Shown piece by piece: positions 1 through 35,476 of a stretch of DNA of 35,476 nt. The DNA is from an uncultured Acidimicrobiaceae bacterium (lineage in GTDB: Bacteria; Actinomycetota; Acidimicrobiia; Acidimicrobiales; Ilumatobacteraceae), in the NCBI GenBank assembly GCA_903919455.1, contig CAIXIJ010000075.1, positions 1-35,476 of the forward strand, given 5' to 3'. The notes beneath the pieces were generated by a model. It did no database searches, was not told where the DNA came from, and was given only the letters and a program-made list of their open reading frames with translations. The translations under genes were made by a program, and so were the position numbers. How positions within the stretch are numbered: position 1 is the first letter of the stretch; each line of letters starts with the position of its first letter.

Positions 1-2
1 CC

Positions 3-260
3 GCAGGATGGACCTCGCTGCGGCTGCGGGGGCTCGCCGACGACACCGGCGTGAACAGCGACGGAATGGCACTGCGTCGGCACATCGAGCAGGAAACCGA
101 CCGGCTCACCAGCCTGCCGTGGCAACTCCTCGGCGAGGATCGGTCGAACTGGTTCGCTGTCGCCTTCGAACCGCCATGCGAGGCCCTGCTGCGACGGGTC
201 GATGAGACCGCCGGCGTGAACTACCAGCCGGCGTCGCGCCTGCACCCCAACACCCGCTGA
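3..260 (+). CDS. C-terminal fragment of an unidentified protein (5' truncated by window edge)
   Basis: The frame is open from base 3 to a TGA at 258-260, giving about 85 residues. An internal GTG (51) and ATG (66) exist, but the frame continues in from the window edge, so this is most likely the tail of a longer gene. The visible part is charged, with a SNWFAVAFEPPCEALLRR stretch and an Arg/Asn-rich end. It has no transmembrane segment and no motif I recognise. It converges on arc, whose stop lies 24 bases beyond. I cannot assign a function; it does not look like pup, dop, pafA or a proteasome subunit, the genes usually expected beside arc. Confidence 0.55.
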   Translation, partial: AGWTSLRLRGLADDTGVNSDGMALRRHIEQETDRLTSLPWQLLGEDRSNWFAVAFEPPCEALLRRVDETAGVNYQPASRLHPNTR

Positions 261-284
261 CCGAACCGTTCGCCGGCACCCAGT

Positions 285-2000
285 TCAGAGGTATTGGCCG
301 GTGGCCACGCGTTCGATGGCTCGGCCGCCCTCGCGGTCGGCCACGTCGTGGCCCTTCACCAGAGTACGGATGAAGACGATGCGCTCACCCTTCTTGCCGC
401 TGATCTTCGCCCAGTCGTCGGGGTTCGTCGTGTTCGGCAGATCCTCGTGTTCCTTGTACTCCTGCCGAATGGATGCGAGCAGATCCTGCAGGCACACGCC
501 ACGCTCGCCACCAGCGATGACACGCTTGATCGCTAGCTTCTTGGCACGACGGACGATGTTTTCGATCATGGCTCCCGAAGAGAAGTCCTTGAAGTACAGG
601 ATCTCTTTGTCGCCGTTCTGGTAGGTCACCTCGAGGAATTGGTTCGCCTCATCGGTGCGGTACATCTCGGCGACAGTGGTGCGGATCATGTCGGGCACGC
701 TGGCGCCCACCGCGATCGGAATCTCGTCGGTGAGATAGCGAGCAAAGATCTGCTCTGCGGCGGCCTCGGTGGGTCGCTCGATCTTGATCTTCACGTCGAG
801 GCGGCCCGGGCGCAGGATTGCCGGGTCGATGAGATCCTCCCGGTTCGTGGCACCGATGACGATGACGTTGCGAAGACCCTCCACTCCGTCGATCTCGGCC
901 AGCAACTGCGGCACGATGGTGCTCTCCATGTCGCTGCTGATGCCCGAGCCGCGAGTTCGGAACATGGAGTCCATCTCGTCGAAGAAGACGATGACAGGCC
1001 AGCCCTCTTCGCTCTTCTCGCGGGCTCGTTGAAACACCAGACGGATTTGCCGCTCGGTCTCGCCCACGTACTTGTTGAGCAGTTCGGGGCCCTTGATATT
1101 GATGAAGTAGCTGCGACCCTTCTCGCCGCCGGTCTTCTCCGCAACCTTCTTCGCCAGCGAGTTGGCCACTGCCTTTGCAATCAGGGTCTTGCCACAGCCG
1201 GGAGGGCCGTACAGCAGGATGCCCTTCGGTGCCGGCAGTTGATGTTCGGCGAACAGATCGCTGTAGAGGAACGGCAACTCCACGGCGTCGGCGATCTCCT
1301 CGATCTGGGTGTCGAGCCCCCCAATGTCGGTGTAGCTGATGTCGGGCACTTCCTCGAGCAGCAGGTCTTCCACCTCCGGACGCGGCAACTTCTCGAGGAG
1401 CAGGTTGCTCCGCGGGTCGAGTCGCATGGTGTCGCCGCTGCGCAGGTGCGTTCCGCGCAGGGCATCAGCCAGTTCGCACACCCGTTCCTCATCGGCCCGG
1501 CCCACCACCATCGCCCGCACGCCGTCGTCCATGATCTCCTTGATGGTGACCACCTCGCCCACCACTTCGGGCTGACGGGCGTGCACCACGTTGAAGCTCT
1601 CGTTCAGCACCACTTCGGCGCCACGCGGCAGGCTCTCGTGATCCACATCGGGGTGCAGGCTGACGCGCATCTTGCGTCCGCTGGTGAGCACATCCACCGT
1701 GCCATCGTCGTTCTTGCCCACCACCACGCCGTAGGCGGCGGGTGGCTGGCTGAGCTTGTCGACCTCGTCGCGCAGGGTGGCAATGTGTTCGCGCGCCTCG
1801 CGCAGCGTGTAACTGAGCTTCTCGTTCTGCGAGACCGCATGGGACAACTGTCCTTTGGTCTCCAGGAGTCGCTCCTCCAGGGCTCGCTGGCGCTTTGGCG
1901 CCTCGACGAGCTTTTGGCGTAGTTGGGTGACTTCCTCTTCCAGGATCGCCATGTTCGCCTGGACGAGCGCATCCTGCTCGGCGTCGTGTGCGTCGCTCAT
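285..2000 (-). CDS. arc: Proteasome-associated AAA+ ATPase ARC/Mpa
   Basis: Ring ATPase that recognises Pup-tagged proteins, unfolds them and feeds them to the bacterial 20S proteasome in the cytoplasm. The 571 residues show the family order: an N-terminal coiled coil (about 15-85), tandem OB-fold region (about 88-205) and one AAA module. Walker A is GPPGCGKT (265-272), Walker B ends FFDEMD with D341/E342, sensor 1 is ATN (384-386) and an arginine-finger region RPGRLD follows (397-402). The C-terminus is GQYL, the penultimate-tyrosine tail that docks ARC/Mpa into the proteasome alpha ring. The ATG at 2000 has a TAGGTT box 6 nt upstream, suggesting a leaderless mRNA. Neither pup, dop nor prcBA lies next to it here, but trmI is nearby as in mycobacteria. 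Confidence 0.96.
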
Positions 2001-2006
2001 GTGAGG

Positions 2007-2012
2007 AACCTA
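2007..2012 (-). promoter_or_regulatory. Putative -10 box of arc (leaderless type)
   Basis: On the minus strand TAGGTT ends 6 nt before the arc ATG at 2000. A TANNNT hexamer at this distance is the usual arrangement of actinobacterial leaderless transcripts, and there is no Shine-Dalgarno sequence in the gap. No convincing -35 element was seen. The start site is inferred, not measured. Confidence 0.5.
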
Positions 2013-2107
2013 ACACCGCCCTGCAACACGATCACCGACACATCTCGGCGAAACTAGGTAACGGCGAATATGCCTGTGTATGCTCCTCGTGTCTCATCCG
2101 GATTACC

Positions 2108-2113
2108 AAGGAG
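2108..2113 (+). promoter_or_regulatory. Ribosome binding site deciding the ferredoxin start
   Basis: AAGGAG lies 10 nt before the ATG at 2124. The nearer ATG at 2116 is out of frame, and the in-frame ATG at 2070 lies upstream of this site in sequence without a family counterpart. This fixes the ferredoxin start at 2124 and shows that this gene, unlike arc, is leadered. Confidence 0.65.
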
Positions 2114-2123
2114 CTATGACGAG

Positions 2124-2369
2124 ATGAAGGTCTGGATCGATCAGGATCTGTGCACGGGTGACGGTCTCTGCGAAGAGATTGCTCCCGACGTCTTCACGCT
2201 GCTCGACGATGGCCTGGCCTACGTCAAGGAGGGCGACAAGGTGTACGCCACCGCCAAGGGTCTCCCCCAGGGAGCCGATGGATTGGCTGGTTTCCCCGAT
2301 AGCCGCCTCGACGCGGTCATCGAAAGCGCCGAGGAGTGCCCCGGCGAGTGCATCTTCATCGAGCCCTGA
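2124..2369 (+). CDS. Small single-cluster ferredoxin (3Fe-4S/4Fe-4S type)
   Basis: An 81-residue acidic soluble ferredoxin. It begins MKVWIDQDLCTGDGLC, with the first cysteines spaced C-x5-C, and ends in EECPGECIFIEP, where the CP pair supplies the last cluster ligand. Only three cluster cysteines fit the usual single-cluster pattern, the second position of the motif being Asp (CTGDGLC), so a 3Fe-4S cluster is likely. Such ferredoxins commonly feed electrons to cytochromes P450 or other oxygenases; the partner is not visible here. It is transcribed divergently from arc and is followed by a strong hairpin. A ferredoxin beside arc and trmI may be a conserved actinobacterial arrangement, which I state from memory only. 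Confidence 0.88.
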   Translation: MKVWIDQDLCTGDGLCEEIAPDVFTLLDDGLAYVKEGDKVYATAKGLPQGADGLAGFPDSRLDAVIESAEECPGECIFIEP

Positions 2370-2394
2370 GCCCGATCTGAGCAACACGAACTGA

Positions 2395-2422
2395 ACGAAG
2401 GCGGCCTGCGGGCCGCCTTCGT
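2395..2422. terminator. Bidirectional hairpin terminator between ferredoxin and trmI
   Basis: A perfect 12-bp stem (2395-2406 with 2411-2422) closes a TGCG loop. It lies between two convergent genes, 25 bases after the ferredoxin stop and 33 bases after the end of trmI. The U-tract is weak on the + strand (GTCGCGTTCT), so efficiency is uncertain, but symmetry allows it to serve both strands. Confidence 0.75.
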
Positions 2423-2455
2423 CGCGTTCTGCCCTTCGTTCGGGTCAGCGTTCGC

Positions 2456-3226
2456 TCAGCCGAGGAAACGACCAACCGTGAGGAATCCGGTGTGGGCGAC
2501 CATGCGGTGGTCCGGCCGCACGGCCTGGCCCTCGATGTGCCAACCACGATGCAGCACCTCGAGAGTACGAGTGCCACTCCAGGCCCTGTTGGCCATAGCG
2601 TCGCGGGTCTGCGCCGCTTGGGTGATGGACGGCGTGTAGGCCACCAGAATGCCGCCAGGACGGAGCGCCTCCATTGCGTGAGGCACTACCTGCCACGGCT
2701 CGGGCAGATCGAGGACCACGCGGTCGAGATCGCGCTCGTCGATGCCCTCGTAGCAATCGCGAAGATGAAGGTCGTACCTGTCGAGCACCTCTTCGCCGAG
2801 AAAGCTCTTCACATTGGCTCGAGCCCGATTGAGAAAGTCCTCACGGAGCTCGTAGCCGATGATGTGTGCCCCGTACCGGAGCATGGTCATGCTGAGTGCG
2901 CCAGAACCCACGCCGCTCTCCAACACCCGGACGCCGGGCCCGATGTCGGCGAGCATGCAGATGGGAGCAAGGTCCTTCGGGTAGATCACCTGAGCGCCAC
3001 GAGGCATCTCCAGCACAAAATCTTCCAGCGTCGGGCGCATCAGAATGTACGACGCCCCTCTGGTGCTCTTCATGGTGACACCTTCGGGCTTGCCCACCAC
3101 GTCGGCGTGTGGAAACAGACCCGCATGGGTGTGGAACTCTGCGCCTTCGGCCAGCGTGATGAGGTATCGACGCTGTTTGTTGTCCAGCACCAACACCTTG
3201 TCGCCGTAATCGAACGGACGGTTCAT
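2456..3226 (-). CDS. trmI: tRNA (adenine-58-N1)-methyltransferase TrmI
   Basis: Uses S-adenosylmethionine to methylate N1 of A58 in the tRNA T-loop, acting as a tetramer. The 256 residues give the family order: a small N-terminal beta domain (1-75), then a Rossmann fold with SAM motif I VLESGVGSG (101-109) and the catalytic-region motif LDLPEPW (172-178). The ATG at 3226 was chosen because it forms an ATGA overlap with the stop of the upstream tRNA thiolase gene, implying translational coupling. The longer reading frame to 3349 runs inside that gene. It is the last gene of the nine-gene operon. In Thermus the m1A58 mark promotes thiolation of U54, which makes the neighbour meaningful. Confidence 0.95.
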   Translation of the reverse strand: MNRPFDYGDKVLVLDNKQRRYLITLAEGAEFHTHAGLFPHADVVGKPEGVTMKSTRGASYILMRPTLEDFVLEMPRGAQVIYPKDLAPICMLADIGPGVRVLESGVGSGALSMTMLRYGAHIIGYELREDFLNRARANVKSFLGEEVLDRYDLHLRDCYEGIDERDLDRVVLDLPEPWQVVPHAMEALRPGGILVAYTPSITQAAQTRDAMANRAWSGTRTLEVLHRGWHIEGQAVRPDHRMVAHTGFLTVGRFLG

Positions 3227-4191
3227 CGACGTCGTCTCCCCTTGCTCAGGACCAGTTCCACCGGTACCGGTTCGTGCGCTCGCGCCTTCTCCGCAGTACG
3301 GCAGAAGGCGCACAGGTCGCTGGTAGTGGGTGCGCCGCACGAGGTGCACGTACCAAGTTCATCGGTGGCAGCTGCAGACCGTTCAGCCAGCAACGGCGCC
3401 ATGTTGTCGAGGAAGTTCAAGTAGAAGGAAGCCTTGGCCCCCGACGACTGCTGCTCGATCGCGTTCAGCGCAGCCTTGTAGGCCAGATGCTTGTTGCCCA
3501 CCGCCATCGGGCATTCGTCCACCAGATAGTCGATGCCCCGCACGATGCACCACGCAGCCATCTCGCGCTCGGTGAGTCGAATGAGCGGCTTCACCTTCTT
3601 CGGGAAACCGTTGCGTGCTGGCAGCACCGGCAATTGCCGAGAGAGGTATTCCACGTCCCAGCGCAGCGTGTTCCCAAACAGCACCGCAGCCTCATCGTCG
3701 AGGTTGTGACCGGTGACGAGCACGGTGTAGCCACCGTCGAGCGCCGCCTTGTCGAACAGGTGCCGTTTGCTGGTGCCGCAGGCGCTGCACGGCACGCGCC
3801 GGGTGGCCTTCGCCGCGGTGGGAATGTCGTAGCCATACTCCGAGCGAAGGTCGATGGTGATGAGACGCAGACCGCGCTCGTCCGCAAAGCTCTTTGCGTA
3901 CTCCCCCGAGACATCGCTGTACTCGCCGATACCGAGACCGATATAGAGACCATCGGCCTGATAGCCGAGCTCGACCAAAATGTCCCAGACGGCGAGGCTG
4001 TCCTTCCCGCCCGACACTGCAACAAGTACACGGTCGTCCTTGGAAAGCATGTCGAACTTCTCGATGGCCTTCACCACCTGCCGGCGGCACAACTCCAAGA
4101 AGTGCTCGGCGCAGAAATTTGCGTTGTGACGCGGCAGATCGATGATGGCCGGCTCTTTGCAGACCCGGCATTTGGAGGCGGGCGCAACCAC
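3223..4191 (-). CDS. ttuA: TtuA/TtcA-family tRNA 2-thiolation enzyme (PP-loop ATPase)
   Basis: Predicted to adenylate a tRNA uridine and replace its 2-oxygen with sulfur. The 322 residues show the TtuA layout. An N-terminal zinc finger has C8, C11, C27 and H30; the PP-loop is SGGKDS (60-65); C135-x2-C138 and C227 match in spacing the three cysteines that hold the 4Fe-4S cluster in Thermus TtuA. A C-terminal zinc finger has C282, C285, C294 and C297. It starts with GTG at 4191, sharing one base with the stop of the upstream TtuB-like gene, and overlaps trmI by 4 nt. The neighbours (ubiquitin-like carrier, TrmI) favour TtuA acting at position 54 over TtcA (C32) or NcsA (U34). The exact nucleotide is inference. 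Confidence 0.87.
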   Translation of the reverse strand: MVAPASKCRVCKEPAIIDLPRHNANFCAEHFLELCRRQVVKAIEKFDMLSKDDRVLVAVSGGKDSLAVWDILVELGYQADGLYIGLGIGEYSDVSGEYAKSFADERGLRLITIDLRSEYGYDIPTAAKATRRVPCSACGTSKRHLFDKAALDGGYTVLVTGHNLDDEAAVLFGNTLRWDVEYLSRQLPVLPARNGFPKKVKPLIRLTEREMAAWCIVRGIDYLVDECPMAVGNKHLAYKAALNAIEQQSSGAKASFYLNFLDNMAPLLAERSAAATDELGTCTSCGAPTTSDLCAFCRTAEKARAHEPVPVELVLSKGRRRR

Positions 4192-4388
4192 TAGCAGCCG
4201 CCGGAGATGACGGGCCGAATCTCCACCACGTCGTCGTCGGCGAGCGCAGCATCACCCGGAACAAGAGTGCCGTTGCGGATGACGAGATGGGCCTCTCGAG
4301 GGAGCTCAAGGGCGTCGAGCAACGCGTTCACCGACTTGGGGCCGGTGACGTACTGTTCGCGCCGCGGGTTCCGCAGCAGCACCTTCAT
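4191..4388 (-). CDS. ttuB: TtuB/MoaD/ThiS-like ubiquitin-fold sulfur carrier, C-terminus GGC
   Basis: A 65-residue beta-grasp protein, the same size class as Thermus TtuB. It would be activated as an acyl-adenylate, converted to a thiocarboxylate and donate sulfur to the neighbouring thiolase. It starts MKVLLRN and ends VVEIRPVISGGC, so the usual C-terminal Gly-Gly is followed by one extra Cys before the TAG. A carrier with residues beyond Gly-Gly normally needs trimming by a JAMM-type protease; no such gene and no MoeB-like activating enzyme lie in the window. The ATG at 4388 overlaps the stop of the upstream gene as ATGA, and the stop overlaps the thiolase GTG by one base. MoaD or ThiS identity is less likely given the partner genes. 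Confidence 0.8.
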   Translation of the reverse strand: MKVLLRNPRREQYVTGPKSVNALLDALELPREAHLVIRNGTLVPGDAALADDDVVEIRPVISGGC

Positions 4389-4657
4389 CTCGCGTTCGTG
4401 CCCTTCTTGATGGCCTTTCGATCGGCTTTACTCAACTGCGGCAGTGCCTCCACACGAATGAACTGGCCACGGTCGAGCTTCTCTCTCGCCACCAACACCT
4501 CATGCCGTCCGAAGGCACGTCGGGTGAGGCGAGGCGCATACAGAAACACCATCAGCACCATCCAGCTCTTGTTACCGCCGAGCAAGCCCTTGCGAACCGC
4601 ATTGCGGCGCAGGTACGTAGCGGGGGCGAACACGCGCGTACGCGGAAGGATCGGCAT
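4385..4657 (-). CDS. Small basic protein of unknown function in the tRNA-modification operon
   Basis: A 90-residue Arg/Lys-rich protein with one short hydrophobic stretch (SWMVLMVFLYAPRL, about residues 31-44) and a strongly basic tail ending KKGTNAR. I do not recognise the family. The hydrophobic part is too short and too flanked by arginines for a confident transmembrane call; a peripheral membrane or RNA-binding role is possible. It sits between a small membrane protein gene (3-base gap) and the TtuB-like gene (4-base ATGA overlap), so it is co-translated with the thiolation genes. The reading frame has normal high-GC codon use and no competing gene on the other strand. Confidence 0.7.
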   Translation of the reverse strand: MPILPRTRVFAPATYLRRNAVRKGLLGGNKSWMVLMVFLYAPRLTRRAFGRHEVLVAREKLDRGQFIRVEALPQLSKADRKAIKKGTNAR

Positions 4658-4660
4658 CGA

Positions 4661-4864
4661 TTAGATCCGGCGGATCTCGACGAACGAAGTCTTCTTGCTT
4701 CCCGACCGGCGGCCGAGCACAAAGAAGATCAACAACAGCACGATGCCACCCACTGCCGCAGCGGTGGCGATGCTGTTCTTCTTGTCGTCCACCTTGCCCT
4801 GCAGATCGTTCTGCACCGAGCGAAACTTTCCTTCGAGATCTTCCCTGGTGATGCGTTGGGCCAT
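4661..4864 (-). CDS. Small single-pass membrane protein, unknown function
   Basis: A 67-residue protein. Residues 1-30 are charged and amphipathic (EDLEGKFRSVQNDLQGKVDD), followed by one clear membrane helix (AVGGIVLLLIFFVLG, about 38-52) and a short basic tail. The ATG at 4864 was chosen because it lies 2 bases after the preceding gene's stop; the longer open frame to 5383 is antisense-like noise inside that gene. Together with the next upstream gene it makes a pair of small membrane proteins with helical soluble parts, reminiscent of stress-linked holin-like or DUF883-like membrane proteins. That similarity is a guess. Probably N-in with the tail outside or the reverse; not decidable. Confidence 0.7.
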   Translation of the reverse strand: MAQRITREDLEGKFRSVQNDLQGKVDDKKNSIATAAAVGGIVLLLIFFVLGRRSGSKKTSFVEIRRI

Positions 4865-4866
4865 GA

Positions 4867-5280
4867 TCAGCGCTTCTCCTTGGTAAGGGGGTCCTTGTTG
4901 ATGCGACGCAACGCCAGCAAGGCAACGACGACGCAGAGCAACAGACCGAACAGGTACGGCAGCAACTTCATCCAGCGACCGCCGAAGGCGTCGGGCCACT
5001 CGGTTTGGGCCATGCGCATGATGCCCAAGGTGAGCATGCCGGTTGCGAAACCGATCATTACGGCACCCAGCACACCGAAACCGATCCACTTCCCTGCGGT
5101 CTTCACAGGGTCGAGGGTTTCCTGGCGGGCGTATTCCTTCAACATCTGCACCGTGTCGGCGAGTTGCTCGGTGGAGGAAGGCGTGCGCGTGCGAGAGCCC
5201 GTAGAGGCATTCACGCTGCTCGTGATGGGGTCGCTGGAGATGTCGGCCACGGCCACATGTGTAGCACGCGGCGAGGCCAT
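4867..5280 (-). CDS. Two-pass membrane protein, putative actinobacterial holin-X-like (Phage_holin_3_6) family
   Basis: About 137 residues. A Ser/Thr-rich N-terminal region (1-40) leads to a helix (LADTVQMLKEYARQE) and two membrane segments, WIGFGVLGAVMIGFATGM and LLPYLFGLLLCVVVALLAL, ending in a basic tail. This pattern matches the widespread actinobacterial membrane proteins annotated as holin superfamily III; nothing suggests real phage lysis here. The ATG at 5280 overlaps the upstream stop as TGATG; a GTG three bases earlier (5283) is an alternative. Followed after 2 bases by another small membrane protein gene, so the two probably work together. Confidence 0.75.
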   Translation of the reverse strand: MASPRATHVAVADISSDPITSSVNASTGSRTRTPSSTEQLADTVQMLKEYARQETLDPVKTAGKWIGFGVLGAVMIGFATGMLTLGIMRMAQTEWPDAFGGRWMKLLPYLFGLLLCVVVALLALRRINKDPLTKEKR

Positions 5281-5903
5281 CACGCGTCCCCAAGTCGGAA
5301 CTGGAGTAGTGCCTCGATGTCGTCCATGCGGTCGCGCAGGAGCAGCAAACGCGCGGCGGGGCCCTCGGCGCAGAGCAGGTCATACCGGTCGGCGGCCCCC
5401 ACTGGGGCGAGACTGCAGAGCTGATACGACGCCACGAGCGGGTCGTCGCTGAGGTCCTGCTGCGGATCGGCTACCTCGTCGCCGAGTTCGAGCGCCAGTG
5501 CCGTAGCTCGGCGCACCCGAGGTGTCACCTCGGTCAGCAGTGTCTGCACCGCCGGAGCGTCGGGTTCCACGTCGGGCCAGTGGTCGACATCGGCAAGCGG
5601 GTACGGATCGTCGGGCAACCACGCATTGATCCGAATCCGATGGGTGCCGACGGTCATCACGGCGAAGCGCCCGTCCTCGGTCTCAGCGACCTGCACCATG
5701 CGCGCCACGGTGCCGACATCTCGGCGCACGTCGCCACCGCCCACTTCCTGACCGCGCTCGATCAGTACCACTCCGAACTCGTGATCGGGGCTCTCCACGC
5801 AGTCGAGTACCAACTGCCGGTACCGGGGCTCGAAGACATGCAGCGGCAGTACTTCGCCGGGCAGCAAGGTGCCTCCCAGTGGAAACATCGGAAGCAGCGC
5901 CAT
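5280..5903 (-). CDS. Stand-alone LON substrate-binding-domain protein
   Basis: 207 residues corresponding to the N-terminal PUA-like/helical domain of Lon protease, without AAA or protease domains. The start MALLPMFPLGGTLLPGEV and the following LPLHVFEPRYRQLV are the family signature, and DRYDLLCAEGPAARLLLL marks the helical end. Stand-alone copies are common in Actinobacteria and are usually of unknown role, perhaps binding unfolded or specific proteins. It overlaps the carboxypeptidase stop by one base (TGATG) and is likewise joined to the downstream membrane protein. The full typical length is present. Confidence 0.9.
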   Translation of the reverse strand: MALLPMFPLGGTLLPGEVLPLHVFEPRYRQLVLDCVESPDHEFGVVLIERGQEVGGGDVRRDVGTVARMVQVAETEDGRFAVMTVGTHRIRINAWLPDDPYPLADVDHWPDVEPDAPAVQTLLTEVTPRVRRATALALELGDEVADPQQDLSDDPLVASYQLCSLAPVGAADRYDLLCAEGPAARLLLLRDRMDDIEALLQFRLGDA

Positions 5904-7354
5904 CAGCGGGGACCCAACTGTGTAGGGGTGGGCCCGGAGGGATACGTCAGCAACAGCGATCCGAACGCGTCCCAGATCGGGCGGTAGACCACCTTCTCAG
6001 CCACCTGGGGTCCGTTCAACAGCATGGCGAACTCGATGGAGCCGCCGCCGTCGAGCGGCCGGAATCCGGACAGCGCCTTCGCCGCCGGCTTCCCACCGGT
6101 GCCGTCGTCGTAGTTGTACAGGGTGCCGGTTTTGCCTCGGAGCACACCTTCGAGATCGGTGCCGACGAACGCGTCGCTCAAGGTGCCACCTTTCGTGCCC
6201 GCGATGGGCATGCCGACGCCGATTGCATCGCTCGCATCCTGGTGCTGCACCACATGAAGCAAGGCGCTGCAGGTGAGCCGATTATCGTCTGATAATCCGG
6301 AGCCGTCGACCAGCGACACCCCTTCCATCGGGGTGCCCCAACGCTGCAGCGTGGCCACCACCGCAGCCAGGCCGGCCTCTCGGCTCCCTTTGCCCCCAGC
6401 TTTCACGCCAATCTCCTTCAGGACCATCTCAGCGGTGTTGTTGTCGCTGGTGGTGAGCATCTCCTGCAGCACGGCCGGCAGCGGCTGGCTCTTCACATCG
6501 GCGATGATCGGTTCACCAGGAACTGCCGGCCCTGCCGACGGTGGTCCCGCAACAGCAACGCCGACGTCGCGCAGTGCGTTGGTGAGCACCGTTGCTGCAC
6601 CCACCACAGGGTCGTTCGATGACCGATCGTTCGCCTCGCGTGCGTCGTTCGCCAGCAACGCCGAGATGGGGCCGCCCTCGGTGAACCGAACGTCGCTCGT
6701 CCAGGTGGGGGCGTACCACTCATCGTCGTATCTGCTGGCATCGCCCACTACTGAACCCGCGATGCTGGTGACACCGGCATCCTTGATCGACTGAGCGAGC
6801 TGTTCGATGGAGGTGACGTTGAACGGCGGGTACTTGGTGTTCGGGCCTCGCCACCAACTGCTGCTGAGGAGTGGATCGCCACCGCCGACGAGGTGGAGAT
6901 CGCCCGCCACCACTCCGTTCTGCAGCGTTCCGTGAACTTCCGTCGTGTACACGTGATCGGCGCCGAGCACCTCGAGTGCCACGGCGGCGGTGATGATCTT
7001 CACGTTGCTCGCGGGCCGAAGCGGGAGATCGGCATTCTTCGCCGCGACCGCCATCCCATCAATCGAGAGAGCCACGCACGACGTGCTATCGATCTTCGGG
7101 AGGAAACCGCCTGCAGCGGTAGTGAACGACGCCAGGCTGAGATCGCGAGCCAACACCGCAGGCGTGCGCCGCACCGAGAGCACCGGTGTCGTCAACGGCG
7201 CCGGCGTAACGACCACGTTCGTGCTCGACGGACTGAACGCGAGGACGACAGATGACGACCTTGCGGCGGCGAAACGCCAGCATCCGCCCAGGAGCAGCGC
7301 TGGCAGAAGTGCCAGCACCACAAGACCTGGATACGGATTGCGGCGGTGTGCCAT
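5903..7354 (-). CDS. dacB: D-alanyl-D-alanine carboxypeptidase/endopeptidase, PBP4 (DacB, peptidase S13)
   Basis: Low-molecular-weight class C penicillin-binding protein that trims or cleaves peptidoglycan peptides outside the membrane. The 483 residues have an N-terminal hydrophobic signal (11-23) ending LLLGGC, a plausible lipobox with C25. The three catalytic motifs are PASNVK with S116 and K119, SDN (303-305) and KTG (408-410). A linker of about 60 residues rich in Ser, Val and Pro separates the signal from the enzyme domain. The ATG at 7354 directly follows the stop of the acyl-CoA synthetase gene. It is in an otherwise unrelated operon of CoA metabolism and tRNA modification. Confidence 0.93.
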   Translation of the reverse strand: MAHRRNPYPGLVVLALLPALLLGGCWRFAAARSSSVVLAFSPSSTNVVVTPAPLTTPVLSVRRTPAVLARDLSLASFTTAAGGFLPKIDSTSCVALSIDGMAVAAKNADLPLRPASNVKIITAAVALEVLGADHVYTTEVHGTLQNGVVAGDLHLVGGGDPLLSSSWWRGPNTKYPPFNVTSIEQLAQSIKDAGVTSIAGSVVGDASRYDDEWYAPTWTSDVRFTEGGPISALLANDAREANDRSSNDPVVGAATVLTNALRDVGVAVAGPPSAGPAVPGEPIIADVKSQPLPAVLQEMLTTSDNNTAEMVLKEIGVKAGGKGSREAGLAAVVATLQRWGTPMEGVSLVDGSGLSDDNRLTCSALLHVVQHQDASDAIGVGMPIAGTKGGTLSDAFVGTDLEGVLRGKTGTLYNYDDGTGGKPAAKALSGFRPLDGGGSIEFAMLLNGPQVAEKVVYRPIWDAFGSLLLTYPSGPTPTQLGPR

Positions 7355-9514
7355 TCAGGCGAGGCCTCGCCGCTGCCGGAACTGGGCGTATTCGAAGAGG
7401 TGACCGAGCGCCGTGACGGCTCGGTTACCGCTGGCGTAGCAGAGGCGTCCGGTTGCGCGCACCGCTCGGGGGCCAGCATTGTCTGGATCCGCCACCGCCA
7501 ATTCCGTCGCCGTGAGAATCGGCTTGTCGTAGCGGAGCGACAATTCGTGCGCCGCTTCCGCGAAGCGTTCGTCCTGACGCTCGTGATACGCGACGATGCG
7601 TTCCAGGCCGTGGTCGGGATAAAAGCGCCCCTCCTTCATCATCCGGGCCTGGTTGCTCTGAATGCCCAGGCCGAGATAGACGATGGCGTGCACCTCAGGG
7701 TGTGACGCGATCATCTCCATCACCTCGGGGATGGTGTCGCGGGTTTCGCCGCCAGCAAGGTCCACTGGGTTGTTGCGGCTCCATCGTGGCGGCAACTTCG
7801 TGTCGACCTGGGCGAGCAGATCTTCCGGCAACTGCATCAGTTCGATTCGGCCGTCGCGGGCAATCGCGTCGCTGGTAACCACTCCCCATCCGCCGGCAGT
7901 GGTCATCACCACGACGTTCGGACCCTTGGGAAGCGGCTGCGTTGCGAACGTTGCTGCGGCCTCGAACGCCTCCTCCACGGTTGCGGCTCGAGTGACGCCA
8001 GCTTGGCGGCACGCCCCGTCGAACACCTTGTCGTCTGCCGCGAGTGCGCCGGTATGGCTGGCAGCCGCGCGGGCACCATTGGCGGTGGAGCCACCCTTCA
8101 CCACCACCAGCGGCTTGCGCGCTGCTACCGAGGCGAACCGATCGAGCAGGCCGCGACCGTCCACGATGCCTTCCACATACGCCAGCGACACCGAAGTGGC
8201 GCTGTCGTCGGCGTAGAAGTCGAGGTAGTCAGCCGGTGTGACGGCAGCAGCGTTGCCAGCCGAGACGGCGCGGCTGATACCCACCCCGGTCTGTCGGGCG
8301 TAGTTCAAAAAGCTGCTGACGAAGTTGCCGCTCTGGCTCGCTACTGCGATGCGTCCACTTGGCGGGTACGGCGCCACGATCTGCGCGCAGAGATTGGCCG
8401 GCGTGCTGACCACGCCCTGGCCATTCGGACCTGCAAGCAGAATGCCGAGTTCGTCGGCGAGGGCAACGAGTTCGGCCTCAGCTGCAATGCCTGCATCACC
8501 GGCCTCTCCGTAGCCGGCACTGGTGAGAAACGCCGCCTTCACTCCCTTCGCGGCGCACGCACGAAGCAGCGCTGGGTTCGCGCTGGCCGGCGTGCACACG
8601 AACACGAGGTCGATGGCGCCGTCCGGGAGGTCGGCGATGTCGGCGACGGTCTGGACTCCCAACACCTCCTCCCCCTGCAGGTTGGTGCCGTACACGGCAC
8701 CGGCGTAACCGGATGCCAGCAGGTTGTGAAGACTGACGAAGCCAAACTTGCCGGGGTGTGTACTGGCACCCGCAATCAGGACGCCCTTGGGTTCGAAGAA
8801 CGCTTGAAACTGGGCATCGCTCGGACGGGTGCGCACTGCCCGCAGCGGAACCGCCGGCTCACCAAGTTCCACGAGGGCGTCGACGGCCACCGGCGTGCCA
8901 TCTGCACGAATGATGAGCGGGTTCACGTCGACGCTCACCACATCAGGACGGGCAGTAGCAAGCGCCGAAAGCCCCATCAGCACCTCGGCAAGGGACGGCG
9001 CGTCCACCGCTGCCTCGCCGCGGAACTCGCCGAGGAGCTTCTGGGTGCGCAAACCGGCAATCATCTCGTATGCGTCGATCTCGCTGATCGGTACCGGACG
9101 AAACTGCACGTCGGCAACGGCCTCCGCCAGCACACCACCCACGCCCAGCATCACGTTCGCGCCGAACTGAGGATCGCGAACCACGCCGGCAATCAGTTCG
9201 CGGTTACCACTGATCATCGGCGCCACGAGCAGACTCACCTCCCCGTCCTGCGGGGTGGCCTTTCCCAGCAGCTCCGCAGCGGCAGACTCCACGGCTGCAG
9301 CGTCGCCGAGCCGTAGCTTCACCAGACCGCGTTCCGTCTTGTGGGCGATCGCATCGCCGCACAGCTTCACCACGACCGGAAAGCCGAGTTCCGCTGCTGC
9401 AGCGGCAGCTGCCGAGGCCACCGACACCTCACGCTCGGGAGCGATCGGTACTGCGAATTCGCGCAACAACGCCTTCGAGGCGGCTTCTGAGAGGGTGCTT
9501 CCGGTGGTCGTCAT
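7355..9514 (-). CDS. NDP-forming acyl-CoA (acetyl-CoA) synthetase, fused ATP-grasp and CoA-ligase subunits
   Basis: Interconverts acyl-CoA plus NDP and phosphate with free acid plus NTP and CoA, or runs in the acid-activating direction; substrate unknown. The 719 residues start with an ATP-grasp_5 domain (about 10-220: FPVVVKLCGDAIAHKT, SVDVNPLIIRADG) and continue with a CoA-binding Rossmann domain (about 235-370) and two succinyl-CoA-ligase-like domains. The phosphorylated histidine is H487 in ASHTGALA. NPVDLAGG marks the last domain. ATP-grasp-first order is one of the known fusion orders. First gene of the nine-gene operon; a TACCGT box lies 8 nt before the ATG. Confidence 0.9.
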   Translation of the reverse strand: MTTTGSTLSEAASKALLREFAVPIAPEREVSVASAAAAAAAELGFPVVVKLCGDAIAHKTERGLVKLRLGDAAAVESAAAELLGKATPQDGEVSLLVAPMISGNRELIAGVVRDPQFGANVMLGVGGVLAEAVADVQFRPVPISEIDAYEMIAGLRTQKLLGEFRGEAAVDAPSLAEVLMGLSALATARPDVVSVDVNPLIIRADGTPVAVDALVELGEPAVPLRAVRTRPSDAQFQAFFEPKGVLIAGASTHPGKFGFVSLHNLLASGYAGAVYGTNLQGEEVLGVQTVADIADLPDGAIDLVFVCTPASANPALLRACAAKGVKAAFLTSAGYGEAGDAGIAAEAELVALADELGILLAGPNGQGVVSTPANLCAQIVAPYPPSGRIAVASQSGNFVSSFLNYARQTGVGISRAVSAGNAAAVTPADYLDFYADDSATSVSLAYVEGIVDGRGLLDRFASVAARKPLVVVKGGSTANGARAAASHTGALAADDKVFDGACRQAGVTRAATVEEAFEAAATFATQPLPKGPNVVVMTTAGGWGVVTSDAIARDGRIELMQLPEDLLAQVDTKLPPRWSRNNPVDLAGGETRDTIPEVMEMIASHPEVHAIVYLGLGIQSNQARMMKEGRFYPDHGLERIVAYHERQDERFAEAAHELSLRYDKPILTATELAVADPDNAGPRAVRATGRLCYASGNRAVTALGHLFEYAQFRQRRGLA

Positions 9515-9522
9515 CGCCGCCC

Positions 9523-9528
9523 ACGGTA
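9523..9528 (-). promoter_or_regulatory. Putative -10 box of the nine-gene operon
   Basis: TACCGT on the minus strand ends 8 nt before the ATG at 9514, with no Shine-Dalgarno sequence between. The spacing is slightly longer than at the other leaderless candidates in the window. The TetR gene ends 64 bases upstream, leaving room for one promoter only. Confidence 0.4.
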
Positions 9529-9578
9529 GCCAACAGCCGCAGCTTCTCGCCTGCCAGGGCCGTGCAGCGCCTCAACGG

Positions 9579-10193
9579 TCAGGGTGTGAGCGCCGCAACG
9601 AACCAGTCGGTGATGTGCTGGCGACGACGATCGAGTGCTTCGGGCGACATCGCGTCGACGTCGAGCAATCCGTTCAGGAACACCGCATCGCTGAAGTAGC
9701 TCAGCAGCGACCCGTAGCCCGACAACAGCAGTTGTGCAGGGTCGTGGCGTCGAAAAACACCGCGGTCCATCTCCCGTTGGAAGAACTCCACGGCGCGATC
9801 GAACATCGGGCGCAGCACGGCAGCGAGGTCGATACCGAGGTGAGAGCCGCCGTCGAGTGCCTCACGACGCATCAGCCGCACGTAGTCGGGGTTGTCGGCG
9901 AAGAACCCGAAACCGGCGTCGATCACCAGCTCCATCTTCTTCCAGCCCACCTCCGGAGCAGTCACCATCACGTTGAGGCGCTCGAACCAGTCGCTGAGCA
10001 GCTTCTCGAACACCTCTTCGTAGAGGGCTTCTTTGGACGCGAAGTGATGGAGCAGGCTCGGTCGGCGGATACCTACCTCGGCGGCAATGTCGTTCAGCGA
10101 CGTGCCGTCGTAGCCAGACTCGGCGAAGCACTTCAACGCTTCGGACAAGATGAGGTCGCGCGTTGAGACGTGCTCCGTGGCGAGGTCGGCCAT
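9579..10193 (-). CDS. TetR/AcrR-family transcriptional regulator
   Basis: 204 residues. The N-terminal helix-turn-helix (about 10-57) has the classic TetR pattern: [19 protein letters not shown], then [22 protein letters not shown]. The C-terminal ligand domain is divergent, with [20 protein letters not shown] resembling regulators of fatty-acid or xenobiotic genes. The ligand is unknown. It is divergent from nagA with a 30-base gap and sits 64 bases upstream of the acyl-CoA synthetase operon on the same strand. It could control either, and the CoA-metabolism gene is the more natural target for this subgroup (inference). TAGGCT lies 9 nt before the ATG. Confidence 0.93.
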
Positions 10194-10223
10194 ACGATCT
10201 GCAGCCTATGGGATCGGGTATCC

Positions 10224-11312
10224 ATGTCGTTTGTTGAGGTTGCCAGGGCGCTCACTCCGCAGGGCTGGTCCGGACCCGTCCGCGTGCACCTTCTGGCGGA
10301 TGTCATCGCCGCTATCGAACCGATCGATAGCAGCACCTCCACCGCCAGTCTGGTGCCGGGGTTCGTCGACCTGCAGGTGAACGGCATCGACGACATCGAC
10401 GTGAGTCGAGCCGGCGGAGCCGACTGGGACCGCTTGGACCAACTGCTGCTCGACCAGGGTGTGACCACTTGGTGCCCCACGCTGGTCACGATGCCGCTCG
10501 ATCGTTACGAGCGGCCCTTGGCACGTATCGGTGAAGCCATGGCTCGACCCACCGTGGGTCGCCCCACTATCGCTGGAGCACATCTGGAGGGTCCGTTCCT
10601 CGGCCGATCACCGGGCGCTCACCCGCGAGACTTGATCGTTCCGGTGGATCTGGAATGGCTGCAGGCGCTGCCTGCGCACGTCGCGCTGGTCACCCTGGGG
10701 CCCGAGCAGCCCGATGCGGTGGCGGCCACCAGGCTGCTCACCGGCAGAGGATGCCGAGTGTCGGCCGGTCATACGCAATGCAGCGAAGACGAATTCGATG
10801 CCTGCGTGCGCGCCGGCGCCAGTCTCACCACGCACCTCTACAACGGTATGAGCGGCGTACATCACCGCTCTCCAGGCGTCGCAGTGTTCGCGATGACGAA
10901 CCCGGATGTCAGCGCGTCGCTGATCGCCGACGGAGTGCATGTCCACCCGCGCTCGCTCCTGCTGGCGGCGCAAGCCCTTGGCCCAGAACGCATGGTGCTG
11001 GTCACCGATGCGGTGGCGTGGCGCTCGGGGCACGTCGGTTCGATCGGTATGGAACTCCGCGATGGTGCTCCGCGGCTTCCGGACGGCACACTCGCTGGCA
11101 GTGCCGTCACCATGATCGAAGCGGTGCAGCACTGCATTCGTTCAGGAATTCCCACTGAAACCGCACTGCGCGCGGCCAGCAGCAATCCCGCCCGCCTGAT
11201 GGGTCTTGGCGATCGCGGCACCATCGAGGTTGGCCGGCGTGCAGATCTCGTGGAGCTGAGCGCCGAGTGCAGCATCGAACGCGTGTGGGTGGCCGGCGAA
11301 GTGGCCCGCTGA
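10224..11312 (+). CDS. nagA: N-acetylglucosamine-6-phosphate deacetylase
   Basis: Removes acetate from GlcNAc-6-phosphate in amino-sugar recycling or catabolism. 362 residues of amidohydrolase fold. LVPGFVDLQVNG opens the barrel, HLEGPFL gives the metal-binding Glu, VSAGHT and THLYNGM the metal or substrate histidines, and VTDA the catalytic Asp. The usual HLFNAM is HLYNGM here, a mild variant. The ATG at 10224 starts close to the family N-terminus; an earlier in-frame start (10170) would lie within the TetR gene. No nagB or transporter is adjacent. It ends 7 bases from the convergent RNase D stop. Confidence 0.93.
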   Translation: MSFVEVARALTPQGWSGPVRVHLLADVIAAIEPIDSSTSTASLVPGFVDLQVNGIDDIDVSRAGGADWDRLDQLLLDQGVTTWCPTLVTMPLDRYERPLARIGEAMARPTVGRPTIAGAHLEGPFLGRSPGAHPRDLIVPVDLEWLQALPAHVALVTLGPEQPDAVAATRLLTGRGCRVSAGHTQCSEDEFDACVRAGASLTTHLYNGMSGVHHRSPGVAVFAMTNPDVSASLIADGVHVHPRSLLLAAQALGPERMVLVTDAVAWRSGHVGSIGMELRDGAPRLPDGTLAGSAVTMIEAVQHCIRSGIPTETALRAASSNPARLMGLGDRGTIEVGRRADLVELSAECSIERVWVAGEVAR

Positions 11313-11319
11313 CCTCGGC

Positions 11320-12465
11320 TCAGTCGGGGATGTCGACGAGCTTCAGGCCGCCCTTGCCGTCGAAGGTGAGCGCGGCATTACCGGCCACCAGGCGACGAAT
11401 ACCATCGCCCAAAAGGTCGTGTCGCCAACCCGCCGACAGGCGTGCATGGCTATCGCCTCGCAGGAACGCCACCAGATCGTTTCGCGTCGCCAGCATGGCA
11501 GTGTCGATCCGCTCGGCTCGAGCGACTTCGCTGACCCAAGCCGACACCAAGGCAACCGCGGGACGAAGATTGCGTTCGAGGTCGTCACCGTCGGGGGCGG
11601 GAAGATGAACCTCTTCCCGTAAGCCCTCTTCAACTGCAGCGAGGATGTCCTTGCTGATGCTGCCCCGTGTGTGCCGGTCGTCCACGCCGCGCGCCTGTGC
11701 CAGTTCCGAAACAGTGCGAGGCTGACGCTGCGAGATACCGAGAATGGCGAGGTCGGGCAGTACCTGGCGCACCGGGGCGTCGATGGACATCGCCCGTCGT
11801 TCTCTCCATGCGGCCAATGCGCGCGCCACACCACGCGCTTTCGGCTTGAGCACCCGCACGTCTTTCAGGCGAGTCCAGGCAATGCTCGGGTCGGTGCCGC
11901 TGACCGGTTTGGCCAACAACTCGATGCACGCCTCGGCCGCCCACTCCGTGCGACCATCGGCGGCCAGTTGCGCATCCAGCGAATCCTGCAACTCCAACAG
12001 GTGCGCCACATCGCTCGCGGCGTAGCTGCACTGATCCTCGGTGAGCGGCCGGCGCAGCCAATCGGTGAGGCGGTCGCCCTTCGCTGCCGTGACGCGCAGC
12101 TCCGACTGCAGCAGCGAGACGAGCGACGGCGTGCTGTAGCCAACGAATCCGGCCGCCAACTGCGTGTCGTACAGACGGCGCGGCACGGCACCCACCGAAT
12201 GGTGCAACACATCGAGATCTTGTTGGGCTGCATGGAACACTGCGACCACATCGCTGTCGAACAGTGCCTTCAGAGGGCTGAGGTCGACCGCCAGTGGGTC
12301 CACCAGCACGATCTCTCCGGCACCCTTGATCTGCATGAGAGCCAACTTCGGAAAGTATGTGCGCTCTCGGTGGAACTCGGTGTCCATCGCGTAACGCGGC
12401 TCAGCCAGCAGTCGATCGACGATCACCTGAAGGTCTTCGGTGCTATCGATCCAGCGATAGGTCAC
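11320..12465 (-). CDS. rnd: Ribonuclease D (3'-5' exoribonuclease with HRDC domain)
   Basis: DEDDy exonuclease that trims 3' ends of stable RNAs. 381 residues from a GTG start. Exonuclease motifs are D28 and E30 in AMDTEFHRE, D83 in HAAQQDLDVL, and Y148/D152 in YAASDVAHLLEL. An HRDC domain follows (about 205-290), then a C-terminal helical part. The GTG at 12465 was chosen because it overlaps the rhodanese stop as GTGA; the reading frame open to 12510 lies inside that gene. Fourth gene of the DUF3151-mobA-rhodanese-rnd operon. Confidence 0.92.
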   Translation of the reverse strand: MTYRWIDSTEDLQVIVDRLLAEPRYAMDTEFHRERTYFPKLALMQIKGAGEIVLVDPLAVDLSPLKALFDSDVVAVFHAAQQDLDVLHHSVGAVPRRLYDTQLAAGFVGYSTPSLVSLLQSELRVTAAKGDRLTDWLRRPLTEDQCSYAASDVAHLLELQDSLDAQLAADGRTEWAAEACIELLAKPVSGTDPSIAWTRLKDVRVLKPKARGVARALAAWRERRAMSIDAPVRQVLPDLAILGISQRQPRTVSELAQARGVDDRHTRGSISKDILAAVEEGLREEVHLPAPDGDDLERNLRPAVALVSAWVSEVARAERIDTAMLATRNDLVAFLRGDSHARLSAGWRHDLLGDGIRRLVAGNAALTFDGKGGLKLVDIPD

Positions 12466-12785
12466 AGGGGCGAACTTCCGGTGACGATGGGGCGACCGCC
12501 AGCAATCCATTGCATCGTGCCACCTGCGACGTTCACCACGTCGAGCCCCTGGTCGGCAAGGAACTCACACGCCCGGTGGCTACGGCCTCCAGCGGCACAG
12601 ATGACGTACGTGGTGCCGTCTCCTCGGAACGCATCCACGTGATCGGGCACTGTGTTGAGGACCACGTGCACCGCACCGGGCACGTGTCCTTCGACATACT
12701 CGTGGGTCTCCCGAACATCGACGATCAATACTCCCGACGGCAGCAGTGTCTCGAGTTCGGCAACAGTGATCTCGCGTACCGACAT
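12462..12785 (-). CDS. Single-domain rhodanese-like sulfurtransferase
   Basis: 107 residues forming one rhodanese domain. VLIVDVRETHEYVEGHVPGA is the N-terminal signature and VICAAGGRSHRAC carries the active-site Cys in a CxxxxR loop. It could move sulfane sulfur for molybdopterin, thiolation or cyanide detoxification; the mobA neighbour hints at molybdenum cofactor work, but this is inference. The ATG at 12785, 4 bases after the mobA stop, is preferred over one at 12812 that would overlap mobA by 23 bases. Confidence 0.9.
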   Translation of the reverse strand: MSVREITVAELETLLPSGVLIVDVRETHEYVEGHVPGAVHVVLNTVPDHVDAFRGDGTTYVICAAGGRSHRACEFLADQGLDVVNVAGGTMQWIAGGRPIVTGSSPL

Positions 12786-12789
12786 GGCG

Positions 12790-13350
12790 TCACAACCTAG
12801 TGGGAAGGTCATCCGGTGTGTTCACGTTGGTGAGATCTTGAAGATTCACGACGACAGCAACGGTGACCAACTCCGCCAGCACAGCGTGCAATCTGCGCTC
12901 CCCGCGCTCCAGTGCAGACAGCAGCGTCGAGCACGCTGAAGGACGCCACACTGCGCAGAGCGGTTGTACTCGGTCGGTCGAAGCGACAACTGCCGCAGCC
13001 GATGGCGAACGCTCGAGACATTCGATCAGCAAGCGCACGGTGGGGGCCGACAGGCGTGGCATGTCGCACGCCGCCACCACCACTGCGTCCGCTGCGCCGG
13101 CTGACGACAGCGCGGTCAACACGCCCCCAACCGGCCCCTCCCCCGGCCACTCGTCGTCGATCACGGGCAACCCGAGTAACTCCAGTTCCGGTCGGTCGCC
13201 ACCGATGGCACTTACCGGATGACAACCGGCATCGGTGAGTGCTGCAGCCACCCGCAGCACCATCGGCACGCCGCCGATCTGCAGCAGCGCTTTGTCCGAG
13301 CCCATACGGCTGCTACGGCCGCCACACAACACGGCTCCGGCGACGTTCAC
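12790..13350 (-). CDS. mobA: MobA-like molybdenum cofactor guanylyltransferase (NTP transferase)
   Basis: 186 residues with the nucleotidyltransferase signature LCGGRSSRMGSDK (8-20), a middle GEGPVGGVLTAL motif and the metal-binding AACDMPRL. MobA attaches GMP to molybdopterin. The family overlaps with MocA-type cytidylyltransferases and FbiD-like enzymes, so the substrate is not certain. The GTG start at 13350 follows the DUF3151 stop by 3 bases and begins directly at the beta strand before the nucleotide loop. No other moa or moe genes are nearby. Confidence 0.85.
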   Translation of the reverse strand: MNVAGAVLCGGRSSRMGSDKALLQIGGVPMVLRVAAALTDAGCHPVSAIGGDRPELELLGLPVIDDEWPGEGPVGGVLTALSSAGAADAVVVAACDMPRLSAPTVRLLIECLERSPSAAAVVASTDRVQPLCAVWRPSACSTLLSALERGERRLHAVLAELVTVAVVVNLQDLTNVNTPDDLPTRL

Positions 13351-13353
13351 CCG

Positions 13354-13785
13354 TCAACCCGTCGAGGAAGGATCCAGCTGCAGGAGAAACAGGGAGATCC
13401 GCTCGGCTTCGTCGGTCTCGCCGATAGCGGCAGCCATTTCACCGAGACCCTTCAAACAACCGAGAAAGCCGCGATTCGATTCATCGGCCCAGCGCACGTA
13501 GCCGGACCCGCGCCAACCATTCGCTCGAAGCGTGTCGAGGCCACGGTGATAACCCACGCGGTACGAGGCGTATCGCTCCATGGTGTCTCGCCCGAGGTCG
13601 CCCAGCGCCTGCCACGCAAGCAACGAACGTGGGTGGTCGGCAACGACGGCTGCCACTCGTTCGCGTTGCTCGCCAGCATCGGCCGACATGGCCTGCTGGA
13701 GCGCGTGCCGTATTACAGCATCTTCAAGCGGCAACACCGTGCGGGGCGGGCCCTGCGGGGTGAGAAGGATTGGTTGGTCACTCAC
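13354..13785 (-). CDS. DUF3151 family protein
   Basis: 143-residue soluble protein of the actinobacterial DUF3151 family. Recognisable blocks are YHRGLDTLRANGWRGSGYV and the ESNRGFLGCLKGL helix; the C-terminal part is TPR-like in appearance. Function is unknown in the family. GTG start at 13785 with a TAGGGT box 7 nt upstream and no Shine-Dalgarno, so probably leaderless. First gene of the operon leading to mobA, a rhodanese gene and rnd, and divergent from a small membrane protein gene across 31 bases. Confidence 0.85.
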   Translation of the reverse strand: MSDQPILLTPQGPPRTVLPLEDAVIRHALQQAMSADAGEQRERVAAVVADHPRSLLAWQALGDLGRDTMERYASYRVGYHRGLDTLRANGWRGSGYVRWADESNRGFLGCLKGLGEMAAAIGETDEAERISLFLLQLDPSSTG

Positions 13786-13792
13786 TCGTCAC

Positions 13793-13798
13793 ACCCTA
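13793..13798 (-). promoter_or_regulatory. Putative -10 box of the DUF3151 operon
   Basis: TAGGGT on the minus strand, 7 nt before the GTG at 13785. It faces a second -10 box of the divergent gene only 6 bases away, so RNA polymerase binding in the two directions should be mutually exclusive. Confidence 0.5.
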
Positions 13799-13804
13799 CG
13801 GGGT

Positions 13805-13810
13805 TATGGT
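13805..13810 (+). promoter_or_regulatory. Putative -10 box of the small membrane protein gene
   Basis: TATGGT, then 6 nt (CGAGGC), then the ATG at 13817; leaderless arrangement. Any -35 element would lie inside the first codons of the divergent DUF3151 gene. Confidence 0.5.
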
Positions 13811-13816
13811 CGAGGC

Positions 13817-14110
13817 ATGTTCGCTCTGTCACTCGATTCGGCCAAGAACGTCGCCATCGTCGTCTCGGTGGTGTTCGTGGTGCTGTCGTTGCTCAGCGCG
13901 TGGCTCGTCAAGAACATCGTGATGAAGCTCATCCTCGTGGCGGTATTGGCTGGCTTGGCTCTCGGAGCCTGGACCCAGCGACAGAACCTCGCCGACTGCG
14001 CCGACAAGGCGATTGCCGAATTCCAAACCGCGGTGCAAAGCAGCGGTTCCAGCTCCGGCGCCGTGACGTGCAACTTCTTCGGCACCGACGTCGAGGTGCC
14101 TGCTCCCTGA
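13817..14110 (+). CDS. Small two-pass membrane protein, unknown
   Basis: 97 residues. Two hydrophobic helices, VAIVVSVVFVVLSLLSAWLV (about 11-30) and LILVAVLAGLALGAW (about 36-50), are followed by an outside or inside soluble tail with two cysteines (ADCADK and TCNFFG) that could form a disulfide if extracytoplasmic. I recognise no family. ATG chosen from the TATGGT box 6 nt upstream; the open frame further upstream is antisense to DUF3151. Converges on the hydrolase gene with only 5 bases between stops. Confidence 0.72.
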   Translation: MFALSLDSAKNVAIVVSVVFVVLSLLSAWLVKNIVMKLILVAVLAGLALGAWTQRQNLADCADKAIAEFQTAVQSSGSSSGAVTCNFFGTDVEVPAP

Positions 14111-14115
14111 TTCAC

Positions 14116-14883
14116 TCAGGCCCAGGCACCACCCACGCGTGCCATGAGCGGCTCCACCAGTAGGTGGTGAAACTCGGCAGGGTGGCTCGTCGGTGCGTCA
14201 TGGCGGCAGCCCTCGAGGGTGACCAACTCTGCGCTGGAAATCAGATCCGCCATCCGAGCCATCCCCTCAACATGATGTGGGGCTCCACGTGTGCCCCGTC
14301 CGACGATCACGGGCACGACGATCTGCTCGGGTCGCCACGGTTCGTGCGCACGGAGATCGGTGAGTTCACCCACCATCGCAGCACCCTCTGCTCGACGAGT
14401 GGCACGAGTTCGCTCGGGCAATTCCTCCCAGCGCCGGTCACCAATGATGCGACGCATGAACACCTCTGCCGCATCGGCGTCGCTGCGTTCCCTGGCTGCA
14501 GTCGCCACCGACCCTGCAGTCGTGCCGGGCCACCACGACGTCCACGACATCGGCGTCTCGTACAGCGCCACTCCAGCCACGAGCTCCGGGTGGAGCGCCG
14601 CCGTTGCCAGCGCCACATTGCCGCCGTAGCTGTGGGCCACCAGTACAGCAGGCCTACCGCGCAGCAATGACACCAGGTCGTGCACCTGCGCCGGCATATC
14701 GAACGGACCGTCGTGCGGGTTCGAACGGCCATAACCGCGCCGGTCGTATCGGAGCACCCGGTAACGGTGGTCCAGCTTCCGGCTCAGCCGCAGCATCCCG
14801 GCGGCCCGATCCATGGTGCCATGCACGAGTGCCACCAGCGGACCATCCGGATCACCGGCTTCTTCACTCCAGATGGGGGTCAC
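14116..14883 (-). CDS. Alpha/beta-hydrolase
   Basis: 255 residues with the alpha/beta-hydrolase order: LVALVHGTMD oxyanion strand, RYDRRGYGRS, nucleophile elbow AHSYGGN with the catalytic Ser, and a late GCRHDAPTSHP with the likely catalytic His. Substrate unknown; esterase, lipase and haloperoxidase-like enzymes share this layout. The GTG start at 14883 overlaps the pyruvate kinase stop as GTGA, so the two are translated together. No signal peptide, so cytoplasmic. Confidence 0.88.
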   Translation of the reverse strand: MTPIWSEEAGDPDGPLVALVHGTMDRAAGMLRLSRKLDHRYRVLRYDRRGYGRSNPHDGPFDMPAQVHDLVSLLRGRPAVLVAHSYGGNVALATAALHPELVAGVALYETPMSWTSWWPGTTAGSVATAARERSDADAAEVFMRRIIGDRRWEELPERTRATRRAEGAAMVGELTDLRAHEPWRPEQIVVPVIVGRGTRGAPHHVEGMARMADLISSAELVTLEGCRHDAPTSHPAEFHHLLVEPLMARVGGAWA

Positions 14884-16316
14884 GAGATGGGCACGATACG
14901 AAGTACGTCGGTGGCTGCTCCACTCGGACGGTCGGGTGCGCCCGCCAACACCAGGACCGTCTCGCCGTGCGAGACCATGCCGCTCTGCACCACACGTTCA
15001 ACAGCGTGCCAGACCAACTCGTCGGTGGTGCCAAACCGATCGAGCTGCAACGCCGCGACGCCCCAACTCAGTTGCAGCGCCCGCACCACCTGCGGGTCGT
15101 GCGATACCGCGATGAGTTTCGCATCCGGCCGAAATCGGGCCATTGCCAAGGCGGTTCGTCCACTGCGTGTGCAGCAGATGATGGCGCTCACGGCGGCATC
15201 ACTCGCAGCAAGGCTGGCGGCGTGAGTGATTGCCAAGGTGATGCGATGTGGACCCTCCGGCCAACTGAGGCGCTGGACACGTCCGAGGCGAGCCGCCCAG
15301 TGCCGGTAGGACGCCTCCCGCTCGGCCCTCCCGGCAATTCGGTTCATCATCCGAACCACGGCGGGTGGATCGACCCCGATGGCCGACTCTGCGGAGAGCA
15401 TGAGTGCATCGGTGCCGTCGAACACTGCATTGGCGATGTCGCTGACTTCGGCTCTCGTCGGTGATGGCGACGTGATCATGCTTTCCATCATCTGCGTGGC
15501 GGTGATGACGGGCGTGCCCACCTCGACGCACTGCCTCACGATGCGCTTCTGCAGATGCGGCACATCCTCGAGTGGGCACTCGATGCCGAGATCGCCACGG
15601 GCGACCATCACCGCGTCGGCCTCCACCACGATGTCGTCCATGTCGGCCACTGCACTCATGGTCTCGATCTTGGCGACGAGCCGCACGTGCCGGGGCGCTA
15701 GGGCTTCCCGTAGCAATCGCAGGTCTTGTGCCGACCGGACGAACGACACTGCCAGGAAATCGACACCGGCGTCAGCCATGGCACGGCCGAGCACGATGTC
15801 GTCGGCAGTCGGCGTGGTGAGGCGCAACCGCTCGGACGGAAGGTGCACACCGGGTCGCCCCTGAAGGCGACCTCCGTTGAGCACGCGGCAGTCTGCAGCG
15901 TGCTCCCCGACTGCCACGACCTCCAACGAGATCGCGCCATCACCGAACACCACGCGATCCCCTGCCACGAGGTCGGCGAGCAGGGTGGGATAGTCCACCG
16001 GCACCCGCTGTTCGGTGCTGACATCTCCCTCGGCCACCAAAAGAACTGCATCGCCGCTTTGAAGTTCGACTCCCCCTTCGGGAAACGGAGCGGATCGAAC
16101 CTTCGGACCGGGCAGATCTGCAAGGACGGCAACCGTTCGTCCAGTCCGCTCCGCCGCCTCACGCACGCCCTGCAAGGTCGCCAAATGGGTCGCCAGGGTG
16201 CCATGGCTCAAGTTGAGGCGCACGACGTCGGTGCCGGCCAGCAGCAGTTCGTCGAGCACCGCTGGAGATGTGCTGGTAGGGCCGAGCGTGGCCACGATCT
16301 TCGTACGGGTGTCCAT
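14880..16316 (-). CDS. pyk: Pyruvate kinase
   Basis: Last step of glycolysis: phosphoenolpyruvate plus ADP to pyruvate plus ATP. 478 residues of usual length. TKIVATLGPTS opens the barrel; RLNLSHG and ADLPGPKVR bind substrate and potassium; the signature LVAKIETMSAVADMDDIV holds the catalytic Lys and metal-binding Glu; MVARGDLGIE and TATQMMESM follow. The usual LSGETA is LSAESA. The C-terminal regulatory domain (about 355-478) is present. First gene of a pyk-hydrolase pair, divergent by 19 bases from an RHG phosphatase. Confidence 0.96.
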   Translation of the reverse strand: MDTRTKIVATLGPTSTSPAVLDELLLAGTDVVRLNLSHGTLATHLATLQGVREAAERTGRTVAVLADLPGPKVRSAPFPEGGVELQSGDAVLLVAEGDVSTEQRVPVDYPTLLADLVAGDRVVFGDGAISLEVVAVGEHAADCRVLNGGRLQGRPGVHLPSERLRLTTPTADDIVLGRAMADAGVDFLAVSFVRSAQDLRLLREALAPRHVRLVAKIETMSAVADMDDIVVEADAVMVARGDLGIECPLEDVPHLQKRIVRQCVEVGTPVITATQMMESMITSPSPTRAEVSDIANAVFDGTDALMLSAESAIGVDPPAVVRMMNRIAGRAEREASYRHWAARLGRVQRLSWPEGPHRITLAITHAASLAASDAAVSAIICCTRSGRTALAMARFRPDAKLIAVSHDPQVVRALQLSWGVAALQLDRFGTTDELVWHAVERVVQSGMVSHGETVLVLAGAPDRPSGAATDVLRIVPIS

Positions 16317-16323
16317 AGGTGCT

Positions 16324-16329
16324 TATCTA
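16324..16329. promoter_or_regulatory. Symmetric hexamer possibly serving as -10 box in both directions
   Basis: The 19-base gap between pyk (ATG 16316, minus) and the phosphatase gene (ATG 16336, plus) contains TATCTA. Read forward it ends 6 nt before the plus-strand ATG; read on the other strand it is TAGATA, ending 7 nt before the pyk ATG. No other TA-rich hexamer exists in the gap. Neither orientation ends in the consensus T, so strength is uncertain. Confidence 0.45.
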
Positions 16330-16335
16330 GTTGGC

Positions 16336-16953
16336 ATGGAGTTGCTGCTGATACGTCACGGTCTACCAGTTCGCAGAGAAGTGGACGACGGCATTGCCGA
16401 TCCTGAGCTCTCCGCCGCAGGGCTTGCCCAGGCGCAGCACCTCGCCGAATACCTTCAGAGTGAGCCTCTCGATGCGGTGTACGCCAGCCCGCTACAACGT
16501 GCGTTTCAGACCGCCGCACCACTCGCAGCTGCGCGCGGACTGCCTGTGGTGGTGGCCGATGGCGTTGCGGAGTGGGATCGAAACTCTTCCTCATACGTGC
16601 CCATCGAGGAACTCAAGGCGGCTGGTGATCCTCGCTACCTGTCGCTGATGCGCGGCGAATGGACCACCGAGGAGGAGACCCCCGAGCAGTTCAGCGAGCG
16701 CGTCATCAGCACCATCGACGCACTAGTGGATGCGCACAGCGGGCAACGAATCGCCGTGTCGTGCCATGGCGGCACCATCAACGCCTACCTGTCGCATGTG
16801 TTGGGGCTCGCACCGTCGACCGGCTTCTTCTACCCCAACTACACCAGCATCCATCGAGTGATGGCATCGCGCAGTGGGGTGAAGAGCGTGCTCACGATGA
16901 ACGAGACTGCGCATCTGCGTGGCACCGGCCTACCGATCGGATTGATGCAGTGA
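16336..16953 (+). CDS. Histidine phosphatase family protein (phosphoglycerate-mutase-like)
   Basis: 205 residues of the RHG phosphatase branch. LLLIRHGLP at the N-terminus carries the phospho-accepting His, VYASPLQRAFQTA the conserved Arg region, and AVSCHGGTINAYL the second catalytic His. Substrate unknown: the family covers sugar phosphates, nucleotides and cofactor precursors. True cofactor-dependent phosphoglycerate mutases are longer, so a phosphatase is more likely. It overlaps the M18 aminopeptidase start as TGATG. A paralogous gene lies at 30610-31290. Confidence 0.9.
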   Translation: MELLLIRHGLPVRREVDDGIADPELSAAGLAQAQHLAEYLQSEPLDAVYASPLQRAFQTAAPLAAARGLPVVVADGVAEWDRNSSSYVPIEELKAAGDPRYLSLMRGEWTTEEETPEQFSERVISTIDALVDAHSGQRIAVSCHGGTINAYLSHVLGLAPSTGFFYPNYTSIHRVMASRSGVKSVLTMNETAHLRGTGLPIGLMQ

Positions 16954-18215
16954 TGCAACTCGACAACCTCATCTCCTACCTCGATGCCTCGCCGTCACAA
17001 TGGCACGCTGCCGCCACGTCGGCGACACGGCTGGAGTCAGCGGGTTTCACTCGCCTCCCTGTCGAGGGCGAGTGGAGCGCGATCCCATCGAAGGGCTTCG
17101 TGCAACGTGGAGCCGCTGTGGTCGCATGGCATCGGGGGTCCGACGTCGGACCGGTGTCGCCCCTCCGTCTCGTCGGGGCTCACACTGACTCACCGTGCCT
17201 TCGAGTGAAGCCCAATGCCGACGCTGGTGGCTTCGGTTGGAAGCAGCTTTCAGTGGAGGTCTACGGAGGCGTGCTGCTGAACAGTTGGCTCGACCGAGAT
17301 CTTGGCGTTGCCGGCGTCCTGGTGCTGCGAGACGGCACCCACCGTCTCGTCGCAGTACACGAGCCAATCGCTCGGGTGCCGCAACTTGCCATCCACCTCG
17401 ATCGCGATGTGAACGAGCGCGGTGTCGTGCTCGACAAACACCAGCACCTCTCGCCGGTGTGGGGTGTCGGTTACCCCCTCGACGGAGAGTTTCGCGAGTG
17501 GATTGCAGCGACTGCGGGGCTTGCTGGGTCCGATATCGCCACCTGGGACCTCAGCCTTTTCGATTGCACTCGCGCTGCGGTACTCGGCCCTCACGCCGAC
17601 CTTCTGGCAAGTGGCCGCCTCGACAACCAAGCGTCGTGCTGGGCCGCCACCGACGCACTCGCTGCGTCGGTCCAACCGGTTGGCCACACCGCTGTCATCG
17701 CCTTGTTCGATCACGAGGAGGTGGGCTCCGAAAGCATCAGCGGCGCAGCGGGGCCACTGCTGGAGCACGTGCTGGAGCGCCTCGCTCTGGCTACGGGCGC
17801 CACCCGTGCGCAGTTCCTCGCGCAGCTCGCTGCCAGCCGATGCATCTCAGCCGACAACGCTCACAGCGTGCACCCGAACTATCCGGAGCGCCATGAAGCT
17901 GGGCATCGGCCGCTGGTGAACGAGGGTCCGGCCATCAAGCTGAACCACAACCAGCGGTACGCAACATCACCCGACACGGCGGCGTTCGCTCAGGAAGTAT
18001 TCGAAGCGGCCGGCGTGCCGTGGCAGGTGTTCGTCAGTCGCAACAACATGCCGTGCGGTACCACGATTGGCCCGATCACTGCGACGAGGCTCGGCATCGA
18101 AACCGTCGACGTCGGAGTGCCTCAGCTCAGCATGCACTCCGCCCGCGAGCTGTGCGGCACCAAGGACGCGCCGTGGTTGGCAACCGCTCTGCTGGGCTGG
18201 TTCAGCGGCAGCTGA
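16953..18215 (+). CDS. apeB: M18 family aminopeptidase (aspartyl aminopeptidase)
   Basis: Cytosolic dinuclear zinc aminopeptidase removing N-terminal, often acidic, residues. 420 residues. Metal and catalytic residues: H77 in VGAHTDSPCLRVKP, D224 in GRLDNQAS, E255/E256 in FDHEEVGSES, an Asp in ISADNAHSVHPNYP and a late His in QLSMHSARE. Length and order match the family. ATG at 16953 shares its A with the preceding TGA (TGATG); a GTG one codon earlier is possible. Its stop lies 2 bases from the convergent plsC stop. Confidence 0.93.
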   Translation: MQLDNLISYLDASPSQWHAAATSATRLESAGFTRLPVEGEWSAIPSKGFVQRGAAVVAWHRGSDVGPVSPLRLVGAHTDSPCLRVKPNADAGGFGWKQLSVEVYGGVLLNSWLDRDLGVAGVLVLRDGTHRLVAVHEPIARVPQLAIHLDRDVNERGVVLDKHQHLSPVWGVGYPLDGEFREWIAATAGLAGSDIATWDLSLFDCTRAAVLGPHADLLASGRLDNQASCWAATDALAASVQPVGHTAVIALFDHEEVGSESISGAAGPLLEHVLERLALATGATRAQFLAQLAASRCISADNAHSVHPNYPERHEAGHRPLVNEGPAIKLNHNQRYATSPDTAAFAQEVFEAAGVPWQVFVSRNNMPCGTTIGPITATRLGIETVDVGVPQLSMHSARELCGTKDAPWLATALLGWFSGS

Positions 18216-18217
18216 CG

Positions 18218-18898
18218 TCAGTTACCCGAACGGGTCTGGGCCAGATCGAAGAGACGCTGTAGTTCGTTTTGCAGCTGTGATGTGGCTGCTCGCATCGCCT
18301 CGCGCTGTTCTTTCGATGTGCCCGCTGTGGGAACGGTGATCGGCTCGCCAACCATCACGTACAGCTTTCGTGGGTAGATGAACTTTGCCCCCTTGGGCAT
18401 GGCTCGCTCCGAGCCACCGATGCCGACCGGGATGATGGGGGCTCCTGCCTTTGCAGCGATGTATGCAGCACCTTCGAAAAGCGGCTGCACGATGGGCCCG
18501 CTCTTGCGCTCACCCTCGGGAAACAGCACCAGCGGCTCTCCGCCTTCGAGCAGCGAGATGCAGCGCTTCAACGCCTCGCGATCTGCGGAGCCGCGGGTGA
18601 CCGGAAAGCCGCCGAGCAGCGAGAGCAGTTGGCCGAAATACTTATTGCTCCACCACTTGTCGGCACCCATGAAGCGCATACGGCGCCGCGTGACGCCGGA
18701 GCTGATGGGCGTGTCGAGGATGCTGCGGTGCGTAGGAGCGAGAATAAAGGTGCCGGTCGAAGGGATGTGCTCGCCGCCCTCCACCCGCATGCGACACCAC
18801 ACCCTGCAGAAGATCGTCACGATGCTGCGCACCGTGAAATAGCCGATGCGATGCGACCACGTGTCTTGCGAGGCGAGTTCGGTGCGGATCTTGGTCAT
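18218..18898 (-). CDS. plsC: 1-acyl-sn-glycerol-3-phosphate acyltransferase (PlsC-like)
   Basis: Acylates lysophosphatidic acid to phosphatidic acid, or a related acceptor, at the membrane. 226 residues with the acyltransferase blocks: H-x4-D as THRSILDT (H57, D62), GGFPVTRGSADREAL, LVLFPEGERKSG and a late PIIPVGIGGSE. An N-terminal hydrophobic patch (about 20-33) may anchor it. It overlaps the cytidylate kinase stop as ATGA. Coupling of cmk with an acyltransferase gene is seen in other bacteria. The exact acceptor is not certain. Confidence 0.9.
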   Translation of the reverse strand: MTKIRTELASQDTWSHRIGYFTVRSIVTIFCRVWCRMRVEGGEHIPSTGTFILAPTHRSILDTPISSGVTRRRMRFMGADKWWSNKYFGQLLSLLGGFPVTRGSADREALKRCISLLEGGEPLVLFPEGERKSGPIVQPLFEGAAYIAAKAGAPIIPVGIGGSERAMPKGAKFIYPRKLYVMVGEPITVPTAGTSKEQREAMRAATSQLQNELQRLFDLAQTRSGN

Positions 18899-19529
18899 GC
18901 GGACTCCAGGAGACGCAGAATCTGTTCGAGGACTTCCGGGATCGTAAGGCCCGTCGTGTCGACCAGGGTGGACCCATCTGCCTCGGTGAGCGGACTGTCT
19001 GCCCGGTTGCTGTCATGGTGATCACGAGCTGCGATTGCGCGCTCGATCTCATCCACATCACCCCCAGCCTCCGCCACCCTCCGCTCGGCACGCACTCGAG
19101 GCGACGCGGTGAGATACAGCTTCAGTTCAGCATCGGGAAACACCACCGAGCCGATGTCGCGTCCCTCCACGACCCCGCCATCTCGCTCGGTCGCCCACTG
19201 CTGTTGCCGATCGCGCATCTCGGTGCGCACGCCGCTGTTGGCAGCCACCTTGCTGACTGCCGAGGTGACCTCCGCTGTGCGGATGGCTGCGGTGGCGTCG
19301 ACTCCGTCGACGAACACTCCCGCGTCACTGACCTCGAGCACCACCGAGCGCGCCAACGACGCCACGGCCTCAATGTCGTCGAGCAAGAGCCCGTGACGGA
19401 GCGCCGCAAAGGTGACACCGCGATACATGGCGCCAGTGTCGAGATACTCCAATCCGAGCCGAGCAGCCAACGCCCGAGCGATGGTGCTCTTCCCAGCGCC
19501 CGCAGGCCCGTCAATGGCGATGACGCGCA

Positions 19530-19530
<1 letters not shown>
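18895..19530 (-). CDS. cmk: Cytidylate kinase
   Basis: Phosphorylates CMP and dCMP with ATP. 211 residues; P-loop GPAGAGKST (8-16), YLDTGAMYRGV, the Asp-containing GRDIGSVVFPDAELKLYLTA and the lid RAIAARDHHDSNR-type segment are all present. GTG start at 19530, whose G is the last base of the guaB1 stop TAG. Overlaps plsC by 4 bases downstream. CMP kinase before a phospholipid acyltransferase makes sense since CTP activates phosphatidic acid, but this is context only. Confidence 0.95.
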
Positions 19531-21729
<2,199 letters not shown>

Positions 21730-21733
<4 letters not shown>

Positions 21734-22635
21734 ACGGTGATGTGGACCGAGCGCTCGAGGTGCTGAGGTCTGGCGGCCTGGTGGCCATTCCCACCGAGAC
21801 CGTCTACGGCCTCGCTGGCGATGCCACGAACGAGGCAGCCGTGCGGCGCATCTTCGCAGCCAAGGGTCGACCAGCCGACCACCCTCTGATCGTGCACATC
21901 GCGTCAGCCGCACAGCTGTCGGACTGGGCCGACGAGGTTCCCTCTGCCGCTGAGCGACTCGCCTCCACGTGTTGGCCGGGCCCGTTGACGTTGCTGGTGC
22001 CGAAGGCGCGCCATGTGCTGCCCGTCGTCACCGGTGGCCGATCAACTGTTGGCATCCGCGTACCGGCCCACCCGCTCACCGAGGAGTTGCTCACCCGTTT
22101 CGGAGGTGGTCTGGCGGCACCGTCGGCGAATCGCTTCGGGATGGTGAGCCCCACGACTGCGCAGCACGTTCGAGACGATCTGGGCGATGCGGTGGACTTC
22201 GTACTCGACGGAGGTCCGTGCCCCATCGGGGTGGAGAGCACCATCATCGACTGCTCTGTCACTCCACCTCAGATCCTGCGGCCTGGTGGCATTCCCTCCG
22301 AGCAGATCGTGGAGCTACTCGACGGCAACATCGCCGAGGCAAGCGGACCGAGTAGGGCATCGGGAATGCTCGCGTCGCACTACGCGCCGAACGCACGCGT
22401 GCTCCTCGCCGAAGATCGTGCCGAGGCGCTGCAGCTCGCCGCAGACCTCGATCACCCCGAGCTCATCGATCGCACGGCCGACCTTGTGGACTACGCGCAA
22501 CATCTCTACAGCGATCTCCGAGCCGCAGATGCGCGAGGCGCAGGCACCATCGTGGCCGTCCTGCCGCCACCGGCCGGCCTCGGTCATGCCATACGAGATC
22601 GCCTCATGAAGGCGGCAGCTCACCGAGCCGATTGA
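21730..22635 (+). CDS. tsaC: L-threonylcarbamoyladenylate synthase, Sua5 type
   Basis: Makes threonylcarbamoyl-AMP from threonine, bicarbonate and ATP for the universal t6A37 modification of tRNA. 301 residues: the YrdC domain (1-200) shows IPTETVYGLAGDA, KGRPADHPLIVHI and AAPSANRFGMVSPT; a SUA5 domain follows with MLASHYAPNARVLL. This is the long Sua5 form rather than the short TsaC/YrdC. Its last 32 bases overlap, tail to tail, the end of the J-domain gene. Confidence 0.94.
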
Positions 22636-23149
22636 GGTTTGCCACCCACTCATCGCGCACTACCTCAGGGTCGGGTGTGGCATCTGAGTCAACGCTGGCA
22701 ACGGTGATGCTCACCATGGTCGCACCAGCTTCGGGCACCAACTCGAGTCGACACCAACAGAGGGCTGGGTCGTGGAGTAGCGCCTCGAGCACATAGGGCG
22801 GCTCGTCCACCAGCAACTCCCCCATCCAGGTCACCACCACCAGCAACGCCTCGAAGGCCTCCGCCGGTAGCACGTCGATGGTGAACGATGGGGCGTCACG
22901 CTGCACGCCTCGAAGCCGCGACAACGGCGAAGATGGAGGTGGACTCGATGGAATCACGTGTGGCGTCTCGCTCACTACGCCCAGCATCGATGCCGCGCGG
23001 TCGTAGGCGGCGTTCACCGCCTGCATTGCCTGCTCCGATCCCCCGACGTCCGGGTGCACCGTGAGCGCCAGCCGCCTTCTCGCTGCAGCGAGCGTGTCGA
23101 GCGATGCATTCGGCTGCACGCCGAGCAGCCGGTACGGATCGTCAGACAT
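22604..23149 (-). CDS. J-domain (DnaJ-like) protein
   Basis: 181 residues. The N-terminal J-domain (about 4-60) is compact: DPYRLLGVQPNASL then LTVHPDVGGSEQ with the essential HPD at 32-34, so it should stimulate a DnaK-type ATPase. A Ser/Pro-rich linker (about 68-76) leads to an unrecognised C-terminal domain (85-181) with no zinc fingers or classical substrate domain. The ATG at 23149 overlaps the nitroreductase end by 8 bases; the frame open to 23410 is inside that gene. The 3' end overlaps tsaC by 32 bases on the other strand. Confidence 0.82.
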   Translation of the reverse strand: MSDDPYRLLGVQPNASLDTLAAARRRLALTVHPDVGGSEQAMQAVNAAYDRAASMLGVVSETPHVIPSSPPPSSPLSRLRGVQRDAPSFTIDVLPAEAFEALLVVVTWMGELLVDEPPYVLEALLHDPALCWCRLELVPEAGATMVSITVASVDSDATPDPEVVRDEWVANLNRLGELPPS

Positions 23150-23792
23150 CGGGGTCGATGGCCCACCCTGTGGTGGAGCCCCAGTCTTCCTCGAACACCA
23201 CCTCGGCCAACGGCTTGCGCCGCACGGGACCATGCCGTCCGGCAGGTACACCGAGCGTGATGCACGCCGAGAGCGCCACGTCGTCGGGAATGTCGAACAG
23301 CGCCCGCAGTTCGTCTTCCACGGCGGCGTGCCACATGGTGAGAGCGCCTCCGTATCCGAGAGCCCGCGCTGCCAACAGCAGGTTCTGGCATGCCGGGTAG
23401 ACCGATGCACCCTCTGCCGGATTTGCTTTGCGATATCGCACCAGGCACACCAGCACCACCACGGGAATCTCTTCGAAGTGATCTACGTAATGCTGCATCG
23501 TGGCGGCCATGCGAGCCTTCGGACTGTCGGGTTCGTTGCCACTCCCGACGTCGTAGCCGTCAGCGGCGCGCTTTGCCGCCCAACCGGCTCGGAACGACTC
23601 ACCGAGCAGCCGTTTGGCCTCGGTGGCCTTTGATCCGTCTCGAAGGACGAGGTACCTCACCGGCTGGCGATTGCTGCCGCTGGGCGCCCGGGTTGCGTGC
23701 CAGAGGATGGACGACAGGTCGCTGTCGGGGATCGGCTCGGCCGAGTAGCGCCGGATGGTCCTGGTGGTGGCCAGTCCCTCGAGCAGATTCAT
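23142..23792 (-). CDS. Nitroreductase family flavoprotein
   Basis: 216 residues of the FMN-dependent nitroreductase fold. RTIRRYSAEPIPDSDL and RAPSGSNRQPVRYLVL bind the FMN phosphate; ACQNLLLAARALGYGGALT is the central helix. Enzymes of this family reduce nitro groups, quinones or deiodinate substrates with NAD(P)H; the substrate is unknown. It overlaps the enoyl-CoA hydratase stop as ATGA, so a role in the same degradative pathway is possible. Confidence 0.88.
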   Translation of the reverse strand: MNLLEGLATTRTIRRYSAEPIPDSDLSSILWHATRAPSGSNRQPVRYLVLRDGSKATEAKRLLGESFRAGWAAKRAADGYDVGSGNEPDSPKARMAATMQHYVDHFEEIPVVVLVCLVRYRKANPAEGASVYPACQNLLLAARALGYGGALTMWHAAVEDELRALFDIPDDVALSACITLGVPAGRHGPVRRKPLAEVVFEEDWGSTTGWAIDPDV

Positions 23793-24616
23793 CGACCGGT
23801 GAACTTGGGGGTGCGCTTCTCCATGTAGGCAGCGACGCCTTCGCGGAAATCGTCGGTGCGCAGCAGCGGGAGCAATTGCAGGAATACGTGGTGCACGTTC
23901 TGATCGAATGTCTCGGTCTCCGCGGCACGCATCATCCGCTTGATCGCGCGCACTGCCAGAGGCGCATTTGCCGCAATCTCGCCGGCCAACTCACGCACGG
24001 CGTCCTGAAAGTGTTCGGGTTCGACCACATGGTTCACCAGACCGAGTTCGAGCGACTCGGCAGCAGTGAGGGTGCGACCGGTAAAAGCAATCTCGGCAGC
24101 CTTGGCATACCCCACCATGCGTGGCAGGAGCCAGGTTCCGCCGCTTTCGGGCAGGATGCCTCGCTTCGCGAAGCCAGGGTTGAGCTTGGCGTTGCTGCTG
24201 GCAACCCGGATGTCGCAACCCAACGCAACATCGAGGCCATAGCCCGCCGCCCCACCGTTGAGGGCGCAGATGGTGGGCGTGTCGAGGTTGTGCAGCACGG
24301 TGGGCGGTGTGGCGCGCAGGTCGAGTTCGCCGGGAATCCCTTCGCCGCCATTGTCCATCCCGCCCAGTGAGCCCTTTGATGCACCCATCTGTGCGGCCAT
24401 GTCGAGCCCGGCGCAGAACACCTTTCCGGCGCCGGTGAGCACGATGCACCGAACATCGCGATCTCGATCGGCTTGCAGCAGCCGCTCGGTGAGCTGATCG
24501 AGCATCAACCCGGAGATGGTGTTCAAGCGGCCAGGAGCATTCAGCGTGATGGTGGCGACGTGGTCGCTCACCTCGTACAGAACCTCGTCGGCGGGTTGCG
24601 AATCGGCACTCGTCAT
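23789..24616 (-). CDS. Enoyl-CoA hydratase/isomerase family protein
   Basis: 275 residues of crotonase fold. The oxyanion-hole segments are VFCAGLDMAAQM and NGGAAGYGLDVALGCD; NPGFAKRGILPESGGTW carries a catalytic Glu position. A longer-than-usual insertion (ASKGSLGGMDNGGEG) near residue 85-100 covers the active site. Probably works in beta-oxidation or a related CoA-ester pathway; substrate unknown. ATG at 24616 chosen because TACGGT lies 7 nt upstream; the longer frame to 24673 has no support. Confidence 0.9.
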   Translation of the reverse strand: MTSADSQPADEVLYEVSDHVATITLNAPGRLNTISGLMLDQLTERLLQADRDRDVRCIVLTGAGKVFCAGLDMAAQMGASKGSLGGMDNGGEGIPGELDLRATPPTVLHNLDTPTICALNGGAAGYGLDVALGCDIRVASSNAKLNPGFAKRGILPESGGTWLLPRMVGYAKAAEIAFTGRTLTAAESLELGLVNHVVEPEHFQDAVRELAGEIAANAPLAVRAIKRMMRAAETETFDQNVHHVFLQLLPLLRTDDFREGVAAYMEKRTPKFTGR

Positions 24617-24623
24617 GCACCGA

Positions 24624-24629
24624 ACCGTA
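24624..24629 (-). promoter_or_regulatory. Putative -10 box of the enoyl-CoA hydratase operon
   Basis: TACGGT on the minus strand, 7 nt before the ATG at 24616, without a Shine-Dalgarno sequence: leaderless arrangement. Confidence 0.5.
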
Positions 24630-24662
24630 GCCGTGCCGACACATAGGAATCGGGTCCAGTGC

Positions 24663-24692
24663 TTGTCGGTCAAGGGAAAAGTGTCCTAACAT
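24663..24692 (+). promoter_or_regulatory. Putative sigma-70-type promoter of the binding-protein gene
   Basis: TTGTCG (24663-24668), an 18-base spacer and TAACAT (24687-24692) give a reasonable -35/-10 pair. The implied 5' leader is about 50 nt and contains the hairpin at 24711-24733 and a GGGGGAG ribosome binding site. Confidence 0.45.
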
Positions 24693-24710
24693 TCACTTCT
24701 TGCACATCAA

Positions 24711-24733
24711 CAGTGCCGTATCCCGCGGCACTG
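24711..24733 (+). promoter_or_regulatory. Perfect 8-bp inverted repeat in the 5' leader of the binding-protein gene
   Basis: CAGTGCCG (24711-24718) and CGGCACTG (24726-24733) are exact inverted repeats with a 7-base loop, 6 bases before the purine-rich ribosome binding site. It may be an RNA hairpin that stabilises or controls translation of the mRNA, or an operator for a dimeric regulator. No coding sequence overlaps it. Confidence 0.6.
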
Positions 24734-24751
24734 CTCCTAGGGGGAGAAACC

Positions 24752-26140
24752 ATGCAGAAATCCCAGATGCGCCGCGCAAGCGCATTGCTCGTGGGCCTGA
24801 CGCTCGTCGTCGCGGCCTGCGGCTCTGACAGCAGCGAGGGCGGCGCAACCACCGCCGCTACCCAGACCACCGCCGCTACGGAGACCACGGCCGCCGTGGA
24901 AACCACAGCCGCTACGGAGACCACCGTTGCCGCTGGCGGCGACGAGCTCAAGGGCATGAAGGGCACCACGCCGCTCGTGAAGCTGAGCGACGACTTCAAG
25001 ACCGCCCTGCAGGGCACGCCGTCGGGCAAAGGTCTCACCGACTACAACTACGCTGGCGAGACCTACGACGCCATCGTCACCATTGCTCTGGCCGCGGAGA
25101 TCGCCAAGACGGATGGCTCGGCCATGGCCGACCAGATCGTCGGCGTCACCAAGGACGGCGAGAAGTGCACCGACTTCAAGAGCTGCCTCGACATCATCAA
25201 GGCTGACGGCGACCCCGACTATGACGGTCAGTCCGGCCCCATCACGATGAACGGCAACGGCGAGCCCCTCGAGGCCAGCTACGGCATCCTCACCTTCGGT
25301 GCGGGCAACCACCTCGACGACGCGCTCACCACCTACGTCACCGCCTCGGCCCCCGAGTCGGCTGTGAAGCCGCTCACCACCACCGATGTGAAGCGCGACG
25401 GCGACGGCGTGCTCAAGCTCGGCGGCCTCCTGCCCCAGACCGGTTCGCTGGCCTTCCTCGGCGCTCCCGAATTCGCTGGCGCTGAGCTGGCAGTGGCGGA
25501 GATCAACGCTGCCGGTGGCGTGCTGGGCAAGCCGATCGAGTGGTCGCCCGGCGACTCCGGCGACACCAGCACCGACATCGCCAGCCAGACGTCTGACCGT
25601 CTGCTCGGCGAGGGCGTGGATGCCATCATCGGCGCCGCTTCCTCCTCGGTCACCCTCACCGTCATCGACAAGATCACGGCCGCTGGCGTGGTGATGTACT
25701 CGCCCGCCAACACGTCGCTGAAGCTCGTTGACTACCCGGACCACAGCCTGTACTTCCGTGACGCCCCGCCGGACGACCTCCAGGGCAACGTCATCGCCCA
25801 GCTCGTGGTCGACGACGGCAACCAGTCGGCCTACATCCTGGCCCTCGACGACGCCTATGGCACCAGCCTGGCCGACGTGATTGAAGCCGGCCTGAAGGCT
25901 GCTGGCGTGGACGTGCTCGGCAATAAGATCTACGACCCCAAGGCGACGAGCTTCGACGCCGAAGTGGACGAGATTGCTGCAGCCGACCCGGATGCCATCA
26001 TCCTCATCACCTTCGACGAGGGTTCGCGAATCCTCAAGACGATGGTGGAGAAGGGCGTCGGCCCGAGCGCCAAGGCCGTCTACGGCTGCGATGGCAACAT
26101 CGGCAACGCACTCGGCGACAACTTCAACGCCGGCAAGTAA
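24752..26140 (+). CDS. Branched-chain-amino-acid-type ABC transporter substrate-binding lipoprotein, circularly permuted
   Basis: Extracytoplasmic solute receptor for the neighbouring Liv-type transporter. 462 residues: signal peptide with lipobox VVAAC (C23), Thr/Ala linker (24-65), then a block (about 66-205: LKGMKGTTPLVKLSDD, DYNYAGETYDAIV, SGPITMNGNGEP, SYGILTFGAGN) that forms the C-terminal end of canonical LivK-type proteins. A linker (206-219) leads to the canonical N-terminal start (VLKLGGLLPQTGSLAFLG) and the rest of the fold, ending GNALGDNFNAGK. Canonical proteins continue from that point into the LKGMKG block, so the order is circularly permuted. Total length is normal and no domain is lost. 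KCTDFKSC (C139, C145) may form a disulfide. Ligand unknown. RBS GGGGGAG supports the ATG at 24752. Confidence 0.9.
   Translation: MQKSQMRRASALLVGLTLVVAACGSDSSEGGATTAATQTTAATETTAAVETTAATETTVAAGGDELKGMKGTTPLVKLSDDFKTALQGTPSGKGLTDYNYAGETYDAIVTIALAAEIAKTDGSAMADQIVGVTKDGEKCTDFKSCLDIIKADGDPDYDGQSGPITMNGNGEPLEASYGILTFGAGNHLDDALTTYVTASAPESAVKPLTTTDVKRDGDGVLKLGGLLPQTGSLAFLGAPEFAGAELAVAEINAAGGVLGKPIEWSPGDSGDTSTDIASQTSDRLLGEGVDAIIGAASSSVTLTVIDKITAAGVVMYSPANTSLKLVDYPDHSLYFRDAPPDDLQGNVIAQLVVDDGNQSAYILALDDAYGTSLADVIEAGLKAAGVDVLGNKIYDPKATSFDAEVDEIAAADPDAIILITFDEGSRILKTMVEKGVGPSAKAVYGCDGNIGNALGDNFNAGK
24845..24934 (+). repeat. In-gene Thr/Ala-rich linker repeat
   Basis: Encodes residues 32-61 of the binding lipoprotein, repeats of the form TTAAT-E/Q built from near-identical ACC GCC GCT ACG GAG units. 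It is a flexible spacer between the lipid anchor and the binding domain, typical of actinobacterial lipoproteins, and not a separate genetic element. Confidence 0.7.
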
Positions 26141-26148
26141 TTCCCTCT

Positions 26149-26164
26149 CGGATCTTCTGATCCG
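26149..26164 (+). other. Small hairpin ahead of the terminator
   Basis: CGGATC (26149-26154), loop TTCT, GATCCG (26159-26164): a perfect 6-bp stem 9 bases after the binding-protein stop. It may protect the mRNA 3' end or assist the stronger terminator that follows. Confidence 0.4.
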
Positions 26165-26173
26165 TTGAACTGA

Positions 26174-26213
26174 GAAGGCCCCGGGCTTCGGCCCGGGGCC
26201 TTCCTCGTTTTCC
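26174..26213 (+). terminator. Strong intrinsic terminator of the binding-protein gene
   Basis: A perfect 13-bp GC-rich stem (26174-26186 with 26191-26203) with a stable TTCG tetraloop, followed by CTCGTTTT. Clear Rho-independent form, 34 bases after the stop codon. Confidence 0.92.
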
Positions 26214-26235
26214 GACCGAGTGCCACACGCGAAAG

Positions 26236-26271
26236 GGCCCGCCTCCCAGCCATGGGGCCGGAGGGCGGGCC
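26236..26271 (-). terminator. Hairpin terminator of the livHMGF operon
   Basis: GGCCCGCC (26236-26243) pairs with GGCGGGCC (26264-26271), with more pairing toward the loop. On the minus strand it lies 16 bases past the livF stop and is followed by CCTTTCGCG, a short U-tract. It gives the convergent transporter operon its own terminator. Confidence 0.75.
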
Positions 26272-26286
26272 TCGACGAGAATGAAA

Positions 26287-27036
26287 TCAGCCGCCGGTGG
26301 CCTTGGCCAGCGTGCCGAGGTAGAGCTCGATCACAGCGGGATCGGCGAGCAACTCGCGCCCCGAACCCGTGTAGGCGTTGGTGCCCTGGTCGAGCACATA
26401 GCCGCGGTCAACCACTTGCAGGCACCGGCGAGCGTTCTGCTCCACCATCAAGATGGCCACGCCGGTGTTGTTGATCGCGCGGCAGTTGAGGAACACCTCG
26501 TCCTGCAGGTGCGGCGAGAGACCGGCCGACGGCTCGTCGAGCAACAGCAGCGACGGCTCGAGCATCAATGCCCGACTCATGGCCACCATCTGGCGCTCGC
26601 CGCCCGACAGCGAGCCCGCACGCGAGTCCTTGCGCTGCAGTAGCCGCGGGAACAGTTCGGTGACGTAGGCGAAGCGCTGCTTGAACACCTTCGGACGCAA
26701 GTAGCAGCCCATCTCGAGGTTCTCCACGACCGTGAGGCTGGGGAACACGTTCTTGGTCTGCGGCACATAGCCAACGCCGCGGCTCACTAGCTCGTGGGCC
26801 TTCTTGCCGGTGATGTCGGCACCGTTGAGCAGCACGTTGCCCGAGCGCACGGTGCACTGACCAAGCACAGCCTTCAGCATGGTGGACTTGCCGGCGCCGT
26901 TGGGGCCGATGATGCCCACGAACTCCCCCGGGTTCACCACGAGGTTGCATCCGTCGAGGATGTTCACTTCCGGGATGTAGCCGGCCACCAACTCGGTTGC
27001 CAGCAGGACGGGCTGCGTGCCCTCGATGATGGTCAC
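26287..27036 (-). CDS. livF: Branched-chain amino acid-type ABC transporter ATP-binding protein (LivF)
   Basis: One of two cytoplasmic ATPases powering the transporter. 249 residues: Walker A GPNGAGKST (44-52), Q-loop region VGYVPQTKNVFPSLTV, signature SLSGGERQM, Walker B LLLLDEPSAGLSP and a switch region EQNARR where the usual switch His is Asn-flanked, as is common in LivF. GTG start at 27036 overlaps the livG stop as GTGA. Last gene of the operon, followed by a hairpin terminator. Confidence 0.94.
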   Translation of the reverse strand: MTIIEGTQPVLLATELVAGYIPEVNILDGCNLVVNPGEFVGIIGPNGAGKSTMLKAVLGQCTVRSGNVLLNGADITGKKAHELVSRGVGYVPQTKNVFPSLTVVENLEMGCYLRPKVFKQRFAYVTELFPRLLQRKDSRAGSLSGGERQMVAMSRALMLEPSLLLLDEPSAGLSPHLQDEVFLNCRAINNTGVAILMVEQNARRCLQVVDRGYVLDQGTNAYTGSGRELLADPAVIELYLGTLAKATGG

Positions 27037-27908
27037 ATGTCCTCCAGAAGACTTTTGCCCTGATGAGCGCCAAGGTAGGCATCGATCACCGCAGGGTTCG
27101 ACGAGATCTGATCGGGAGTGCCTTCGGCAATGATCATGCCTTCGGCCATCACGATCACCCAGTCGGAGATGTCGTGGACCATGTCCATGTCGTGCTCCAC
27201 GAACAGCACCGTCATGCCCTCGTCGCGCAGCCCCTTGATGTGCTGGTTGAGGCTTTGCTTCAGCGCTGGGTTCACGCCGGCCATCGGCTCGTCGAGCATC
27301 ACCAGCTTCGGATTCGTCATCAGCGCTCGCGACATCTCGAGCAACTTGCGTTGTCCGCCCGACAAGGTGCCCGCGTACTCGTTGCGCATGTGATCGAGCT
27401 TGAAGCGGGCCAGCAGCGCGTCGGCGCGGGCTTCGATCTCACGTTCCTGGGCCATCCAGGTGAACGGCAGCAAACCGTTCCACCACTTCTCGCCCTTCTG
27501 ACCGGTGGCACCGAGCTTCATGTTCTCGATGACCGACATTTTCGTGAGGCTCTTGGTGAGCTGGAACGTGCGCACCATGCCCATATCGGCCGTCTTGTGC
27601 GCCTGCACACCCTCGAGGTCTTTGCCGTCGAACCACCACTTGCCGGTGTCGGGCGTGTCGAACGCCGTCATCAGGTTGAAGAAGGTGGTCTTTCCAGCAC
27701 CGTTAGGACCGATGAGCGCCGTGATCGAGCCGCGCTGGATCTCCACTCGCTCCACGTCGACGGCGGTGATACCACCGAACGACCGGCGCACTCCTTCGGC
27801 AGTCATGATGGGGTCGGGCTTGGCGACGCCAGGTTCCGGGGCAACATTGGCGAGAGCCGCACGTGCAATGCGAGCGGTCTCGCTGAGGGTTTGCTCGTCA
27901 GCGGCCAT
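27033..27908 (-). CDS. livG: Branched-chain amino acid-type ABC transporter ATP-binding protein (LivG)
   Basis: Second ATPase of the transporter. 291 residues: Walker A GPNGAGKTT, RTFQLTKSLTKMSV Q-loop, signature TLSGGQRKL, Walker B LVMLDEPMAGVNP, and switch His in VEHDMDMVHD. A roughly 33-residue N-terminal extension (SETARIARAALANVAPEPG) precedes the usual start; it is Ala-rich and likely helical, function unknown. Overlaps the livM end by 11 bases and livF by 4. Confidence 0.94.
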   Translation of the reverse strand: MAADEQTLSETARIARAALANVAPEPGVAKPDPIMTAEGVRRSFGGITAVDVERVEIQRGSITALIGPNGAGKTTFFNLMTAFDTPDTGKWWFDGKDLEGVQAHKTADMGMVRTFQLTKSLTKMSVIENMKLGATGQKGEKWWNGLLPFTWMAQEREIEARADALLARFKLDHMRNEYAGTLSGGQRKLLEMSRALMTNPKLVMLDEPMAGVNPALKQSLNQHIKGLRDEGMTVLFVEHDMDMVHDISDWVIVMAEGMIIAEGTPDQISSNPAVIDAYLGAHQGKSLLEDM

Positions 27909-29094
27909 CGAGCGCCATCTCCTTCTTGTTGCCGAACAGGCCCTGCGGCCTGAACACCATCAGGAACACCAGCATGAGACCGATGACCACCTGCACGTAC
28001 ACACCGATGTGGCTGGACTCGGTGATGAGCGGAATGCCAAAGATGTCGACGTGACCGCCCCAGCTCTTGGTGAGCTCGTTGAGGAATGCGTCAACGAACG
28101 ACAGGATGCCCCAGAACAGCATGGGGCCGACGATGGAACCAGAGACCTTGGCGAGACCGCCGAGCACCAACGCTGTGAGCACGTAGAACGTGACATCACG
28201 GCTGTAGTTGTCGGGCTGCACCGAGCCTCGGCTCACCGAGAACATGATGCCCGAGAACGTGGCGATGACGCCGCCGAGGATAAGCGCCTGCAGCTTGTAC
28301 GAGTACACGTTCTTGCCCAAGCTGCGAACGGCGTCCTCATCTTCACGGATGCCCTTGATCACACGGCCCCAGGGGCTGCGCATGAGCATGTAGATGAACC
28401 CGGCGATGATTGCCGCAAGGATCCAGCCCACCACGAGGCTCTTGAACGACAGACCGTCGTACTCTGTCTGCTTCGAAGCGACCAGGAGGAAGACCATCAC
28501 TGCTACGCCGCAGATGATCCACTTGCTCTGAAAGCCTTGGCGCTCTTCCTTCGCCCACTTCTGCGCCAGCATGTGGCCAAGCAGCACCGAGCACACTGCG
28601 AAGGAAACCAGCAGGAGCACGGCGCCGATGGCGTTCACGCTGTCGGAGAACGGGTACAGCGAGTACTTCGATGAGGGGTTGAACGGCGTTCTGTTCACGA
28701 ACGAGTTCGCGAACTGGTTGATGCCGTCGGAGCCACCGAAGTACTTCTTGAACGTCACCGAGCGCACAATGAGCCGCACACACTCGGCGAGCGCGATGGT
28801 GACGATGGCCAGATAGTCGGCTCTCAGACGCAGCGTGGGTACGCCCATGATGAGGCCGAAGATCACGGCATACACCACGGCGATGGGGATGCCCCACCAG
28901 AAGCTGATGCCGTAGTAGTGGGCGGTCATGCCCACGGCGTATGCGCCGCAGGCCATGAACCCGGCTTGGCCGAAGTTCAGCAACCCTGCGTAGCCGAACT
29001 GCACGTTCAGGCCGATTGCCGACAGTGCGAAGTACATCGCGTTCACACCGAAGAAGGCGCTCAGCGTTGCGGAGAAGATGTTGCTCCAGTTCAT
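27898..29094 (-). CDS. livM: Branched-chain amino acid-type ABC transporter permease (LivM)
   Basis: Inner-membrane permease, 398 residues, about ten hydrophobic helices. FGYAGLLNFGQAGFMACGAY is the family signature near the N-terminus, and the cytoplasmic coupling loop reads SPWGRVIKGIREDEDAVRSL. The C-terminus MVFRPQGLFGNKKE is typical. An extracytoplasmic or loop insertion rich in Asn, Phe and Ser (VNRTPFNPSSKYSLYPF) sits about residues 130-150. Lies 9 bases after livH and overlaps livG by 11. Confidence 0.93.
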   Translation of the reverse strand: MNWSNIFSATLSAFFGVNAMYFALSAIGLNVQFGYAGLLNFGQAGFMACGAYAVGMTAHYYGISFWWGIPIAVVYAVIFGLIMGVPTLRLRADYLAIVTIALAECVRLIVRSVTFKKYFGGSDGINQFANSFVNRTPFNPSSKYSLYPFSDSVNAIGAVLLLVSFAVCSVLLGHMLAQKWAKEERQGFQSKWIICGVAVMVFLLVASKQTEYDGLSFKSLVVGWILAAIIAGFIYMLMRSPWGRVIKGIREDEDAVRSLGKNVYSYKLQALILGGVIATFSGIMFSVSRGSVQPDNYSRDVTFYVLTALVLGGLAKVSGSIVGPMLFWGILSFVDAFLNELTKSWGGHVDIFGIPLITESSHIGVYVQVVIGLMLVFLMVFRPQGLFGNKKEMALDGR

Positions 29095-29103
29095 CGGTCC
29101 TCC

Positions 29104-30456
29104 TCAGCCCACTCGCTCACGACGACCGAGGATGCCCTGCGGCCGCACCAACAACACGATGATCATGGCGACGTAAGCCGGCACGTTCTTCAGTTCGGAC
29201 GGCACGCCGTTGTGCAACCAGTCGAGCGGAGCGGGCCAGTTCTTGCCCGGCATGATGGGGATGCCCAACGTGCTCACTTCCACGAACAGGCCGATCACGA
29301 AGCTACCCACGAGGGCGCCGTAGGCCGAGCCGAGACCGCCGAGCGTGATACCGGCGAACATCAGGAACAGCAGATCGGAGCCGATGAACGGGCCCACACC
29401 TTCGTCGAGGCCGCGGAAGATGCCGCCGGTTGCGGCGAGCATGCCGCCCAGGATCCAGACCAGGCGGATGATCTTCTGGCTGTCGATACCGGTGCTGGAG
29501 GCCAGGTCGGGGTTGTCGCTCACCGCTCGGGTTGCCTTGCCGAGCCGCGTCTTCTGCAGCGCCAGCGCCACGCACACCAAAATGATGAGCGAGATGAACG
29601 CCGTGGTGGCGTCACGCGGCGTGACGCAGATTGGGCCGACCCGCTTGCAGTCCTGGTTGTTGAACGCTGCGAAGGTCTTCGTGCGACCGCCCAGGATGCG
29701 CAGGAAGACGTTCTTCAACACGATGGCCACGCCGACGGTGACCACCATTTGCGACACCAAGCCGATCTTGCGTTTGCGTAGCGGCGAGTAGATGAACTCG
29801 TTTTGTGCAAGGCCAAAGGCCCCGCCGGCGATGATGGCAACAGGGAACGCCAACCACGGCGTGATGGCGCGATCGGTGTTGAGGATGTAGGCGATCATGG
29901 CGCCAAAGGTGACCAACTCGCCGTGAGCGAAGTTGGTGAGTCCCGTGGTGCCGAAGATGAGGCTGAGACCGACAGCGCACATCGCGAGGATGAGTCCGAA
30001 GCGAGCTCCGTCGGCGAGTCGCTGAGCGAACTGCGACCACCACCCCACCGTGGCCCGGTTGGCTGCACCCGTGAAGTAGTTCACCGTCACGGTAGAGGTC
30101 ACGAAGGCGGCGCCCTGCACCTGGCGCTCAGCATCACCTTCCTGCAGCGCAAAGCCGTCGGGAAGCGTCGACTCATCGAGCGTGACGGTGTAGTCGGCCT
30201 TGGCCGGCAGCGTGATCAGGGCCACGCCCTTGGCATCGGTGACACCCTCGCCGACCGAGGCGCCTGACGCATCGGCGACGACGACCTTGACACCGGCGAC
30301 CGGCTCCTTCTTCGTCTTGCCGCCTGCGTCCTGCACCTGGTTCTGGACACGAACCTTCACAGCGAGATCGTCGGCGTGGGCCGGCTCAGCGAACATGCCG
30401 AACACGGCAAGGCCCACCAGCAGCAGTGCGACGAAGTGTTGTAGTCGTTTCTTCAA
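29104..30456 (-). CDS. livH: LivH-type permease with N-terminal signal peptide and extracytoplasmic beta-sandwich-like domain
   Basis: Permease partner of LivM. About 450 residues. A signal-like segment (9-25, VALLLVGLAVFG) ends in AHADD. Residues 31-125 resemble a Cna-B or carboxypeptidase-regulatory fold (EPVAGVKVVVADASG, GVTDAKGVALITLP, YTVTLDESTLPDGF). The LivH core follows from about residue 150, with GLSLIFGTTGLTNFAHGE and the coupling loop KATRAVSDNPDLASSTG. Canonical LivH is about 300 residues and lacks the first 130. The TTG at 30456 was chosen for its AGGGGA ribosome binding site and because it begins exactly at a MKKRLQ-type signal; a GTG at 30474 is an alternative. First gene of livHMGF. 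Confidence 0.87.
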   Translation of the reverse strand: MKKRLQHFVALLLVGLAVFGMFAEPAHADDLAVKVRVQNQVQDAGGKTKKEPVAGVKVVVADASGASVGEGVTDAKGVALITLPAKADYTVTLDESTLPDGFALQEGDAERQVQGAAFVTSTVTVNYFTGAANRATVGWWSQFAQRLADGARFGLILAMCAVGLSLIFGTTGLTNFAHGELVTFGAMIAYILNTDRAITPWLAFPVAIIAGGAFGLAQNEFIYSPLRKRKIGLVSQMVVTVGVAIVLKNVFLRILGGRTKTFAAFNNQDCKRVGPICVTPRDATTAFISLIILVCVALALQKTRLGKATRAVSDNPDLASSTGIDSQKIIRLVWILGGMLAATGGIFRGLDEGVGPFIGSDLLFLMFAGITLGGLGSAYGALVGSFVIGLFVEVSTLGIPIMPGKNWPAPLDWLHNGVPSELKNVPAYVAMIIVLLVRPQGILGRRERVG

Positions 30457-30477
30457 CTGGTCCCCTGGGTTCACCCG

Positions 30478-30506
30478 TTGTTACCGATCCGGACACAACC
30501 GGTCAG
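30478..30506 (-). promoter_or_regulatory. Putative promoter of the livHMGF operon
   Basis: On the minus strand CTGACC (30501-30506), a 17-base spacer and TAACAA (30478-30483) form a -35/-10 pair. Transcription would begin near 30471, just upstream of the AGGGGA ribosome binding site for the TTG start. The TAACA core is shared with the binding-protein promoter at 24687. Confidence 0.4.
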
Positions 30507-30597
30507 CGGCGTATTTGAGCCGGTGAAGGCATCGTGCGTCAATACTGCGCGCCCAATGTTCATAAATCCCCACTCGGGAGCTTGCCACACCCACGGC

Positions 30598-30603
30598 TAC
30601 GGT
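30598..30603 (+). promoter_or_regulatory. Putative -10 box of the second RHG phosphatase gene
   Basis: TACGGT followed by 6 nt and the GTG at 30610; leaderless arrangement, and it decides the start against the longer open frame from 30478. Confidence 0.5.
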
Positions 30604-30609
30604 GGCGCC

Positions 30610-31290
30610 GTGACGCAGTTCGACAGCACCCAGGCCGTTCCACAACCCACTCTGGGCGCACCCGATGCGAACGAGTGCGAGGTGCTACTCATTCGTCACG
30701 GCCGTTCGGCCGATGTCGTGCCGGGTTCTGCTGAGTCCGCTGATCCGCCGCTGCACGACATTGGGGAGCGGCAAGCGGACCAATTGGCGTTGCGCCTCGG
30801 GAGCAAGACCATTCATGCGGTGTACAGCTCACACCTTGCGCGTGCCCGACAGACCGCCGCACCGCTGGCGCGGCCACGCGCACTTGAGGTGGGCATTTAT
30901 GAGGATCTCGAGGAGGTGCGGATGGGCGAATGGGGCAACGGCGAGTTTCGCCGACGCGCCTACATCCGCGATCCGGAATGGGTTGCCTGGAGTCTCACTG
31001 GCCGCTGGGATGGCATTCCAGGAGGCGAGGGCGATCAATCGCTCCGCACGCGAGTTGCGGCAGTGGTGGACCAGCTCGCCACGGAGCACCAAGGACAGAC
31101 CATTGCGGTCGTCGCGCACGGCGGCGCCATCAACGCGTATGTGGCGCACCTTCTCGGTACGCATCGAACGATGCTGTTCTCGTGCGAGAACACCAGTGTC
31201 ACCACGGTGCGGCTACTAGCTGGACGCCCAACGCTGATGGCGGTGAACGACTGCCATCACCTGTACGACCCAGTACTCGGTCAGACCTGA
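30610..31290 (+). CDS. Histidine phosphatase family protein (second paralogue)
   Basis: 226 residues. VLLIRHGRS holds the catalytic His, YSSHLARARQTAAPLA the conserved Arg, GEWGNGEFRRRAY the acid region and VAHGGAINAYVAHLLG the second His. The same family as the gene at 16336 and similar at the ends, but longer by about 20 residues at the N-terminus. Substrate unknown. Start taken as the GTG 6 nt after a TACGGT box. Followed after 20 bases by a separately promoted oxidoreductase gene. Confidence 0.88.
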   Translation: MTQFDSTQAVPQPTLGAPDANECEVLLIRHGRSADVVPGSAESADPPLHDIGERQADQLALRLGSKTIHAVYSSHLARARQTAAPLARPRALEVGIYEDLEEVRMGEWGNGEFRRRAYIRDPEWVAWSLTGRWDGIPGGEGDQSLRTRVAAVVDQLATEHQGQTIAVVAHGGAINAYVAHLLGTHRTMLFSCENTSVTTVRLLAGRPTLMAVNDCHHLYDPVLGQT

Positions 31291-31298
31291 CGCTCGGG

Positions 31299-31304
31299 TA
31301 CGTT
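31299..31304 (+). promoter_or_regulatory. Putative -10 box of the nitronate-monooxygenase-like gene
   Basis: TACGTT, 6 nt, ATG at 31311. It lies in the 20-base gap after the phosphatase gene, suggesting the oxidoreductase is transcribed independently and leaderless. Confidence 0.5.
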
Positions 31305-31310
31305 CGCAGG

Positions 31311-32255
31311 ATGAGCGAGCGCCCCTCACCCGTACGCACCCGTGTCAGTGAATTGCTGGGGGTCGACTACCCCATCGTCCAAGCCCCGATGGGCTGGATT
31401 GCACGCAGCCAACTTGCGTCAGCAGTCAGTAATGCCGGTGGCATGGGCATCATCGAGACCTCCAGCGGCGAGCTCGACAACGTGCGCGACGAGATCCTGA
31501 AGATGCGTGATCTCACCGACAAACCATTCGGCGTGAACATTGCCCAGGCGTTCGTGCGCGACCCCAAGATCGTGGATTTCGTGGTGAGCCAGAACGTGAA
31601 GTTCGTCACCACTTCGGCTGGCGACCCCACCAAGTACACCGGCCAACTCAAGGAAGCCGGCCTCACCGTCTTCCACGTGGTGCCCACGCTGGCAGCTGCG
31701 TTGAAGGCAGTCGACGCCGGCGTCGATGGTTTGGTGGTGGAAGGTGGCGAGGGCGGCGGATTCAAGAATCCGCGCGACGTTGCCACGATGGTGCTGTTGC
31801 CGCTGGTGGCCAGCAAGGTGAGCGTGCCGATCATTGCTGCCGGCGGCATCACCGACGGCTACAGCATGGCTGCTGCCTTCGCGCTGGGTGCCACCGGCGT
31901 TCAGATGGGCACTCGCATGGTCAGCGCAGCCGAGTCGCCCGTGCACGAGAATTGGAAGAACGCCATCATCGGAGCGGCGGAGACTGACACGGTGTTTCTG
32001 AACCGGTTCAGCCGTCCGGCGCTTCGGGCCCTGCGCACCGAGCGCACCACTCAGCTCGAGCATGAGGACCACGTGGACCTCAGCGTGTTCGGTCGCACTC
32101 AGGAGCTCTACTTCGGTGGCGACATGGAAGCTGCGATCGCCCTCACCGGACAGGTGGCTGGTCGAATCGAGTCGGTGGAACCGGTGGCCTCGATCCTGCA
32201 CAGCACCGTGCACGAGTTTCGGCAGCGGCTCGCGTCGTTGCAACAGTTCGCATAA
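31311..32255 (+). CDS. Nitronate monooxygenase/2-nitropropane dioxygenase-like FMN protein
   Basis: 314-residue TIM-barrel flavoprotein: YPIVQAPMGWIARSQLA at the N-terminus, GGMGIIETSS, then IIAAGGITDGYSMAAAFALG and VQMGTRMV binding FMN phosphate. In characterised nitronate monooxygenases and FabK the catalytic His sits in an EAGGHxG motif; here the same position reads EGGEGGGFKNP with no His. The reaction is therefore uncertain: it may be an enoyl-reductase-like or other FMN enzyme. ATG at 31311 is supported by the TACGTT box. The open frame upstream to 30930 is antisense-independent noise in the phosphatase gene. Confidence 0.86.
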   Translation: MSERPSPVRTRVSELLGVDYPIVQAPMGWIARSQLASAVSNAGGMGIIETSSGELDNVRDEILKMRDLTDKPFGVNIAQAFVRDPKIVDFVVSQNVKFVTTSAGDPTKYTGQLKEAGLTVFHVVPTLAAALKAVDAGVDGLVVEGGEGGGFKNPRDVATMVLLPLVASKVSVPIIAAGGITDGYSMAAAFALGATGVQMGTRMVSAAESPVHENWKNAIIGAAETDTVFLNRFSRPALRALRTERTTQLEHEDHVDLSVFGRTQELYFGGDMEAAIALTGQVAGRIESVEPVASILHSTVHEFRQRLASLQQFA

Positions 32256-32265
32256 ATGTGCTGAA

Positions 32266-32285
32266 TTGCGCGCGCAGCGCGCGAA
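32266..32285 (+). other. GC palindrome after the nitronate-monooxygenase-like gene
   Basis: CGCGCG-CAG-CGCGCG with flanking TTG and AA, 14 bases after the stop at 32255. It could be a weak transcription terminator (no U-tract follows) or an operator for the next gene, whose extended -10 box begins 6 bases after it. Confidence 0.45.
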
Positions 32286-32288
32286 TCG

Positions 32289-32297
32289 TGCTAGTAT
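32289..32297 (+). promoter_or_regulatory. Putative extended -10 promoter
   Basis: TGCTAGTAT is a TGN-TATAAT-like extended -10 element. The position 17 bases upstream is inside the GC palindrome and gives no -35 hexamer, which fits an extended -10 promoter. Leader about 45-50 nt with a GGAGG ribosome binding site at 32338-32342. Confidence 0.5.
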
Positions 32298-32350
32298 CTT
32301 GACGAACGGGCGGAGGCCGTGGGTTGTTGGCGTTCCCGGAGGTCCCCCAC

Positions 32351-32590
32351 ATGGCTGCACTGCTCGTTCAATTCAAAGCACTTGTTCGCATCGCGCTGTA
32401 CCTCGCGCTGGCGTACATCGTCATCCAACTCTGGCAAGACCCTTCGGGCGCCGCAACGGCGACCAAAGACTTGATCGGTAGCGTCGGGCACTTCTTTGCG
32501 TCGATCATCGACAAGGTGGGTCAATTCGTGAAGAGCCTGGGTAACCACTCCTCCACACCCGCGGCTCCGGTGGCTCCCGCCACCCCCTGA
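32351..32590 (+). CDS. Small single-pass membrane protein, unknown
   Basis: 79 residues: a short amphipathic start, one membrane helix (VRIALYLALAYIVIQLW, about 12-28), a mixed middle with a second amphipathic helix (IGSVGHFFASIIDKVGQFV) and an Ala/Pro-rich tail (PAAPVAPATP). No family recognised. GGAGG at 32338-32342 fixes the ATG at 32351; a TTG at 32324 also opens the frame. Its stop lies 2 bases from the convergent ctaA stop. It has its own extended -10 promoter, suggesting a dedicated, possibly abundant small protein. Confidence 0.72.
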   Translation: MAALLVQFKALVRIALYLALAYIVIQLWQDPSGAATATKDLIGSVGHFFASIIDKVGQFVKSLGNHSSTPAAPVAPATP

Positions 32591-32592
32591 CA

Positions 32593-33567
32593 TCAGCGGG
32601 CGGCGGCCTGCTCGAGGATCGCGTCTGCTGAGCGTCGAACCAGCGTCGTACTGCACCACAACCATGCCGTGATACCCACCAGGGTGGTGGCACCGGCCAC
32701 GTGTACCAGCACCAGACCGGCGGGAAGTCCGGACGCGTACTGGACGTACCCCACCGTGCCCTGAACGCCAGCAGCAACGATCCATGCCGTCATCGGTGCA
32801 TCGAGCACCTCTCGGTCATGACGAAGACGACGCAGCCGCCACAGCAAGGAGAGGGCGATCGCAACGGTGATCCAGACGATGACGCCATGAATACGACTCA
32901 CCCACTGCAACGCATGACCGTTGATGTCGGTCTCGGTGCCCCAGAAACGCTTCGCCTTCTCGTCGCCGGCATGTGGACCGGTGCCGGTGACCACGGTGCC
33001 AGCCAGCACCGCAATCCAGGTCCAGACCACGAGCAGTCGAACGTGTTGACGCACGCGGGGCACCACCGACGGCACACGCTCACCTCCATCGGGTTCACCG
33101 GAGCGCACCAGCATCACGACGGCCGCCCACACCAGCACCATCGACAGCACGAAGTGCAATTGCACCGTGGCGGGATTTAAGTCTGCCCACACCACGACGG
33201 CGCCGACGATGCCCTGCGCCGGCACGCCAGCGAGCAGCACGAAGCCCAGCACCAGCAGGTCTTTGCGGCGAGGTCGGCGGTACCAGCCCGCCGCAGCAGC
33301 CAGGGCGACGGCGATGCACACGAGGAAGGTGATGAGCCGATTGACCTGTTCGATCGCCGAGTGGGCAGTGGAGAAGTCGACGACTTTGTCGGCGTTGCAG
33401 TTCGGCCAGTCGTCGCAGCCGAGGCCCGAGCCAGTGAGGCGCACCGCGGCGCCGCTGACGCAGATGAACGACAGCAGCACCAGCGCGAACACGCAGATGT
33501 TGCGGAACTCCTTGGGCGTGAACCCTTCAGTACGGACCCTGCGAACGTAGGCCGTCAGGCGTTGCAT
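32593..33567 (-). CDS. ctaA: Heme A synthase (CtaA/COX15)
   Basis: Oxidises the C8 methyl of heme O to the formyl group of heme A for aa3-type cytochrome oxidase. 324 residues with eight predicted membrane helices in two four-helix halves. The first outer loop has the paired cysteines C-x5-C in GCDDWPNC. The following helix reads HSAIEQVNR, so the ExxHR of Bacillus CtaA is ExxNR, a substitution I recall from actinobacterial members. Later His ligands lie in VQLHFVLS, SRIHGVIVW and VLVHVAGA. ATG at 33567 has GGAGG 7 nt upstream; the frame open to 33651 is not used. No cta partner genes are adjacent. Confidence 0.92.
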   Translation of the reverse strand: MQRLTAYVRRVRTEGFTPKEFRNICVFALVLLSFICVSGAAVRLTGSGLGCDDWPNCNADKVVDFSTAHSAIEQVNRLITFLVCIAVALAAAAGWYRRPRRKDLLVLGFVLLAGVPAQGIVGAVVVWADLNPATVQLHFVLSMVLVWAAVVMLVRSGEPDGGERVPSVVPRVRQHVRLLVVWTWIAVLAGTVVTGTGPHAGDEKAKRFWGTETDINGHALQWVSRIHGVIVWITVAIALSLLWRLRRLRHDREVLDAPMTAWIVAAGVQGTVGYVQYASGLPAGLVLVHVAGATTLVGITAWLWCSTTLVRRSADAILEQAAAR

Positions 33568-33604
33568 CGCTGCACCTCCGCAACAGAGGCTACGGGACCG
33601 CCGG

Positions 33605-34756
33605 GTGACGGAGCCAGCCGCGGCCATGAGTACCGTGAACGATGTGCTCACCAGCTACGACGACTTCCCCATCCACCAGTCCTCCGTGCCCATCACCCAC
33701 ACGGCAACGGCGGATGTGAACCATTACGACCGTTACTTCTTCAACGGCTACTCGAAGACCGACGATCTCTACTTCGGCGCAGCCATGGGGCTGTATCCCA
33801 ACCGGCACGTCGCCGACGCAGCCTTCTGCGTCGTTCGCAACGGGGTGCAGACCAGCGTCTTCCGTTCGCAGCGCGCACCCATCGACCGCATCCACGCCAC
33901 CGACCTCGGGTCCGTGAAGGTGGAGATCATCGTTCCGTTGCGCACACTGCGCGTGGTGGTGGATGCCCCGGAGCAAGGGGTCCGGGCCGACCTCACCTTC
34001 GAGCACCGTTCGCCCGCCGTGGAGGAAGACCACTTTCTGCTGCGCGCCGGCATTCGGGTGCTCTTCGACTACACGCGCCTCACGCAGTTCGGCGATTGGA
34101 GCGGCTGGATCGAGCTCGACGGAGAGCGCATCGAGGTAACCGCCGACGATGTGTGGGGCAGCCGCGATCGATCCTGGGGCGTGCGGCCGATTGGCGAGCC
34201 TGCGCCGTCTGGCGCTCCGATTCCATTCGCGCAGTTCTTCTGGCTGTGGGCGCCCACCAACTTTCCGTCGATGTCGACGCACTTCGACGTGAACGAGTTC
34301 GCCGATGGCAAGCGCTGGCACGAGACCGGCACCATCGTGCGCCCAGGGCAGGAACCGCACATGATGCGCACGGTGGAGTGGCGAGTGCAGTGGAGGCCCG
34401 GCACACGTTTCGCCGATTCCTTCGAGTACGACCTCATCGACTGGGATGGCAGCATCAGCACGGTGAAGATGAAGCCCCGATACGAGTTCCACATGCGCGG
34501 CATCGGGTATGGCAATCCCGAGTTCGGACACGGCTACTGGAAGGGCGAGTCTGTCACCGGCGGAGAGCGTTTGTCGTTGCCGGTCGACACTCCCCTGGCC
34601 CGCGAGCATGTGCACGTACAGGCGCTCTGCGATGCAGAACTGCACCTCCCGGACGGCACGGTGGAACTCGGCATGGGCATTCTCGAGCAGTTGGCCATCG
34701 GGCCCCACCCGAGCGGACTCACCGGGATTCTCGACGGCTACTCCCCCAACCCCTGA
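33605..34756 (+). CDS. Conserved actinobacterial protein of unknown function (possible CrtC/AttH-like beta-barrel)
   Basis: 383 residues, soluble, rich in aromatic residues and beta strands, no signal. Blocks such as DRYFFNGYSKTDDLYFGAAM and GLYPNRHVADAAFCVV recur in uncharacterised actinobacterial proteins, often near lipid or steroid genes (from memory). The pattern of Trp/Tyr-rich strands (DVWGSRDRSWGVRP) resembles the carotenoid hydratase/AttH lipocalin-like group, but I cannot show this. GTG at 33605 follows a TACGGG box by 8 nt; an ATG at 33626 is an alternative start with little upstream support. Probably adjacent in function to the PRMT-like gene 22 bases downstream. Confidence 0.75.
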   Translation: MTEPAAAMSTVNDVLTSYDDFPIHQSSVPITHTATADVNHYDRYFFNGYSKTDDLYFGAAMGLYPNRHVADAAFCVVRNGVQTSVFRSQRAPIDRIHATDLGSVKVEIIVPLRTLRVVVDAPEQGVRADLTFEHRSPAVEEDHFLLRAGIRVLFDYTRLTQFGDWSGWIELDGERIEVTADDVWGSRDRSWGVRPIGEPAPSGAPIPFAQFFWLWAPTNFPSMSTHFDVNEFADGKRWHETGTIVRPGQEPHMMRTVEWRVQWRPGTRFADSFEYDLIDWDGSISTVKMKPRYEFHMRGIGYGNPEFGHGYWKGESVTGGERLSLPVDTPLAREHVHVQALCDAELHLPDGTVELGMGILEQLAIGPHPSGLTGILDGYSPNP

Positions 34757-34765
34757 GGGGTCTCG

Positions 34766-34771
34766 TAGGCT
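34766..34771 (+). promoter_or_regulatory. Putative -10 box of the PRMT-like gene
   Basis: TAGGCT, 7 nt, ATG at 34779, no Shine-Dalgarno. It starts 9 bases after the preceding stop codon, so the methyltransferase can be transcribed separately and leaderless. Confidence 0.45.
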
Positions 34772-34778
34772 CGGCCCA

Positions 34779-35476
34779 ATGCGCACTCGCCCCGGACAGG
34801 CCGCAACAAAGGCGGTCCGCTCGACGTTGCGGTATGCCGCCAACAAGGTTGCTTCGAGCGACCGGTTGATGAATATCGCCTACGACCTGATGAACGAGAC
34901 CAACTTTGCGGGTCTCGCCGAGCACGAAGAGATGCTCAGCGACTCGGTGCGCGTGAACACCTACCACCGCGGCATTCACCGCAACGTTCAACCCGGCGAC
35001 GTCGTGCTGGATCTCGGCACCGGCACAGGGCTGCTGGCGTTCATGGCCAGCCGGGCGGGCGCAAAGAAGGTGTACGCACTGGAGCACTCCGACTTCATCG
35101 ACGTCGCCCGGGAAATCGCCACCCACAACGGCTTCACCAACATCGAGTTCGTCCAGACAAACAGTCGCGAGTTCACGCCACCGGAGAAGATCGATGTCGT
35201 GCTGCACGAGCAGATGGGCGACGAACTGTTCAACGAGAACCTGGTGCAGAACCTGCTCGACGTGCGCAACCGCTGGCTTCGCCCCCACGGTCGAATCCTG
35301 CCCTCGAGGTTCAGACTGTTCATCGAACCGGTCACCATGACCGAAGCCATGCGCGTACGACGCTTCTGGAACATCGACCTGCCCGACGGGATCGATCTCT
35401 CGCCGATGCAGGAGTCACTCCTGGCACAGCGCTACGAGACCGGAAAGAACGAGCAGACCTGGCTCCGACCCGGAGC
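34779..35476 (+). CDS. Protein-arginine-methyltransferase-like SAM-dependent methyltransferase (3' truncated by window edge)
   Basis: About 232 residues visible, frame still open at the window end. After a basic N-terminus, AEHEEMLSDSVRVNTYHRGI and VVLDLGTGTGLLAFMA form the SAM site in the arrangement of PRMTs (HEEML-D-VR then motif I). AGAKKVYALEHSD is motif II-like. LHEQMGDELFNENL reproduces the PRMT double-E loop, two Glu residues with eight between. WLRPHGRILPSRFRLFIEPV matches the following strand region. The methyl acceptor is unknown and protein arginine is only one option. The missing 3' end would hold the THW-type loop. Confidence 0.8.
   Translation, partial: MRTRPGQAATKAVRSTLRYAANKVASSDRLMNIAYDLMNETNFAGLAEHEEMLSDSVRVNTYHRGIHRNVQPGDVVLDLGTGTGLLAFMASRAGAKKVYALEHSDFIDVAREIATHNGFTNIEFVQTNSREFTPPEKIDVVLHEQMGDELFNENLVQNLLDVRNRWLRPHGRILPSRFRLFIEPVTMTEAMRVRRFWNIDLPDGIDLSPMQESLLAQRYETGKNEQTWLRPG

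Follow-up and report, generated by a model that had tools for sequence, protein, structure and literature searches.

Does a gene in which the C-terminal part of a LivK-type binding protein precedes the N-terminal part encode a genuine circular permutation, and if so, how often and by which route did this order arise? The question is raised by one gene in the window, the whole stretch of 35,476 nucleotides from an uncultured Acidimicrobiaceae bacterium that was analysed here. Descriptions of natural circular permutation mostly concern one-off, ancient events.

Gene and block layout

Translation confirmed that the gene is a single intact frame of 462 residues at 24752–26140 on the forward strand. 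The block boundaries of the preliminary description, at residues 66, 205, 220 and 462, all hold on alignment to profiles and PDB chains. The features of the gene are as follows:

24752–26140, forward strand: circularly permuted LivK-type solute-binding lipoprotein, 462 residues (reading frame, block and profile searches)
24752–24820, forward strand: signal peptide and lipobox up to Cys23 (VAAC), read from the sequence
24821–24946, forward strand: low-complexity Thr/Ala/Glu tether, residues 24–65 (sequence; AlphaFold pLDDT below 50 for residues 1–58)
24947–25366, forward strand: canonical C-terminal block, now first, residues 66–205, LKGMKGT...TASAPESAV (block HMMs, profiles)
25367–25408, forward strand: new linker between the old termini, residues 206–219, 14 residues (comparison with relatives)
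25409–26137, forward strand: canonical N-terminal block, now last, residues 220–462, VLKLGG...NFNAGK (profiles, structure match)
26090–26092, forward strand: Asp447 of YGxDG, aligned with an acidic residue of PDB 4gnr
26174–26203, forward strand: terminator-like hairpin of 13 pairs between convergent genes (hairpin search)

The hairpin agrees with the terminator that had been proposed 3' of the gene; the search found two overlapping terminator-like sites, against a mean of 1.1 in shuffled sequence. Within the N block, the motifs GAASSS (residue 294), SPANTS (317) and YGxDG (444, including Asp447) align with 4gnr. We take these three to be ligand-contact motifs, and the position of Asp447 presumably has the ligand role known from LivJ/LivK structures.

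The two blocks stand in crossed order

When the whole protein was searched, the Pfam Peripla_BP_6 match was limited to residues 221–445, corresponding to profile positions 2–224 of 343. The blocks were then aligned separately to LivK-type profiles, and their order was found to be crossed. The N block (220–462) alone matched Peripla_BP_6 2–224 of 343 with 132 bits against a cut-off of 31.7 (E 5e-38), while the C block (66–205) alone matched positions 246–349 of 353 of ANF_receptor, a weak match (E 0.003) below the family cut-off. The same crossing was seen on PDB 4gnr, where residues 220–451 of the unaltered query align with chain positions 7–233 and residues 76–140 with 258–320, the latter alone not being significant.

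After the blocks had been restored to the canonical order, a single stretch covered Peripla_BP_6 2–311, ANF_receptor 6–349 and 4gnr 8–320, with modest gains in score (69.8 to 78.6 bits for 4gnr, 67.8 to 73.2 for ANF_receptor and 129 to 132 for Peripla_BP_6). The cut falls after about 243 of the 383 re-ordered residues. Block HMMs likewise gave the order N-C in close relatives and C-N in the window protein. Because the profile positions of the separate blocks cross and re-ordering yields single long matches, the crossed order is real. The window gene thus encodes a naturally circularly permuted LivK-type binding protein with the C block before the N block, as had been claimed from the sequence.

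Compared with LivJ/LivK-type proteins (Peripla_BP_6/PF13458, HAAT; PDB 4gnr, 3ipc, 4n0q, 3td9), the window protein is alike in both block families, in the lipobox and in its livFGMH neighbours, and the predicted fold of its N block is also similar. It differs in having the C-terminal third first and a new linker joining the old ends. Canonical relatives (e.g., L028, L029 and L046–L049) are 47–60% identical by blocks and have the order N-C; the C block is homologous to the canonical C blocks of these six loci at 47–55% identity.

The permuted order recurs in separately assembled genomes

Block searches of related genomes found the C-N order in 16 of 61 relatives (45 had any match) and, at a threshold of E ≤ 1e-40, in 19 of 397 genomes sampled from the order (88 gave a match of some kind), which span eight family codes (f1, f3, f9, f13, f19, f40, f41 and f46). 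These counts are per genome searched. The loci themselves were chosen for matching the permuted query, so shares among loci are not frequencies. A search of named genomes returned 25 loci, four of them permuted (L042, L043, L044 and L045). The closest permuted orthologue, L013/L042, is about 96–97% identical (96% being the best segment of L042), and permuted relatives reach down to about 43% identity (L027). L013 and L042 are one gene, as are L015 and L044. The C-terminal end lies at the identical aligned residue in 32 of 33 rows of the main permuted clade, the exception (L023) being truncated by the contig end. The linker terminates in an R-x-G-[DN]-G motif in 31 of these 33 rows (exceptions L027 and L081). 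In L081 (1393–2850), both blocks are intact but the linker region lies in another frame, rich in Ser and Arg, which points to a compensating pair of frameshifts or to errors of sequencing.

These data bear on two simpler explanations. Since the draft genome that contains the window consists of 150 contigs, an error of assembly or binning might be suspected, with a misjoin near 24947 or 25409 having scrambled a canonical gene. However, the C-N order is found in many separately assembled genomes, including that of the orthologue at about 97% and others at 43–75% identity, the C-terminal end is fixed at one aligned position in the main clade as described above, and genes with a second cut point (class II, below) are present in genomes assembled as one contig and in the finished chromosome NZ_CP073721.1. 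Misassembly is therefore rejected, with next to no probability left to it, and the earlier judgement that the gene is neither broken nor misassembled stands. Alternatively, the gene could be a decaying, non-functional rearranged copy with the real binding protein encoded elsewhere, and the genome does have other LivK-like genes. Leader-only matches apart, these are at most 36% identical, so that the genome contains no closer canonical copy; furthermore, the frames are intact, the neighbouring operon is conserved, and dN/dS for the whole gene is 0.16–0.27 in five pairs, which shows that the gene is under purifying selection. A decaying copy thus deserves very little credence.

Adjacent Liv importer genes and probable function

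The binding-protein gene is convergent to a livFGMH cluster at 26287–30474 on the reverse strand, in which we take gene order to distinguish LivF from LivG:

26287–27036, reverse strand: LivF-type ATPase (PF00005; synteny)
27033–27908, reverse strand: LivG-type ATPase (PF00005, PF12399; synteny)
27898–29094, reverse strand: LivM-type permease (PF02653; synteny)
29104–30474, reverse strand: LivH-type permease with an extra N-terminal region resembling a beta domain (PF02653; PF11974 and PF13620 below cut-off)

Among loci with flanking sequence, this convergent arrangement with livFGMH was seen at 21 of 26 permuted loci (L151 and L152 are divergent; L128, L129 and L153 have no Liv genes in the flank) and at 13 of 17 canonical loci (the genes are on the same strand in L144 and L147; the flanks of L061 and L143 show no Liv genes). 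Canonical relatives in other Actinomycetota share this convergent layout with the permuted ones where wide flanks were read. Since the position relative to livFGMH is conserved and the genome has no closer canonical copy, the permuted protein most likely corresponds by synteny to the canonical binding protein. We consider it very probable that the adjacent LivHMGF-type importer uses this protein, with its circularly permuted Type I (Venus-flytrap) domain, as its lipid-anchored substrate-binding protein. Judging from the conservation of its motifs, it would most likely function as a lipid-anchored receptor for an aliphatic amino acid or similar compound, delivering it to LivHM.

The LivH-type permease (29104–30474, reverse strand) is extended at its N-terminus: a signal-like segment is followed by about 120–150 additional residues, for which the beta-sandwich families bMG3 and CarboxypepD_reg gave matches below cut-off. 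BLAST matches in many relatives, canonical as well as permuted, begin within this extra region.

Predicted structure

AlphaFold2 models were obtained for the window protein (pLDDT 83.6, pTM 0.81; residues 1–58 form a low-confidence segment) and for L045, a permuted protein with a different cut point (pLDDT 85.3, pTM 0.85). VIA-align superposed residues 219–462 of the window model on residues 1–241 of 3ipc (Z 19.7, rmsd 2.7, 239 aligned), so that the last part of the chain corresponds to the first part of the canonical LivK-type fold, as the preliminary description had led one to expect. For the L045 model, residues 226–453 were superposed on 3ipc 1–220 (Z 17.5, rmsd 2.3, 218 aligned). The ends of the two models differ by about 21 residues on 3ipc, as predicted by the two cut points. 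Matches in the sequential structure search are nearly confined to the N block (218–462; 225–454 for L045), and the fold of the swapped block therefore rests on the model and the sequence.

By analogy with the LivJ topology, which we take as our guide, we infer the positions of the lobes, a fourth inter-lobe connection and a tether placed beside the hinge. The chain would start on the C-lobe side of the returning hinge strand, run through the remaining N-lobe to the old C-terminus and then pass through the 14-residue linker, which would form the additional inter-lobe connection. The canonical first two thirds would follow, ending in the C-lobe. Accordingly placed, the lipid tether would enter beside the hinge and not at the first N-lobe strand. 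With the cleft and the amino-acid-binding positions presumably kept, the protein should still close on its ligand, which may be a branched-chain or other aliphatic amino acid or a related compound, and would dock on LivHM.

A second cut point and further permuted groups

Permuted proteins are also present elsewhere in Actinomycetota, and they fall into two classes with cut points about 21 residues apart. Class I, the main type to which the window protein belongs, ends in GNALGxxFDAGK and starts with LxGMKGT. Class II, represented by L098/L153 (G612), ends in ADAGVPIRH and starts with VRLYGTDGNM...LVDGMKGT; L045 ends in KQGIGPNS and starts with PLYLVDGNLGN...LEGVKGT. Asp447, near the C-terminus of the window protein, is near the mature N-terminus in the other cut class.

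With the L153 protein as query, matches were obtained in 121 of 200 genomes of one family at E ≤ 1e-50. Block order was read in 40 of these loci (L181–L200 and L226–L245), the remainder being matches alone, and all 40 are C-N with like ends. One of them, L226, lies on the finished chromosome of Dactylosporangium roseum (NZ_CP073721.1), the record also behind L051, and the class II family appears to be of Micromonosporaceae type. At four loci (L153, L226, L227 and L232), no Liv-like genes were found within 5–9 kb of the class II gene; its products may therefore be orphan binding proteins. LivHMGF-like genes are likewise missing from the flanks of L128 and L129, which means that a neighbouring Liv importer is not a constant feature. 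In L153, an enoyl-CoA hydratase-like gene adjoins the class II binding-protein gene.

A third group, L091/L092, comes from two genomes of one genus and has a class I-like cut with a linker of its own. Its family, f75, gave matches in 20 of 35 genomes, and the 18 loci other than L091/L092 are all N-C. The linkers differ among the four permuted groups. L128 (4828–6369) and L129 (469–1902) form a very divergent permuted pair in which the acidic YGxDG motif is lost; both genomes also carry a main-clade copy.

Number of origins and route of permutation

On a quick tree with 122 rows, four changes of the permuted label are needed, and starred branches force three of them. A more careful tree of 88 rows needs three changes for the C-N rows, with a 5–95% range of 3–3 and a single permuted group in 0% of 200 bootstrap trees. 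It places 29 rows in the main permuted clade (support 100/98), L091/L092 with the canonical L090 (100/99) and L045 inside canonical rows (99/85). This tree omits 34 of the 122 rows: four are the long-branched permuted L128, L129, L027 and L098, and most of the remaining 30 are near-copies or far outgroups. Although permuted, L128 and L129 are too divergent to be placed, and L079, its copy in L121 and one half of L126 were dropped as partial. A second careful tree of 85 rows, made up of 61 of the 88 rows, 20 added class II rows and 4 canonical rows, shows four separate permuted groups.

A single origin followed by returns to the canonical order in several lineages would be an alternative to repeated permutation. 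In AU tests, however, one clade of all permuted rows of the 88-row tree was rejected (p 4e-63). The other groupings tested, which were named after a first tree had been seen and were confined to four pairings, gave p 2.8e-4 for the main clade with L091/L092, 0.0024 for the main clade with L045 and 0.008 for class II with L045, all standing against a single origin, while the pairing of class II with the main clade was not rejected (p 0.164), so that these two may be one clade. Moreover, a return would require a second exact permutation, and the differing linkers of the four groups also argue against common descent of the permuted order. A single origin is thus very unlikely. The trees and AU tests appear to require at least three independent origins; because the main clade and class II could be united without rejection, a fourth is favoured but not forced.

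As for the route, the preliminary description had proposed duplication of an ancestral gene followed by loss of the outer parts. Block hits were obtained in 175 distinct binding-protein frames: 89 are N-C, 78 C-N, 6 N-C-N-C and 2 N only, and no frame has the form C-N-C or N-C-N. The six N-C-N-C frames (L122–L127) come from as many genomes of family f35, and that of L126 is cut off by the end of its contig. These proteins share the domain family but carry two copies per chain and occupy a separate part of the tree. Their genes adjoin one or two further N-C binding-protein genes and lie beside livFGMH in L122–L125, whereas the roughly 4 kb of flank read on that side of L127 contain no Liv genes. 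Separate binding-protein genes in tandem were seen as well, two N-C genes in L066 and two C-N genes in L121; the latter (1–999 and 1031–4000, G210) stand beside livFGMH, the first running off the contig. The proposal thus gains from the fusions and tandem genes in relatives, while its direct evidence for the main clade, an N-C-N-C or N-C-N ancestor, was not found among these frames. Since the fused genes are not sisters of the permuted clade, they show that the step happens, and their separate tree position does not support them as direct ancestors of the main clade. Tandem duplication would be followed by in-frame fusion to N-C-N-C and then by loss of the outer N and C blocks. This permutation would have taken place at least three times in the family, with new ends within a common stretch of about 20 residues in the groups read.

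Instead of both blocks descending from one duplicated gene, domain shuffling could have brought in the C block from a different binding protein, making the permuted protein a chimera. Some room for this is left by the N-block quick tree, which needs two changes for the main clade, one of them forced, and in which class II, L045 and 12 canonical rows form a group at 96; in addition, trees cannot separate the copies of one recent duplication from a single gene. Yet L090 is the canonical row nearest to L091 in the quick trees of both blocks, L099 and L100 are among the three rows nearest to L045 in both, and the main clade is whole in the C-block tree. The block trees, quick trees with few columns for the C block, thus disfavour a chimera of two paralogues, and we regard this origin as highly improbable.

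A bolder reading, which we hold to be probable, combines three to five independent permutations across Actinomycetota with ends that converge on a stretch of about 20 residues, the site being a structural weak point. The candidate origins under this joint reading are the main clade in the taxonomic order of the window, the f75 pair, L045, the Micromonosporaceae-type family and possibly L128/L129. The convergent stretch would lie between the strand of the ligand-binding Asp and the hinge strand, and tandem and fused-duplicate forms persist at the corresponding locus in relatives. If this holds, the site lets the Type I fold be reopened without functional loss.

Relation to other binding proteins

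TpMglB-2 (Tp0684) of Treponema pallidum (PDB 5JX2), a lipoprotein of the sugar-binding MglB type, is an earlier published instance of natural permutation among Type I binding proteins. In its report (PMC4990184), TpMglB-2 is described as a naturally occurring circular permutant of the Type I/Cluster B binding proteins in which the first three strands, up to residue 65 of EcMglB, have been moved, with the cut after the third N-lobe strand and both termini in the N-lobe. The report also describes a fourth inter-lobe cross-over and relatives in Gram-positive bacteria, proposes the name 'Type Ic' ('Cluster Bc'), and suggests that the topology arose as an adaptation to anchoring (PMC4990184).

The window protein resembles TpMglB-2 in being a permuted Type I lipoprotein with, by our analogy, a fourth inter-lobe crossing. 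In contrast to TpMglB-2, it is LivK-like, its cut lies about two thirds along the canonical chain, and both of its termini would be in or at the C-lobe (PMC4990184 for TpMglB-2). Entry 5JX2 was absent from the PDB sequence matches of the window protein at E 0.001 and from the best 50 structure matches of the window and L045 models, and no report of a permuted LivK-type binding protein was found in the open-licence PMC literature. The new elements thus appear to be the family, the cut position and the recurrence. A lipobox-like pattern was found in 109 of 113 C-N and 123 of 131 N-C open frames (not de-duplicated). Because such motifs are about equally common in both orders, adaptation to anchoring is not favoured as the reason for the permutation here.

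The permutation is a real, inherited change of protein layout, and a single family offers several such changes together with canonical relatives at about 47–60% identity, conserved synteny, different cuts and fused duplicates. Sister proteins make the duplication-and-trimming route and the naturally accepted cut points directly testable, and for sensor design the cut points to a naturally accepted opening site in LivK-type binding proteins. For annotation, the Pfam profile catches the N block only and misses the C block. As a minor observation on the records, the binding protein of L053, titled as a Bifidobacterium breve MAG, is near-identical to that of L065 from an Ilumatobacteraceae MAG, and the title of the L053 record is probably wrong.
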